This document shows positions 1-60,497 of a DNA stretch of 60,497 nt, in pieces (position 1 is the first letter of the stretch; each line of letters opens with the position of its first letter). Under the pieces are notes generated by a model that searched no databases, was not told the DNA's origin, and saw nothing but the letters and a program-made list of their open reading frames with translations. The position numbers were made by a program, and so were the translations under genes. The DNA comes from Bacteroides sp. (lineage in GTDB: Bacteria; Bacteroidota; Bacteroidia; Bacteroidales; Bacteroidaceae): the NCBI GenBank assembly GCA_015060705.1, contig SUXY01000010.1, positions 1-60,497 of the forward strand, given 5' to 3'.

Positions 1-843
1 AGTGGTTAATAGACATTTACCATCATCTACAATCTCGCATTCAATAGATGTGGTCTTAAAATCCAACTTTTTGAAAATAGTGTTTTCTATTTTCCCTATA
101 AATTTTTCATTGTCTGGTCTGCTTGCATTCTCTGCCTCAAATTCACTCGCATTAAGGAATATGCCAAAATCATTTTTCTCAAATGCCTGATTAGGGTTTA
201 TAAGTTTCTCAAGATATTTCCTTAACTCAAATAATTTATCCGTATCCCAATAATTACCATGGTTATACACCCAGTTACTTCGAAGCTTTATAATTTCTAA
301 TATGACACCGTGCTCAAAATTAGCAAGCCCCTTTTCTAATAGTTCCTCGTTGGAAAGCTCCGAGTATTCCAAATCTATTGATTGGATTTCTTTTGACTCA
401 TCATCTATCTCGAATCGTTTCCAATCAATTGTCAATAACACACATTTTGAGTCCTTCTTTTTCGCATATAGATTCAGATACATTCCTAGACGATCACAAG
501 AAAAACGTCCCACGCCTTTTGCTCCAGCCATCATTCTATTATATTGGCGCACTCTATTTTTCTTCTCTGAATAGGCAATATTTAACCACTTATCCCTAAT
601 GTCGGTTAAATCCATACCGACACCATCATCTCGGATTATTATACGAGATGTTCTATCTGAATAATATTGATTATCGGCATCGTCATTCTCTTTTAGATTA
701 ACGAAAGAAATATCAACGCGTTTAGCATCAGCATCAAACGAGTTCTTGATAAGTTCAAGAATAGCAATATTATCATTATTGATAAGGTCTTTACCAATAA
801 TGTTTTTTAATTGAACATTAGTTTTAAAATGCAGCGTGTTCAT
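1..843 (-). CDS. GHKL (Hsp90/MutL/MORC-like) ATPase, 3' part outside window
   Basis: Reading the minus strand from an ATG at 843 gives 281 codons with no stop before the window edge, so the C-terminus is missing. The N-terminal Bergerat-fold ATPase motifs are clear: N box ELIKNSFDADA (residues 30-40, with the Mg-binding Asn34), G1 box DDGVGM (72-77) and G2 box AGAKGVGRFS (106-115). Such ATPases use ATP-driven dimer closure. Only two bases separate its start from the stop of the upstream cytosine methyltransferase, so the two are surely co-transcribed. GHKL ATPases next to DNA methyltransferases are known as parts of restriction-modification-like systems related to the origin of MORC proteins. 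I infer a restriction or sensor subunit here; any nuclease domain would lie beyond the edge. Confidence 0.85.
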   Translation of the reverse strand, partial: MNTLHFKTNVQLKNIIGKDLINNDNIAILELIKNSFDADAKRVDISFVNLKENDDADNQYYSDRTSRIIIRDDGVGMDLTDIRDKWLNIAYSEKKNRVRQYNRMMAGAKGVGRFSCDRLGMYLNLYAKKKDSKCVLLTIDWKRFEIDDESKEIQSIDLEYSELSNEELLEKGLANFEHGVILEIIKLRSNWVYNHGNYWDTDKLFELRKYLEKLINPNQAFEKNDFGIFLNASEFEAENASRPDNEKFIGKIENTIFKKLDFKTTSIECEIVDDGKCLLTT

Positions 844-845
844 AT

Positions 846-2060
846 CTATATCATTCGTTTAAGCACAATGCCAGCTAATTCTGCAAATAATGGAGGTATG
901 GCGTTACCTATTTGCGTATAACGAGGCACTTCTATTTTTCGCATTTTACCTCCAGTTGTATATTTTTTCTTTATTTCATACCAATCCGGAAATGACTGTA
1001 TTCGCGCACATTCGCGAACTGTCATAATTCTCGGTTCGCAGTAATGCAAATAATCATCAGGATGTCCCGTAATAGTGGGCGATATCGCATCAGGGTTCAA
1101 TACAGTAATTCCTCGTTGCTTTATATCCCACTCTTTTCGCGCATTACCATCTATTCGTTTGCCCCTCACCGGATAATGTTCCAATAAAGATTTGAAACAA
1201 GCTGTTTTTTCTGGGGTATGCTTTGCGAAACTATGACTATCGGGCAATACATGAGTCTCATCATAATCACCTCTCATAAGTTTTTGATAGTTTGACTCTG
1301 CAATTCCATATTTGCCTGACACAAAACCTTTTCTATCGGGCGTAGGAGCCTCTCCGTTAGCGCGCAATAAATCAGATATAGCTTCCTCTAATGAGGTATA
1401 TTCGTTCAAGCCTTTACCTTGCAGAAAGGATGATTTCGTTGTCTCAAGGAGTGACTCAAACAATTCTGGAGAACCACATTCCTCTTGTACTCCAACCAAA
1501 ATAAATCTATTTCGTCTTTGAGGAACACCATATTTAGAGAAGTCTATAATGTGTGGCTTTACATTATACCCAAGCTCTTGTAATTTTTTAATTACCTTAA
1601 CTGAATAAGGCTCAGCTTTAACTGTCTTATTCTTGTCAAATGCAAATGTGAAACCTTTTACGTTCTCAAATAGGATGACACGTGGTCTAACCAAATCAAT
1701 AAATTTGATATACGAAAATACCAGTTGATTTCGTACATCATCCTCGACTCTTTTTCCTGCCATTGAAAATCCTTGACAAGGAGGGCCACCTGCGACAAGA
1801 TCCACTTGCCCTCTCAACGCAAGCAACTCCGCCCCATAATTATTTAGGATCTCATTAATGTCATGTGGAGTTTGAGGCAACCACTTCGGCCACGCAAAGT
1901 GTTTTTTATTATCAATTAAGTTTGCTTTAAGAGTAGCAAAAGCAAAATCATTCTTTTCAATGGCAAACAAGCCCTTCCAACCAGCTTGATAGAGTCCTAA
2001 GGATAACCCACCACAGCCAGCGAACAAGTCTATTACTGTATATTTCTTTTTCTTTGCCAT
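846..2060 (-). CDS. DNA (cytosine-5)-methyltransferase
   Basis: This 404-residue protein methylates cytosine C5 in DNA using S-adenosylmethionine. Motif I DLFAGCGGLSLG (residues 11-22) binds SAM. Motif IV GGPPCQGFS carries the catalytic Cys95, motif VI is ENV (132-134), motif VIII is QRRNRF (from 181) and motif X is QIGNAIPP near the C-terminus. All catalytic motifs are intact. The ATG at 2060 is preferred over the TTG one codon upstream. A target-recognition region lies between motifs VIII and IX. It is the first gene of an operon with the GHKL ATPase, so it probably protects the host DNA in a restriction-modification-like system rather than acting alone. Confidence 0.95.
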   Translation of the reverse strand: MAKKKKYTVIDLFAGCGGLSLGLYQAGWKGLFAIEKNDFAFATLKANLIDNKKHFAWPKWLPQTPHDINEILNNYGAELLALRGQVDLVAGGPPCQGFSMAGKRVEDDVRNQLVFSYIKFIDLVRPRVILFENVKGFTFAFDKNKTVKAEPYSVKVIKKLQELGYNVKPHIIDFSKYGVPQRRNRFILVGVQEECGSPELFESLLETTKSSFLQGKGLNEYTSLEEAISDLLRANGEAPTPDRKGFVSGKYGIAESNYQKLMRGDYDETHVLPDSHSFAKHTPEKTACFKSLLEHYPVRGKRIDGNARKEWDIKQRGITVLNPDAISPTITGHPDDYLHYCEPRIMTVRECARIQSFPDWYEIKKKYTTGGKMRKIEVPRYTQIGNAIPPLFAELAGIVLKRMI

Positions 2061-2091
2061 CAAAATAGGTTATTAAACCCCAATATTACTG

Positions 2092-2099
2092 CAAATATA
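2092..2099 (-). promoter_or_regulatory. -7 box for methyltransferase operon
   Basis: The minus strand reads TATATTTG, an exact match to the Bacteroides TAnnTTTG box, about 30 bases before the methyltransferase ATG. No good -33 box was seen. Confidence 0.5.
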
Positions 2100-2248
2100 C
2101 AACTATTTTACGATTAAGACCTTTATATATGGGATATTTTATTGGTGAATCGCATTTTGATAGATAATATTTGTCACTAATGTAGATTGTTTATGTACAT
2201 TGTCTATTGATTATTTCCCATATTTTTCGTAACTTTATAAGAAAAATT

Positions 2249-2554
2249 ATGGGATTATTTGAGGAATATAAGAACCATCCTGATAAGGCTGTTAGAGAAA
2301 GAGCGAACAATTGGGGTGCAGCAATAGGGTTACAGAATGTAGATGGTCTTAGTGTGTCTGAATTTCTGATTCAACTTGCTCGACAACAAATTGAGGGTAA
2401 GATTACGATGGAGGAAGTTACCCAAAGACTCAATAAGCATTACAAGCATAGAAAACTTTATAGTTCGACTTATGAGATTGTTCCTCCTAACTCAGAGATG
2501 ACCAAAAGAATGAAAGAGGAAAACGAACTCAGACGACCTGGGATGTATGAATAG
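2249..2554 (+). CDS. VbhA-like antitoxin family protein
   Basis: This 101-residue protein starts at the ATG of MGLFEEYKNH, because the upstream in-frame ATG lies in AT-rich non-coding-like sequence. The central part (VDGLSVSEFLIQLARQQIEG followed by KITMEEV) has the small helical pattern of VbhA-type antitoxins. These hold Fic-domain AMP transferases inactive by blocking ATP binding through an (S/T)xxxE(G/N) motif. Here the equivalent spot reads LQNVDG, so the Ser/Thr and Glu are replaced (Leu, Asp). No Fic protein follows; only a 21-residue frame starts one base after the stop. It may be an orphan antitoxin or the remnant of a toxin-antitoxin pair. The family assignment rests on pattern recognition only. 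Confidence 0.65.
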   Translation: MGLFEEYKNHPDKAVRERANNWGAAIGLQNVDGLSVSEFLIQLARQQIEGKITMEEVTQRLNKHYKHRKLYSSTYEIVPPNSEMTKRMKEENELRRPGMYE

Positions 2555-2555
2555 A

Positions 2556-2621
2556 ATGACATATTGGAATACAAAGCTGGGGATATTTCGTTCTAAAATC
2601 CGCTTTATGCATACTGGCTGA
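2556..2621 (+). pseudogene. Tiny frame after antitoxin, possible remnant of partner gene
   Basis: An ATG begins one base after the antitoxin stop and reads 21 codons (MTYWNTKLGIFRSKIRFMHT then Gly) before TGA. The position is where a Fic toxin would start in a typical operon. It may be a truncated toxin remnant, or chance. I cannot match the peptide to Fic with confidence. Confidence 0.2.
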
Positions 2622-2710
2622 AGGCGGAGTATTTTGTAAAACAAAAGTCGTATTTAAACAAAATTCAAAAAAATAGAATTAAACTCATTATAAAAGTATA
2701 CTAAGCATAT

Positions 2711-3070
2711 ATGATTTTATTATTACACCCAACACACAGAAAATTCATTAAATTATTGCGTAATAAAGTTAATAATGGAGATGTTATATATATAACCAAA
2801 GAAGACCAAAGCGAGTGGCAATCCGTTTTTAACACATCGAAAAATTCAAAAAAAAGGCACCAAGAAACATATAGGATATTTCTTCGAGCAATCAACCGTG
2901 TACACACAGAGATTCCTAACAATGCAATTGTCATAAATTTGTCTTTGGTGGATCATATTGAAAGTATTTTAAGAAAAGTTGAACTTAAAAATCCATTAAG
3001 GACAATAAGAAATATCATTTTAATGAAAATTGTAAGAGTGGGCTTTAGGTTGTTAAGGCATTTAGAGTAA
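2711..3070 (+). CDS. Hypothetical basic protein
   Basis: I do not recognise this 119-residue protein. It begins MILLLHPTHRKFIKLLRNKV, is rich in Lys/Arg and Ile/Leu, and has no signal peptide or clear membrane segment. The C-terminal third (from about residue 88) is a basic amphipathic helix-like stretch. It lies 156 bases after the antitoxin gene, is AT-rich like the rest of the island, and is followed by a hairpin with a T run. It could be a small nucleic-acid-binding protein or a degraded gene; a real gene is likely but not certain. Confidence 0.5.
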   Translation: MILLLHPTHRKFIKLLRNKVNNGDVIYITKEDQSEWQSVFNTSKNSKKRHQETYRIFLRAINRVHTEIPNNAIVINLSLVDHIESILRKVELKNPLRTIRNIILMKIVRVGFRLLRHLE

Positions 3071-3150
3071 TGTTATTGTCCGATTATATGTAAACATCTT
3101 TTAACCGCAAGAACAAAACTCTACTTAAAAGCGAATAGTAATACAACTCT

Positions 3151-3180
3151 GGCTCTAACGTCGGTTTCAGAGCCGTTTTT
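3151..3180 (+). terminator. Terminator after 2711 gene
   Basis: GGCTCT (3151-3156) pairs with AGAGCC (3169-3174), followed by GTTTTT. It is a short but typical rho-independent terminator closing the plus-strand island genes. Confidence 0.5.
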
Positions 3181-3231
3181 GTACCTTTTCGAGGTGAAAT
3201 GTAAATCCTACATTCATTCCAACAATAAAAC

Positions 3232-3266
3232 AAATGGGAGCAGTGCTTACAACACTACTCCCATTT
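3232..3266 (-). terminator. Terminator of phosphoesterase pair
   Basis: AAATGGGAG (3232-3240) pairs with CTCCCATTT (3258-3266), and the stem extends through AGTG/CACT after one mismatch. On the minus strand it is followed by a T-rich tract. It lies downstream of the minus-strand phosphoesterase stop. Confidence 0.65.
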
Positions 3267-3302
3267 AGTTATATACTTACATAATTATATAAGTACATAG
3301 AA

Positions 3303-4067
3303 TCATAGTTCAATAAACTTATCGCCCTTGAAATCCTGCAAATGCTCACCATAGTACACATAGCCCATCTGATTGCTGACAATACGAGTGTTTCCGATAG
3401 TTGCATCAATGTTGGCATGTGAATGGCCAAATATCCATACATCTATTCGGCTGTCGGCAATAAAATCACCCAGTTCGGTTGCAAAGGCGCTATTCAAAAG
3501 ACTTCCTTTATACTGGGGTGCGACAACTTCTAATGTAGGGAGGTGGTGGGTAACCACCACTATGTGTTTGGCATCACTTTCTGAAACACTTTGCTTGATA
3601 AATGCCAAACATTTCTGATGCTCGACATTGAAATCATCGGTAGTAAATCTGCGACCTCCATACAGAATCTGTCTGAAGTCATTCATGCCACGACTGACAA
3701 AATATTCATCTTGCGGTGATATGTGTGACCACAAGGTCGAAAGGATGAAATCTGTATCTTCAATGCGCACCACCTTATTCTGATAGTAATGGACATTGGG
3801 AAGAATCTCCCTGCTCCAACTATCGCCATAAGCCAGCACATCGCCATTTCCGTAGAACTCATGGTTTCCTGGAACCAACAACACCTCGCGGTAATTGGCA
3901 GATGCCCATTTCCAAAACTTTAAGTTCGGCAATGTTCTATCTCGTAGATAGCCAGTATCACCAGCAAAGACCAGAACATCTCCAGCCACCTCAAATGGCA
4001 TACTCTTTATAAATTTTGAATTATCTGACAGCTCCAAATGTATGTCAGATGCGTATTGTATCTTCAT
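3303..4067 (-). CDS. Calcineurin-like metallophosphoesterase
   Basis: This 254-residue cytoplasmic protein has the full two-metal phosphoesterase signature: SDIH (from residue 7), GD (36-37), GNHE (67-70), THH (173-175) and GHSH (214-217). It is expected to hydrolyse phosphomono- or diesters with Mn/Fe; the substrate cannot be told. It follows a second phosphoesterase by 11 bases in the same direction, so the two form an operon. Neither has a signal peptide. Similar stand-alone enzymes occur in phages and mobile elements, so an accessory role is possible. Confidence 0.9.
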   Translation of the reverse strand: MKIQYASDIHLELSDNSKFIKSMPFEVAGDVLVFAGDTGYLRDRTLPNLKFWKWASANYREVLLVPGNHEFYGNGDVLAYGDSWSREILPNVHYYQNKVVRIEDTDFILSTLWSHISPQDEYFVSRGMNDFRQILYGGRRFTTDDFNVEHQKCLAFIKQSVSESDAKHIVVVTHHLPTLEVVAPQYKGSLLNSAFATELGDFIADSRIDVWIFGHSHANIDATIGNTRIVSNQMGYVYYGEHLQDFKGDKFIEL

Positions 4068-4078
4068 AATTCTATACC

Positions 4079-4726
4079 TTATTTGTTATTCTTGTTATAT
4101 TGTTCAACCTGCTTCTGTATTATTGTCTTGACCTGGTCAAAAGAAACAGGAGTAAAGTTGTTATTGTCTACGCCTACATCATATTGTGTAGGGAATAGCA
4201 TATTCAATCGGGATGCATCTTTACCCGTATTATTCTTGCTGGTGTGAACGTGGCCAAACAATTGCCAAGTATCTTTGTAAGCTCCACCATAACACAAGAA
4301 CGGACAATGGTTCAAGTAAATATTTTGCTTGCCTATCTCTATGTGCTTCTGCATTACAATCTCTTCAAATCTATCGTAATAGCTTTGCCTGAGATTCTTC
4401 ATGTCATGGTTCCCGACAATTAGATAGATTTTGCCATTCAATCTGTTCAGTACATTTGTCCATTCAGCAGAGCCTCCTAAACAAAAGTCACCTAGATGAA
4501 AGACAATATCGTCCACTCCTACTACACGATTCCAGTTCGCAATAAGGGCTTCATTCATTTCATTCACATTCTTGAACGGACGACTGCAAAAACCGATGAT
4601 GTTAGCATGATTGAAATGAGTATCCGATGTAAAAAACACCTTTGCTCCGTCAAATTTGTAATTCATAATCTGTTCTTCTTTTGTACGCATCACTGCGTGA
4701 TTAATAATTGATTTATTGATTTCCAT
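4079..4726 (-). CDS. Metallophosphoesterase, first of pair
   Basis: This protein of up to 215 residues carries SDTH (34-37), GD (79-80), GNHD (105-108), NHCP (from 139) and GHVH (158-161), the intact metal ligands of calcineurin-type phosphoesterases. The first 20 residues lack family features, and Met21 (MNYKFDGAKV) is an equally good start. The short form resembles stand-alone phosphoesterases of phage and plasmid origin. It is the upstream gene of the two-gene operon. A promoter about 310 bases upstream implies a long leader that contains short open frames. Substrate unknown. Confidence 0.88.
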   Translation of the reverse strand: MEINKSIINHAVMRTKEEQIMNYKFDGAKVFFTSDTHFNHANIIGFCSRPFKNVNEMNEALIANWNRVVGVDDIVFHLGDFCLGGSAEWTNVLNRLNGKIYLIVGNHDMKNLRQSYYDRFEEIVMQKHIEIGKQNIYLNHCPFLCYGGAYKDTWQLFGHVHTSKNNTGKDASRLNMLFPTQYDVGVDNNNFTPVSFDQVKTIIQKQVEQYNKNNK

Positions 4727-4753
4727 TGGACGGAATAGACGGAGAGGAAGACG

Positions 4754-4986
4754 TCACCAATGGGCATAAACAAAGAATCGTTGAAAAGCTTGGTAGGGAC
4801 TTTCCAACGATTCTTGTCTATTCTTCGTAACTAGGATATCTGCATCTATAATATCCTGGTTCGTGTATGTTTCAGTTGGATAGTATTCCCAATAGAGGCT
4901 GTTGGTTCAATGCATGAAATAGTGGTATACAGCATACCCTCAAAGCATTTAGTGCCTCGATCAAGAGTGGTTGCTAATATGTTCAT
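4754..4986 (-). other. Two overlapping short frames in leader, possible frameshifted small gene
   Basis: Between the promoter and the phosphoesterase pair, the minus strand reads 46 codons from an ATG at 4986 (begins MNILATTLDRGTKCFEG, stop at 4846). An overlapping frame without its own ATG (4906-4754) reads through SLYWEYYPTETY and QAFQRFFVYAHW. Joined by one shift near 4900 they would give a protein-like sequence of about 75-80 residues. It may be a frame-disrupted small gene, a leader peptide or chance. No function is assigned. Confidence 0.3.
4773..4815. repeat. Inverted repeat / large hairpin in leader
   Basis: AAGAATCGTTGAAAAG (4773-4788) and CTTTCCAACGATTCTT (4800-4815) pair at 15 of 16 positions around an 11-base loop. 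It lies just upstream of the phosphoesterase start on the minus strand and lacks a T run, so it is not an obvious terminator. Confidence 0.5.
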
Positions 4987-5037
4987 TCTATTTTGCTGCA
5001 TCTTTTATTATTTTACAGATTATACCTAAATGGATCG

Positions 5038-5070
5038 CAAAGGTAATGCTTTTTTCTTCAATATATCAAA
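5038..5070 (-). promoter_or_regulatory. Promoter for phosphoesterase operon
   Basis: The minus strand has TTTG (5070-5067), 21 bases, then TACCTTTG (5045-5038): a full Bacteroides promoter. Transcription would start near 5030, about 300 bases before the first phosphoesterase. Confidence 0.65.
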
Positions 5071-5176
5071 GCTTATTTGCACTATTTTTACGGCAAAAAT
5101 GTCTGATAATGGGTTATATACAAAGTATATAAAAAAGTTTCGGCCAAAGTATGTACTATTTTCTTATGGTCAATAG

Positions 5177-5207
5177 AATACCGAAATATTGCAAATAATT
5201 CGGTATT
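5177..5207 (-). terminator. Hairpin after SDR/ADH operon
   Basis: AATACCGAA (5177-5185) pairs with TTCGGTATT (5199-5207), two bases beyond the stop of the Cys-rich gene. The T run is poor, so termination is inferred. Confidence 0.4.
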
Positions 5208-5208
5208 G

Positions 5209-5418
5209 TTACCTTATAGAGCGGTTTCTTATCTCCAAAGTAACGTCCATATATTCCCGCTTGCCTTCGATGTAGTCAGCATAAAGTATTTCCGCATCCA
5301 TCCCCTTCAGGATGCGGCACTTGCCACAAGCCTCGCAATCGTGCAGGCATTTCCAGGCTTCTAGGACATAAGTCAGCCTTTCTTCTTTGGTGGAGTTTTC
5401 AATCTTGGGAGGTTGCAT
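5209..5418 (-). CDS. Small Cys-rich protein
   Basis: This 69-residue protein has the cluster CLHDCEACGKC (from about residue 24), four Cys with spacing suited to binding a metal. It has no signal peptide. It is the last gene of an operon with an SDR and a zinc alcohol dehydrogenase, 12 bases after the dehydrogenase stop. It may bind zinc or iron, or serve a redox partner role; I do not recognise a named family. The operon position and normal codon use support a real gene. Confidence 0.65.
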   Translation of the reverse strand: MQPPKIENSTKEERLTYVLEAWKCLHDCEACGKCRILKGMDAEILYADYIEGKREYMDVTLEIRNRSIR

Positions 5419-5430
5419 GGTTTCTTCAAA

Positions 5431-6462
5431 TTAAATGATAGCCACCTTAATCACTCCATCCAGCTTGTTCTCAAAGATGCGGTAGGCTTCCTCAATCTCA
5501 CTCAATGGAAAACGATGCGTAATTAGTGGAGTGGTGTCAATCTTTCCTGCTTCAATAAGGCGAAGAACTTCCTCGCAATCGCATCCATCTACGCCACCGG
5601 TCTTGAAGGTGAGATTCTTGCCATACATATCGGGCAAAGGAAGAACCTGAGGCTGGTCGTAAAGGGCCACCACCGTTACGATGGCATTCGGACGGGCACA
5701 CTCCCACGCGAGACGGAAGGTGTCATCGGCTCCGGCCACTTCAAGCACTCTATCAGCACCTCCATGGTCGCTATTTTTCAAAACAAAATCCTTACATTCC
5801 TCGGGAGTGGTGAACAACACATCGGGATAATATTCTTGCACGAAACGTCTTCTTTCTTTGGACTTCTCACAGACAATGATTCGTTTCGGTTGCTTTAGCA
5901 TCACGCAAAGGAGCGTGCAGATTCCCGTCGGTCCCGCTCCTATTATCAGTACGGTATCATCTTTGGTTATCTCGGAGATACGAGCTGCCCAAAAGCCAGT
6001 GGCCAAGACATCACCTACCAACAAAGCCTGTTCATCGGAAACGCTATGGGGAATGCGGTTCAGTCCTTGATTAGCCAAGGGAACACGCACGTATTCCGTC
6101 TGTCCACCATCGATGCGGCATCCCAATGCCCAACCGCCATTCGGATTGGTACAATTGTTCACATAGCCATTCTTGCAGAAGAAGCACTCTCCGCAGAAGG
6201 TCTCTACGTTTACGGTCACTCTATCGCCTGGCTTTACATTAGTAACCTCAGAGCCGACTTCTTCGACCACTCCCACCATTTCGTGGCCTACGGTGATGCC
6301 CAGAACCGCACGAGGTACACTTCCATGCTTGATATGCAGGTCACTGGTACAGATACTGCCCATCGTCACCCGAACAATGGCATCGGTGGGTTCAATGAGT
6401 GTAGGTTTCAACTTCTCCACCAAAACGAACTTTCCTTTTTCGATGTATGTGTATGCTAACAT
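5431..6462 (-). CDS. Zinc-dependent medium-chain alcohol dehydrogenase
   Basis: This 343-residue cytoplasmic dehydrogenase oxidises alcohols or polyols with NAD(P). The catalytic zinc ligands are Cys38 (SICTSD) and GHE near residue 60. The structural zinc cluster is CGECFFCKNGYVNNC (about 90-104), and the cofactor loop is GAGPTG (about 175). The C-terminal substrate-domain pattern (PLITHRFPLSEIEEAY) is typical of the sorbitol/threonine dehydrogenase group. It follows an SDR gene by 14 bases, so both may act on the same alcohol or ketone; the substrate cannot be read. Confidence 0.9.
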   Translation of the reverse strand: MLAYTYIEKGKFVLVEKLKPTLIEPTDAIVRVTMGSICTSDLHIKHGSVPRAVLGITVGHEMVGVVEEVGSEVTNVKPGDRVTVNVETFCGECFFCKNGYVNNCTNPNGGWALGCRIDGGQTEYVRVPLANQGLNRIPHSVSDEQALLVGDVLATGFWAARISEITKDDTVLIIGAGPTGICTLLCVMLKQPKRIIVCEKSKERRRFVQEYYPDVLFTTPEECKDFVLKNSDHGGADRVLEVAGADDTFRLAWECARPNAIVTVVALYDQPQVLPLPDMYGKNLTFKTGGVDGCDCEEVLRLIEAGKIDTTPLITHRFPLSEIEEAYRIFENKLDGVIKVAII

Positions 6463-6476
6463 AAATATCTAATTAT

Positions 6477-7193
6477 TTATTTTTCCAACTTCCAACCACA
6501 GTCTCCGTGGTAAATCATCTGCTTAGTCATGCCGCCATCAATGCAGATATTCTCACCCGTGATAAAACCAGCCTTGTCGCTACAAAGAAACAGCACCATA
6601 TGGGCAATGTCCATGGGATTCCCCACTCTACCGGCAGGTTGCTGAGTTGCATCGGGACCTTCGTAAACGGTGTAGGCCGTATCTATCCAACCGGGAGAAA
6701 TGGAGTTCACCCTTGCTTTTCCCGAAAGGCTGACGGCCAATGCGTGCGTGAGTGCAGCAATGCCCCCTTTGGCAGCTGTATAGCTCTCGGTCTGTGGCTG
6801 GCTCATGCGGTCACGCGACGAAGAGATATTGATGATGGATGCACCATCCACCAAATGATTCTTCAGCAATTTCACCAAATAGAAGGGTGCGGTTACTCCC
6901 ACACTCAGGGCATACTGAAACTCCTCGTAGGAACATTCATCTATCCCTTTCATCAATGGCAAGGCATTGTTGACGATGATATCCACTTTATCATGCTTGC
7001 TCAGCACCTCGGCCGCAAAAGCCTCCAGCACCTCTTTCTTAGAGATATCTCCAACAAAATGCTCTCCCTCCTGCTTGTCAATTACATAGACTACAGCTTC
7101 CCGAGAACGGAACTCATCGGCAATGCATCGGCCTATTCCGTTGGCACCACCGGTTACTATAACTACTTTATCTTTGAATATATCCGCTATCAT
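6477..7193 (-). CDS. Short-chain dehydrogenase/reductase (SDR)
   Basis: This 238-residue classical SDR has the cofactor motif TGGANGIG (15-22), NNA near residue 90, the catalytic Ser in ISSSRD (about 122-127) and YTAAKGG with the catalytic Tyr and Lys (about 137-143). A C-terminal GENICIDGGM segment is typical of the FabG-like group. It is the first gene of the SDR/ADH/Cys-rich operon. It probably interconverts a secondary alcohol and ketone with NAD(P)H. Substrate unknown. Confidence 0.9.
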   Translation of the reverse strand: MIADIFKDKVVIVTGGANGIGRCIADEFRSREAVVYVIDKQEGEHFVGDISKKEVLEAFAAEVLSKHDKVDIIVNNALPLMKGIDECSYEEFQYALSVGVTAPFYLVKLLKNHLVDGASIINISSSRDRMSQPQTESYTAAKGGIAALTHALAVSLSGKARVNSISPGWIDTAYTVYEGPDATQQPAGRVGNPMDIAHMVLFLCSDKAGFITGENICIDGGMTKQMIYHGDCGWKLEK

Positions 7194-7273
7194 AAAGTCT
7201 TATTCTTTTATATATCATCAACATAATTCGTCCTAAAATACAAGCATAATATTCAATATACCGATATTTACAG

Positions 7274-7281
7274 CAAATGTA
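7274..7281 (-). promoter_or_regulatory. -7 box for SDR operon
   Basis: The minus strand reads TACATTTG about 80 bases before the SDR start. A TTG lies 15 bases upstream, which is closer than usual. The rest of the divergent 317-base gap (7194-7510) shows only AT-rich promoter-like sequence. Confidence 0.45.
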
Positions 7282-7437
7282 CTTTATTTTCAGTTACAAT
7301 GGTTGCTTTTCAAAAGAAAAACAACTTTACTTTAACAATTGATTCCTAACTGATATACCTTCCTATTATTGAAAAATAATCTATTATCTCAATGCATTTA
7401 GTTGACAATAGCTGGCGATAATACGTAAGAAAAATCG

Positions 7438-7445
7438 TATTTTTG
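7438..7445 (+). promoter_or_regulatory. -7 box for secreted phosphoesterase
   Basis: TATTTTTG matches TAnnTTTG, about 65 bases before the ATG at 7511; no -33 box at normal distance. Confidence 0.45.
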
Positions 7446-7510
7446 TAAATTGATATGTAATTACTCGAAAACAAGATAATTCAATATTATAAAACTTAAA
7501 CTAATATCCT

Positions 7511-8740
7511 ATGAAACTTAGATTATTATTTATCACTCTCACACTGTCAAGTCTTTTTGGAGGTGGTGAGGTTTACGCTCAAAAAATACAAACTCTTACA
7601 AATGAAGCAATCGAAAACTATCTTTTCGACCAACAATACCACGCATACAGAACTGGCCGATTAAATAAAGAAAACGGTGTTGGCAAAAGATGGTATCATC
7701 GATTTACATTGATGCACATTACAGACGTACACGCAAATTATGATTTAATCAGACAAGCTTTCCGGAGCAATAAAGGACATTTCAATGTTATCTGTAATAC
7801 AGGCGATGACGCAAATGGGTGTGAAGTGAAGGATGCACCGACTGTCATCAACACACTTGACTCAATTTCAACGATTATAAAGACATCAAATGTACACAAT
7901 ACTCCTTACATCAATGTAAAAGGGAACCATGATGTGACGGGTATAACCAATGCCGACTATTTCGACCGCATGTGCACAACTATGCATAACTTCCACAAAC
8001 CGGTTTGGGGCAATGCCGAAGAGAATAAGGCATATGGATATATGGACATCAAGGCGAACGACCTGATGGGGTCATTCCGTCTGATATTTTTGGATCCTTT
8101 CGACTACAACGACGGTGAGTTTGGAGCCAAATACCCATTCATTTCGGCTGTATTCTCGCAAAAACAAATCGATTGGTTTATCGATACAATGGTAGATGCA
8201 GCAAACAAAGGACTGAACGTTATCACCATGATGCATTACTCATTTGGCGACTCTCCTATTTTCAGTGAAGAGAATGCTTGTCCGGATGCCGACTACTTTC
8301 AGGATGCTTTTATGATTCCAGACATCATCGATGCCATACAGAACAAGTCCAAAATGGAGGTCGAATATAAAGACAAGGCAGATACACATAACATCAGTAT
8401 AAAGCGCGACTTTTCTAAAGTAAAAGATTTAAAATATGTCTGCCACCTCTTTGGTCATATCCATAGCAAAAATGCCTATCAATGCCAACGGAGCGACGGT
8501 TCGAAGAAGTATAACATGTTGATGCTTGGAGAGATGTCGCTGTCAAGTGGTGGTACTGCCGTCAACATGGTATATAAAGACCAAGACAATCCCATTTATA
8601 GCGCTTTCTCCACATTGTGCATTGATACGATTGAGAAGAAAATCTATCGAATCTCGTTTGGACCATATTTGCGACACGACAAGTCCAACTCTTTGTCAGA
8701 CCGCACAATGGTATTCAACTACGATTTTAGAGAGAAATAA
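7511..8740 (+). CDS. Secreted calcineurin-like metallophosphoesterase
   Basis: This 409-residue protein starts with a signal peptide (residues 1-23, ending VYAQ), so it acts in the periplasm or outside the cell. Metal ligands are TDVH (71-74), GD (98-99), GNHD (138-141), MMHYS (about 237) and GHIH (about 317). The spacing is larger than in the two small phosphoesterases at 3303-4726, and it is not a close copy of them. The substrate is unknown; exported enzymes of this fold often act on sugar phosphates, nucleotides or phospholipid head groups. It is expressed from its own promoter and is probably not in an operon with the next gene, 81 bases away. Confidence 0.88.
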   Translation: MKLRLLFITLTLSSLFGGGEVYAQKIQTLTNEAIENYLFDQQYHAYRTGRLNKENGVGKRWYHRFTLMHITDVHANYDLIRQAFRSNKGHFNVICNTGDDANGCEVKDAPTVINTLDSISTIIKTSNVHNTPYINVKGNHDVTGITNADYFDRMCTTMHNFHKPVWGNAEENKAYGYMDIKANDLMGSFRLIFLDPFDYNDGEFGAKYPFISAVFSQKQIDWFIDTMVDAANKGLNVITMMHYSFGDSPIFSEENACPDADYFQDAFMIPDIIDAIQNKSKMEVEYKDKADTHNISIKRDFSKVKDLKYVCHLFGHIHSKNAYQCQRSDGSKKYNMLMLGEMSLSSGGTAVNMVYKDQDNPIYSAFSTLCIDTIEKKIYRISFGPYLRHDKSNSLSDRTMVFNYDFREK

Positions 8741-8821
8741 TACAAAGATTGCCTATATTCTGAGATTGTAGAAAAGCTTATGACAGAATAATAATAAACA
8801 ACAAGTAATGAGAATACTCCT

Positions 8822-9385
8822 ATGAAAAGCTTTGGACAAAAACCGTGGGTTCTCCCACAACCAGTATTGATTATTGGCACATACAATAGTGACGGTACCC
8901 CTAATGCCATGAATGCAGCATGGGGTGGACAATGGGATAGTAAGGAAATTATGATTAGCATGGGTTCGCATGCAACCACGGAGAACCTTGCCCGTTGCAA
9001 TGAATTTACTGTAGCCTTTGCTACTAAAAATACAATGGTGGCATCGGATTTTGTGGGCATCGTCAGTGCAAAGAACGATCCTCAGAAGATGGAAAAGACA
9101 GGATGGATAGCTGTAAAGTCCGAAAACGTGAACGCTCCTGTATTCACCGATTTCCCCATGACTTTGGAATGCCGTATTCTCCGCAAAATTGATGAAACAG
9201 AGGATGGATACAACATTATTGCTGAAATTATTAACATACTCGTTGATGAAAACTATTTAGCACAAGACGGGAAACCTGATGTAGAGAAGATGCAACTCAT
9301 TACTTATGAGCCTGTTCATCATGGTTATCAAGTCATAGGCGAACGTGTAGGAAATGCTTTTGCTGATGGTAAGACATTAAAATAA
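8822..9385 (+). CDS. Flavin reductase-like FMN-binding protein
   Basis: This 187-residue cytoplasmic protein matches the split-barrel flavin reductase pattern. It has an N-terminal PQPVLIIGTYNSDGTPNAMN strand/loop, AAWGGQWDSKEIMI, then SHATTENLARCNEFTVAF, where FMN is held, and a GIVSAKNDPQKMEKTG region. Such proteins reduce flavins or bind FMN as the electron carrier. It is followed after 16 bases by an aldo/keto reductase, and the pair probably forms a redox operon. The physiological acceptor is unknown. Confidence 0.85.
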   Translation: MKSFGQKPWVLPQPVLIIGTYNSDGTPNAMNAAWGGQWDSKEIMISMGSHATTENLARCNEFTVAFATKNTMVASDFVGIVSAKNDPQKMEKTGWIAVKSENVNAPVFTDFPMTLECRILRKIDETEDGYNIIAEIINILVDENYLAQDGKPDVEKMQLITYEPVHHGYQVIGERVGNAFADGKTLK

Positions 9386-9401
9386 CACATATAGATTGCA
9401 T

Positions 9402-10415
9402 ATGATAAAGCCTATTTACTCCCCTGCAACCGACCGTTACGAAAACGGAATGAAGTACCGCCGTTGCGGAAAGAGCGGTATTTTTTTGCCCGAAATATCT
9501 TTGGGACTCTGGCACAACTTCGGCGATGTGAACACTCTCTCCAACTCCATGGACATGGCACATTATGCTTTCGACCATGGTATCTGTCACTTCGACTTAG
9601 CCAACAACTATGGCCCTTCATATGGCTCTGCCGAAGAAACATTCGGACTCATTATGAAGAAGTCGTTCATACCTTACCGCGACGAGTTATTCATCTCTTC
9701 GAAAGCTGGTTACGACATGTGGCCGGGGCCTTACGGAAATTGGGGCTCACGCAAATACCTTATGGCAAGTCTAAACCAAAGTCTGAAACGAATGAACCTA
9801 GAGTATGTAGACCTGTTTTATAGTCATCGATACGATCCGGAAACACCTTTGGAAGAAACCCTTCAGGCATTGGTAGACATCGTACGTCAAGGAAAAGCAC
9901 TATATGTAGGTATCTCTCGTTGGCCAAAGGAAGCCGCACAAGTAGCTTACAACTACTTGGCTGAACACGATGTGCCTTGTCTTATTTACCAAGGATGCTA
10001 CAACCTAATCAACCGCGAACCAGAGGAAATGGGTGTCTTAAAACAGGCCAAGGAAAATGGTGCCGGATTCATTGTGTTCTCTCCATTAGCACAAGGACTA
10101 CTCACCGATCGATATTTGAACGGAATTCCGACAGATTCCCGCATTGCCAATGGCGGACACCTTAAAAAGGAAGCGCTCACCGAAAAAAGACTCAATCAAA
10201 TTAAGGTCTTGAACGAAATAGCTCTCCGTCGAGGACAGACGTTGGCCGAAATGGCTTTAAGCTGGATTCTAAAAGACAATTATGTAACCAGTGTCATCAT
10301 CGGTTCTAGTTCAGTCGATCAGATACAAAAGAATTTGAAAGCATTGAATGGTGCTCCATTTAGTGCAGAAGAATTGCAGGAGATTGAAAACGTATGCACT
10401 GAAAAAACACAATAG
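9402..10415 (+). CDS. Aldo/keto reductase (YghZ-like)
   Basis: This 337-residue protein starts at ATG 9402; a TTG two codons earlier is less likely. It has the AKR barrel with catalytic Asp (FDLANNYG, about 66-73), Tyr in NNYG, Lys in ISSKAGYD (about 105) and His in FYSHRYD (about 139). The NADPH loop IIGSSSVDQI lies near residue 302. The pattern WPGPYGNWGSRKYL is typical of the AKR14/YghZ group, which reduces glyceraldehyde 3-phosphate and methylglyoxal in E. coli. A detoxification role with the flavin reductase is inferred. Confidence 0.9.
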   Translation: MIKPIYSPATDRYENGMKYRRCGKSGIFLPEISLGLWHNFGDVNTLSNSMDMAHYAFDHGICHFDLANNYGPSYGSAEETFGLIMKKSFIPYRDELFISSKAGYDMWPGPYGNWGSRKYLMASLNQSLKRMNLEYVDLFYSHRYDPETPLEETLQALVDIVRQGKALYVGISRWPKEAAQVAYNYLAEHDVPCLIYQGCYNLINREPEEMGVLKQAKENGAGFIVFSPLAQGLLTDRYLNGIPTDSRIANGGHLKKEALTEKRLNQIKVLNEIALRRGQTLAEMALSWILKDNYVTSVIIGSSSVDQIQKNLKALNGAPFSAEELQEIENVCTEKTQ

Positions 10416-10456
10416 ATGTTACGATTATAAATGAACGATCATTCATAATAACAAAT

Positions 10457-10497
10457 ATTCAATGAGAGGATAACAGTATACATTCCTCTCATTGAAT
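10457..10497. terminator. Bidirectional terminator
   Basis: ATTCAATGAGAGG (10457-10469) pairs perfectly with CCTCTCATTGAAT (10485-10497), between the convergent aldo/keto reductase and YciI-like genes. Confidence 0.7.
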
Positions 10498-10531
10498 AAA
10501 GACTACTTCTGATAAACACTATGCCAGTATA

Positions 10532-10822
10532 TCAAAGACGTTCCCCTAGGGCGTAAACCACATTCATACGTTCGACAGTAATTTTTTCCCATACATGCTC
10601 CTGAACGTAGATTTCGTTTGCAAGGTATTCATCTACTTCTTCACGACTCTGAAATTCCATGACAAGAACAGAACCTTTCAAATGACCTTCTTCATCCAAC
10701 AGACCACCCGCACAAACAAGGTGCTTTTTCAATCGTTCCATTCCCTCCAGATGACGAGGACGCACTTCCATTCTCTTATCCAGCATTCCTTCGCCATCAT
10801 AAGCTGTTATAACAAATTGCAT
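10532..10822 (-). CDS. YciI-like protein
   Basis: This 96-residue protein starts MQFVITAYDGEG and contains RPRHLEGM (22-29) with the conserved His, GGLLDEEG and the GSVLVMEF strand. This is the YciI dimeric alpha/beta barrel pattern. Family members include dehalogenase-like and muconolactone-isomerase-like enzymes, and the His/Asp pair is seen here. The exact reaction is unknown. It lies 66 bases downstream of the PTS IIC-like gene on the same strand and may be co-transcribed. Confidence 0.8.
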   Translation of the reverse strand: MQFVITAYDGEGMLDKRMEVRPRHLEGMERLKKHLVCAGGLLDEEGHLKGSVLVMEFQSREEVDEYLANEIYVQEHVWEKITVERMNVVYALGERL

Positions 10823-10888
10823 AATTATAAATCAGTTTATTGTTAATAATCTTATTAAATTCAATCCTTCAACAATCCTTGCTTTGTA

Positions 10889-11908
10889 TTATCCCCGAAG
10901 TTTCATATCACCATCCTTTACCCATCCTATTCGCTTCATAATGAAGTGGAAGAAAAGACTGAGAATAGCAGGAGCTATGAAATAAAGACCGATGATTTCT
11001 ACTAAGAGGATGCCGTGGTCAGTGGTAGCTGCCATGGTATCCCAACACCCAAGAGGACCAACAAGACCTGCGGTTCCCATACCTGCACCAGCAGCATTAT
11101 TGGTCATCTTGAGCCACATGGTTGAAACAGGACCTAGTATTGCAGAACTAAGGGTCGGAGCCAACCATATAATAGGTTTACGTGCTATATTACCAATTTG
11201 CAACATCGATGTACCCAAGCCCTGCGAGATAAAGCCTCCCATACCATTATCCTTATAACTGATAACTGCAAAACCTATCATCTGTGCACAACATCCAGCT
11301 GTAGCCGCACCTGCAGCTAAACCTCCAATACCAATGGATATACAAAGAGCAGCCGAACTGATTGGAAGTGTAAGAAGGCAACCTACCGATACCGATACCA
11401 CCACTCCCATAATAAACGGATTAAGCATCGTTGCACGATTGATAACCGTTCCTAATGACATTACCCACTCATTTATCGGAACGCAACAATACTTGGCAAA
11501 CAGACCGCCTACAACAACCGCCACCAGAGGTGTAACAATGATATCAACCGGAGTACGCTTAGAGACAAGCGAACCGGCTTCTATCCCGACAATAGAAGCC
11601 AAGTAGGCTCCTATCGGACCGCCAAACTGATAACCGAGCGCACCTACAGCCACAGCAGATATCGTCACCAATGGGGCACATTTTAGACCGAAAGCAATAG
11701 CCATACCAATAGAACCACCAACAACAGGGGCAGATTGCAACAAAGTTGCAATATCTTTAAGAAAATCAAGTCCTGGAATTAGGGCAATCTGCTTAATGAT
11801 AAGGCCTAAGATAAGTGAGCAGAAAAGTCCCATGGCCATAAAGCTAAGTGCATCGACTATATATGTCTTGAAAAGTCGGCTAATAATAGATTGCTGTTTC
11901 TTGTTCAT
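10889..11908 (-). CDS. PTS IIC-like membrane protein (PTS_EIIC_2 type)
   Basis: This 339-residue inner-membrane protein has about nine to ten hydrophobic segments with Gly-rich loops (GGSIGMAIAFGLKCAP, GPIGAYLASIVGIEAG, GLGTSMLQIGN). The pattern matches the PTS_EIIC_2 family of sugar-transporter IIC-like proteins. No IIA, IIB, HPr or enzyme I gene is nearby, and Bacteroidales usually lack a complete sugar PTS. It is therefore unlikely to work as a classical phosphotransferase; a phosphorylation-independent transporter is more likely. Substrate unknown. Confidence 0.75.
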   Translation of the reverse strand: MNKKQQSIISRLFKTYIVDALSFMAMGLFCSLILGLIIKQIALIPGLDFLKDIATLLQSAPVVGGSIGMAIAFGLKCAPLVTISAVAVGALGYQFGGPIGAYLASIVGIEAGSLVSKRTPVDIIVTPLVAVVVGGLFAKYCCVPINEWVMSLGTVINRATMLNPFIMGVVVSVSVGCLLTLPISSAALCISIGIGGLAAGAATAGCCAQMIGFAVISYKDNGMGGFISQGLGTSMLQIGNIARKPIIWLAPTLSSAILGPVSTMWLKMTNNAAGAGMGTAGLVGPLGCWDTMAATTDHGILLVEIIGLYFIAPAILSLFFHFIMKRIGWVKDGDMKLRG

Positions 11909-12034
11909 AGATTATACTTTCATTAAACTATAACAAAAATAAACATTTATACATAATCTTCATAATAAACCTACTCAAATTTCACTTTTTAACAAACAAT
12001 CCCAATAGAATCAACTACTTCTCTATAAAAAGAC

Positions 12035-12042
12035 TATCTTTG
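12035..12042 (+). promoter_or_regulatory. -7 box for ketopantoate reductase
   Basis: TATCTTTG matches TAnnTTTG, about 60 bases before the ATG at 12101; no clear -33 box. Confidence 0.45.
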
Positions 12043-12100
12043 TACCGATACCTAACCAATAATACTACATTAATCATTTCAAAACTATAGTATAAATTAT

Positions 12101-13114
12101 ATGGAAACAAAGCGTATAGCTATCTATGGTGCCGGATCGTTAGGCACAATTCTAGGTGCATATATCAGTAAAGCGGGAGTGAAAATCGAACTGATCAACC
12201 GCAATAAGTCTCATGTAGAAGCCCTACAGACAAAAGGTGCACAGGTTACTGGAACCGTGCAATTCACACAACAAGTAACAGCTTATACCCCCAGTGAAAT
12301 GAAGGGTACTTACGATATACTTTTCCTCATGACCAAGCAACAACACAACCAAGAGGTCGTGCAAATGCTCAAAGATTATCTGGCTGATGACGGAGTATTG
12401 GTAACCTTTCAAAATGGACTTCCCGAGATGCAGATAGCCGAAGTGCTGGGCGAAGAGCGGGTATTGGGTTGTACCGTAGCATGGGGAGCCACTCTCCAAG
12501 CACCAGGTATCTGTGAACTAACCAGCGAACCCGATGCCCTCTCCTTCTCATTGGGAGCTATTTCTCAAAAAAGAAGCAAGCATTTCGATAAGGTAAAGGA
12601 AGTATTGGAACTGATGGGAACGGTAGATGTAGAAGACAATTTTATCGGTACCCGATGGAGCAAACTACTTATCAACGCAGCTTTTTCAGGTATGAGTGCT
12701 GTTTTGGGATGTACTTTCGGAGAAGCCGCTCAACCACGTGATTCACGTCGTATCGTCCAAGCTTTAATCAAGGAGTGTATCGATGTTTGTAAGGTTGGTG
12801 GTATCCGTATCGAGCCCGTACAAGGGAAAGACATTGTAAAGTTGCTCGACTACAACAATGCCATAAAACGGGCTTTCTCGTTCTTTATTATTCCAATTGC
12901 TATCCGTAAACATGCCAAGCTGAAAGCAAGTATGCTGCAGGATTTGGAAAAAGGTAAACAGACGGAAGTAGATGCCATCAACGGAGCGGTGTCTAAATAT
13001 GGGAAAATGGTAGGATTCCCTACTCCTATGAACGACCGAGTGGTAGAAATCATTCACCAAATAGAAAAGGGTGAGTTAAAACCTTGCTTTGATAATCTGA
13101 AATGTTTCCACTAA
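12101..13114 (+). CDS. panE: Ketopantoate reductase family protein
   Basis: This 337-residue protein is expected to reduce 2-dehydropantoate to pantoate with NADPH in pantothenate/CoA synthesis. The N-terminal Rossmann motif is IYGAGSLGTILGAY (8-21). KQQHN (about 79) and FQNGLPE (about 107-113) fit the ApbA/PanE pattern, and WSKLLINAAFSG (from about 187) carries the conserved Lys and Asn. The C-terminal TPMNDRVVEII closes the fold. The family also includes relatives with other substrates, so the name is likely but not proven. It stands alone and converges with galE. Confidence 0.82.
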   Translation: METKRIAIYGAGSLGTILGAYISKAGVKIELINRNKSHVEALQTKGAQVTGTVQFTQQVTAYTPSEMKGTYDILFLMTKQQHNQEVVQMLKDYLADDGVLVTFQNGLPEMQIAEVLGEERVLGCTVAWGATLQAPGICELTSEPDALSFSLGAISQKRSKHFDKVKEVLELMGTVDVEDNFIGTRWSKLLINAAFSGMSAVLGCTFGEAAQPRDSRRIVQALIKECIDVCKVGGIRIEPVQGKDIVKLLDYNNAIKRAFSFFIIPIAIRKHAKLKASMLQDLEKGKQTEVDAINGAVSKYGKMVGFPTPMNDRVVEIIHQIEKGELKPCFDNLKCFH

Positions 13115-13120
13115 AAAATA

Positions 13121-13149
13121 AAAAGGGTATCCATTACGGATACCCTTTT
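13121..13149. terminator. Bidirectional terminator panE/galE
   Basis: AAAAGGGTATCC pairs perfectly with GGATACCCTTTT around a five-base loop, between convergent stops. Confidence 0.85.
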
Positions 13150-13177
13150 ATTATACGAATGAATCATTTACAATCGC

Positions 13178-14194
13178 TTATTCTTCAAATCCATTCGGAT
13201 TATTCTTCTGCCAATTCCAGCTGTCGCGACACATTTCTTCAATACCGAACTCAGCTTTCCAGCCCAATTCAGCTTCAGCCTTTGCTGGATTACAATAGCA
13301 AGTTGCGATATCACCCGGACGACGTGGCTTGATAGAATAAGGAACAGGAACCCCATTTGACTTTTCAAATGCTTTCACAACATCCAATACAGAATAGCCG
13401 TGACCTGTACCGATGTTATAGATAGCAATACCCTTCTTTTCAACGATAGCCTTCAAAGCTGCAACGTGAGCACGGGCAAGGTCTACTACGTGAATATAGT
13501 CACGTACACCTGTACCATCATGAGTATCATAATCATTACCGAATACACCGAGTTCAGCACGCTTACCAACAGCAGTCTGAGTAATATAAGGCATCAAGTT
13601 GTTAGGAATACCATTTGGGTTTTCACCGATAGTACCGCTCTTGTGAGCACCAATCGGATTAAAGTAGCGAAGCAATACCACATTCCATTCATTATCTGCT
13701 TTCTGAACATCCATCAAGACTTCTTCAAGCATAGACTTAGTCTGTCCATAAGGATTTGTACAATGGCCCTTTGGACATTGTTCTGTGATAGGAATGATAG
13801 CTGGGTCACCATAAACAGTTGCACTGGAAGAGAAGATGATATTCTTACAACCATTCTTACGCATTACATCCAAAAGAACGAAAGTACCATTCATATTGTT
13901 TTCGTAATATTCCAAAGGCTTAGCGCAACTTTCACCAACAGCCTTCAAACCAGCAAAGTGGATACAAGCATCAAACTTGTGTTCATCAAACACCTTCTGC
14001 ATTCCTTCACGGTCGCGGATATCTACCTTATAAAAAGGAACATCCTTACCAATGATTTTAGCAACACGCTTCAATGAAATTGGAGATGAGTTATCAAGGT
14101 TATCAACTACTACTGCCTCGTGACCGGCTTCAGTCAATTCAATCAAGGTGTGACTTCCAATGAAGCCTGCACCACCAGTTAACAGGATTTTCAT
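13178..14194 (-). CDS. galE: UDP-glucose 4-epimerase
   Basis: This 338-residue enzyme interconverts UDP-glucose and UDP-galactose with bound NAD. The NAD motif GGAGFIGSH lies at 7-15, the catalytic Ser in FSSSATVYGDP (about 121-131), and the Tyr/Lys pair in NPYGQTKSM (about 145-153). The C-terminal GYSVLDVV and PRRPGDIATCYCNP are typical of GalE. Length matches E. coli GalE (338). It supplies UDP-galactose for glycans, including perhaps the polysaccharide locus at 36-52 kb. Its promoter holds a perfect palindrome between the two boxes. Confidence 0.95.
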   Translation of the reverse strand: MKILLTGGAGFIGSHTLIELTEAGHEAVVVDNLDNSSPISLKRVAKIIGKDVPFYKVDIRDREGMQKVFDEHKFDACIHFAGLKAVGESCAKPLEYYENNMNGTFVLLDVMRKNGCKNIIFSSSATVYGDPAIIPITEQCPKGHCTNPYGQTKSMLEEVLMDVQKADNEWNVVLLRYFNPIGAHKSGTIGENPNGIPNNLMPYITQTAVGKRAELGVFGNDYDTHDGTGVRDYIHVVDLARAHVAALKAIVEKKGIAIYNIGTGHGYSVLDVVKAFEKSNGVPVPYSIKPRRPGDIATCYCNPAKAEAELGWKAEFGIEEMCRDSWNWQKNNPNGFEE

Positions 14195-14226
14195 ATTTAT
14201 ATCGATTTTATTGATTTCTTTGGATA

Positions 14227-14257
14227 CAAAGTTAAAGATTCTTTTTAAGAATCCAAA
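14227..14257 (-). promoter_or_regulatory. galE promoter with palindromic operator
   Basis: The minus strand has TTTG (14257-14254), a 19-base spacer and TAACTTTG (14234-14227), a full Bacteroides promoter. The spacer holds the palindrome GATTCTTTTTAAGAATC (14237-14253) almost exactly. A repressor could bind there and block polymerase. Confidence 0.7.
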
Positions 14258-14281
14258 CTCTTTATCTGCTTTTTACATTCC

Positions 14282-15454
14282 TTATTCTTTTATGCACGCA
14301 TGGTAGATAGCATTGGTCAAGTTCTCCAGAAAACTCTTGCCCTTTACCGAGGTATAACCATTAGTCATAGCAACTATCCCCCAACCATCTGCCGGACTCC
14401 AAATCATGATGCTATTGAGACCATAAGCTCCTCCTGTATGACCAATAGGATAATGACCCGGCTGATTGTATTTCTCATCATCCATAAAATCAACAAACTC
14501 TTTCAAACAAAGTGCATATTGTTCTTCACCTTTATTTTGAATCATCCATACCGGTGTCTGCATAATTTTGGAACTTTCTTCCGAAATAATACGAATACCG
14601 TTATATTCTCCGTAGTTCATGTGCATCATCATATAAATAGCCAAATCGTGTGCAGATATCTTCACACCTCCGGTTGGCGAAAAGATAGGCGAAGAATAAC
14701 CGAATACATAGCTAGGCATCTCTTCCGAACGGCTTTTATAAGCGCCCTTCGATTCTACATAAGCACCATCTCTGAAATTATATAGAAGGGCAAACTTATT
14801 GGCATCCAACGAGTCGATATTGTGACCACCATACAATCCAAGTTTATGAATCACATTCTCTCTGACATAATCATCAAATCGCACTCCCGACACCTTTTCA
14901 AGAATGGTTCCAGCCAAATTAAGGCCCATATTGGAATAGTTGTATCCCTCTCCTGGCTTGTATTCGAAATAAGATTCAACACAATCACCATAAATAGCCG
15001 GATTCAAATGATCCAATGTAAAGTAATCTTCCTTATCTCGGATACTGGCCGTATGCGAGAGAACCATTTTCAAAGTAATCGGTATGTCCGGGTGATGAGG
15101 ATTTCTGATCTTGAAACCGATCAAATCACTGACATCGTCATCCAAAGAGAGAATTCCCTTATCTACCAATTGCAAAAGAGAAGTAGCCGTAAAGGATTTC
15201 GAAATGGAAGCAATTCGCATGACATCCTCATTGGTCAAAGGAGTTTTAGCTTCCAAATCCTTGTATCCAAACGATTCGTTATACACAATCTTACCATTCT
15301 TTACTACAGCAGCAGAAATACCTACCGCTTGGAATTCATTCATAACTTCGTTGATAGCTTGGCTAGTGAGTTCTTCACGGGAAGGGCCACAAGCTGTCAT
15401 CAGCAACAATGATAAAAGAATTACAACAAAAGATTGAATTTTAAGCATATTCAT
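14282..15454 (-). CDS. Beta-lactamase-fold serine hydrolase lipoprotein
   Basis: This 390-residue protein has a lipoprotein signal (LLLMTACGPS, Cys at about residue 22), so it is anchored to a membrane facing the periplasm or outside. The class C/AmpH-like fold shows the nucleophile motif SISKS (SxxK, about residue 88-91), YSN (about 172) as the second box and HTGG (about 352) in place of KTG. All three catalytic boxes are present. Such proteins act as esterases, D-amino-acid peptidases or peptidoglycan hydrolases more often than true beta-lactamases. It stands alone. Confidence 0.88.
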   Translation of the reverse strand: MNMLKIQSFVVILLSLLLMTACGPSREELTSQAINEVMNEFQAVGISAAVVKNGKIVYNESFGYKDLEAKTPLTNEDVMRIASISKSFTATSLLQLVDKGILSLDDDVSDLIGFKIRNPHHPDIPITLKMVLSHTASIRDKEDYFTLDHLNPAIYGDCVESYFEYKPGEGYNYSNMGLNLAGTILEKVSGVRFDDYVRENVIHKLGLYGGHNIDSLDANKFALLYNFRDGAYVESKGAYKSRSEEMPSYVFGYSSPIFSPTGGVKISAHDLAIYMMMHMNYGEYNGIRIISEESSKIMQTPVWMIQNKGEEQYALCLKEFVDFMDDEKYNQPGHYPIGHTGGAYGLNSIMIWSPADGWGIVAMTNGYTSVKGKSFLENLTNAIYHACIKE

Positions 15455-15612
15455 TTCTTAAATTAGTTAACATAAGGTAAAAGTATACATTTTCCTTCAT
15501 TATTATCCTATTTATAGGGAACATTTTTAGAATCGTAGTTAAAAAAGAATGTTTGTGAACATAAAACATCGATTTACATCTTCCGAAGTTACTTTGCAAA
15601 GAAAAAATAACT

Positions 15613-15620
15613 TACCTTTG
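15613..15620 (+). promoter_or_regulatory. -7 box for CoiA/ABC/DMT operon
   Basis: TACCTTTG lies 20 bases before the ATG at 15641. A TTTG is 16 bases upstream (15593-15596), a little close. Confidence 0.55.
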
Positions 15621-15640
15621 AAAAAACATCCTCGGAATCT

Positions 15641-16537
15641 ATGGCAAAGAAATTGTTACACACCCTTGGATATGATGAAGAAGGGAACATTCTCCATGTA
15701 GAATATGCCGAAAAAGGCAAACCATATACTTGTCCCCAATGTGGAGACCGAATTATCGCCCGAAACAACGGAACGATGCAACGCCCTCACTTCGCCCACT
15801 TTAAGAAATCCGACCAATGTAGTGGAGAATCCGTCCTCCATTACTATTTCTGTCTTCAAGCCATCCGACTCCTACAAAACTGCATCGACCAAAAGAATGA
15901 ATTCCATATTGAATGGTCATGCCCTTATTGTAACCGGAAATATTCCAAAGACTTGCTTCAACAAGTGGCTGCTATCTCTACTGATATGGTTATCGAAGGA
16001 CATCATCCAGACATCACTTTACTGGACAACAAAGGAAAGCCACTATTTGCCCTCAAGATCTTGATTCGCAAGAAACTGACGAAGAAAACCATTCACTTCT
16101 ACGAGGAAAAAGGAATCATTCTAATTCAATATCAGATAGAAGAAGAAGATTGGTTACAAGTAGAAAACAAACTGAAAAAACCAAATTCTGTCACATTCTG
16201 CGGCAATGGAGAATGTTACAATTTCCAATTCTACCAAAATGCCATCCGTAGAGAGTACTATTCCCAAAAGTTCAAGTGCAAGAAATGCGGAAAGGTTGTA
16301 GACGGATACATGGTTCGAAACACATCTGCACTTGGTATTATCGGTTTGGACAAACTACGCGATCATGAGAAACAAGATATTGTCAGCCAATTCTTCCGGG
16401 GAAAACGAGCGACCGTAGCCGATATCCTGGTATATGGCAAATGCCGTTGTATCCCTCATAGCAAGGGATTGGTATGTCTCAACAAATCGGATGACTTTAA
16501 AGAAGCCCGTCAAGGTAAAATCAACAAAAAGAAATAA
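15641..16537 (+). CDS. CoiA-like protein with zinc ribbons
   Basis: This 298-residue protein opens with a zinc-ribbon-like stretch (YTCPQCGDRI, 28-37) and RPHFAHFK with a later Cys, then ESVLHYYF, the pattern of competence protein CoiA. A second Cys pair lies at CPYCNRKY (about 94) and a third at CKKCGKV (about 213). The middle has the nuclease-like strand HHPDITLLDNKG followed by FALKI (about 124-145). In CoiA-type nucleases an acidic residue normally sits in the second strand; here ALK replaces it, so catalysis is doubtful. It starts a three-gene operon, two bases before an ABC exporter. Role unknown. Confidence 0.7.
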   Translation: MAKKLLHTLGYDEEGNILHVEYAEKGKPYTCPQCGDRIIARNNGTMQRPHFAHFKKSDQCSGESVLHYYFCLQAIRLLQNCIDQKNEFHIEWSCPYCNRKYSKDLLQQVAAISTDMVIEGHHPDITLLDNKGKPLFALKILIRKKLTKKTIHFYEEKGIILIQYQIEEEDWLQVENKLKKPNSVTFCGNGECYNFQFYQNAIRREYYSQKFKCKKCGKVVDGYMVRNTSALGIIGLDKLRDHEKQDIVSQFFRGKRATVADILVYGKCRCIPHSKGLVCLNKSDDFKEARQGKINKKK

Positions 16538-16539
16538 CG

Positions 16540-18354
16540 ATGAATCTTATTCTTTTATTCAAGAAAATACAACCCTATGTACGTCCATACAAATGGTTAG
16601 TCATATTAACACTTATTCTGACACTAATTGGTTCATTTATTGCCCAGATCAATGCTGTAGTTTTGGACAAGACCGTAGATGCGATTAATGAACTCATCAT
16701 GACACATGATCTAGTTTGGAAAAATGCGGCTCATATATTGACTATTATCAGTATCGTTTTATTAGGAAAAGAAGTATTGTCTGCTATCATCACCTACGCA
16801 CAGCACTATTACGGCGAAAAGATGCGTATCAATGTATCGAAGGATCTTTCACAAGCGGTAATCGACCATATGTTGACATATCGTATGGCCTTCTTCAGCC
16901 GACAGGAAAATGAAACGGGTAAACTTCAGACTCGCATTGACCAAGGTGTAGGTAGTTTGTCGTCTACGGTACAGAACTTCTTTATCGACTTATTGCCTCT
17001 TTTCATGAGTGCGGTATTGGCGTTAATCTTGATGTTTGCAGCCAACTTCTATGTTGGTTTGACCGCCTTGTTCATTGTTCCTATTTATATTTGGATTACA
17101 GTCCGTCAAGCTCGCCGATTACAGGGATGGCGAAGAAACATGCGTCACTATCGGGAACAGAAAAGTCATGGTGTAATGAACATCATCGAAAGTATCAATG
17201 TCATCAAGTCCTTCAATCGGGAAGAAATAGAAAGCCAGAAACAGTGGCAATTACAAACTGAATTTACAGACAACCAAATGCTGGTTCGCAAAACTTCGTT
17301 CTACTTCGACGGCTGGAAAAGTTTTATCCGACAGATTGGAACTGTTTTAATCATCATCCTCACCGCTTATCTGGTTTTGATTGAATATCCTGGTATGACC
17401 ATCGGAAAAATCATGTACCACGTCATGCTTTTTGCGAACGTAACCGCTCCTATCACTCAACTCCAGCGCATATTCGACCAAATGAATGATGCATTGATAT
17501 ATGCCGAAGGATTCTTCGACATATTGGAAGCCGATAATGAAAAGGAACCGTCCGGCAAGTATTGTCCGAAAGAAATTAAAGGTCATTTCGAAATCAGCGG
17601 AGTAGACTTTACCTATCCTAACGGAACAAAAGCCCTTCATGGTATCAATATGAATGTGGAAAGCGGCAAGATTACTGCATTTGTGGGACTTTCTGGAGCT
17701 GGAAAATCAACCATACTCAACTTGCTGGTCAAGTTCTATGATCCGGATTGCGGTTCCATTAAACTGGATGGTGTAGACCTCCGAGATTACGACACTCATT
17801 TCTTGCGTGATAACATTGGCATGGTACTCCAGAAGAATCATATATTCGATGGAACAATTGAGGAAAATATCCGATATGGACGATCGAACGCCACCCTAGA
17901 AGAAGTACTCGAAGCAGCGAAGAAAGCATACATCTATGATCAAATCATGAAACTTCCGCAAGGATTGCAGTCACGCGCCCAACAATTATCCGGTGGTCAG
18001 CAACAACGTATTGCCATTGCCCGTATGTTCCTGAAGAATCCTCCAATCATCTTCTTGGACGAACCGACAGCCAGTCTTGATGCCATTGCCACCGAACAAA
18101 TCAAGGCAAGCATCGATGCCATCAAGAAAAACCGGACTGTCATCATTATCTCACACAGTATCTCACAAATTATCGACAGCGACGTTATCTATGCCCTCAA
18201 GGAAGGACGGGTAGAACAAAGCGGAGATCCGGACTCGCTCTATCGAAAAGGGGGTATCTATAAAGACATTGTGGATGCATCCGCACGAAGTTTGAACATT
18301 GACAAACTGGCCCAGACATTGGATGCCAACGGGGATGGAAATTTATTCGATTAA
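16540..18354 (+). CDS. ABC exporter, fused membrane and ATPase domains
   Basis: This 604-residue half-transporter has six membrane segments in the first 320 residues. The nucleotide-binding domain follows: Walker A GLSGAGKST (about 382), signature LSGGQQQR (about 483), Walker B IIFLDEP (about 504) and the H-loop ISHS (about 537). It would work as a homodimer in the inner membrane, exporting lipids, peptides or drugs. It sits between a CoiA-like gene (2-base gap) and a DMT transporter (4-base gap). Substrate unknown. Confidence 0.92.
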   Translation: MNLILLFKKIQPYVRPYKWLVILTLILTLIGSFIAQINAVVLDKTVDAINELIMTHDLVWKNAAHILTIISIVLLGKEVLSAIITYAQHYYGEKMRINVSKDLSQAVIDHMLTYRMAFFSRQENETGKLQTRIDQGVGSLSSTVQNFFIDLLPLFMSAVLALILMFAANFYVGLTALFIVPIYIWITVRQARRLQGWRRNMRHYREQKSHGVMNIIESINVIKSFNREEIESQKQWQLQTEFTDNQMLVRKTSFYFDGWKSFIRQIGTVLIIILTAYLVLIEYPGMTIGKIMYHVMLFANVTAPITQLQRIFDQMNDALIYAEGFFDILEADNEKEPSGKYCPKEIKGHFEISGVDFTYPNGTKALHGINMNVESGKITAFVGLSGAGKSTILNLLVKFYDPDCGSIKLDGVDLRDYDTHFLRDNIGMVLQKNHIFDGTIEENIRYGRSNATLEEVLEAAKKAYIYDQIMKLPQGLQSRAQQLSGGQQQRIAIARMFLKNPPIIFLDEPTASLDAIATEQIKASIDAIKKNRTVIIISHSISQIIDSDVIYALKEGRVEQSGDPDSLYRKGGIYKDIVDASARSLNIDKLAQTLDANGDGNLFD

Positions 18355-18358
18355 AACC

Positions 18359-19261
18359 ATGAAAGAAAAGACTATCGGACACCTGGCATGTTTCATCGCA
18401 TACGCCATCTTCGGCATCAATATCATCGTATGTAAGGATTTGACAAGCAGTCGACTCATCTCACCGATTGCTTTATTCGGTTTACGGTCATTAGGAGCCG
18501 GTTTGCTGTTTTGGCTTATCTCGTATTTTTTACCGAAAGAGAAGGTAGACAAAAAAGATTTCGGAAAAATTCTGATGGCTTCGTTACTAGGATTTTTCCT
18601 TACGCAAGTAACGTTCCTGATGGCGATACCGGACATTACACCGATGGACTGCTCCATCGTGAGTTCCCTCTCCCCTATCTACACGATGTTCATTGCTGCT
18701 TATGTATTAAAAGAGCCCATTACACTCCGTAAAGCCGGAGGAGTGGCCATCAGTTTCTTCGGAATCATCTACCTGATTATGAATAGTGTGACAGGAACAG
18801 GAGGTACGATAGAAACCAGTTGGGTGGGCATCCTGTTGATGATTGCCAATAGCCTCAGTTTCTCGCTCTACTTAGGATTATTCAAACCTGTCATCACCAA
18901 ATACTCGGTAATCACATTCATGAAATGGATCTTCCTGTTTGCAACTCTATTTTCGTTCCCTTGGACGATTAGCGAATTGAGGACATTCGATTATAGTTTG
19001 CTTACCAGTACCTATTTATCGGAATTGGCATTTCTCATCATCTGCTCCACCTTCATCACTTACTTTCTCATTCCGTTAGGACAGAAACGTATCCGCCCTA
19101 CATTGGTAAGTATGTACAGCTATGTACAGCCTATCATCGCCATCGTCATCAGCATTTGGGTAGGGATGGATACGCTAAGTTGGCAGAAGCTATTGGCAGC
19201 AGCGATGGTGTTCGGCGGTGTGGTATTGGTAAATTATAGCCGGAGTGCAAAGGGGAATTAA
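18359..19261 (+). CDS. EamA/DMT family transporter
   Basis: This 300-residue inner-membrane protein starts at ATG 18359 (MKEKTIGHLACF); upstream in-frame codons overlap the ABC gene and look non-genic. It has ten membrane segments in two EamA repeats (about 7-140 and 155-295). DMT proteins export metabolites such as amino acids or drugs. It is the last gene of the operon, and its stop directly abuts the stop of the opposing gene. Confidence 0.88.
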   Translation: MKEKTIGHLACFIAYAIFGINIIVCKDLTSSRLISPIALFGLRSLGAGLLFWLISYFLPKEKVDKKDFGKILMASLLGFFLTQVTFLMAIPDITPMDCSIVSSLSPIYTMFIAAYVLKEPITLRKAGGVAISFFGIIYLIMNSVTGTGGTIETSWVGILLMIANSLSFSLYLGLFKPVITKYSVITFMKWIFLFATLFSFPWTISELRTFDYSLLTSTYLSELAFLIICSTFITYFLIPLGQKRIRPTLVSMYSYVQPIIAIVISIWVGMDTLSWQKLLAAAMVFGGVVLVNYSRSAKGN

Positions 19262-19816
19262 TCAATTCCCCATATTCATTTTTTCAAAGTTATACCCCAT
19301 CCGTTTGAGTTGGATGGCTGCACCGATGCGGAACATCGACTTGCAGGCACGGGCAAAGACGTGGAAAGCCAACTCGCTCTGTGGAGGCACCTGTTCGAAA
19401 CGAATCAAATCTACTGCCTTCTCGCCACACGAACGGATGGTTGCTTCCAATTCCTTGGCTGTACGGCTATCCAACGGCAAGCGGAGCAAGTCACGCACAA
19501 TGTGCTCGTCCATGTCGTCGAATCCCTGTTCGCCATAATAACTCTGATACGACATCTTGAGGAAAGTTTCCCAATCGGCATCCCAACCGTATGCCACCGC
19601 CATTCCCAAGTAAGCCGCCCACGAAACGGAAACGGTAGGATATTTGGCAATTTCGGGTACAGCATCGCCCATATATTCAGGAGCCAGGATTTTCCAATGC
19701 TCGTCAATGTCTTCGGTAGCAAGCAATACTCCCTTCAACGCACCTCTGTCGGTACACAAACGCAGAAGCTCGTCCTGCATCTTCTCTTCCAAACGTATCA
19801 AATATTGTATGTCCAT
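19262..19816 (-). CDS. Conserved hypothetical helical protein
   Basis: I do not recognise this 184-residue protein by name. It is acidic and mostly helical, has no signal peptide, and contains conserved-looking stretches SVSWAAYLGMAVAYGWDADW and YYGEQGFDDMDEHIV. Its own full promoter lies just upstream, which supports a real gene. Its TGA is the base immediately after the DMT transporter stop, with no terminator between. Confidence 0.75.
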   Translation of the reverse strand: MDIQYLIRLEEKMQDELLRLCTDRGALKGVLLATEDIDEHWKILAPEYMGDAVPEIAKYPTVSVSWAAYLGMAVAYGWDADWETFLKMSYQSYYGEQGFDDMDEHIVRDLLRLPLDSRTAKELEATIRSCGEKAVDLIRFEQVPPQSELAFHVFARACKSMFRIGAAIQLKRMGYNFEKMNMGN

Positions 19817-19840
19817 AACATTCTTTACTTAAACAACATA

Positions 19841-19871
19841 CAAAAGTAGGCATTATCCCCAACATTTGCAA
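19841..19871 (-). promoter_or_regulatory. Promoter for 19816 gene
   Basis: On the minus strand TTG (19871-19869), 20 bases, then TACTTTTG (19848-19841). Confidence 0.6.
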
Positions 19872-19935
19872 CAACCACCTCAAACAAAGTCCTTCACAAC
19901 CCGTCATATACTTGTTTTTGACTTCATCTTTTCTT

Positions 19936-20017
19936 AAATCATCAGCGTTGCTTCGTCATTCATCAGTGTTGAACAGTAAAACACCGACGTTGAACAACCA
20001 AACAACACCGATGATTT
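19936..20017. repeat. Degenerate inverted/direct repeats in intergenic gap
   Basis: AAATCATCAGCGTTG (19936-19950) pairs with CAACACCGATGATTT (20003-20017) at 13 of 15 positions. Between them the units CATCAGTGTTGAACA and CACCGACGTTGAACA repeat the same theme. No open frame is seen in this 345-base gap apart from promoters. Confidence 0.5.
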
Positions 20018-20124
20018 GAAAATAAATACTCTTCTTTGCAAGTTTATAAGCAGAGCCAAAAAAGTATTCATCCATAAATAATGTTAAATATGGGAGGGGG
20101 TGACTAATTTATTATAAAGTAACC

Positions 20125-20132
20125 TACCTTTG
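20125..20132 (+). promoter_or_regulatory. -7 box for TolB-like lipoprotein
   Basis: TACCTTTG lies about 30 bases before the chosen ATG; no -33 box. Confidence 0.5.
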
Positions 20133-20161
20133 TGAGAAGAATATAAATGTACACTACAACC

Positions 20162-21160
20162 ATGAAAAAGATTTATCCATTGCTGGCACTTTGCCTGTGC
20201 CTACTTGCCGGATGCAAGCCGGCTGACCCGTTAGCTTTCCCGATAGAGAAAGCCATTACTCCCGAATTTATGCCTTTGCACGGATTGACAGATCCCTTCC
20301 GGGTGGAGATCAAGCATCCTTATCTCATCGTCCAAAACTCGGAAAAGTTGAAGGACAGCCTCTTCCACATCTATGACTTGCGGAACAATGAGCTGAAGTG
20401 TGCATTCGGACGCATCGGCCAAGGACCGCAGGAGTATGTGATGCCTTGGTTGCTGAACAACCATTTACCCGAGTTCGTCATTGAAAACAATCATAATTCC
20501 TTCCAAAAGTTCAGCATCAGCAAAGATGGGCAAGCCACAATGAAAGAGAAGGTGACTCCGGCTTTCCAAATGGCATTGAGCGAAGCGCAGTTCATCCACG
20601 ATTCATTGTTTGTGGTCAGTCCTGCATTTTATGGCATTCCGTATATGCTGAAGTGTGATATGACAAACGAAGAACCATTGAAAGCTTATGCATATCGTGA
20701 CACCACCTTGATTAATTATGCCGACGACCCCGACCGGGTGGACAATATGTTTGCCAACCAAGAACGCATCGTGCTTTGCTATGCCTACAAGAAACAGATT
20801 GACTTTATGGATACAGACTTCAACCTTATCAAGCGAGTGAAATTTGATGACTATACGCCGGTATATGGTGTAAAAGTTCCGAAAGATGAAAAACCAAGTT
20901 ATGTGCAAGGTTATCTCGGGAAACGATATTTATATGCTTTGTTTATGGGATGTACTTATAATGAACTTGAAGCAAGAGAACGAAAAGGTATGCATCTCGA
21001 AGTCTACGATTTGGATGGAAAACCCGTGGCAAGATACGAACTTCAAGGCGAACGTCCCCGCTATTTTGCCGTAGATGAAGAGACTTTCACACTTTATAGC
21101 CCATTGAACGGACTTCCCGAAGACCATTTGTTGGTGTACAAACTGGAAGGATTGAAATAA
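20162..21160 (+). CDS. TolB-like propeller lipoprotein
   Basis: The start chosen is MKKIYPLLAL, giving 332 residues; an ATG five codons earlier is possible. The lipoprotein signal ends LLAGCKPAD (Cys at about residue 18). The rest is beta-rich with repeated short blades such as RNNELKCAFGRIGQGPQEY and LEVYDLDGKPVARYEL, typical of the TolB-like six-bladed lipoproteins common in Bacteroides (BF3164-like). Their role is unknown; partner binding at the outer membrane is likely. It stands alone. Confidence 0.82.
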   Translation: MKKIYPLLALCLCLLAGCKPADPLAFPIEKAITPEFMPLHGLTDPFRVEIKHPYLIVQNSEKLKDSLFHIYDLRNNELKCAFGRIGQGPQEYVMPWLLNNHLPEFVIENNHNSFQKFSISKDGQATMKEKVTPAFQMALSEAQFIHDSLFVVSPAFYGIPYMLKCDMTNEEPLKAYAYRDTTLINYADDPDRVDNMFANQERIVLCYAYKKQIDFMDTDFNLIKRVKFDDYTPVYGVKVPKDEKPSYVQGYLGKRYLYALFMGCTYNELEARERKGMHLEVYDLDGKPVARYELQGERPRYFAVDEETFTLYSPLNGLPEDHLLVYKLEGLK

Positions 21161-21183
21161 GTATTTATCCCCATCAACTCATG

Positions 21184-21213
21184 AAGCGGGTGTGTCGAAT
21201 GACACACCCGCTT
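21184..21213. terminator. Bidirectional terminator
   Basis: AAGCGGGTGTGTC pairs perfectly with GACACACCCGCTT around GAAT, between the convergent lipoprotein gene and oxalate operon. Confidence 0.9.
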
Positions 21214-21217
21214 TAAT

Positions 21218-22156
21218 TTATGCCACCATCCGTGTAATCCAAATCCAGAATGGAGCAGCTACCACGAAGAGCAGAATGCTGAACGCCAAGGACGATGTCC
21301 CCGTCCGTTCGTAAAGCTGGTTCTGATTACCGATGATGATGCCCGAAAATGCCGGAGGCAAGGCACCGGCCAAGACCATCATCTGGAGCTTGTCGGCCTC
21401 CATGTGGAAGAGCATCCCCACGATGAGCAAGGCAGCCGGCATTAGGACGAGCTTCAACACTGTGTTGTATATCACCTCCTTGTCCAACTGGAACTTCATT
21501 CCACTCAGTGTCAAACCTGCCGCAAAGACCGCTACACCTGAGTTGGCTTTCGCAATCAATTCGAAGTTCGGATCGAGAATAGCCGGAAACTTGATGTCGA
21601 GCAAGACAAGTATCACCGCCAAGATAGGTGCCCAACACACCGGCTCCTTCAAGGCATCAATCACTGGATTGCCTTTCTTGGCCTGCTGCACCGAACCGCC
21701 GTTGTTCATCAACGCCAACCCTATCGGGATGTTGATGGCATTCACCACGATGGACACGATGGCCACCACCAAGCCCGTCGTTGCCGTTGCTCCATAAATC
21801 GGTTCCAGCACCGCAAAGCCCAGGAAGCCAATGGTGGGCGAACCGGAAATCAAGGCACACACCGCCGCCTCGCTCTTGGTGTGACGGAAGAACTTGTAGC
21901 ACGAATAATACGACCACAGGAACATCCCCGTAATCACCACAAGACTAACCAACGTCAACTTCAAGTCATCGAACAGCATCGCACTGTCGGCCTTCACGAT
22001 GGACACGAACAAGGCTGCCGGAAGGGCATACGTCAGCACAAGCTTGTTCAGCACTTTCGAGTCTTCGGTCTTGAAGACTCCCTCCTTCCCTGCCCAATAG
22101 CCCAAAAACATAATGACAAAAATAGGAAGGATATCTTTGATTAAAATATCTAACAT
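21218..22156 (-). CDS. AEC family transporter, probable oxalate/formate carrier
   Basis: This 312-residue inner-membrane protein has about ten membrane segments in two halves and the AEC pattern ([12 protein letters not shown] near the start; [29 protein letters not shown] near the end). AEC carriers move organic acids. It is the last gene after frc and oxc, with a seven-base gap. E. coli has an AEC gene (yfdV) beside its frc/oxc homologues yfdW and yfdU, which supports a link to oxalate or formate movement. The actual substrate is inferred. Confidence 0.85.
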
Positions 22157-22163
22157 ACGCTTA

Positions 22164-23876
22164 TTATTTTATCGTTGAATGTGGATTCAAGTTACCGATA
22201 TGTCCGCTCTCCACGCCTACCGACGGATCAATGACACAGTTAATAAGACAAGGAGATTTCGAAGCCAAAGCACTACTCAAAGCATCATCCAACTCTTCCG
22301 GAGTAGTGACATGGTAAGCTTTCCCTCCGAAAGCCTCGATCATGCGGTCATAGCGTGCTTCAGGCATGAGCATAGTCGGTGCAGGGTCGCCATTCATTCC
22401 ATGCCCTTTCTCATCCCCTCGATAGATACCTCCGTTGTTGAGTATCAGCACGGTTACCGGCAGACGATAACGACAAATGGTTTCTATCTCCATTCCGCTG
22501 AACCCGAAAGCACTATCTCCTTCAATGGCGAGCACCTGTTTTCCGCCCGTTACGGAAGCACCGATACTATACCCCATTCCAATACCCATGACTCCCCAAG
22601 TACCTGTATCCAACCGTAAACGCGGATGATACATGTTGATGACATTGCGAGTATTGTCCAATGCGTTTGCACCTTCATTCACGATATAGATATCCGGATA
22701 ATCTTTCAGCACATCACTCACAACTTTCAGAGCATTGAAGTAATTCATCGGCTGAGTAGAAGTATCCAACTTTTTCTGCATTTTTTCCGCATTTACCTGT
22801 TTCACGGCATTGATACTGTTCATCCAAGCATCTCCACACTTGATATTGAAAGGTTCCATCTTACAAAGCATCAAATCGAGGGAAGAAGCGATATCACCCA
22901 CTATCGGAGCTTCTATTTCACGGTTGCTGTCCATTTCTTCCGCACAGATATCCAATTGGATAAACTTGGCATTCGGATTCCATTTCTTGCCTTTACCATG
23001 ATTCAACAACCAGTTCAATCTTGCACCTACCAACATGACGACATCTGCCTGACCCAACACTAAGCTACGGGCAGAAGCCGCACATTGTGGATGGTCATCC
23101 GGCAATACGCCTTTAGCCATCGACATCGGCAAGAACGGGATACCAGTTTTTTCAATGAATTCTTTTAATTGTCCTTCGGCTTGTGAATAAGCAGCACCCT
23201 TACCAATGATAATCAAAGGTTTGGTGGCATTGGAAAGAAGTTTCAAAGCCCGTTTCACCGCTGTTGAACAAGGCAACTGGATTGGAGCTGCATCTACTGG
23301 TACAAACAACGAGGCTTTTGCTTCTTGGACATCCATGGTCATGCTAAGCATTTCGGTAGTAATGTCCAAATAGACACCACCAGGTCGTCCGGACAAAGCC
23401 GCACGAATGGCTCTAGCCACTCCCACTCCAATATCTTGTGGACGATTGATTCGATAAGCTGCTTTCACGAAAGGTTTGGCAATGTTCATTTGGTCGAGTC
23501 CTTCATAATCTCCTTGCTGAAGGTCAATAATATTACGGTCACTCGAGCCACTGATTTGGATCATCGGAAAGCCATTAACTGTCGCTTCTGCCAAGGCGGT
23601 CAAACCATTCAAGAAACCAGGTGCAGAGACAGTTAAACAGATACCAGGTTTCTTGGTCAAATAGCCACTAATGGCCGCTGCATGACCAGCCGACTGTTCG
23701 TGTCGAAACCCGATATAACGAATACCAGCACTCTGTGCATAGCGTGCCAAATCAGTTACAGGAATACCCACCACTCCGAAAATGGCTTCTACCCCATTCA
23801 TTTTCAACGCATCCACCAATAGATGCATGCCATCAGTCAAAGAGGCATTTGGATTTTCAGTTATGTAATTCATCAT
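22164..23876 (-). CDS. oxc: Oxalyl-CoA decarboxylase
   Basis: This 570-residue thiamine-diphosphate enzyme converts oxalyl-CoA to formyl-CoA and CO2. The catalytic-side Glu60 is in [11 protein letters not shown], and the diphosphate/Mg motif runs from GDSAFGFSG (about 450) to LNNGG (about 478). The stretch [20 protein letters not shown] is characteristic of oxalyl-CoA decarboxylases rather than other acetolactate-synthase relatives. Length agrees with the Oxalobacter enzyme (568). It lies between frc and the AEC transporter, which confirms the pathway. Confidence 0.95.
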
Positions 23877-23891
23877 TTACACCATTTAAAG

Positions 23892-25163
23892 TTATTTACA
23901 CACGATATGTTTGCTACGGAGTGCGGCAATCTCATCCTGATTATAACCGATTTCTTTCAACACCTCGTCTGTATGCTCTCCTAAAGCAGGTGCTGGCTTC
24001 ACTTCCGGTGTATAGCTAGAGAATTTAGGAGGACAACCAATTGTCAAGAACTTACCACGACCTGGTTGGTCTACTTCCACAATGGTTCCACATTTACGAA
24101 GTGACTCATCTTCGGCTATCTCCTTCATACTCAATACGGGTCCGCAAGGTACACCCAGCTTACCCAATTCTTCCACGATATGCATCTTTTCGCGAGTAAT
24201 GGTATATGCTTCAACAGCTGCATAAATTTCCTCTTTTACCTTTTCACGAGCTTCTGGAGTATTGAATTTAGGATCATCTATCCATTCAGGCTTACCAATC
24301 GCTTTGGCAGCTGCCGCAAATGGTTTCATTTCGTTTTGTAGAACAATGTAAACGAAAGCACTTGGATCGGTCTCCCAACCTTTGCATCGATAGCACCATC
24401 CCAACACCTGGCCACCTTCTACATTACCACCACGCGGAACAGTATCCGTAAAAGTACCGTTTGGATATTGAGGCATGTGTTTCAAGACACCGGTATGTTC
24501 CAAAATTAATTGGTCACGAAGCTTCACACGACAGAGGTTGATGACTGCATCTTGCATGGATTGCTGTACGAAACAACCTTCTCCAGTCTTTTCTCGTTGC
24601 ATCAATGCAGCAAGCAAACCAATCAACAAGTGCATCCCTGTATTACTATCGCCCAAAGCAGCTCCCGACTGAGTAGGAATATTGTATTCTCCATCATACC
24701 AACCGGTAGTTGCTGCTGCACCACCAGCACACTGCGCCACCGGCTCAAATGCTTTTACACTAGCAAACGGTGAATCATCGTTAAATCCTTTAATGGTACC
24801 GTAAATGACACGGGGGTTGATTTTATGTACCTCTTCCCAAGAGAAACCCAATTTGTCTACTGCTCCTGGATGTAGATTTTCCACAAAGATATCAGCTGTC
24901 TCCAACAAACGAGTCAGGATTTCTTTTCCTTCTGAAGTCTTCATATCCAATTCAATAGAACGTTTGTTACAGTTCAGTTGAAGGTAATACAAACTATCCA
25001 TATCTGGATAATCCAACAATTCCGTACGGGTAGGGTCTCCCAATCCTTTTCGTTCAATCTTAATAACATCGGCTCCAAGCCATGCTAACATTTGTGTACA
25101 CGAAGGCCCCGATTGAACTTGGGTCCAGTCAATCACTCTAATACCTTGTAATGGTGCTGTCAT
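23892..25163 (-). CDS. frc: Formyl-CoA:oxalate CoA-transferase
   Basis: This 423-residue class III CoA-transferase moves CoA from formyl-CoA to oxalate. The catalytic Asp172 lies in [13 protein letters not shown], matching Asp169 of the Oxalobacter enzyme. The N-terminal [20 protein letters not shown] and GADVIKIER are typical of Frc. It is the first gene of the oxalate operon, 15 bases before oxc. It has an unusually strong ribosome-binding site for Bacteroidales. Confidence 0.95.
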
Positions 25164-25168
25164 AATTT

Positions 25169-25176
25169 CTCCTCCT
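25169..25176 (-). promoter_or_regulatory. Strong Shine-Dalgarno for frc
   Basis: The minus strand reads AGGAGGAG, five bases before the frc ATG. Most genes in this window have weak or no such site, so this suggests strong translation. Confidence 0.7.
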
Positions 25177-25231
25177 ATATTAATGAGTAAAGTTTAGGGG
25201 ATAACATCATTTACAGCAAATAGTTCAAAAA

Positions 25232-25254
25232 AGGGGATGTTATTCACATCCCCT
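25232..25254 (-). terminator. Terminator of recombinase gene
   Basis: AGGGGATGT (25232-25240) pairs with ACATCCCCT (25246-25254); on the minus strand a TTTTTTG run follows. Confidence 0.85.
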
Positions 25255-25265
25255 AAATTATTACC

Positions 25266-26069
25266 TTACCAATTTACAATTTTATCAACCAACTGCTGCT
25301 GTTCACTAGCCGTTCTCCGCAAATAAATACGGGTTGTCTCAATACTTTCATGTCCCATTAAATCGGCCAACAAAGCAATATCATTGTATCTATCCAAAAA
25401 GTTTTTCGCGAACCGATGACGAAAAGAGTGCGGATAAACGACCTGCCGGTTCAGTCCATACATTTGAGCAAATCGCTTAAGCTGTATAGCTATTCCCCTA
25501 GTTGTAATGGGTTCTCCATAACGGTTCAAAAACAAGTATCCAGAAGTATTTCCTTTTTCTTCCAACCATCTACAGGCTTCATTCCTTAATTTCTTTGGAA
25601 TATATAATCGCCTGATTTTACCTCCCTTGGCATAGATATCCAAATAACCAATAATGACATGTTCTACCTTAATCTGAACCAATTCGCTGATACGAGCTCC
25701 TGTAGCGGTCATGAACCAAACCACAAAATACCAATCCAAATATCCATCCTTTTTCAAACGGGACTTCAAGAACAAGTAATCCGCTTGACTAATGACATTT
25801 TCTAGATAATTCTTCTGTTGCATCTTCACCAGCTTCAATTTGTATTTATCCTGTTTGACAAATTCCAAATACTTATTCAACCCTAACAAGCGAAGATTCA
25901 CCGTCTGAGGCTTATAGTTATCGACCAAATAACCTTTGTACGCTAAAAGATTCTTCTTTTTAATTTCTCCATAATGCTTCAAGTAATAGTTTACCGTCCA
26001 CAAATAAGCAGAGACCGTATTCTTCGACAAATTCTGCTTACTCAAATAAGTTTCAAATTTAGTTACCAT
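25266..26069 (-). CDS. Stand-alone tyrosine recombinase
   Basis: This 267-residue protein has an N-terminal SAM-like DNA-binding domain (about 1-85) and a catalytic domain. The catalytic residues are present: Arg126 (TGARISEL), Lys in AKGGKIR (148-152), His214 and Arg217 (HSFRH), His240 (LMGHES) and the nucleophile Tyr249 (TRIYL). It is shorter than XerC/D (about 300) and lacks the arm-binding domain of element integrases. No dif-like site, tRNA or att repeat is beside it. It may resolve a chromosomal or element site, or invert DNA elsewhere. Confidence 0.9.
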   Translation of the reverse strand: MVTKFETYLSKQNLSKNTVSAYLWTVNYYLKHYGEIKKKNLLAYKGYLVDNYKPQTVNLRLLGLNKYLEFVKQDKYKLKLVKMQQKNYLENVISQADYLFLKSRLKKDGYLDWYFVVWFMTATGARISELVQIKVEHVIIGYLDIYAKGGKIRRLYIPKKLRNEACRWLEEKGNTSGYLFLNRYGEPITTRGIAIQLKRFAQMYGLNRQVVYPHSFRHRFAKNFLDRYNDIALLADLMGHESIETTRIYLRRTASEQQQLVDKIVNW

Positions 26070-26120
26070 AGCAATTAGTTTTAATTAATACGATAACAAG
26101 ATAAGCTAAAGTTCATAAAA

Positions 26121-26145
26121 AAAGGAGGTATCAAATACCTCCTTT
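26121..26145 (-). terminator. Terminator of Ntn hydrolase gene
   Basis: AAAGGAGGTAT pairs perfectly with ATACCTCCTTT around CAA; the minus strand continues with a T run. Confidence 0.85.
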
Positions 26146-26174
26146 CAATCTCTTTAACTCACCCAAATTATGAA

Positions 26175-27407
26175 TCAAAATACACCTGCTGATTTCAGCA
26201 TATTTTCCATTCTACCATACAATGCATCGAGTTCTTTCATATCTACCTTCCCCTTCTGGTACCATTGTTGTTGCATAGGTAAAGCTTCCTGATAAATCTT
26301 TTCTTCCAATGGCATCAATTGCTGCATGATACCCGTACCTTTCAAGTTATACAAGTTTTCCCAATGCAAATAATGCTTGGTACCACCACCTTGCTTGAAA
26401 TGGAATACCTTTTCATCAGCCAACTTCAACGAAGCTGCACTAAGCGGAGCCGCTTTCAACTCTTCATTATAACTCATCATAGCAGGCAAATTATCCTTTA
26501 CCCAAAGAGGAACAGCTACCCCAGTTGGAGGATAACCCAAGATAGTCCAAAGCACAGTCAATTCCGGATTTTCTCCCTTCTTCACACCCTGTACAACGAT
26601 TGAACAAGAAGTATTGTTACGTGGAATAAAGTCTTGGTCAGTAAACCAACCTGATGTTTTCGGATAATTGAAGTCACCACTACGCAAGTCAATATCCAAA
26701 ATATTGTTACGGAAAGAACGTGCGATATCTGTAAAAATCAATTGCGGAGTAATCCCTCCCATGGCACAAGCCTTCGACAAGACACGGTCCACTTCGAGGT
26801 AACGAACATAACCATAACCCAAATTCAACTCACCACCATTGGAAAAATTGGTACGAGCAACATAACCATGAGGAGCGACATTCGGATCGTTGGCATCAAA
26901 CATCTTGTATGAATGCTCATCCACTTCAAACATGGCAGCACCACCTTGCGCATCAATCACACCAAAATTTGCTTCAATACCACTTGGTTTCTGAATGGTA
27001 TCCAAGAAATGACAAAAATCAGCAACGGTAGCACAGACTTCCAATGCACGATAAATAACTTCCCCATTCTTTGGACCTCTATCGTCATCAGCAATGTCAC
27101 CACGCACCAAATTGTAACTTTGAGTATTCATCAAAGCAAAACCTGCTACATTCGAACCGACCCAAGCTTCCTTCAACTTCGGGAAATTATCGCTGTTGAC
27201 ATCTGCCACAAAATCATATTTCTCACCTTTTACATAAACCATGTGATTTCGCAAATGCCCGGTTTCACGGTTCTTCCACAGAAGCGGACGACCATCCGGA
27301 GTTACTTTACCAGAAATCACCGCTGATGAACAAGCCCATACAGGTTCCCATACACATACGATAGCTATCGCCATCATACACAAACGAATCAACTGAACGT
27401 TTTTCAT
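26175..27407 (-). CDS. Exported Ntn-type C45-like amide hydrolase
   Basis: This 410-residue protein has a signal peptide (1-25, ending VWA) directly followed by CSSAVISGK. Removal of the signal would expose Cys26 as the N-terminal nucleophile, as in acyltransferase-type and linear-amide Ntn hydrolases (peptidase C45/CBAH relatives). GRPLLWKNRET and the later NTSCSIVVQGVKKG segment fit this family. It would act in the periplasm on an amide such as an acylated amino acid or peptide. It lies 29 bases after a small gene on the same strand. Substrate unknown. Confidence 0.82.
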   Translation of the reverse strand: MKNVQLIRLCMMAIAIVCVWEPVWACSSAVISGKVTPDGRPLLWKNRETGHLRNHMVYVKGEKYDFVADVNSDNFPKLKEAWVGSNVAGFALMNTQSYNLVRGDIADDDRGPKNGEVIYRALEVCATVADFCHFLDTIQKPSGIEANFGVIDAQGGAAMFEVDEHSYKMFDANDPNVAPHGYVARTNFSNGGELNLGYGYVRYLEVDRVLSKACAMGGITPQLIFTDIARSFRNNILDIDLRSGDFNYPKTSGWFTDQDFIPRNNTSCSIVVQGVKKGENPELTVLWTILGYPPTGVAVPLWVKDNLPAMMSYNEELKAAPLSAASLKLADEKVFHFKQGGGTKHYLHWENLYNLKGTGIMQQLMPLEEKIYQEALPMQQQWYQKGKVDMKELDALYGRMENMLKSAGVF

Positions 27408-27436
27408 ATACTATACATTTAAGATTATCAACTATA

Positions 27437-27673
27437 TTAATCAGGTAATTTCACCTTTTCCGGTTCTTGTGACTGAAAATCGCGAAAATCAGGAAGCACG
27501 TTGCATTCCAAATCTTCCACAAACGCATCCGTACACCCCATCTGACGTGCCGCTTCCGCATATGCACGTAGGGCTGCCATTGCACATCTATCGGTTCCAG
27601 TCAATACAAAAACTGGAATTTCATTCATCACACATCTATTCAATAACTTACGTTGGTCTTTGGTTGCTGCCAT
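27437..27673 (-). CDS. Small conserved hypothetical protein
   Basis: This 78-residue cytoplasmic protein reads like a compact helical domain (FVLTGTDRCAMAALRAYAEA, then RQMGCTDAFVEDLE). I do not recognise a named family. It has a full promoter and a 150-base leader with a stable hairpin, and it leads into the Ntn hydrolase gene after 29 bases, so it is probably a real expressed gene. Confidence 0.65.
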   Translation of the reverse strand: MAATKDQRKLLNRCVMNEIPVFVLTGTDRCAMAALRAYAEAARQMGCTDAFVEDLECNVLPDFRDFQSQEPEKVKLPD

Positions 27674-27715
27674 ATATATATTTTTTATTTCAAATTTATC
27701 TTTCAGAAAATAAAT

Positions 27716-27739
27716 GCGGAGACTTTCACAAGCCCCCGC
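27716..27739 (-). promoter_or_regulatory. Leader hairpin before 27673 gene
   Basis: The minus-strand RNA GCGGGGGCUU can pair with AAGUCUCCGC through ten base pairs including two G-U pairs, around GUGA, followed by an AU-rich tract. It could be an attenuator or stabiliser. Confidence 0.4.
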
Positions 27740-27828
27740 ACTTAGCTACAAAATACAAATACAACTAAACGAGATATTTTTTTTCTACAAGAAATCTATT
27801 AATCGTATACTATATCATACTATTAATG

Positions 27829-27860
27829 CAAAGGTAGATGTTTACTTCAAATTATCCAAA
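27829..27860 (-). promoter_or_regulatory. Promoter for 27673 gene
   Basis: On the minus strand TTTG (27860-27857) and TACCTTTG (27836-27829) are 20 bases apart. The -33 box lies inside the 3' end of the acyl-CoA synthetase gene. Confidence 0.65.
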
Positions 27861-29755
27861 TTTTTCTGATTATAAATTTGCTTGCCTTCCGGAGTATACA
27901 AATAATCAATGAGTCCTGCATACGCTTTTTCAATCTTACCACGTACCATCTTCATTGTACTATTAATCATCTGATTCTGTTCTGTAAACGGTTCCGGCAA
28001 CACAGCAAATGTACTTGGCAACCAACGTTCCGGGAACATACCTTCAAAATCACCACCCTTCTTATATTTGTTCAATTCCTTTTCAAGCTTCTTGATAGCA
28101 TACTTACGACCTTCTTCATTTTCCAAGGTCAAATTCTTAAATGCCATCTTACGCTTCAAATTATCCTTGTTCGGTACAATCAAAGCGATAGTATAAGGTG
28201 ACTGGTTATTATAAAGCATCACTTGGTCGATATACTTCGACTGGCCTACCAATGCTTCCTCAATACCTTCCGGACTGTACTTTTCACCATCAGAAGAAAT
28301 CAACAGGCTCTTGAAGCGACCCTTCACGTACAACAAGCCTTCCTTCGACATGTAACCCAAGTCACCGGTATACAACCAACCATCCTTTACAGTATCAGCG
28401 GTAGATTCCGGATTCTTCCAGTAACCTGCCATGACGTTTTCACCTTTCACGACGATTTCACCCATTTCACCTACAGGTAATTCCTTACCTTCGCTGTCAC
28501 AAATCTTCAATTCAAGTGGTTGTACCAACTTACCGCTGGAGCCAAAACGATATTTGTCCGGACCGTTGGATGAAAGTACTGGAGTTGCTTCAGACAAGCC
28601 ATAACCTTGGAACATTGGAATACCAATACCCACATAGAATTTCTGCAAATTCTTGTCAAGCAAAGCACCACCACCGATGAAGAACTTCAATTCACCACCG
28701 AAATTTTCACGTACCTTCGAGAAGATGATCTTGTCAAACAAAGCTACGACTGGCTTCAACAAGTATCTCCAACCCTTGAAATCAAGGTTACTGTCACCAT
28801 AATAAATCTGGCGAACCTTCATACCGAAGTTGAACAATTTCACGGTTGTCTTGCCCTTTGCACGAATACCCTGTTCAATGTTCTTCTTGAAGGTCTTAGC
28901 CAATGCCGGTACAGACAAAATAAAGTGAGGCTTCACTTCCTTGATATTCAACGGAATGTTCTTCAACGATTCAAGCGGAGTACGACCTACTTGTACGGTA
29001 GCCGCAGTAGCACCCTTAGCCATCATGATATAGAAACCTACCACGTGAGCGAAACAGTGATCAAGTGGGAGGATAATGAGTGTACGCCAACTTTGGTCAA
29101 TGTTCACCAACGTACAAGCTTGTTCTACATTCGATGTATAATTACGGTGAGTCAATACCACACCCTTAGGGTCTGCAGTCGTACCACTGGTATAAGTAAT
29201 GGTAGCATAGTCATCGTTCTGGATACTTTGTGCCACCTTCAAGAATTCTTCTTTAGTATGTGAAGCCAAGAATTCATCACCCATCTTCTGCACTTCGCTG
29301 AGTGCGATTTCACGATCTTCATAATGATCTTGTTCGTCAAAGACAATCACCTTCTTCACTTCCGGAAGTTGATCGATAATTGCGCGTACCTTCTTCAACT
29401 GAGTACCCGAAACCATCACAAACTTCACATCACCATGAATGAGACGGAACAACAAGTCATTACTTTCTTCCAATTTGATAGACAAAGGTACATTTACTGC
29501 GCCCGCATAGAACATCGACAATTCGCCGATGACCCACATATTACGACCTTCACTCAAAAGCGCCATGTTATCACCCTTCTTCACGCCCAACGCCTGAAGA
29601 CCAGCACCCAATTGGTAAACTTTTTCCTTTACCTGTGTGTAAGTAGTAGGTTCAAACACTTTATCGGTCTTTTCCAACAAGAATGTATTGTTGGGATACA
29701 ATTTTACCGATTCTTCAAATAAATCTACTAAGGTTTTCTTCATTTCTTTACTCAA
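27842..29755 (-). CDS. Long-chain acyl-CoA synthetase (AMP-forming)
   Basis: This 637-residue enzyme activates fatty acids to acyl-CoA through an acyl-AMP. The AMP-binding P-loop is YTSGTTADPKGV (about 188-199), then GYGLSEATPV (about 385), the hinge-side YTGDLG (about 463) and KFKSLL-like SLLISSDGEKYSP near 485. The family Lys near the C-terminus is probably in NSTMKMVRGKIE (about 607). Length is close to long-chain FadD-type enzymes of Bacteroides. It has its own promoter and no operon partners. Confidence 0.92.
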   Translation of the reverse strand: MSKEMKKTLVDLFEESVKLYPNNTFLLEKTDKVFEPTTYTQVKEKVYQLGAGLQALGVKKGDNMALLSEGRNMWVIGELSMFYAGAVNVPLSIKLEESNDLLFRLIHGDVKFVMVSGTQLKKVRAIIDQLPEVKKVIVFDEQDHYEDREIALSEVQKMGDEFLASHTKEEFLKVAQSIQNDDYATITYTSGTTADPKGVVLTHRNYTSNVEQACTLVNIDQSWRTLIILPLDHCFAHVVGFYIMMAKGATAATVQVGRTPLESLKNIPLNIKEVKPHFILSVPALAKTFKKNIEQGIRAKGKTTVKLFNFGMKVRQIYYGDSNLDFKGWRYLLKPVVALFDKIIFSKVRENFGGELKFFIGGGALLDKNLQKFYVGIGIPMFQGYGLSEATPVLSSNGPDKYRFGSSGKLVQPLELKICDSEGKELPVGEMGEIVVKGENVMAGYWKNPESTADTVKDGWLYTGDLGYMSKEGLLYVKGRFKSLLISSDGEKYSPEGIEEALVGQSKYIDQVMLYNNQSPYTIALIVPNKDNLKRKMAFKNLTLENEEGRKYAIKKLEKELNKYKKGGDFEGMFPERWLPSTFAVLPEPFTEQNQMINSTMKMVRGKIEKAYAGLIDYLYTPEGKQIYNQKNLDNLK

Positions 29756-29793
29756 ATTATAGGACTACACATAGCCCCCATTCAAAAACGTTG

Positions 29794-29801
29794 CAAAGAT
29801 A
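29794..29801 (-). promoter_or_regulatory. -7 box for acyl-CoA synthetase
   Basis: The minus strand reads TATCTTTG about 40 bases before the ATG; no -33 box. Confidence 0.5.
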
Positions 29802-29853
29802 ATGTTTTTTTACGAAACTACCATAAAATGACGCATTTATAGCACAAAAATAA

Positions 29854-29883
29854 ATAAGGTGTGCATATTTCTGCACACCTTAT
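29854..29883 (-). terminator. Terminator of porin operon
   Basis: ATAAGGTGTGCA pairs with TGCACACCTTAT (12 bp) and a TTATTTTTG tract follows on the minus strand. Confidence 0.85.
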
Positions 29884-29889
29884 CATATC

Positions 29890-30459
29890 TTATAGAACCA
29901 AAAACAGGATGGGAATAAGAATACCTATCACAAATAGAATACCTCCTCTACCCCAAAATCCTTTCTTGCCTTTTACCATGACCATACCCGTCAATGTAAT
30001 CAATATCAAACAACCGGCAAAAATGTCGCTGAATGTGGTCCACCATCGTCCCGGATTGTAGTGCAACTTCACCATATCCGACAAAAGCCAACGTCGTTGC
30101 AAGATTTCATACACTGCCTCTCCAGTCTGTGTATCCACCACCACACTGGAACTACCTTTCAAAAAGACTTTCATCTCCCCATTCTTCGGGAAATAATGTT
30201 TGGTATAGTTGTCTGCTTCTCCTAACGGTTCCAGCATCTTCAAGACCATCGCCTTATCCACTTTGGCTTTATCACTGAAGTCCAGACCGGATTCAATCTT
30301 GCATTCTTTCCGGCTGACTGAATAATGCGGATTCAAATCCCCCCGGTGATTCATCAGTATACCGGAGAGCGCATAAATCAGAATCATTCCAGCAAACAGA
30401 TACGATACGTCACGATGGATGATTCGGCTCCATTTACGGAAACTTGCTCCTTTACTCAT
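29890..30459 (-). CDS. PepSY-associated membrane protein
   Basis: This 189-residue inner-membrane protein has an N-terminal helix after WSRIIHRDVSYLF (residues 10-22), a periplasmic region of about 95 residues (PepSY-like, about 45-140), and two C-terminal helices. The HRD motif before the first helix and H in KLHYNPGRWW are typical of PepSY_TM proteins, which often accompany heme or metal-siderophore reduction. It overlaps the upstream lipoprotein gene by eight bases, so it is the last gene of the four-gene operon. Confidence 0.8.
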   Translation of the reverse strand: MSKGASFRKWSRIIHRDVSYLFAGMILIYALSGILMNHRGDLNPHYSVSRKECKIESGLDFSDKAKVDKAMVLKMLEPLGEADNYTKHYFPKNGEMKVFLKGSSSVVVDTQTGEAVYEILQRRWLLSDMVKLHYNPGRWWTTFSDIFAGCLILITLTGMVMVKGKKGFWGRGGILFVIGILIPILFLVL

Positions 30460-31033
30460 TGATTTCGTAGGATTCTGCTACCACATGGTAGAATGACAAA
30501 TATTCCTTGCCTGTAGCTTCCTTTTCTGCAGCAATCTTGGCACGGAAATCGGCAATACGACCTTCGGTTGTATCAGCAGTTTCACCACGAGCATTCTTTT
30601 CAGTATCGCAACCACCTTCGCCCTCTTCATTACCATGTTTTTCTTCTGTCTGGTTCTTCACACGAGCTTCCCAGTCTTGCAAGTATGCTTCATCAATACG
30701 TTCTTCCTTCAACGTACCCTTCACGGTTACTACGTTGTTGACTACCTTAGTATCAAAAGCACCCAATTCACCGGCTTCAATACGAAGGGTTTTTGTATCA
30801 TCACTACCTACCAAAAACATTTTCTTGGCACCATGGCTACAAGTATGTGTACAAACACCTTCAATCACAACGGTTTGTTCTACCAAATCTGCAGCCTTAG
30901 CCATTACATCGTCAATACTCATGGCAGTTACCGCTTCTTCCGCATTCTGTGCCTGCTTTTTGCTACCACCACATGAACTAAACATAAAACATGCTGCAAC
31001 CATCATTACAGCTACCATCCATTTAGCTTTCAT
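30452..31033 (-). CDS. Lipoprotein with OB-fold-like domain
   Basis: This 193-residue lipoprotein is cut at MFSSCGGS (Cys about residue 21). The region VVIEGVCTHTCSHGAKKMFL (about 55-74) looks like the first strands of an OB fold and carries CTHTCSH, a possible metal- or heme-binding site. The C-terminal part is charged and helical. It overlaps the following PepSY-type gene and lies 30 bases after the GATE protein gene. Metal handling is inferred from its Cys/His cluster and neighbours; no function is known to me. Confidence 0.75.
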   Translation of the reverse strand: MKAKWMVAVMMVAACFMFSSCGGSKKQAQNAEEAVTAMSIDDVMAKAADLVEQTVVIEGVCTHTCSHGAKKMFLVGSDDTKTLRIEAGELGAFDTKVVNNVVTVKGTLKEERIDEAYLQDWEARVKNQTEEKHGNEEGEGGCDTEKNARGETADTTEGRIADFRAKIAAEKEATGKEYLSFYHVVAESYEINE

Positions 31034-31063
31034 TTCTCTTATTATTCTAGGTTAATACTTAGG

Positions 31064-32212
31064 TTAAATCAACGAATACAACATGTAAATCCAATGTGCC
31101 GCAATAGCCGCTACCAAACCACCAATGGTATGAGCCAAAATAGCTTTCGAGGTCAATTCACGATAGCCCAACGAATCGAGCATTGCTGTATGAGTACTCA
31201 AATAACCGCTCCAGCACATACCGATTGCAGTAAATACAGCAATGGCATTTCCATCTGCCCAACCTTCGGCAATAAAGCTCGGCACCAAACCCAAAGCAGC
31301 ACCAACTGCACCCAAAGCAGTAATCGGGAAGGCCACCAAGTGTGGATCCTGGAATCCGAACAACCATTCAAAAACCACATTGATCTTACCTGCCAAGAAC
31401 GGCAACAACTCAATACCTTCGTATGCCTGACCATCGTATGTACCATCTGAAGGACCAAAAGTCAGAATCATCACCAATGTAGAAATGATCAACACTCCAG
31501 GGATAATGGCAATACCTACATCTACCCCTGTACGACCACCATCCAACAAGGCATTCAAGGTACGGATAAACTTGGATTTTTCTTCTACCACTTCTTCTGT
31601 TTGAGCAGCAAACTTCACATTACCTTCTACTGCATTTTCTTCCAAGAACTTCGGATAAGCCTTGATTACGAAACGTTGCATCAAGCGAGTCGATACAATA
31701 CAACCAACAAATGCACCAAACAAACCGATGAATGGCTCCATATAGAAACCTTGACCGACCATGAAGACGATTACCAACAAACCCATACCGAAAGCTGTAC
31801 CGAAATTGGTCAACGAAATGTACTGATATTTCTTGAAATAACTGCTGAAGCGTTTGTCTTGCGACAATGAGATAATTGCCGGATTATCCGACAAGAAGGT
31901 CATGACTGCACCTAACGCCGCTACACCCGGCAAATTGAAAAGCGGACGCATCAACGGACGGAGCAAACCTTCGAGCAGCTTCACCACTCCAAATTCTACA
32001 AACAACTTACCAATTGCACCGGTAATCACACAAATCGCCATCAAATAGAAACAAGTATTCAGCAACAAGTCGTGTGCTGTCTTCATAATGGTGTTCAACA
32101 TCTGAGGTACACCCATTTGCATTCCAATGAATGTAAATAGACCAAACACAATCAAAAGGCAAGGAATGCCATCAGGAATGTATTTCCAAATTCCCTTTTT
32201 CTTTTCAGCCAT
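31064..32212 (-). CDS. Nucleoside-recognition (GATE) domain membrane protein
   Basis: This 382-residue inner-membrane protein has about nine to ten membrane segments. TFLSDNPAIISLSQDKRF (about 115) and SLTNFGTAFGMGLLV (about 142) are GATE-like features, as in spore-maturation and concentrative nucleoside-transporter relatives. The second half (LDGGRTGVDVGIAIIPGVLI) repeats the theme. Despite the family name the substrate is generally unknown. It starts two bases after the porin stop, so it is tightly coupled to an outer-membrane channel. Confidence 0.82.
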   Translation of the reverse strand: MAEKKKGIWKYIPDGIPCLLIVFGLFTFIGMQMGVPQMLNTIMKTAHDLLLNTCFYLMAICVITGAIGKLFVEFGVVKLLEGLLRPLMRPLFNLPGVAALGAVMTFLSDNPAIISLSQDKRFSSYFKKYQYISLTNFGTAFGMGLLVIVFMVGQGFYMEPFIGLFGAFVGCIVSTRLMQRFVIKAYPKFLEENAVEGNVKFAAQTEEVVEEKSKFIRTLNALLDGGRTGVDVGIAIIPGVLIISTLVMILTFGPSDGTYDGQAYEGIELLPFLAGKINVVFEWLFGFQDPHLVAFPITALGAVGAALGLVPSFIAEGWADGNAIAVFTAIGMCWSGYLSTHTAMLDSLGYRELTSKAILAHTIGGLVAAIAAHWIYMLYSLI

Positions 32213-32214
32213 AG

Positions 32215-33246
32215 TTATTTAAAGATTTTATTGGTTAACGAAAGTACATCTACTTTGAATTTCACCCCCAAGTCCACGTAAGTTTGTTCATCTTGCATGG
32301 TTCCGTTCGGATTGCCGTTCTTACCGAAAGAATGACATCCATAAAGGTGGAAACGGATATTACGGTTTCCATTTGGCAACGGATAATACTCTACTCCGGC
32401 ACCTACACGGGTAATGTCTGTACCTGGAAGCACACACATATCACCAACACTATTGGTCTTGTTTACATCGTAAGACATTCTACCGAACACGTTCCACTTG
32501 TTGGCAATCATACAGGAAAGTTCACCCATCACAGAAAAATCCTTCAAGAAGAAAGCATGGTCATCGGTTGCACGGTTCATGAAGTCGAGTTGCAACTTGG
32601 CATTTCCGAAGCGGAATTCATTACCAAGAGCAATGTAGTAAATGAACTTTCCCGATGCAAATTCCTGTGCATTCACTGACCAGATGCTGTTGAACCAACC
32701 ATGTGAGCCATACCACATCAAGTTGTATGCATATAGATCTTCATTATTAAAGTTGAATGGGCTCTCACAAACTTGTGCCAGGAAACTATCGTTACCATTG
32801 TTGGTGGTATAAGTAGCACTGACACCTAATTGATAACAAGGGATGTTGTTCCAATATTCCGAGCAGAAATAGAGGTCAATCGGAGCACGATCGTATTCAT
32901 AACCACCGATACCTACTACTTGCTTACCGCCATTAAACGACCAGTTGTCATTCAATCGATATGTAAGGTGAATCCAGTCGGTAGCATCAAAAAAACTTTG
33001 GTCCGCATGTGCTTTGTTCAGTCGCTGACGATAGGAATATGACCAATGATCGTTGATGGTTCCGTTGAGAATGACATTGAGATATTTGCCTTTAAAGCCT
33101 GAATTGGATTTAACGGCATCTCCATCCAGATATTCACGCTGATAGTCAATGCGGGTTTCTAACTGCAAATTGACAGTTTTGCTTTCTTGCGCCATGACAC
33201 ATAGGGCACATACTGCCATCCATAGCGTACAAATGATTTTTTTCAT
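32215..33246 (-). CDS. Outer-membrane porin (phosphate-selective porin-like)
   Basis: This 343-residue protein has a signal peptide (1-19, ending VMAQ) and alternating beta strands with aromatic girdles (YSYRQRLNKAH, WIHLTYRLND, GKQVVGIGGYEYDRAPIDLY). It ends in a strand-like VDLGVKFKVDV segment. The YDRAPIDLY motif and general layout match porin O/P-like proteins. It is the first gene of the operon with the GATE protein, the lipoprotein and the PepSY protein, which together could form an uptake route across both membranes. Confidence 0.85.
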   Translation of the reverse strand: MKKIICTLWMAVCALCVMAQESKTVNLQLETRIDYQREYLDGDAVKSNSGFKGKYLNVILNGTINDHWSYSYRQRLNKAHADQSFFDATDWIHLTYRLNDNWSFNGGKQVVGIGGYEYDRAPIDLYFCSEYWNNIPCYQLGVSATYTTNNGNDSFLAQVCESPFNFNNEDLYAYNLMWYGSHGWFNSIWSVNAQEFASGKFIYYIALGNEFRFGNAKLQLDFMNRATDDHAFFLKDFSVMGELSCMIANKWNVFGRMSYDVNKTNSVGDMCVLPGTDITRVGAGVEYYPLPNGNRNIRFHLYGCHSFGKNGNPNGTMQDEQTYVDLGVKFKVDVLSLTNKIFK

Positions 33247-33293
33247 TTGAGTAGATAAGTGTAATTAAGGTGGTTATTTTTATTAAAACATTG

Positions 33294-33301
33294 CAAATGT
33301 A
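33294..33301 (-). promoter_or_regulatory. -7 box for porin operon
   Basis: The minus strand reads TACATTTG about 48 bases before the porin ATG; no -33 box. Confidence 0.5.
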
Positions 33302-33419
33302 ATACTTTTTTGTGGATATAGTGCATGTTTCTTTTCATTTCTTTTGCACGAACAAAAGAAACGAAACAAAGAAAATTCGCCGTCTGCATTTTTTTGCCTA
33401 CTCCAGTGCTTTTCTCCGC

Positions 33420-33459
33420 TAAACAAAAAGAACTCGCTTCGCTCAAACAGCTTTTTGTT
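33420..33459 (+). repeat. 40-base inverted repeat, left copy
   Basis: Its reverse complement is identical over 40 bases to 33889-33928. The ends AACAAAAAG/CTTTTTGTT also pair within the copy around a core with CGCTTCGC. Confidence 0.9.
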
Positions 33460-33587
33460 TTTAACGCTCCGAAAAGCACTTCCGCTTAACGGCAAAAAAA
33501 AAGAGGCCGGACCTTGATGTTTTCTTGCTTGGGATACAACTTTGCTTCGCTCGTTGCAGTGGATGTTTTCGTTAATCTATTTTTATT

Positions 33588-33715
33588 TGTCATTCAGAAC
33601 GAAACGCAATGGAGTGAAGGATCTCGATAACATCTACGTTGATTGTATTAATGAATGTCTTCGAGATTTTTGGGACAGAGTTTTCAACAGTTCGTCGTCA
33701 CTAAATTCTGAATGA
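33588..33715 (+). repeat. Dispersed palindromic element, copy 1
   Basis: It starts TGTCATTCAG and ends TTCTGAATGA, with GATCTCGATAACATC and TCGAGATTTTTGGGACAGAG inside. The overall fold is a long hairpin. Related copies are at 34957-35039 and 58384-58532. Confidence 0.75.
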
Positions 33716-33888
33716 AACCTTGTGGCAACAAAGTCATTATTTCCTGTTTACATCACATTAAATATTAGTCAAAAGAAACAAAATCTCAAAAACACCCACC
33801 TCAAACAGCGAAGCGCATTTGAGTCCTTCGGTGGAGGACCGGCCTTTAGTGGAGGAGCGTGAAGAAAATCGGGCGAATTTCCGTGAAG

Positions 33889-33928
33889 AACAAAAAGCTG
33901 TTTGAGCGAAGCGAGTTCTTTTTGTTTA
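33889..33928 (-). repeat. 40-base inverted repeat, right copy
   Basis: Perfect inverted partner of 33420-33459, with 429 bases between them. Confidence 0.9.
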
Positions 33929-34029
33929 GGAAATTCACCCGATTTTTAGCTCCGGAACGGCAGCCGGCGCTTTTTCTTTTTGTTTCGTTTTTCTTTTGTG
34001 CGGACAAAAGAAAAATGAAAAATCCAGTT

Positions 34030-34497
34030 TTAATTCTCAAAATAATAAAGGAAAATAGCAACCCCTTCCAAAGCCGGTTTCTTTTGACCTTCGATTTCAA
34101 TCTTAAACTTGATTTCTGCCTTCGCTGTACCACGAAGATTCTGCAATGTCTGAAGAGTCGTACGCAAACGGATGCTTTGACCCGACAATACCGCCTGACC
34201 AAACTTCATCTTGTCCATACCATAATTAATCATCATTTTCAAGTTGTTCACCTCAATAATCTGATTCCACATGTACGGAAGCATGGAAAGAGTCAAATAA
34301 CCATGAGCAATGGTACTCTTGAACGGGCTTTCGACTGCAGCCTTTTCAGTATCCACATGAATCCACTGATGATCCAAAGTCGCATCTGCAAACAAGTTGA
34401 TACGCTCCTGATCCAACTGCACATATTCCGATACGCCCAATTCCTGACCTACATATTTTTCAAAATCCTCATACGAATTGATAACAAGTTTTCCCAT
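34030..34497 (-). CDS. MaoC-like hot-dog dehydratase
   Basis: The start is MGKLVINSYEDF at 34497, downstream of a full promoter; the longer frame upstream overlaps that promoter. The 155-residue protein has the hydratase-2 motif as FADATLDHQWIHVD (about 36-49) with the catalytic Asp and His, followed by STIAHGYLTLSM. It would hydrate enoyl-CoA or a related thioester as a dimer. It is transcribed away from the pseudouridine synthase gene, and the acyl-CoA substrate is unknown. Confidence 0.88.
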   Translation of the reverse strand: MGKLVINSYEDFEKYVGQELGVSEYVQLDQERINLFADATLDHQWIHVDTEKAAVESPFKSTIAHGYLTLSMLPYMWNQIIEVNNLKMMINYGMDKMKFGQAVLSGQSIRLRTTLQTLQNLRGTAKAEIKFKIEIEGQKKPALEGVAIFLYYFEN

Positions 34498-34541
34498 ATT
34501 CGATTCTTTTCTTAATTTTGTTGCATGATTAAATTCGAGTG

Positions 34542-34570
34542 CAAAATTAACATCATTTTTTGGAATACAA
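34542..34570 (-). promoter_or_regulatory. Promoter for MaoC-like gene
   Basis: On the minus strand TTG (34570-34568), 18 bases, then TAATTTTG (34549-34542). Confidence 0.6.
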
Positions 34571-34609
34571 GCTAAAACTTGCACACTTTTTATAAAACTG
34601 AGCAAACAT

Positions 34610-36073
34610 ATGCATCATTTTAAGAACAACATACAGAATATTCCTCTTCCGGAACAATTCACCTATCCGTTCCATTATACGCCACATCCACTCTGTGTGA
34701 TGGCCGCTACGGAAGTACAAGCTTATTTACAAAACCGTTCGGAATGGCATACCGAACTCCAACAAGGCAAGATGTTTGGAGTACTGATCGTCCGTCATCC
34801 GGAAGGCACTATCGGTTACTTAGCAGCCTTTTCCGGCAATTTGGCAGGTAGTAACCACCATCATTTCTTTGTACCACCCGTCTATGATTTACTGAATCCA
34901 GATGGATACTTCAAGGAAGAAGAAGCACGTATTTCTGCCATCAATCACCTCCTATCTGTCATTCAGACGACCGAAGGGAGGAAGACTCTCGATAACATCC
35001 ATCCTGTTTCCGAGATCCTTCGCTTTGCTCTGGATGACAAGATTGAAAATGAAGATGAGATACATCGCATCATTGAGCACCTAAAAGAAGAGCGCAAGAA
35101 TCGTTCCATCGCCCTTCAGCAATGGATTTTCCAGCAATTTAAGATGAGAAACGCCTTGGGAGAAGAACAGGACCTTAACGATATTTTTGCCCATTATGCA
35201 CACCGCAATCCGCCTGCCGGAGCTGGCGAATGTGCAGCTCCCAAGCTACTCCAATATGCTTATTTGCACGGATATCAACCTTTAGCCATGGCAGAATTCT
35301 GGTGGGGGAACTCCCCAAAGGGTGAAATTCGACACCACGGACACTACTACCCCTCTTGTCGTCATAAGTGCGAACCCATCTTAGGATTTATGTTGCAAGG
35401 ATTATCCGTTGAACCCAATCCGCTGCTCACTTCCGTCACCGATACCAACTTAGTGACAACCATTTATGAGGACGACCATATCATGGTAGTCAACAAACCG
35501 GCAGGCATGCTCTCCGTACCCGGAAAGACGGGGCAAGCCTCCGTCCTCAGCATCCTGCAAGAACGCTATCCCGATGCCACCGGCCCTTTATTGGTCCATC
35601 GGCTCGACATGGACACCTCCGGTTTATTGTTGGCAGCCAAAGACAAGGACACTCATGCCCAGCTCCAACAACAGTTCGAAAGCCGAAGTGTCAAAAAACG
35701 ATACATTGCTTTGTTGGAGGGTATTCCCCAAGTAGCCCCCAAAGGCTTCATCCGGTTACCCCTCCGCCCCGACTTTGACAACCGTCCGTTGCAGATAGTA
35801 GACGACGAATGGGGCAAACCGGCCGTGACCCGTTACGAAATCCTCGGCAGTACAGATACCCATACCCGAGTAGCCTTCTACCCAGAAACCGGTCGCACAC
35901 ATCAACTGCGAGTACATGCAGCCCATCCCGATGGATTGAATTGTCCCATCGTAGGCGATCCACTTTATGGACAAGCAGCCAACTTCATGCATCTGCATGC
36001 CGAGTCTTTGGAGTTTAGGCATCCACATACATTTCAGAGAATTAAACTAACATCCGAAAATAAAGAAATATAA
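34610..36073 (+). CDS. RluA-family RNA pseudouridine synthase with long N-terminal region
   Basis: This 487-residue enzyme isomerises uridine in RNA. The catalytic motif HRLDMDTSG (about 330-338, catalytic Asp) and the downstream FYPETGRTHQLRVH (about 424-437) and CPIVGDPLYG are typical of RluA. The first 270 residues are an extra domain, seen in a Bacteroidales subgroup, with GSNHHHFFVPP and HGHYYPSCRHKC. Codons about 116-143 are made of a dispersed palindromic repeat (34957-35039) kept in frame. The RNA target cannot be told. Confidence 0.9.
   Translation: MHHFKNNIQNIPLPEQFTYPFHYTPHPLCVMAATEVQAYLQNRSEWHTELQQGKMFGVLIVRHPEGTIGYLAAFSGNLAGSNHHHFFVPPVYDLLNPDGYFKEEEARISAINHLLSVIQTTEGRKTLDNIHPVSEILRFALDDKIENEDEIHRIIEHLKEERKNRSIALQQWIFQQFKMRNALGEEQDLNDIFAHYAHRNPPAGAGECAAPKLLQYAYLHGYQPLAMAEFWWGNSPKGEIRHHGHYYPSCRHKCEPILGFMLQGLSVEPNPLLTSVTDTNLVTTIYEDDHIMVVNKPAGMLSVPGKTGQASVLSILQERYPDATGPLLVHRLDMDTSGLLLAAKDKDTHAQLQQQFESRSVKKRYIALLEGIPQVAPKGFIRLPLRPDFDNRPLQIVDDEWGKPAVTRYEILGSTDTHTRVAFYPETGRTHQLRVHAAHPDGLNCPIVGDPLYGQAANFMHLHAESLEFRHPHTFQRIKLTSENKEI
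34957..35039 (+). repeat. Palindromic element copy 2, inside coding sequence
   Basis: The first 30 bases (TGTCATTCAGACGACCGAAG and on to 34986) match exactly the reverse complement of 58503-58532. CTCGATAACATC is shared with copy 1, and it ends CTGGATGACA. It encodes SVIQTTEGRK to FALDDK in the RluA-like protein. Confidence 0.8.
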
Positions 36074-36076
36074 GTC

Positions 36077-36122
36077 AAAATCTCGATGAAACGGGAGAAA
36101 ACGGTTATTTCATCAAGATTTT
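36077..36122 (+). terminator. Terminator of pseudouridine synthase gene
   Basis: AAAATCTCGATGAAA pairs with TTTCATCAAGATTTT with one mismatch; T-rich sequence follows. Confidence 0.65.
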
Positions 36123-36226
36123 ATACAACTTTTTACAACTTAAAGAACTTATAATAACTGAGTTATTAAATAAAAGCTAAAAAGATCCTTCATTCCTTCA
36201 TATAAACTGGGAATCAAGCGATTCAG

Positions 36227-36253
36227 CTGAAGGGAAGTTATTTTTCCCTTCAG
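36227..36253. repeat. Short hairpin
   Basis: CTGAAGGGAA pairs perfectly with TTCCCTTCAG around a seven-base loop, in the gap before the polysaccharide locus. Confidence 0.5.
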
Positions 36254-36281
36254 TTACCTAAAGACCTACTCCTACCGCAAC

Positions 36282-36372
36282 AAGATGTAGCATCCATTAG
36301 CAGTAAGATGTAGCATCCATCGGCTGTAAGACGTATCATCTTACCGCAGTAAGATGTAACATCTTTCGGCGA
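36282..36372 (+). repeat. Four degenerate 23-base tandem repeats
   Basis: Units start AAGATGTAGCATCCAT at 36282 and 36305, AAGACGTATCATCTTAC at 36328 and AAGATGTAACATCTTTC at 36351. They have no spacers and lie 25 bases before the -33 box of the polysaccharide operon. Confidence 0.8.
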
Positions 36373-36396
36373 ACATGATTAATTTATCCTAAATAA

Positions 36397-36427
36397 TTGC
36401 TTTATTATAAGGAAATATCTATCTTTG
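36397..36427 (+). promoter_or_regulatory. Promoter of plus-strand polysaccharide operon
   Basis: TTG (36397-36399), 20 bases, then TATCTTTG (36420-36427), about 55 bases before the Ugd start. Confidence 0.7.
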
Positions 36428-36481
36428 TTTGGTTTGTAAGTTACATACAATCAACATTTATTCATAGAAACATCCTATTTC

Positions 36482-37747
36482 ATGATGCAAAATATAAATA
36501 TTGCAGTAGCCGGCACCGGTTATGTCGGTTTGAGTATTGCCACCTTATTAAGCCAGCACCACCCTGTGACGGCAGTAGACATTGTCCCTGAAAAGGTGAC
36601 AATGATCAATCAGAAGAAATCGCCGATTGTAGACAAGGAAATAGAAGAATACTTGGCTACCAAACCACTGAAACTCCGGGCTACCCTCGATGCGGAAGAA
36701 GCTTACCGGAATGCCGATTTTGTGGTAATCGCCGCACCGACCAATTATGATCCAGTTAAAAATTTCTTTGATACCTCAGCGGTAGAAAATGTCATTGAAA
36801 AGGTCATGGCTTGCAATTCCAATGCCATCATGGTTATCAAAAGTACTATCCCTGTAGGATATACAGAATCGGTCCGGAAGAAAATGGGATGTAACAACAT
36901 TCTGTTCTCTCCCGAATTTCTCCGCGAAAGCCGAGCCTTGTATGACAACCTCTACCCTAGCCGCATCATCGTAGGACGCCCTGAAGGAAATACACGTTTG
37001 GAAGAAGCAGCACGCACCTTTGCCGCTTTGTTACAGGAAGGTGCATTGAAAAAGGACATTGACGTGCTTTTCATGGGGCTAACCGAAGCCGAAGCTGTAA
37101 AGCTATTTGCCAACACTTATTTGGCACTCCGGGTAAGCTATTTCAACGAATTGGACACATATGCCGAAATGAAAGGGCTAAACACCCAAGACATTATCAA
37201 TGGTGTAGGTTTAGATCCACGCATCGGCAATCATTACAACAACCCTAGCTTCGGCTATGGTGGTTATTGCCTGCCTAAGGACACTAAACAATTGCTTGCC
37301 AACTACAATGATGTTCCTCAGAATATGATGAGCGCCATTGTAGAAAGCAACCGCACCCGGAAGGATTTTATTGCCGATCGTGTACTGAAACTTGCAGGTT
37401 GGTACGATTATTCGGAGAACAACCTCTATCAGGCCTCAAACACTAGACATCAACCTTCAGAAATTCCAACGGTAGGTGTCTATCGCCTCACCATGAAGAG
37501 CAACAGCGACAATTTCCGCCAAAGCTCCATCCAGGGAGTAATGAAACGTATCAAAGCCAAAGGGGCAAATGTCATCATCTACGAACCTACCCTCGAAGAC
37601 GGAAGCCGTTTCTTCGGAAGTTTGGTCGTGAATGATTTGGAAGCTTTTAAAACACAAAGTCAAGCCATCATAGCGAACCGATACGATACTGTATTAGACG
37701 ATGTGGCAGAAAAGGTTTATACCCGTGACATATTCCGAAGGGATTAA
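36482..37747 (+). CDS. ugd: UDP-glucose 6-dehydrogenase
   Basis: This 421-residue enzyme oxidises UDP-glucose to UDP-glucuronate with two NAD. The Rossmann motif is [10 protein letters not shown] (8-17), STIPVGYTE lies near 123, and the catalytic Cys is in [15 protein letters not shown] (about 258-272). The C-terminal half ([16 protein letters not shown]) has the family NAD/UDP-binding pattern. It opens the plus-strand arm of the polysaccharide locus and follows a full promoter. GDP-mannose dehydrogenase is the main alternative, less likely. Confidence 0.9.
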
Positions 37748-37791
37748 GTTGATAAAGAATAATTTACTAGATTGAAAAACAATTATTGAAT

Positions 37792-38925
37792 ATGAAAAAT
37801 ATCGTCATTACAGGTGGTGCCGGATTTATCGGCAGCCACGTGGTACGTTTGTTTGTAAACAAGTACCCAGAATATAACATCATTTGTCTGGACAAGTTAA
37901 CATACGCCGGTAACCTTGCCAATCTGAAGGACATTGAAGACAAGCCGAACTACAAGTTCGTAAAAATGGATATCTGTGACTTCGAAGCGTTCTACCAGTT
38001 GATGCAGGACGAAAAAGTAGACGGTATCATTCATTTGGCAGCCGAAAGCCATGTGGACCGTTCTATCAAGGATCCGTTTACTTTTGCACAAACTAATGTC
38101 ATGGGTACTTTGGCATTGCTTCAAGCAGCCAAATTGTATTGGGAATCGCTTCCGGAAAAATATGATGGCAAGCGTTTCTATCATATTTCGACCGATGAAG
38201 TATATGGAGCGTTGGAATTGACTCATCCGGAAGGTATCGAACCACCGTTTACTACCACAGCTTCGTCTTCTGAACATCATTTGGCATACGGTAAGGATTT
38301 CTTCTACGAAGATACTAAGTACAATCCACATTCTCCGTATTCGGCTGCGAAAGCCAGTTCGGACCACTTTGTACGTGCCTATCATGACACCTATGGCATG
38401 CCGACTATTGTGACCAACTGCTCGAATAACTATGGCCCCTATCAGTTCCCTGAAAAGCTGATACCGCTGTTTATCAACAACATCCGTCATCGCAAGCCGT
38501 TGCCGGTATATGGAAAGGGTGAAAACGTACGTGACTGGCTCTATGTAGAAGACCATGCCCGTGCCATTGACTTGATCTTCCACGAAGGAAAGACCGCTGA
38601 GACTTACAACATCGGTGGTTTCAATGAATGGAAAAACATCGACTTGATTAAGGTGATGATCAAGACCGTAGATCGTATTCTAGGCAATCCGGAAGGCTCT
38701 TCATTGGACTTGATTACCTACGTAACCGACCGTGCCGGACACGACCTCCGTTATGCTATTGATTCAACCAAGCTGCAAAAGGAATTGGGTTGGGAACCGA
38801 GTTTGCAGTTTGAGGAAGGTATTGAAAAAACAGTTCGTTGGTATTTGGATAATCAGGAGTGGATGGATAATGTGACTTCTGGGGATTATCAGAAGTATTA
38901 TGAGACGATGTATAGTAATAGATAA
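37792..38925 (+). CDS. rmlB: dTDP-glucose 4,6-dehydratase
   Basis: This 377-residue enzyme (start at ATG 37792) makes dTDP-4-keto-6-deoxyglucose. NAD motif GGAGFIGSH (7-15), STDEVYGAL (about 130-138) with catalytic Thr-Asp-Glu, and [10 protein letters not shown] (about 183) with Tyr and Lys are typical of RmlB. RmlA, RmlC and RmlD are not in the window, so the product sugar depends on genes elsewhere. It lies 44 bases after ugd and 29 before gmd. Confidence 0.92.
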
Positions 38926-38954
38926 AATCTAACAAAACAAAAGTTAAACTAGAC

Positions 38955-40031
38955 ATGAGAAAAGTAGCATTAATTACCGGTATTACCGGACAGGACGGGT
39001 CTTTTTTGGCTGAGTTCCTGATTGAGAAAGGGTATGAAGTACACGGCATCATGAGACGTTCATCATCATTCAACACAGCTCGTATTGAGCATTTGTATTT
39101 GGATGAATGGGTACGCGACATGAAGAAAAGCCGTTTAATCAACCTCCATTGGGGTGATATGACAGACAGCAGTTCGCTGATTCGTATCATCAGTCACATC
39201 CGACCGAATGAAATTTATAACTTGGCTGCACAAAGCCATGTAAAGGTGAGTTTCGACGTACCGGAATATACCGCCGAAGCGGATGCTGTGGGTACACTCC
39301 GTTTGTTGGAAGCCGTACGTATCTGCGGATTGGAAAAGACTTGCCGTATCTATCAGGCATCGACTTCAGAATTGTATGGTAAGGTACAGGAAGTTCCTCA
39401 GAAGGAAACCACTCCTTTCTACCCGCGTTCTCCGTATGGTGTAGCCAAGCAGTATGGTTTTTGGATTACTAAAAACTATCGCGAAAGCTATGGTATGTTT
39501 GCCGTAAACGGTATTTTGTTCAACCACGAAAGTGAACGCCGTGGCGAAACATTCGTTACCCGTAAGATTACTTTAGCAGCTGCCCGTATCGCTCAAGGGT
39601 ATCAGGACAAGTTGTACTTGGGTAACTTGGATTCACTACGTGACTGGGGATATGCCAAGGACTATGTAGAATGTATGTGGTTGATTCTGCAACATGAGAC
39701 CCCGGAAGATTTTGTGATTGCTACCGGTGAATACCACACGGTTCGTGAATTTGCCACATTGGCATTCAAGGAAGTAGGTATCGAACTTCGTTGGGAAGGT
39801 GAAGGAGTGGAAGAAAAGGGTATCGACATTGCTACCGGTAAGGTATTGGTAGAAGTGGATCCAAAGTATTTCCGTCCATGTGAAGTAGACCAACTTTTGG
39901 GTGACCCAACCAAAGCCAAAACATTATTGGGTTGGAATCCGTGCAAGACTCCATTCCCTGAATTGGTCCGTATCATGGTAGAACATGATATGAAGTTTGT
40001 GAAGAAGTTGCATTTGAAAGCACAACTTTAA
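38955..40031 (+). CDS. gmd: GDP-mannose 4,6-dehydratase
   Basis: This 358-residue SDR-type enzyme makes GDP-4-keto-6-deoxymannose. It shows [16 protein letters not shown] (7-22), RRSSSFNT (about 35), STSELYGKV (about 134) and YGVAKQYG with the catalytic Tyr and Lys (about 158-165). [16 protein letters not shown] is a Gmd signature. With Fcl, two bases downstream, it supplies GDP-L-fucose for the surface polysaccharide. Confidence 0.95.
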
Positions 40032-40033
40032 AA

Positions 40034-40975
40034 ATGAAGAAAGATGCTAAGATTTATGTGGCAGGACACCGCGGTATGGTGGGTTCTGCCATTATCCGTG
40101 AACTCCAACGGGAAGGTTATACCAACATCATTACCCGTACACATACGGAATTGGACTTATGCAGACAGGATGCTGTAGAACATTTCTTTGCAGAAGAAAA
40201 GCCTGAGTATGTTTTTCTAGCAGCAGCCAAGGTTGGTGGTATCGTAGCCAACCAAAGTGCATTGGCTGATTTCATGTACGACAACATGATGCTGGAGATG
40301 AATGTGATTCATGCCGCTTGGAAGAATCATTGCAAGAAACTGCTTTTCTTGGGTTCGAGTTGTATCTATCCTAGACTGGCTCCACAACCCATGCCGGAAT
40401 CTTGCTTGTTGACCGGTGAATTGGAAAAGACCAATGAAGCCTATGCCTTGGCCAAAATTTCGGGTTTGAAGTATTGTGAATTCTTGAACAAGCAATATGG
40501 CACGGATTACATCAGCGTCATGCCAACAAACCTGTACGGTCCAAACGACAACTACCACCCTACCCATAGTCACGTTCTCCCGGCTTTGATCCGACGTTTC
40601 CACGAAGCAAAGAAAGCTGGATTGTCCTCCGTCACTTGTTGGGGGGACGGTAGCCCGTTGCGTGAATTCCTTTATGTTGATGATTTAGCCAACCTCTGTG
40701 TATTCCTAATGAATCATTATAGCGGTGATGAAACAGTGAATGCAGGTACTGGAAAAGAATTGAGCATCAAAGAACTGACCGAACTGGTAGCGGAAGCAAC
40801 CGGATATAAAGGAGAAATACACTGGGATACCAGCAAACCAAACGGCACACCACGTAAACTACTGGATGTAAGCAAAGCCGAGAAATTGGGTTGGAAATAC
40901 CGCACCGAACTGAAAGACGGCATCCGATTGGCCTACGAGGACTTCCTGAACAACCCGATGCGTGCGGAACGATAA
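40034..40975 (+). CDS. fcl: GDP-L-fucose synthase
   Basis: This 313-residue epimerase/reductase converts the Gmd product to GDP-L-fucose with NADPH. It has [11 protein letters not shown] (8-18), [15 protein letters not shown] (about 105-119), YALAKISG with Tyr and Lys (about 136-143), and [11 protein letters not shown]. Length matches E. coli Fcl (321). It is the last sugar-nucleotide gene before a strong hairpin that separates it from the export genes. Confidence 0.95.
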
Positions 40976-40999
40976 AAGTTTCCTAAACATTCTTATATT

Positions 41000-41053
41000 A
41001 TACGTTGTTTTAATGGATAAATAATTATCAACTATTAAAACAACGTATTTTTT
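41000..41053 (+). terminator. Terminator abutting HAD start, possible attenuator
   Basis: ATACGTTGTTTTAAT (41000-41014) pairs perfectly with ATTAAAACAACGTAT (41034-41048), then TTTTT runs directly into ATG 41054. Export genes downstream would need read-through or a separate start. Confidence 0.8.
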
Positions 41054-41479
41054 ATGATTATAGCAGTAGATTTTGACGGGACTATCGTAGAACATCAATA
41101 TCCTGGAATCGGTCGAGAAAAACCTTTTGCTATCGACACCCTCAAAAAGTTGGCCAAAGAGCATCATCGACTTATATTATGGACTGTACGAGAAGGGAAA
41201 TTACTACAAGAAGCTATCGACTTCTGCAAAGAGCGTGGTTTAGAATTCTATGCTGTCAATCGAAATTATCCGGAAGAAAAACATCCAACAGAACGCAAAT
41301 TGAGAGCTGAAATGTGGATTGATGACCGGAATCTAGGTGGTCTTCCTGATTGGGGAACGATCTATCAAATGATACAAGATAATCTGACGTTCAATGATTT
41401 AATTAATCAATGTACCAAGGAATATGAGTCCATGTCTCAAATAGGTTTCTTCCGGAAATTATTCAAAAGCAACACATAA
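41054..41479 (+). CDS. HAD-like hydrolase (BT0820-like)
   Basis: This 141-residue protein has the HAD nucleophile motif VDFDGTIVE (5-13), WTVREG as the second box and WIDDRNLGG with the acidic metal ligands near residue 89-97. It resembles the small HAD proteins found in Bacteroides polysaccharide loci. It lacks a large cap domain, so its substrate may be a sugar phosphate or protein. It sits between the sugar-nucleotide and Wza genes, 18 bases before wza. Confidence 0.8.
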   Translation: MIIAVDFDGTIVEHQYPGIGREKPFAIDTLKKLAKEHHRLILWTVREGKLLQEAIDFCKERGLEFYAVNRNYPEEKHPTERKLRAEMWIDDRNLGGLPDWGTIYQMIQDNLTFNDLINQCTKEYESMSQIGFFRKLFKSNT

Positions 41480-41497
41480 CCCAATTTTATATATCCA

Positions 41498-42289
41498 ATG
41501 AAAACAAATCATTTGCTTATAGGAGTATGTTCTCTCCTACTTTATAGTTGTACTTCTTACCAAAAAATCCCTTATCTTCAAGGCATTGAAGCTGTTAATG
41601 ATACCCAAGAAATACTGCCTATGTATGATGCACACATCAGGCCAAAAGACTTGTTGACCATTACGGTTAACACAACGGACCCGGAAGCAGCTGCTCCTTT
41701 CAACCTGACAGTTCAATCGACAATCACTTCGAATCAAACATATACTGTAACTCAGCAAGCTGCTTTACAACAATATCTGGTAGATAATCAGGGAACGATT
41801 GATTTTCCCGTATTGGGAGAACTTCAAGTAAGTGGATTAAGCATCAAAGCGGCTGAGAACTTGATTCGAGTAAAGCTACAACCATATTTGAAGGAAACTC
41901 CAATTGTTACTGTACGCATGATGAATTATAAGATATCTGTTTTAGGAGAAGTAGCTAAACCAGGTACTTTTACGATCAGCAATGAAAAGGTCAACGTATT
42001 GGAAGCACTTGCTATGGCTGGTGATATGACCATTTGGGGAATCCGTGACAATGTCAAATTGGTTCGGGAAGATGAAAACGGGAAACGAGAAATCATTGTC
42101 CTAAATCTGAATCAAGCAGATATCGTAGACAGTCCTTATTACTATCTACAACAGAACGACATCCTATATGTAAGCCCGAACAAGACCAAAGCCAAAAACT
42201 CGGATACCGGTCAAAGTACCTCGCTTTGGGTAAGTGCCACCTCTATTTTAGTTTCCATTGCCAGTTTGCTGGTTACCATTTTTAAATAA
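41498..42289 (+). CDS. wza: Polysaccharide export lipoprotein (Wza-like)
   Basis: This 263-residue protein has a lipoprotein signal (LLLYSCTSY, Cys about 18), a Poly_export domain (about 45-130, IRPKDLLTITV) and a SLBB domain (about 148-205, ISVLGEVAKPGTF). A hydrophobic C-terminal helix follows (about 240-262). It forms the outer-membrane channel for the polysaccharide and is followed after six bases by Wzc. Confidence 0.92.
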   Translation: MKTNHLLIGVCSLLLYSCTSYQKIPYLQGIEAVNDTQEILPMYDAHIRPKDLLTITVNTTDPEAAAPFNLTVQSTITSNQTYTVTQQAALQQYLVDNQGTIDFPVLGELQVSGLSIKAAENLIRVKLQPYLKETPIVTVRMMNYKISVLGEVAKPGTFTISNEKVNVLEALAMAGDMTIWGIRDNVKLVREDENGKREIIVLNLNQADIVDSPYYYLQQNDILYVSPNKTKAKNSDTGQSTSLWVSATSILVSIASLLVTIFK

Positions 42290-42295
42290 GACTTT

Positions 42296-44686
42296 ATGAC
42301 AGAACATTCTTCACAAAAAGGCTTTGACATGTATGCCTTCTTTTTCAAGTATTTTGTATATTGGCCTTGGTTTGTAGGCTCCATTCTTTTGTGCCTGATG
42401 GGTACTTTTATTTATCTTCAATACCAAACACCCATGTACAATATTCAATCGGCTGTACTAATTAAAGAACAAGACCAGACACAAAAAGGGAACAATCAGG
42501 CATTGTCCGCCATTCAGGATTTAGGTATGATGACAATGACCAATAATTTTGACAACGAATTGCAGATTCTGAAATCGCATACGTTGGTCCGGAAAGTAGT
42601 GACCGATCTTGGATTATATATCACTCATACAGAAGACCGCTCCTGGGGATATGACATACCTCTATATCGAAATGAGCCTGTAAAAATATACATGAGTCCG
42701 GATGAAGCGGAATTATTGGAGAGTAATATCATCATCCGAATGAACTATTCGTCTCCAAAACAAATAGAAGCTGAAGTCCTGTATATACATCAAGGTATGG
42801 AAAAAAGTATCAATCAAGTTTTCGAACAGTTTCCGGCAGTCTTGCCTACCGAAATTGGAGTCATCACTTTCGAGCCGGATACTACGTTCCATATCAAAAG
42901 ACCGATGAAACTGACTACCCATATCAATAACCCGAACAATTCGGCAGCCAGTTTCCGATCCAATATGCGGGTAGAACCCATATCGAAAACAACCACCATT
43001 GCTCAAATCAATGTCGTGAACACGGTTAGACAACGAGGAATTGACTTCATTTACCAATTGGTAAAAATCTATAATCAAGAAACCAACGACGAAAAGAATG
43101 AAGTGGCTCAAAAAACGGCAGAATTCATTGAAGAACGTATTGCCATTATTGATAAGGAACTCGGTAGCACTGAAGACACTTTAGCAAGTTTCAAGCAACG
43201 TTCACGACTGACTGACCTGCAAAGCGATGCCCAAATGGCACTTCAAGAAACATCCCGATATGAACAACAACTGACTCAAAATGCGACACAAATCAATTTG
43301 ATTCAAGAGTTGTCCAATTATATCCATAACCCAGCTTATGCAGAAGAGGTTGTTCCTGCCAATGTAGGGATTCAAGACCAAAGCCTAGCAGAAGTAATCA
43401 ACCAATATAATACTTTGATTGTAGAGAAAAAGAGATTGTTGCGTACTTCTTCGGAAAACAATCCAGCGGTCGTAAACTTGAATTCGGGAATCGATGCCAT
43501 GCGTACGACAGTACAGACTACCGTAAATAGTGTTTTGCGAGGATTACAGATTAAAGAAAAGAACCTAGAACGTGAAGCTCGAAAGCACGAAGGTCGAATT
43601 AGCAATGCTCCGAATCAAGAAAAAGAATACTTGAGTATTGCCCGTCAACAAGAAATCAAGGCGAATTTATACACCATGTTGTTGCAGAAGCGGGAAGAGA
43701 ATGCCATTACTTTGGCCTCAACAGCCAGCAACGGAAGAATCATTGAAATCCCCATGGCGGGAAAAGCACCCATCTCTCCGAAAAAGAAAGCATACATGAT
43801 GGCTGCCTTTATAGTGGGGATATTGATTCCGGTTGTTTTCATCTATTTGAAAGAAAAACTTCAATACCAGATAGAAAACCGGAACGATGTGGAAAAGTTG
43901 ACAAATATTCCGATATTGGCTGAATTACCGAAAAGTAACAGTTCACCTTCCAACAAAGGAAGCATTGTCATTCATGAGAATAAGAACAATATCATGGAAG
44001 AAGCATTCCGTACCCTTCGAACAAACTTACTATTCATGTTGGAAGCCGACAAGAAGGTTATTCTGATTACATCCTCCCGACCGGGAGAAGGAAAATCCTT
44101 TGTATCAGGAAACCTAGCCGTCAGTCTGGCTTTTTTAGGTAAGAAAGTCATCATTGTAGGATTGGATATCCGTAAATCAGGATTGGACAGAGTATTCGGA
44201 TTCAAAAGTCAATTGAATGGGATAACCAATTACCTGAGCAATCCAGAAGAAAACAAGTTATCCGATTTGATCATCTCTTCCGGTATTAGTCCGAATCTTG
44301 ACATTCTTCCACGAGGCATCATTCCTCCTAATCCGACGGAACTGATTGCACGCCCTACCCTAGAAAAAGCAATAGATGAACTAAAAAAGAAGTATGACAT
44401 CATTCTACTTGACACAGCTCCCATTGCCATGGTCACGGATACCAGCCTCATCAGTCGGGTAGCCGATATCGGTCTCTATATTTGCCGTTCGGACTACACG
44501 CCTAAGGCTGCATTCGAATATATCAACACTTGGAAAGAAAATTCGAGCCTCAAGTTAGCTACGGTTATCAATTCCATCGACTTGAGCAAACGAAAGAACA
44601 GCATTCATCTTAACTATGGATATAAGTATGGTTATGGACACCAATACGGTTACGGATACCATGACAAAGGAAAAGGGTTACACTAA
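42296..44686 (+). CDS. wzc: Polysaccharide co-polymerase and tyrosine autokinase (Wzc-like)
   Basis: This 796-residue inner-membrane protein has a Wzz domain with helices near 18-42 and 497-520 and a periplasmic coiled coil (about 270-470). The BY-kinase domain has Walker A SSRPGEGKS (about 591-599), Walker A' VGLDIRKSG (about 621) and LLDTAPIAMVTD (about 701). The C-terminal tail is Tyr-rich (YGYKYGYGHQYGYGY), the autophosphorylation cluster. It controls chain length and export together with Wza. Its stop overlaps the opposing WecG-type gene by four bases. Confidence 0.93.
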   Translation: MTEHSSQKGFDMYAFFFKYFVYWPWFVGSILLCLMGTFIYLQYQTPMYNIQSAVLIKEQDQTQKGNNQALSAIQDLGMMTMTNNFDNELQILKSHTLVRKVVTDLGLYITHTEDRSWGYDIPLYRNEPVKIYMSPDEAELLESNIIIRMNYSSPKQIEAEVLYIHQGMEKSINQVFEQFPAVLPTEIGVITFEPDTTFHIKRPMKLTTHINNPNNSAASFRSNMRVEPISKTTTIAQINVVNTVRQRGIDFIYQLVKIYNQETNDEKNEVAQKTAEFIEERIAIIDKELGSTEDTLASFKQRSRLTDLQSDAQMALQETSRYEQQLTQNATQINLIQELSNYIHNPAYAEEVVPANVGIQDQSLAEVINQYNTLIVEKKRLLRTSSENNPAVVNLNSGIDAMRTTVQTTVNSVLRGLQIKEKNLEREARKHEGRISNAPNQEKEYLSIARQQEIKANLYTMLLQKREENAITLASTASNGRIIEIPMAGKAPISPKKKAYMMAAFIVGILIPVVFIYLKEKLQYQIENRNDVEKLTNIPILAELPKSNSSPSNKGSIVIHENKNNIMEEAFRTLRTNLLFMLEADKKVILITSSRPGEGKSFVSGNLAVSLAFLGKKVIIVGLDIRKSGLDRVFGFKSQLNGITNYLSNPEENKLSDLIISSGISPNLDILPRGIIPPNPTELIARPTLEKAIDELKKKYDIILLDTAPIAMVTDTSLISRVADIGLYICRSDYTPKAAFEYINTWKENSSLKLATVINSIDLSKRKNSIHLNYGYKYGYGHQYGYGYHDKGKGLH

Positions 44687-45426
44687 ACAGTGTAACCCAA
44701 TCTTTTTCTCCTCCATTCTCCCCAAAGCATCTTGGGTAGACAAGTTAGAATTCCCACGCAACGGGAAAGTTGTTTTTTAGGACTTTGGAAGATTCGATAG
44801 ACAAATTCCAAATGCAACCGAATGACCCAATCCGGTGCCCGTTGTTCTATTCCACTATAGAAATTAAAAGCAGCCCCAACCCCAATCATAACGCCACGTT
44901 TAAGATACGGCTTCAACCTTCTCATGAAATAATCCTGCTTAGGAGCTCCCAAGGCTATCCAAATAATGGAAGCCCCATCCTTTTCAATCATCTCTGCTAT
45001 CTCAGGATAGTCAAATTCATCGACAGATTTAAAAGGCAATTCGCAGAAAGTCATATTCATCACCAACGGATTGTAACGGGAAAGACGAAAGCGCAAGGCT
45101 GCCAATGTTTGAATATCGGTTCCTAGAAAGATCATCCGATGTTTACCTTGACTGACAATATCCTTGAAAATCATGGGACCACAGTATTGTTGTCTACGGA
45201 TACCATAAATCCAACGAAGATACAAAGGTACCCAACCACTGTCACAAATGGCAAACATACCATGGTTTACGGTTTGCCGATATTCCGGATTGCGCTGTAC
45301 GTGGTTTACCACCACACCATCGGCTACGCAAATATAGTCCGGCATACCGGAAGCAATTTGCCGGTCTATACAATTCCATACGTGTTCTTTGTCGAACTCA
45401 TACCGAATATCAAAGAATTTCTCCAT
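44683..45426 (-). CDS. WecG/TagA/CpsF family glycosyltransferase
   Basis: This 247-residue enzyme transfers an N-acetylhexosamine(-uronic) sugar to a lipid-linked acceptor. It has the family features VADGVVVNHVQR, GLGAPKQD-like WIALGAPKQDYFM (about 155-167) and GVGAAFNFYSGIEQRAP (about 178-194). It is the last gene of the minus-strand arm, ten bases after a GT4 gene, and probably adds the second sugar of the repeat unit after the initiating transferase. Confidence 0.9.
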   Translation of the reverse strand: MEKFFDIRYEFDKEHVWNCIDRQIASGMPDYICVADGVVVNHVQRNPEYRQTVNHGMFAICDSGWVPLYLRWIYGIRRQQYCGPMIFKDIVSQGKHRMIFLGTDIQTLAALRFRLSRYNPLVMNMTFCELPFKSVDEFDYPEIAEMIEKDGASIIWIALGAPKQDYFMRRLKPYLKRGVMIGVGAAFNFYSGIEQRAPDWVIRLHLEFVYRIFQSPKKQLSRCVGILTCLPKMLWGEWRRKRLGYTV

Positions 45427-45435
45427 ATGTAAGAA

Positions 45436-46530
45436 CTAGTTTAAGATCTCAGAAAGGATCTGCTGGAAAGTCTTCTCAAAAGCATCCAGGGTATACCTTT
45501 CCTTGTATCTAAAACGTGCGTTCTTGCTCATTTGTTTTCTTAATTCATTGTTTGTCAACAACTTTTCAAATGCATTAACTAAACCGTTCACTTCTCTACG
45601 CGGACAAACAAATCCATTCTCCCCATCAACAATCATATCAGGAATGGCACCCTCATCGGTCGAAACAACCGGAAGTCCGTGTTGCATGGCTTCAACCAAT
45701 GTCAATGGAAAACAATCCTCAAAAGTAGGTTGAACGAAAATATCGGCTTTCTGAAAGAAAAGCTCCTTAGCCTCACCATATTGAGGACCATGATAAACGA
45801 CATATTCTTCCAAACCTCTTTGACTAATCTCTTCCTCCAAATGCCTACGGGTAATTTCCTTCGTTTCTCCTCCAACAAAATCGCATATAAAGGAATAACC
45901 TTTATCTTTCAGGATCTGACAAGCATCCAGCAATACATAAACTCCCTTGCTTTCAATCAAATTAGACAGAAACAAAAGATGAGGAACGGAAGAGTGACTA
46001 ACTTCTTTTATATCAACAGGTGAAGACAATCCATTCGGACAAATATGTACTTGTTCCGGTCGAACCACCGAAGCTACATCTGAATACAACCTTTCCGACA
46101 AAAGAATAACTTCTGTATGACGAAAAATCCAGGGCATTAGCCAACGATAGGGCCAACGATATACTTCTTTACTCAATCCTTTATTGTGCAAATGAAGAAT
46201 AACCTTGGGGGAAAACCATTTGCAAAGGGCAACAAAAGGTACATCTTTCAAGAAGCCGATTCCATGACAAGTAATCGCTAAATAGCATGCATCCCAACGA
46301 TGAAAAAGAAGCTTATACATCATCTTGGAAAATGCACCGAAGAAACGAAAAATCTTTTTGACACAATGCTTTCCTATCTCGTTCATCTTCCGGGAAGTAG
46401 ACAGATTTACATAATCAGTCTGGAAAGAACGATTAATCCGAGTACTATTCCGAATGGCTTGACTGACCATCGCTGAACCATGCACAGGAGGAGGCAAAGG
46501 AACAAGGAAAAGAATTCGAGACTTATCCAT
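45436..46530 (-). CDS. GT4-type glycosyltransferase
   Basis: This 364-residue GT-B enzyme has PLPPPVHGSAMVSQ near the start and the EX7E motif EDCFPLTLVEAM (about 267-278) with the following GLPVVSTDEGAIPD, which binds the sugar nucleotide. It retains anomeric configuration in this family. It overlaps the upstream glycosyltransferase gene by eight bases. The donor and acceptor cannot be read. Confidence 0.9.
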   Translation of the reverse strand: MDKSRILFLVPLPPPVHGSAMVSQAIRNSTRINRSFQTDYVNLSTSRKMNEIGKHCVKKIFRFFGAFSKMMYKLLFHRWDACYLAITCHGIGFLKDVPFVALCKWFSPKVILHLHNKGLSKEVYRWPYRWLMPWIFRHTEVILLSERLYSDVASVVRPEQVHICPNGLSSPVDIKEVSHSSVPHLLFLSNLIESKGVYVLLDACQILKDKGYSFICDFVGGETKEITRRHLEEEISQRGLEEYVVYHGPQYGEAKELFFQKADIFVQPTFEDCFPLTLVEAMQHGLPVVSTDEGAIPDMIVDGENGFVCPRREVNGLVNAFEKLLTNNELRKQMSKNARFRYKERYTLDAFEKTFQQILSEILN

Positions 46531-47647
46531 GAGCTATAAAATTTAAATGAGTGACCAAATGCTGCATGGATTCCTTATAAGGAATCTTTGTCAGACCCTT
46601 TTTCAATCCATCAGCATCCCGCTCAACGGGCCATTGACTGACTTGTCCCATCTTTTGGACCAAGTCATCTATATCATTCGGTTGGAATGTAAAACCATTC
46701 TCCCCTTCTACCACCAAGCAAGCAGAACCTGCTTTCCGGGAAACCAACACATAGCATCCAGCCAATAAGGCTTCATTCGTCACAGCTCCAAAAGCCTCCA
46801 GATAACTCGGTAATATAAAAACATCAGCCACATTGTACCATGCATTCAAAGCATCTCCTTCCAAACGTCCGGTAAACCGAGCCTGGACATTCAACTGTTT
46901 GGCCAGAAGTTGCAAATGATTCATCTCCGGACCATCGCCCACGATTACCAACAAGTTTTTCTTCGGATCCAAACGGGCAAATGCACGCAAAACCGTTTTT
47001 ACATTTTTCAGCGCAACCAAACGTCCGACAAACAGAAAAACTTTCTTTCGGTCCAAAGAATATCGTTGTTGAAGGACATGAACCCGTTCCAAAACTTTAC
47101 GATACCGCATACGGGCATATTCCTCTTCCTGAATAATTGGCAAGAAATAACCTTTTCCATAATGTTCCTGATACCAATCCCTTACCTGTGGATTGACCAC
47201 AATGATATCATCCAAACGGGGAGCAATATAACGACGAGCCATACGATGCCACCAGGAAAAATCATTCTTGCCAACAATCATGTCATAACTATCGTCACAA
47301 AGAGTCACTACCTTATATTTCTTTCGCTTCCAATACCGATGCAACAAGACACGAATTGTTCCCAAACCAAACTCTTCGGTCAGTACCAAGTCCGGTTGAT
47401 AGTCATTCAACTGTTTCCAGTAACCCCAACTGAAAGATCTTCCTCGAAAACGGAACAATTCCTTCAAATAAACGGGTCGAAACTGGAAACGAGTATAGAT
47501 TTTCTGATAATCGAACGTCTGGTCACGCAAGTTCCAATACCTTAAACAAATCCGTGTTTGAAAAGCCTTGCTCAAATCGTTAAACAAATCAATGCGATAA
47601 GGCGCAATGGTAGGATGAAATATCAATAATTTAGTCTGTTTACTCAT
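46523..47647 (-). CDS. GT4-type glycosyltransferase
   Basis: This 374-residue GT-B protein begins LLIFHPTIAPYRIDLFNDLS, has LFVGRLVALKN (about 205-215) and the EX7E motif EAFGAVTNEALLAG (about 287-300). It overlaps neighbours on both sides by four and eight bases, so it is translationally coupled in the minus-strand arm. Substrates unknown. Confidence 0.9.
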   Translation of the reverse strand: MSKQTKLLIFHPTIAPYRIDLFNDLSKAFQTRICLRYWNLRDQTFDYQKIYTRFQFRPVYLKELFRFRGRSFSWGYWKQLNDYQPDLVLTEEFGLGTIRVLLHRYWKRKKYKVVTLCDDSYDMIVGKNDFSWWHRMARRYIAPRLDDIIVVNPQVRDWYQEHYGKGYFLPIIQEEEYARMRYRKVLERVHVLQQRYSLDRKKVFLFVGRLVALKNVKTVLRAFARLDPKKNLLVIVGDGPEMNHLQLLAKQLNVQARFTGRLEGDALNAWYNVADVFILPSYLEAFGAVTNEALLAGCYVLVSRKAGSACLVVEGENGFTFQPNDIDDLVQKMGQVSQWPVERDADGLKKGLTKIPYKESMQHLVTHLNFIAHG

Positions 47648-48744
47648 GTTTTATTCTTATTTATCAGTTCATCGTACAATTGATCGTGAGAATCAATGAA
47701 AGCTTGCAAAGAAAACTGTTCCACTGCTCTTCGATGACTCTCTTCGGATTGTTTGAATCGAAGCGTTTGATTATCCCAAAGATGAAGAATCATTTCTGCC
47801 CATTGTTTGGCATCGTAAGCAGAAACAAGATACCCATTCTCTCCATCCTTAACCAATTCAGGCAATGCCCCTTTATCGGCTACAATGCAAGGACAATACA
47901 TCTCCATGGCCTCTGTTACCGCTATACCGAATCCTTCAGTGGTAGCCGGATGAACGTAAATGGCGCATTGATTCAAATAAGCAGGGACATTATTGGTATA
48001 ACCGACCAACACTACCTGATTATTCAAATGACACTTGTCCACTAAATTGGTAATCTTCTCTCGCTCCGGACCATCTCCCAAAATATATAGCTTGATATCC
48101 TTTCGTCCGTATTGATTACGAATCAGGTTCATGGCTTCAATCAACACCAATACATTTTTCCGTTCACAAAGTCCGGATGTGGTAACCAACCATTTCCTAT
48201 CCTTTAACGGAGTAATGGCCGGTACGACATTGACAGCCCCATTGTAAATAATCCGAGTGTGTTTCTTCTTTAACAATGGATAAGTATCTTCATACAACCG
48301 CTTGATATATTGGGAAATAAAAACATAATTCGGAACAGAGAACAAACCTGCTCCCACCAAAGCTCTCCGATAAAAAGGCAATTCCTTATCGAAACCGACT
48401 ATGGAACGTATCATCTTTATCTTCGGATGCAACAAACGGATAAAGGGAGCAAACAAATTCTCGAAATGGAAATAGAAATGGATGATATCAATATCATGGG
48501 TACGGACAAGGCGATGAATTTCCTGCACATGCTTCCATACCTTCCGATTATGAATTCCATACGATGCTGGTACACCGATTGAAGCATAATAAGGAAGCTC
48601 ACTTTCTATTTCCAACTGATTTTCAGTATACCCCGGATGATACAGATAATGCTGATGCCGGGAAGACTTCATCAATGCACGAAGTTTAGTCACCGTACCT
48701 CCCATTGGAGTTACAGCCGATATTACATTCAAGATTCTTGCCAT
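47644..48744 (-). CDS. GT4-type glycosyltransferase
   Basis: This 366-residue GT-B protein has the Gly-rich MGGTVTKLRAL near the N-terminus, TTSGLCERKNVLVLIEA (about 190-206) and the EX7E motif EGFGIAVTEAM (about 281-291) followed by CIVADKGALPE. It overlaps the Wzy gene by 16 bases and the next transferase by four. Any of the three GT4 enzymes could use GDP-fucose or UDP-glucuronate. Confidence 0.9.
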   Translation of the reverse strand: MARILNVISAVTPMGGTVTKLRALMKSSRHQHYLYHPGYTENQLEIESELPYYASIGVPASYGIHNRKVWKHVQEIHRLVRTHDIDIIHFYFHFENLFAPFIRLLHPKIKMIRSIVGFDKELPFYRRALVGAGLFSVPNYVFISQYIKRLYEDTYPLLKKKHTRIIYNGAVNVVPAITPLKDRKWLVTTSGLCERKNVLVLIEAMNLIRNQYGRKDIKLYILGDGPEREKITNLVDKCHLNNQVVLVGYTNNVPAYLNQCAIYVHPATTEGFGIAVTEAMEMYCPCIVADKGALPELVKDGENGYLVSAYDAKQWAEMILHLWDNQTLRFKQSEESHRRAVEQFSLQAFIDSHDQLYDELINKNKT

Positions 48745-49937
48745 ATTTCTATTTTATTATTCTGAAAAAGATATGCGTATACCAATGCCAATACAATGAT
48801 GCCTTGAGGATAGGAAAAGACAGACCAAGTCACATTTACGGCATAAAAAGAGATAACCATTAGGATAAATGGAAGAGTTTGTCGGTTCCAGGTAGTCTTC
48901 CAAAGAAAATAGCCTGGAACCAATAGAAGCAGAATCGTCCCTATCAACCCAAAACGTCCCAACAGATCAACATATCCTGCATCCACAAAGGATAAATCGG
49001 TCATATAGGAACTACTATCCGCCATGGAATTCAAGGAAACCAATCGGGTATCTCTGGACAAATATCCATATCCTCCTAAAAACTCCTTAGCTATCAGTTG
49101 CCAACGGAACTCATTATAATAAGATCGGGAATCCAAGGCAGCTTGGTGTTCTTTCCAAATATGCCACAAGGCTTCTTCGCAAATGATTCCAATAACAAAC
49201 AGTAATACTACCGAAAATGCCAACATCATCCAAACAAGTGGATGCTTTACGCTTTGCGATAGAAAAATCACTCCTAAAATGAAAAGTGCCACAACCAACA
49301 AAGAGAAATAACCGCCCACATAGATACCTCCCAACAAGACTACGCATATCCATAGATTGTTAAGAGCAAATGGATTTTCCTTCGTTAGTTGGTAACAGAA
49401 GGCAAACAACATGAAAGAGTCAAAGAAACATTGGATGAAATCCTGTTTAATATAATAAGGTGGACGTATAGGTATCCCTATCCAATTGACAATATAAAGC
49501 GAAGCATAATAAACCGCAATGATTGTCAGGAAGCGGAAGAGCTTCTCCCATTCCATTTGCTTATAAAAAGCGATGACATAAAATAGGAAGAAGTAAGCCG
49601 TCATCGACTTGGAAGCCTTAACGGACAACATCCATCCTTGATGACCATCTATAATTGGCTTTATTAACCCATAAAGATAGAACATAGAGAGAAAAATAAT
49701 AACCGCCTTGATACGAACATCTATCTCTATCCATCTAAAAATAACCGGGAGAAGAGCCAACAAGTTGAAAAGAAACTCACCATATTCCACTCCTCCTATC
49801 AGAATATCCTGATTAAACCAACCTAAATAAGAAGAAACGTAGATGAAATACCCCATCACATAACGAGTAGGATGAGTAAAACTCCACGTTGTTAAAACGA
49901 ATGCATAGACAATATTAATTAAAATTTCCATACTCAA
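48729..49937 (-). CDS. wzy: O-antigen polymerase-like membrane protein (Wzy)
   Basis: This 402-residue protein has about ten to eleven membrane segments and a large periplasmic loop (about 265-310, including WQLIAKEFLGGYGYLSRDTR). The layout is that of Wzy polymerases, which are poorly conserved. Its position between the flippase and the glycosyltransferases supports the call. It would join flipped repeat units in the periplasm. Met3 is an alternative start. Confidence 0.8.
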   Translation of the reverse strand: MSMEILINIVYAFVLTTWSFTHPTRYVMGYFIYVSSYLGWFNQDILIGGVEYGEFLFNLLALLPVIFRWIEIDVRIKAVIIFLSMFYLYGLIKPIIDGHQGWMLSVKASKSMTAYFFLFYVIAFYKQMEWEKLFRFLTIIAVYYASLYIVNWIGIPIRPPYYIKQDFIQCFFDSFMLFAFCYQLTKENPFALNNLWICVVLLGGIYVGGYFSLLVVALFILGVIFLSQSVKHPLVWMMLAFSVVLLFVIGIICEEALWHIWKEHQAALDSRSYYNEFRWQLIAKEFLGGYGYLSRDTRLVSLNSMADSSSYMTDLSFVDAGYVDLLGRFGLIGTILLLLVPGYFLWKTTWNRQTLPFILMVISFYAVNVTWSVFSYPQGIIVLALVYAYLFQNNKIEIWQES

Positions 49938-51229
49938 CCTCTTAAACGAATAATACTTGTCTTTTTAGATAAATAAAACAAAGTGCCCCAAAAGAAAGCG
50001 GAGATAAATACATTGCATAATGCCAAGCTCATCAAGATATTCAAATGAAAGACTTCCGCCATCGACAGATACAATAGAACAAATAGGACAATATTAGCCA
50101 AGAATACCATCGACAAACGATTGGTCTTTCCTTCTCCCTGCAAATAGAAAGACAAGGGCTGACTCATGAGTAAAAAACAGGAAGCAACTGCATTCACCAT
50201 CAATATTTGGCCAACGAACACTAAATCAACGGAAGCTTTTTGAAAGAAATAGTCCGTAATTGTATCGTTGAAAACAACCATAACTCCAACAAACAAAAGA
50301 CCGACTCCCCCATTAAGCAACATAACCGTAAATAGTTTTTTCGCTACTTTGTGTGGTGAATGACAACTCAATGAGAACAAAGGTCTGAAAAGAGAAGCAC
50401 ACAAATTGATGACCGACATCGATAGTTTTTCAACCACATCCACAATCCCAATGGATGCCAAATTCGGTCCCATGTATATCACTGTTAATCTTGGCAAGAC
50501 ACTGTAAATGCTGTTCAATACACTGAAACGGAAAAAATGAAATCCTTGCTTCACCAAGGTCTTCACGACCTCCCAAGAAGGTATACTAATTTCCCAACGG
50601 ACAAATCGATGAATCATATACATATAGTAGGCAGTAGCAACAGCAATGGCTATCACGGAAGAAAACACATAGAAAGAAAGACTGTTCCAAGTAAACAAGT
50701 TAATGACATATAAGATATTCAGCATCATTATTTTAAGCGTAAGCCCATGATTAACATGATGAAGCAAGAAGAAGCTTTCCAATATCGAACATAAGTATTG
50801 ATCAAAAACAGTTAATATCAAAACTAGAAAACTCGCCATCACGACGATTGTATAATATGAATCTGTTTCCGGTAAAGATTGACCCAATACTGGAAATCCT
50901 GCCACCAACGCAACCACTCCTCCACCCATAATCAAAGAACAAATGATCAATACCATGATGCCTTGTCCTGTTAGGTATTGATTCTTCCGATAAAAATCTA
51001 CCGAACGTTCATTCAACAAATAAACCAACGATTTGGAAAGCCCTAAATCGAACAAACTGGAAAAAGAAATGAAGAAGGAAGTCAGTGCTACATAACTATA
51101 CTTGTCCAACCCTATGCTACGAATAATAAAAGGAGTCAGAACCAAATTAGCCAAAGCACTCACACCCACACGGATAAAATTTGTCTTTGCGTTGCTTATC
51201 AAATATTTACGGGCAGATACTTCTGTCAT
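49934..51229 (-). CDS. wzx: Polysaccharide flippase (Wzx/MOP family)
   Basis: This 431-residue protein has 12-14 membrane segments and the MOP-type start KTNFIRVGVSALANLVLTPF with IIRSIGLDKYSYVALTSF. It would flip the lipid-linked repeat unit to the periplasm. It overlaps the genes on both sides by four bases. Confidence 0.88.
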   Translation of the reverse strand: MTEVSARKYLISNAKTNFIRVGVSALANLVLTPFIIRSIGLDKYSYVALTSFFISFSSLFDLGLSKSLVYLLNERSVDFYRKNQYLTGQGIMVLIICSLIMGGGVVALVAGFPVLGQSLPETDSYYTIVVMASFLVLILTVFDQYLCSILESFFLLHHVNHGLTLKIMMLNILYVINLFTWNSLSFYVFSSVIAIAVATAYYMYMIHRFVRWEISIPSWEVVKTLVKQGFHFFRFSVLNSIYSVLPRLTVIYMGPNLASIGIVDVVEKLSMSVINLCASLFRPLFSLSCHSPHKVAKKLFTVMLLNGGVGLLFVGVMVVFNDTITDYFFQKASVDLVFVGQILMVNAVASCFLLMSQPLSFYLQGEGKTNRLSMVFLANIVLFVLLYLSMAEVFHLNILMSLALCNVFISAFFWGTLFYLSKKTSIIRLRG

Positions 51230-52338
51230 AGTCTTGTCTTTTCAACAATAATGCGGTTAAACCAAAGAGTTGCTATCATCCAGATCAATAAATCGAGTAC
51301 AAACACCCAACTCCCTGGTACTCCCATATGTATTAAAGTGTAAGTCAGCACAATGAAACTAACACACAACAGTTGAATCAGTACCAACGAACGACGAGGA
51401 GTAAATCCCATCTGCAAAAACAAATGATGAATATGGCTCTTGTCGGGCTTAAAAGGATGTACTTTGCGGCGCAAACGTCCAATAACCACCCTACATACAT
51501 CCAAACAAGGAACCAACAAAAGGCTAAATACCAACACGACCGGTGCTCCATCCACATTCAAGGATGCTTGTCCGGTAACCATAATATACTTAACAGACAG
51601 TAAGCTCAAGATAAAACCTAAAGTCAGGCTTCCGGTATCACCCATGAAAATCTTACGTCCTCGACTGGCATTTCCAAACACATTATAAATAGAAAATGGA
51701 ATCAATGCACCAAGACAAGCAAAAGAAAGGAGTGCAAACATCCAATGTCCATGTAAAACAAAACCACTTCCCAACAATACCAATGCCTCCATACATATAC
51801 AAGAAGCAAGTCCATCAATTCCGTCAATCAAGTTAATGGCATTGATAATGAATACTGTCAAGAGCATAGTTAGAGGAACTCCTATCCAAGGAGATATTTC
51901 TCCAATTCCGAACAATCCATAAAAGTGATGAATGGAAAGGCCCGCCAAAGGAATAAAAGCTGAAGCCATAATCTGCACCAAGAACTTCCGGCGATAGGAA
52001 ACACCAATCAAATCATCACAAACACCGATGATATAGAGCAACAGAAGGCCTATCATCAAGCAAAGCAACTCACTGATGATATTGTTACCAAAGAAGGTCG
52101 TAGTTTCCATCCCCGTATAAAGCCTCAACAAACTGATTCCACATAAGGTCAGAAGGATAACGGGGAAAAACATAACTCCCCCCAAACGAGAAATAGGTCG
52201 ATGATGTACCTTTCGGATATCCGGAACATCAAACAAACGTTTACGAAGGGAAATAATCAAAATACTGGGAATAATCAATCGTCCCAATAAAGCCGCCAAT
52301 AAAAACCCTAAAATTAGAAGGGATACATATTCCATCAT
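51226..52338 (-). CDS. WecA/MraY-like undecaprenyl-phosphate sugar-1-phosphate transferase
   Basis: This 370-residue protein has about eleven membrane segments. It shows VPDIRKVHHRPISRLGG (38-54), NLIDGIDGLAS (about 163-173) with catalytic Asp residues, MGDTGSLTLGF (about 228) and a HIHH motif (about 295). It starts the repeat unit by moving GlcNAc-1-P or a similar sugar to undecaprenyl phosphate. It is the first gene of the minus-strand arm. It is a WecA type rather than the WbaP type. Confidence 0.92.
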   Translation of the reverse strand: MMEYVSLLILGFLLAALLGRLIIPSILIISLRKRLFDVPDIRKVHHRPISRLGGVMFFPVILLTLCGISLLRLYTGMETTTFFGNNIISELLCLMIGLLLLYIIGVCDDLIGVSYRRKFLVQIMASAFIPLAGLSIHHFYGLFGIGEISPWIGVPLTMLLTVFIINAINLIDGIDGLASCICMEALVLLGSGFVLHGHWMFALLSFACLGALIPFSIYNVFGNASRGRKIFMGDTGSLTLGFILSLLSVKYIMVTGQASLNVDGAPVVLVFSLLLVPCLDVCRVVIGRLRRKVHPFKPDKSHIHHLFLQMGFTPRRSLVLIQLLCVSFIVLTYTLIHMGVPGSWVFVLDLLIWMIATLWFNRIIVEKTRL

Positions 52339-52395
52339 CTGTCGTTTTTCTTTTTTTCATTATAACAACAGAATGGAATGTTTGTTTAGTACATA

Positions 52396-52424
52396 AAAAA
52401 AGCGATGTGACCATCACATCGCTT
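52396..52424 (-). terminator. Terminator of TonB receptor gene
   Basis: AAAAGCGATGTGA pairs with TCACATCGCTTTT around CCA; on the minus strand a run of T follows. Confidence 0.9.
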
Positions 52425-52431
52425 TTCTCTA

Positions 52432-54768
52432 TCAATTGAACAACTTGATACCTATAAAATAGGTTCGAGGTTGTGTTGGTCCGTAGAAATAACCAGAATC
52501 TCGGTAAGTACCCTTATCCAAGTCTTTTTGGAATGCATTGAAGATATTCTGTACACCCCCATTCACTTGAAGCTTCAAATGCTCATTCAATACAAAAGTA
52601 TAGTTCAACTTCGCATTGAAATCGAAGAAATCCGGAGTATGAACCAATTCATCCTGCTTGATATAGCTATATGGGAAATCAACAGGAATTTCATCGGTCG
52701 GTGCAAAATGTGGAACATGCATACGACCGGTATAAATACCCGACAAAGAGAAATCAAAGTTACGGAACGGAGCTGCTGTAAAGGTGAAATAACCATAGCA
52801 ATTCGGTGTACGAGGCATATTCTTGGTTCCAGCTACCGATTCGTCTTCACTCCAATAAGTCAATTCATCGTAACGGCTACGCTGTACAGTGAAGCCAACC
52901 TGCAAAGAAGCATCGCGACCATGGGCAATCTTACCGTCAATATTTACCCCATATACCTTAGCACCGCTACCATTCCGACGTTCTTGCAATGTATTTCCTT
53001 GATTATCTACCCCTACATTCTGTAAATAGAACACATCCTTTAGTGAAGTGTAAAATCCTTCAATCAACAAATTGGTCTGGAAATGTCCAATCTGACCGCT
53101 CAAATCAACCGATCCACTGAAGCTATTCGACTTCTCCGGTTTCAAACCATCGGCCAAATGAATCAACACCCCTTCACCACCTACGGCTGTAATATGAAGG
53201 TCTTCGTCATAGGCTTGCGGTGCACGGAAACCAGTTGACCATGTCAAACGACCTTGGAAAGCATCACTCGGCTTGTAAAGCATATTCACACGTGGACTAA
53301 AGATCAGATTGTCAATCAAATTGTGGTCGTCCAAACGGAAACCTGCCAACAAAGTGAAATCGTTCATCTTCCATTCATTCTGGAAGAAAGCACTGGCAAT
53401 ACGTACCTTTTGTTCCAAATCGCGATTATAACCAGCCATGATATCGTGCATATTATTATGCTGATACTCCATACCGGCTGTAAAAGTAGCTGGAGAGAAA
53501 AGTACCTTATCGAAATTTCCTACATACATACCACCGCCAACAAACGTCAAGTCTTTGGTCTTACCATAAGCATTCGGATCTTGTTGTGCACCATAGTAAC
53601 TATTACGGTCTACATGCTGGGAAGAAGCAAAGAACGACAATTTATGTTTGTATTCTTTCCAGAAAAGGTCGTAAGTCAAGCCACCACTATTGATCACGTG
53701 CTTGGTCTGTTCGGTAATATCACTTTCGAACGGTTCAAGATCGAACTTATTACCACCTCGACGGAATTCATTGGTCGTATGATATTCGATATTCAAACGG
53801 CTAAATTGAGTAGGACGATAGTAAGCACGAAGACCGAAAGTATTCATGTTCAACTTACCGATTTCCGAGAAACTGTCCCCATCAACATCATATGGATTAC
53901 GATTACGATACGACTGATAAACGGCAATACCATAGACATTGTCTTTGGAAACGAGAGAAGCATTGGCTCCCATGTATTGTTCCCATGTATCTCCATTGAC
54001 ATTCGACATGGTAGAAGATACCTGGAATGAATTACTTACCGGATCCTTCGTAATAATATTAATGGTACCACCTACAGCATTGGCACCGAATAAGGCTGAA
54101 CCACCACCACGAACGACTTCCACACGTTCAATCATATTGGTAGGAATCTGTTCCAAACCATAAACACCCGAAAGAGCACTGATAATCGGACGGCTATTAA
54201 TCAAAATTTGTGAGTAAGGCCCTTCCAAACCATTGATACGTACTTGTGGGAAAGCACAGTTCTGACAACTATTTTCCACACGGAGACCAGATTGGAAATT
54301 AAGGGATTTAGCCAAGTCTGTAGAATTGACCGTTTCAAAAAGCTTGGCACTCATAACATTGACCACTACTGGAGCCATCTTACGGCTTACTTCATTTCGA
54401 TTGGCCGAAACCACCACTTCATCGGTAGTAATACCTTCTTCTACCAAAGCTATGTGTACATCGGTGGTATATTCATTGCTAACGGTTACCTTTTTTTCTT
54501 GAGTGGCAAATCCCAACAATTGAACACGCAAGGTATATGTGCCTGCCGGTACCTTTGTAAAACGAAAATGACCGGTATCATCCGACACTGTACCTTCACC
54601 GGTTTCAACAATCAAAATAGCAGCATAAGGCAAATGCTCTTCTGAATATTTCTCAATTACGTGACCTCTAATTATATTACCGTGCTTTACCGGATTATTT
54701 TCATAGGCATGCACGTTTAACGCTGTACCCATCACCATGAGCACAAGCGACAAAATCATTTTTTTCAT
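52432..54768 (-). CDS. TonB-dependent outer-membrane receptor
   Basis: This 778-residue protein has a signal peptide (1-21), a carboxypeptidase-regulatory-like domain (about 32-110, IRGHVIEKYSEEHLPYAAIL), a plug (about 118-240 with ENSCQNCAFPQVRING, VEVVRGGGSALFGANAVGG) and a 22-strand barrel ending GIKLFN. The plug CxxC is typical of a metal or metal-chelate receptor subgroup. No SusD partner is present, so a glycan is unlikely. It follows a small His-rich protein gene on the same strand, which supports metal or heme uptake. Confidence 0.9.
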   Translation of the reverse strand: MKKMILSLVLMVMGTALNVHAYENNPVKHGNIIRGHVIEKYSEEHLPYAAILIVETGEGTVSDDTGHFRFTKVPAGTYTLRVQLLGFATQEKKVTVSNEYTTDVHIALVEEGITTDEVVVSANRNEVSRKMAPVVVNVMSAKLFETVNSTDLAKSLNFQSGLRVENSCQNCAFPQVRINGLEGPYSQILINSRPIISALSGVYGLEQIPTNMIERVEVVRGGGSALFGANAVGGTINIITKDPVSNSFQVSSTMSNVNGDTWEQYMGANASLVSKDNVYGIAVYQSYRNRNPYDVDGDSFSEIGKLNMNTFGLRAYYRPTQFSRLNIEYHTTNEFRRGGNKFDLEPFESDITEQTKHVINSGGLTYDLFWKEYKHKLSFFASSQHVDRNSYYGAQQDPNAYGKTKDLTFVGGGMYVGNFDKVLFSPATFTAGMEYQHNNMHDIMAGYNRDLEQKVRIASAFFQNEWKMNDFTLLAGFRLDDHNLIDNLIFSPRVNMLYKPSDAFQGRLTWSTGFRAPQAYDEDLHITAVGGEGVLIHLADGLKPEKSNSFSGSVDLSGQIGHFQTNLLIEGFYTSLKDVFYLQNVGVDNQGNTLQERRNGSGAKVYGVNIDGKIAHGRDASLQVGFTVQRSRYDELTYWSEDESVAGTKNMPRTPNCYGYFTFTAAPFRNFDFSLSGIYTGRMHVPHFAPTDEIPVDFPYSYIKQDELVHTPDFFDFNAKLNYTFVLNEHLKLQVNGGVQNIFNAFQKDLDKGTYRDSGYFYGPTQPRTYFIGIKLFN

Positions 54769-54815
54769 GTATTGTTTATTTTTCTGTTTTTGTTCTTGTT
54801 ATTTATTCTCCAAAG

Positions 54816-55154
54816 TCAAAAACAGAAAGGGGGAGCACGTAGAGAAATGCAGGCAGCATACAAATCGGACAAAGTCCGTGCTTTGCGCTCGCATTCCAGG
54901 GTATCGAAAACAGACAACTCGACTTCATCTACAGATACAAAGACCGGTTCTGTACCCATCCAATCCGAGATTTTAGCCAATGTCAGAATCTGAGTTTCAC
55001 TATGTGTATGTTCATTATCTGCCGAAGGGTGAGAGTGCACAATCATCACGCCATTGACATAATGGACGTGAGCAAACATTGTTATACTAACCTGATAGGT
55101 GACAAACAATGTCAGCAAAAATAAAGGTATGAATATGTACTCTTTCTTCAACAT
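54816..55154 (-). CDS. Small His-rich envelope protein beside TonB receptor
   Basis: This 112-residue protein has one N-terminal membrane helix (about 7-28) followed by the His-rich segment HVHYVNGVMIVHSHPSADNE and HTHSE (about 29-53). The rest faces the periplasm and ends with a Cys-containing tail. The His cluster could bind zinc, copper, nickel or iron. It has a full promoter and lies 47 bases before the TonB receptor start, so it may be a metal sensor or delivery protein for that receptor. No named family is known to me. Confidence 0.7.
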   Translation of the reverse strand: MLKKEYIFIPLFLLTLFVTYQVSITMFAHVHYVNGVMIVHSHPSADNEHTHSETQILTLAKISDWMGTEPVFVSVDEVELSVFDTLECERKARTLSDLYAACISLRAPPFCF

Positions 55155-55171
55155 TTTTCTAAAATTGGGCG

Positions 55172-55203
55172 CAAATATAGTTTATTTATGTTAATCCTAC
55201 AAA
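55172..55203 (-). promoter_or_regulatory. Promoter for His-rich/TonB operon
   Basis: On the minus strand TTTG (55203-55200), 20 bases, then TATATTTG (55179-55172). Confidence 0.7.
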
Positions 55204-55221
55204 TATCATCTAAAAAATACT

Positions 55222-55229
55222 TACTTTTG
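55222..55229 (+). promoter_or_regulatory. -7 box for 55249 gene
   Basis: TACTTTTG lies 20 bases before the ATG; it is divergent with the His-rich gene promoter. Confidence 0.5.
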
Positions 55230-55248
55230 ACTATCAAACTATATCATT

Positions 55249-55827
55249 ATGAAAAGAAATCTACTCACTGTTCTCTTGTTTGCGTTTTGTATATTGGGAA
55301 ACGCACAAAACAAATTCAATCTTTCAGGTATTACCTCTTTAGTAAATTATGGAATCGATTATTCATTGGCCAAAGTGTTTGGAGGAAAGGAAAGTGGTCA
55401 CCAATATTGGGTTACGTATGCAGATATCAATGAACTGTTCATTTCCAAATCCAAAACTTTTGATATCGGAAAACGATTGGGCATTCCTGTGGAAGTAGTA
55501 TCATTACAAGCTGTAAACGATGTAAACAAACAAATCAATCCGGATCATATAAAAACAACGGACAACAATTATATGCCTACTGAAGCGCAGATAGCAGAAG
55601 CCGTTAAAAAGCTTCCTATCCTCTCTCAAGAAGAAAAATATGGCATCGTCATGATTTGTCTGTTCATGAACAAGGCTACCGATCAAGCTACCTACCAATT
55701 TGTGGTATTCAACACCAAGACTAGAGAAATAGTCGAACAATGGACCAACACAGGGAAAGCATTAGGTATTGGATTAAAGAATTATTGGAGCTTTTCCGTA
55801 CATAATGCCATAAAAAAGATAAAATAG
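55249..55827 (+). CDS. Secreted hypothetical protein
   Basis: This 192-residue protein has a signal peptide (1-20, ending GNAQ). The mature part is a mixed alpha/beta domain with YWVTYADINELFISKSKTFD and YQFVVFNTKTREIVEQW. I do not recognise a family. It would act in the periplasm or at the surface. It has its own promoter and is followed 55 bases later by the GH94 gene with its own -7 box. Confidence 0.7.
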   Translation: MKRNLLTVLLFAFCILGNAQNKFNLSGITSLVNYGIDYSLAKVFGGKESGHQYWVTYADINELFISKSKTFDIGKRLGIPVEVVSLQAVNDVNKQINPDHIKTTDNNYMPTEAQIAEAVKKLPILSQEEKYGIVMICLFMNKATDQATYQFVVFNTKTREIVEQWTNTGKALGIGLKNYWSFSVHNAIKKIK

Positions 55828-55853
55828 TATCATTATCGCCTTTCCGAATTTCC

Positions 55854-55861
55854 TAATTTTG
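55854..55861 (+). promoter_or_regulatory. -7 box for GH94 gene
   Basis: TAATTTTG lies about 21 bases before the ATG; no -33 box. Confidence 0.5.
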
Positions 55862-55882
55862 TAGAAATAAGAATATTACACT

Positions 55883-58354
55883 ATGAAAGACAGGAAATTC
55901 GGATATTTCGATGATGCCAACCGTGAATATGTCATCACTGATCCCAAGACTCCGTGGCCGTGGATTAACTATTTAGGCAATGAAGACTTCTTCTCGCTGA
56001 TCTCCAATACCGCCGGTGGTTATTCTTTCTACAAGGATGCCAAATTCCGACGCATTACCCGCTATCGATACAACAATGTACCGATGGACAATGGCGGACG
56101 TTATTTTTATATCAATGACAATGGTACCATCTGGTCGCCAGGATGGAAACCTTGCAAGACACCCCTCGATTTTTATGAATGTCGTCATGGTATGAGCTAT
56201 ACCCGGATAACCGGAGCCAAGAATAGTATTGAAGCCAGTATTCTATTTTTCGTCCCCTTGAATACTTGGGGAGAAGTGCAGAAAATGACTCTTCGGAATA
56301 CGTCCAATGAAAAGAAGCATTTCAAGCTATTCTCTATGGCCGAATGGTGTCTGTGGAATGCTGCAACCGATATGGAAAACTTCCAACGTAACTTTTCGAC
56401 GGGGGAAGTAGAGGTGGACGGTTCTGTGATTTACCACAAGACAGAGTACAAGGAACGACGCAATCATTATGCTTTCTATAGCGTCAATGCTCCAATTCAG
56501 GGTTTTGATACAGATAGAGAATCATTCATTGGACTCTACAATGAATTCCGTGATCCTCAACAAGTAATAGAAGGACAACCAGCCAATAGTATCGCTCATG
56601 GATGGAGTCCGATTGCTTCGCATTATCTTGATATAGAACTGGAAGCTGGAGAAAGCAAGGAATATGTTTTCTTATTAGGATATGTCGAAAATGAGCAAGA
56701 TGAAAAATTTGCAGAAGAAACACCAGGATTACTGCATAGCGGCTCCTCTCCTATCATCAATAAGAAAAAAGCCAAAGCACTGATTAGCGCATTGGACACT
56801 TCAGAAAAAGTGGATGCAGCCTTTGCTGAACTGAAAGCTTATTGGGACGACTTACTCGATATCTATGTATTGAAGAGTGAAGAAGAAAAACTGGACCGAA
56901 TGGTAAACATCTGGAACCAATATCAATGCATGGTAACCTTCAACATGAGCCGTTCGGCTTCGTTCTTCGAAAGTGGTATCGGTCGCGGTATGGGTTTCCG
57001 CGATTCCAATCAAGATTTGGTTGGGTTTGTTCATCAAATACCGGAACGTGCCCGTGAACGTATCATTGATATTGCATCGACTCAATTCCCGGATGGTGGT
57101 TGTTATCATCAGTATCAACCACTGACAAAGCGAGGCAACAATGATATTGGTGGCGGTTTCAACGACGACCCGATGTGGTTAATCTTTGGAACAGTAGCCT
57201 ATATCAAGGAATCGGGAGACTTCTCCATTCTGGACGAGCCCGTTCCTTTTGACAATATACCAGGATCAGAAGTTTCATTATTCGAACACCTACGTATTTC
57301 GTTCAACCATGTCATCGAAAATTTGGGCCCACACATGCTTCCTCTCATCGGACGTGCCGATTGGAACGATTGTCTCAATCTGAATTGTTTCTCTTGGGAT
57401 CCGAACGACTCTTTCCAAACGACCGAAAACAAAACCGATGGTTCCAAAGCAGAATCATTGATGATTGCCGGACTTTTTGTGGTCTGCGGCCGTGACTATG
57501 TGGAGCTTTGCCAACAAATAGGCAAATCAGAAGAAGCCACACGTGCCCAACAGTTCATCGACCAAATGGTAGAAGCAGTCAAACAACATGGATGGGATGG
57601 TGAATGGTATCTCCGTGCCTACGATTATTTCGGTCGTAAAGTAGGTTCTAAAGAAAACGAAGAAGGACAAATCTTTATCGAATCGCAAGGTTGGTGCAGC
57701 ATGGCCGGGATCGGTTTGGAAGAAGGTATGGTAAAGAAAGCACTCGATTCTGTCAAGGAACGATTGGATTGTGAACATGGGATTGTACTGAACAATCCTG
57801 CTTTCACCAAATATTTCGTAGAATACGGAGAAATATCCTCCTATCCTGCCGGTTACAAAGAAAATGCAGGTATCTTCTGCCACAACAATCCATGGATCAT
57901 GATTGGGGAAACCGTATTGGGACGTGGCGATTATGCCTGGGATTATTATCGTAAAATATGTCCGTCGTATACCGAAGACCGAAGTTCCTTGCATAAAGTG
58001 GAACCTTACGTTTATTCTCAAATGATAGCAGGTAAGGATGCAGCCCGTCCCGGCGAAGGAAAGAACAGTTGGCTGACTGGCACTGCCGCATGGAATTATT
58101 ATGCTATCACCCAATTCATTTTAGGAATCAAACCTGCCTACGATGGATTGGAAATCAATCCTTGTATCCCGTCTACATGGAAAGAATTCAAAGTGAAACG
58201 CAAATTCCGTGGTGCTATTTATGATATTACCGTTCAAAATCCATATGGTATTTGCAAGGGAGTTCAATCATTAATAGTAAATGGTAACCTAATAGAAGGA
58301 AACATCATCAAGCACCAACCCGGACATCATCAAGTATTGGTTACTTTAGGATAA
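55883..58354 (+). CDS. GH94 family glycoside phosphorylase
   Basis: This 823-residue cytoplasmic enzyme cleaves a beta-linked disaccharide with phosphate to give a sugar 1-phosphate. N-terminal beta-sandwich (about 1-280, [15 protein letters not shown]) and the (alpha/alpha)6 barrel with FRDSNQDL (about 376) and GGGFNDDP (about 423-430), which carries the catalytic Asp, are typical of cellobiose/chitobiose phosphorylases. [10 protein letters not shown] near 730 binds phosphate. No transporter or SusCD pair is nearby; the substrate is unknown. Confidence 0.92.
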
Positions 58355-58383
58355 AAGGGAATAATATATCTGTTAACACCAAT

Positions 58384-58532
58384 TGTCATTCAGAGCGAAG
58401 CGAAGACGAGTTGTTGAGCCAAAGGCGAAAAATCTCGGAAACATCCACATACCATATTAGTATATGCTACCGAGATTTTTCGGACAGAGTCCTCAACAAC
58501 TCGTCTTCCTCCCTTCGGTCGTCTGAATGACA
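58384..58532 (+). repeat. Dispersed palindromic element, copy 3
   Basis: A 149-base long hairpin: TGTCATTCAGAGCGAAGCGA at the left pairs with the right end TCGTCTGAATGACA; ACGAGTTGTTGAG pairs with CTCAACAACTCGT; AAAATCTCGG pairs with CCGAGATTTT. It lies just after the GH94 stop and may also end its transcript. Confidence 0.85.
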
Positions 58533-58551
58533 AATAGTGTCAAGAAGTTTA

Positions 58552-58761
58552 TTAGGATGTTTTAGCCAATATATAGCATACACCTTCTTCACATTGGAAT
58601 TGGTTTACCCGCTTATCACGGATTAATACCAATATAGCCATGCATAATTCAGTCGTACTGAAAGCAGTAATCTCCTGTAACTTGGAAAGTGTGTATCGAT
58701 AACCTGTCTTCATCACCTCCATTATTTTCTCTGCATTCTTCGTCATTTTCTTTCTGTCCAT
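58552..58761 (-). CDS. Small helical protein, winged-helix-like
   Basis: This 69-residue protein (start MDRKKMTKNAEKI) has helices with a pattern like a short winged helix: YTLSKLQEITAFSTTELCMA then LVLIRDKRVNQFQ and a final beta hairpin. It may bind DNA, but this is inferred. It has a -7 box about 90 bases upstream and stands alone. Confidence 0.6.
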   Translation of the reverse strand: MDRKKMTKNAEKIMEVMKTGYRYTLSKLQEITAFSTTELCMAILVLIRDKRVNQFQCEEGVCYILAKTS

Positions 58762-58847
58762 AGTCTTTGTTTTTTAGTTTTTGAATCGTTTGAATTAAAT
58801 AGTAACGTTGTCCGTGTTTATAAGTTCAGCCGTATTTTTCTTTTAAG

Positions 58848-58855
58848 CAAAGATA
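58848..58855 (-). promoter_or_regulatory. -7 box for 58761 gene
   Basis: The minus strand reads TATCTTTG; leader of about 85 bases; no -33 box. Confidence 0.5.
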
Positions 58856-58923
58856 GTGAATATATACATACGTTTTTCTGAAGATACATTAAAGAATGTA
58901 AGGAGATGTTTGAATAAGAAAAA

Positions 58924-58957
58924 AAGCCTTAAATGAAAAATTTTTCATTTAAGGCTT
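58924..58957 (-). terminator. Perfect 34-base palindrome
   Basis: AAGCCTTAAATGAAAAA is directly followed by its exact reverse complement. The minus strand continues with TTTTTTTC, so it may stop antisense transcripts. Its right end touches the -33 box of the tRNA promoter. Confidence 0.6.
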
Positions 58958-58985
58958 GCAGATTCAAAAATAAGTAGTACCTTTG
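58956..58985 (+). promoter_or_regulatory. Promoter of tRNA-Ser
   Basis: TTG (58956-58958), 19 bases, then TACCTTTG (58978-58985), about 40 bases before the tRNA. Confidence 0.75.
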
Positions 58986-59025
58986 CATCGCTTTTGAAAA
59001 GGAGCACTTCTACAAAGGAAGTTTT

Positions 59026-59110
59026 GGAGAGATGGCAGAGTGGTCGATCGCGGCGGTCTTGAAAACCGTTGTACTGAGAGGTACCGGGGGTTCGAATCCC
59101 TCTCTCTCCG
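59026..59110 (+). tRNA. tRNA-Ser (anticodon UGA)
   Basis: The acceptor stem GGAGAGA pairs with TCTCTCC, the discriminator is G, and no CCA is encoded. The anticodon loop CTTGAAA carries TGA, flanked by GCGGT/ACCGT. A long variable arm (TACTGAGAGGTA) marks a class II tRNA, and the T loop is TTCGAAT. All pairs fit, so it is functional. It is a common integration site for mobile elements. Confidence 0.97.
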
Positions 59111-59146
59111 CTGAACGTTACGGACAAAACCGGACAACAAACAGAC

Positions 59147-59183
59147 AAGTTCCACAAATTCAATGATTTGTGGAACTTTTTTT
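59147..59183 (+). terminator. Terminator of tRNA-Ser
   Basis: AAGTTCCACAAAT pairs perfectly with ATTTGTGGAACTT, then a T run. Confidence 0.9.
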
Positions 59184-59249
59184 ATCCCCTTGTGTCTGCC
59201 TTAAAGTACATTTTTTCGCCCCTAAAAGACAAGGTTTCTAACCTAACTC

Positions 59250-59283
59250 GTACCCCCGACAAACAAAATCAAAAAGGGGGTAC
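59250..59283. repeat. Inverted repeat upstream of integrase
   Basis: GTACCCCC (59250-59257) pairs with GGGGGTAC (59276-59283). It may be a binding site for integrase or an accessory factor near the element end. Confidence 0.4.
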
Positions 59284-59357
59284 AGATAGTCGGAAATTGG
59301 CGAACTTCTGTCGGTGTTTGGCGAGCCTGCATAAAACCCATTTTTAAGCATTTACAG

Positions 59358-59365
59358 TATTTTTG
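59358..59365 (+). promoter_or_regulatory. -7 box for integrase
   Basis: TATTTTTG about 18 bases before the ATG at 59384; no -33 box. Confidence 0.5.
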
Positions 59366-59383
59366 TAACTAAAAAGTGAGTAT

Positions 59384-60472
59384 ATGAAATCGACATTCAA
59401 CATTTGCTTTTATGCAAAGAAAGACAAGCAGAAAGCAGGCGGTGCGTACCCCCTTTTCGCCCGTATCACAGTGGACGGTGTGGCAAGCCGTTTTAATACT
59501 AAATTGGACGTGCTGCCTGAAATGTGGGACGGTAAGGCTGGCAAGGCTATCGGACGCACGGCAGAAGCCGGACGTATCAACCGTATGTTAAGTGATATAA
59601 ACGCATCGCTGAACACCATCTACCACGAAATGCAGCGGCGTGATAATTACGTTACTGCCGAGAAAGTGAAAAACGAGTTTTTGGGACACAGCGAGAACCA
59701 CGAAACCATCCTTACCTTGTTCCAAAAGCACAATGAGGACGTGAAACAGCTTGTTGGCATATCCAAGACGATAGCGACCTACCGCAAGTATGAGGTTACA
59801 CGCCGTCACCTTGCGGAGTTCATACAGAGTAAATATAACCTTTCTGATATTTCCATCCGGGAAATAACCCCGATGTTCATTACCGATTTCGAGTTGTATT
59901 TGCGTACAGCCTGCAAGTGCGGTTACAACACCACCGTCAAGTTCATGCAGTTTTTCAAGCGCATCATCATCATAGCCCGAAACAATGGCATACTAGACAA
60001 AAACCCGTTCGCCAGCTATAAAATCCGGCTGGAAAAAGTGGACAGGGGCTATTTGACGGAAGACGAGATAAAAATCATTCTCAAAAAGAAAATGGCTTCC
60101 GAGCGTTTGGAACACGTCAGGGACTTGTTCATCTTTTCCTGTTTCTGCGGTCTGGCTTACAGTGATGTCGCCAACCTGCGGCAAGAGAATATCCGAAAGT
60201 CATTTGACGGCAATCAGTGGATAATGACGAAGCGGCAAAAGACCAACACGGACGTGAATGTTCCCTTGTTGGATATTCCCAAAATGATATTGAAGAAATA
60301 CAAAGGCAAGCTGCCGGACGGAAAGATATTACCTATAATCAGCAACCAAAAGCTGAATGCCTACCTGAAAGAGATTGCAGATGTGTGCGGGATTAAAAAG
60401 AACCTCACATTCCATCTTGCAAGACATAGAAATTTATCTTACTCTCTGAAAACGAACAGATTACAGAATTAA
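59384..60472 (+). pseudogene. Tyrosine integrase, C-terminally truncated
   Basis: This frame of 362 codons starts as a normal Bacteroides integrase: arm-binding domain (about 1-95), SAM-like core (about 105-200) and catalytic domain. CFCGLAYSDVANL (about 253) replaces the first catalytic Arg, as is usual in this family. TKRQKTN (about 286) and HLARH (about 347-351) are present. After HLARH the frame runs into 14 unrelated residues (RNLSYSLKTNRLQN) and stops, so the last His and the nucleophile Tyr are lost. It has higher GC than its surroundings. It lies 274 bases after tRNA-Ser, so it marks an integrated element. Confidence 0.85.
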
Positions 60473-60497
60473 GATTTTAGACTGCTAACGATTTAGA

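Follow-up and report, generated by a model that had tools for sequence, protein, structure and literature searches.

Results

An in-frame palindromic element in a RluA-type gene

The window, that is, the whole stretch of 60,497 nucleotides analysed here (positions 1 to 60,497 of contig SUXY01000010.1, assembly GCA_015060705.1, Bacteroides sp.), carries a gene for a RluA-family pseudouridine synthase that holds an 83-bp palindromic element in frame (Table 1). The product of 487 residues matches PF00849 over residues 290-439 (Pfam, E 1.1e-31, 110.5 bits with a cut-off of 26.8), and its best match by sequence to a solved structure is E. coli RluA (2i82_A, residues 283-473, E 1.1e-39); the score obtained with TIGR00005 (176.7) lies under the cut-off of 192.7. 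The frame stays open straight across the element, which is translated as (S)VIQTTEGRKTLDNIHPVSEILRFALDD(K) (residues 116-144), and tryptic peptides such as TLDNIHPVSEILR fall within this insert. The element is bounded by 11-nt terminal inverted repeats that are 91% complementary and, as RNA, has a predicted folding energy of -33.3 kcal/mol (z -3.99 with respect to 200 dinucleotide shuffles). A further inverted repeat of the window (33865-33946, 18-nt arms, 94% complementary, 46 nt apart) is unlike this family.

Table 1. Features of the RluA-type gene and of the related element copies in the window.
Feature	Position	Strand	Basis or remark
RluA-family pseudouridine synthase ORF, 487 aa, holding the insert	34610..36073	+	ORF listing, PF00849, structure match
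83-bp palindromic element, in frame	34957..35039	+	codon 116 third base to codon 144 first base
Left terminal inverted repeat TGTCATTCAGA	34957..34967	+	repeat finding, DNA search
Right terminal inverted repeat, minus-strand TGTCATCCAGA	35029..35039	-	repeat finding, DNA search
Catalytic PseudoU_synth_2 domain, residues 290-439, downstream of the insert	35477..35926	+	Pfam
Second insertion site of the RluA family, residues ~415-417, without element in the window gene	35852..35860	+	alignment of relatives
Larger element copy, 149 bp, with extra internal segment, apparently intergenic	58384..58532	.	repeat finding, DNA search
Third window copy, 130 bp, apparently intergenic, right end with one mismatch	33588..33717	.	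pattern, DNA search

As judged from the sequence, the insert is placed in the linker that joins the N-terminal part of the enzyme to its catalytic domain. In the AlphaFold model, of moderate confidence (mean pLDDT 69.8; residues 111-150, averaged in blocks, score 77, 61, 51 and 63), the insert is predicted to lie between the helices formed by residues 100-119 and 148-176, and the second site of the family between the strands formed by residues 406-414 and 418-425. In this model both RluA insertion sites are predicted hairpin tips.

The repeat family in the genome and the genus

The window genome (G000) is a draft of 2.95 Mb in 118 contigs, 88% complete. A strict two-ended pattern, GTCATNCNGAN{45,75}TCNGNATGAC, was found at 61 places in this genome, and the same pattern reversed, used as a control, at none, neither here nor in any of the 61 genus genomes. 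At least one match to the strict pattern was present in 33 of the 61 genus genomes, single ones (e.g. in G017) being perhaps due to chance, and at least 20 were counted in 10 genomes (G000 61, G021 25, G025 27, G026 41, G029 66, G031 80, G032 35, G035 52, G037 32 and G059 41). A search of the window genome with the 83-mer gave 63 matches, in which many places count once for each strand; scoring covered 40 of 88 candidates, and the best non-self copy among those scored is 88% identical (E 3e-24). The closest other copy of the RluA element shares 74 of 84 aligned columns. The repeat likeness of the 83-mer within this genome is far beyond chance.

The elements have the ends TGTCATTC...GAATGACA. 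The 76 copies examined, picked by their TGTCAT...ATGACA ends, measure 70-130 bp, 61 of them 83-98 bp. A CGTC motif is located inside one arm and not at the end of the element, the ends being fixed by the search pattern. A composite form with an extra internal segment (GACGAGTTGTTGAGGACTCTGTCCGAAAAATCTCGG) occurs at 58384-58532 of the window and at C1:4371 and C53:5878 of the same genome.

The RAYT domain (Y1_Tnp, PF01797) had no match in the window genome, as far as this 88% complete draft extends. It is present in six of the 61 genus genomes, four of which have 0-4 pattern places while G026 has 41 and G052 has 13; a RAYT-driven spread is unsupported by this search of G000 and the 61 genus genomes. 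No target-site duplication was seen by eye in the flanks of the copies or in the filled and empty pair of the receptor gene described below.

Copies located inside genes

The copies of the window genome were scanned for those spanned by an open frame of at least 50 codons on each side, a scan that is blind to gene-breaking copies and to copies near gene ends. Four of the 76 distinct copies were spanned by such a frame, and two of these correspond to real genes, namely the RluA-type gene and a TonB-type receptor gene. The other candidates were rejected. Copy L160 (C66:30333-30420) is flanked by the genes for phosphate acetyltransferase and acetate kinase, and the long plus-strand frame there has no Pfam match; copy L233 has a 3-keto-disaccharide hydrolase gene on one side and a GFO/IDH/MocA gene on the other (Pfam). 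Further long frames (L154, L156, L200 to L204 and L303 to L306) appeared intergenic or antisense by eye. When the 61 genomes were probed with a peptide, long open frames (300 or more) were listed at four places, among which the RluA and receptor genes alone looked real. In-gene cases of the element are few.

Both in-gene copies of the window genome are read in the frame here called xVIQ. Among the other 74 copies taken in both orientations, this frame is stop-free in 48 of the 148 cases, and the other two frames in 23 and 28.

Empty and otherwise filled linkers in the RluA relatives

The closest insert-free relatives (P0002-P0006, 85-87% identical) have 456-457 residues, 30-31 fewer than the window protein; the empty site of RluA is known as protein, not as DNA. 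The absence of the segment from these five proteins agrees with the insertion at residues 116-143 that an earlier note had proposed from the DNA alone. The same note had described thirty bases of the in-gene copy as identical to the end of the intergenic element at 58 kb, and this was borne out, as 34957-34986 and the right end of the 149-bp copy (58503-58532, taken as reverse complement) agree at 30 of 30 bases. Its statement that the 83-base copy keeps the frame also held, but its figure of about 28 added codons did not, the net difference being 30-31 codons (487 with respect to 456-457 residues), which indicates that a few bases beside the palindrome changed as well. The contrary situation, with all relatives encoding the peptide and no DNA repeat similarity, is not what the relatives show.

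The same insert is found in another assembly (L031), whose protein is 97% identical to that of the window. By a simple count, 65 codon differences separate the two genes (51 synonymous and 14 not), none of them within the insert; the frame is thus maintained. The contig of L031 (Goat_Cecum-5 RGIG1828) is filed as a Clostridia bacterium and is probably mis-binned. A near-identical insert is seen in P0001, which represents 97 member sequences in 16 contigs. At E 1e-140, a sample of 301 genomes drawn evenly across the family gave no match besides the window's own.

The DNA of the linker was examined at 37 loci (L031-L037 and L111-L140), 73 further loci lying outside this reading. The linker is 110-112 residues long in 24 rows (22 distinct) and short in 10 rows (6 distinct), and three rows were unmatched by the expression used. 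The short linkers of the window and of L031 hold the 83-bp element. In L032 = L112 (G033; same DNA as RGIG4143) the codon site of this element holds an 86-bp family member with another loop, and in L033 = L113 and L035 = L115 (G029 and G032; same DNA as SIG135 and RGIG1990) it holds a remnant-like short palindrome, which keeps the ends of the family and lacks most of the middle. An unrelated hairpin palindrome, in frame and with a predicted 20-bp stem and 3-nt loop, occupies this codon site in L034 = L114 (G031; same DNA as RGIG1661). It was found in 2 of 309 loci, namely L034 and L114 themselves, with no other copies among these loci, and since only these two loci of the same DNA carry it, this palindrome may be a local inverted duplication.

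The linkers were then compared as proteins with 107 element translations; this set was drawn from the loci analysed, the known RluA and receptor copies being left out, and may include copies that are not intergenic. Element-like linkers, defined as those that beat all 100 of their own shuffles, amount to 45 of 121 sequences (33 of 59 distinct), and none of the 59 passed when base-shuffled elements were used as a control. With element L182, which lies in a RluA gene, included and 30 shuffles per linker, 35 distinct linkers passed, as compared with 33 without it at 100 shuffles. At the second RluA site, near residue 415, at least 7 extra residues are present in 16 of 120 relatives, most of them element-like by eye.

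The same behaviour in a TonB-type receptor

Another in-frame copy of the element is located in a TonB-type receptor gene of the window genome (L205, contig C55), identified through PF14905 and PF13715 in a 99% identical relative (P0121; Pfam). The AlphaFold model of the receptor was set aside as too poor (mean pLDDT 50.2). Here the empty site is available as DNA: the filled gene of G000 and the empty one of G033 are 97-99% identical in the DNA on either side of the site (599 of 617 and 1185 of 1200 bases) and differ by 102 bp for an element of 86 bp, that is, by 16 bp beyond the element, which indicates that flanking bases changed as well. The site is also empty at the DNA level in G032 and G038. 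By the same shuffle test, the receptor site is element-like in 35 of 121 sequences, empty in 79 and otherwise occupied in 7.

In G037 (L248) the receptor site contains an unrelated palindrome of a second type, with CCCCTCTTGAGAGGGG arms and PPTPFKGG- or NPSQEGN-like peptides; of 309 loci, two contain the arm of this type (L248 and L281, both from G037). Three RluA linkers (P0058, P0022 and P0054) resemble this second type (PPTPFKGG-like) by expression on protein alone. A third kind of insert, SSADFADNADF...SSALSADE-like, is seen at the receptor site of P0170, P0173, P0175, P0177, P0229 and P0234; these inserts fail the shuffle test with the element translations and perhaps represent yet another repeat.

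Repeated use of the sites

Trees were built with the insert columns removed; they are quick trees with many weak forks. At least 18 changes of the element label are required on the RluA tree and 13 on the receptor tree, and the strongly supported branches force 7 changes in each (an earlier labelling of RluA gave 15 changes, 5 of them forced). These changes may be gains, losses or exchange from strain to strain, which the counts cannot separate. The small RluA clade of the window protein comprises 7 rows, 5 of them insert-free with linkers all of 19 residues, and the element is confined to the window protein and P0001, for which a single gain would be the simplest account. Taken with the different palindromes found at these places, the sequence comparison suggests that hairpins have arrived repeatedly at the same few positions of two proteins.

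Discussion

Taken as a whole, these data are very probably explained by a multicopy, non-autonomous palindromic element that was inserted in the RluA linker and that survives where the frame and the protein permit. Copies would be spread by some enzyme and would land in many places; within genes, their survival would be limited to places where the most often stop-free frame (xVIQ...) joins the frame of the host and where the protein site tolerates an extra segment, as a hairpin tip may do. The added peptide would most likely be neutral or nearly so, and the inserts would afterwards be shortened or replaced. To account for the data it suffices that copies are retained where their frame is open and the protein position tolerant, a benefit being possible but not needed. 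A more far-reaching view, to which we assign a low probability, is that unrelated palindromes converge on the same codon sites (two in RluA and one in the receptor), the short-linker RluA lineage filling in this way the place of the 110-112-residue segment of other members, and that mobile palindromes would thereby keep supplying new hairpin tips and variants of surface loops, which may be under selection.

The occurrence of different palindromes on one codon site, in RluA and likewise in the receptor, could also arise if the element preferred its sites by DNA, with a hairpin or an older element as target, and not by protein tolerance; some linkers resemble nested or tandem elements (P0099), and similar S/T/P-rich codons often precede the inserts by eye. 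Such a targeted hotspot is nevertheless quite improbable, as the three empty receptor sites known as DNA show by eye neither a palindrome nor a common target motif, and 74 of the 76 copies fail the in-gene scan, so that copies are not confined to sites of this kind. A small number of old insertions that were later lost again and again, with filled and empty alleles passing from strain to strain, would account for the receptor, where filled and empty forms are mixed among very similar proteins and the flanking codons differ, as recombination of the loop region predicts, and the tree counts leave gain and loss indistinguishable. We regard this history as unlikely, given that unrelated palindromes at one site cannot stem from a single insertion and that the insert-free members of the window clade share their 19-residue linker.

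An insert that is useful, either as a coding-region mRNA hairpin tuning expression or as a peptide altering the RluA hinge or the receptor loop, would be consistent with the strong RNA folds of the three full in-gene elements (z -3.99, -4.25 and -6.10); the unrelated palindromes also fold (z -9.72 and -6.80), and the remnant more weakly (-2.50). The element is moreover unchanged in L031 despite the codon differences elsewhere in the gene, but the unchanged stretch that includes it (75 codons, 113-187) is accompanied by another of 57 codons (55-111), which makes this identity weak evidence, and close relatives do without the insert; usefulness is therefore very unlikely in our judgement. The chance that the insert is an assembly chimera or a sequencing artefact is negligible. 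Repeats are able to cause misassembly in a draft of so many contigs, but the insert recurs in the independent assembly of L031 and, near-identical, in P0001, the reading frame is intact and the sequence on both sides aligns with the relatives.

The likeness to the Rickettsia palindromic elements (RPEs) drawn in the earlier note is upheld as regards behaviour, that is, a multicopy palindrome with in-frame inserts and insert-free homologues. In the available parts of two papers, RPEs are palindromic repeats in frame in unrelated genes, with several families per genome (PMC10969869, PMC3733652), and the former gives a size of ~150 bp and 44 integrations in R. conorii genes. The Bacteroides element shares with them the many-copy palindrome and the in-frame presence in two genes, RluA and the TonB-type receptor, that have insert-free homologues, but its copies are mostly of 83-98 bp with TGTCATTC ends and, whereas RPEs are frequently intragenic, only 2 of 76 copies were found within genes in our scan.

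The GTAG and CGTC REPs and the REP-RAYT systems are, according to the sections of PMC3733652 at hand, multicopy palindromes that are mostly intergenic with some in ORFs, as here, in-frame cases being known from several species that bear REPs. The same sections describe different REPs at about the same site in recB of X. campestris and X. oryzae, and CGTC repeats in five phyla, Bacteroidetes being named among them. Those REPs, however, measure 20-40 bp and carry a GTAG or CGTC tag at one of their ends, while the Bacteroides element is longer and its genome yielded no RAYT-type gene. The MITE-like RU elements of enterobacteria are likewise small mobile sequences with open frames within annotated genes, though from other hosts and of 103-168 bp, a comparison made by description (PMC2759123, in its accessible portion). 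With MITEs in general the element shares terminal inverted repeats, a short length and the lack of a gene of its own; those of Porphyromonas gingivalis are treated as intergenic and non-coding in the available text of PMC5771137, unlike the in-gene copies here.

In-frame palindromic repeats are thus known well outside Rickettsia, as far as the portions of PMC3733652 and PMC2759123 seen go, and the kind of event is not new. What is new is the element family, its lineage and the fact that different palindromes have used the same protein sites more than once; in line with the earlier note, which knew of no such case in Bacteroidales, no report of in-frame palindromic elements in this order was seen among the papers listed by our literature search. 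Sequences like VIQTTEGRKNL and VIQSEAKNL in protein databases can arise by translation of a DNA repeat and may mislead homology searches. The finding extends protein-altering palindromic repeats to animal-gut Bacteroidales, where the presence of filled and empty sites in close relatives allows gain, loss and effect to be measured and where the repeated use of sites provides natural replicates for asking whether inserts are tolerated or selected.
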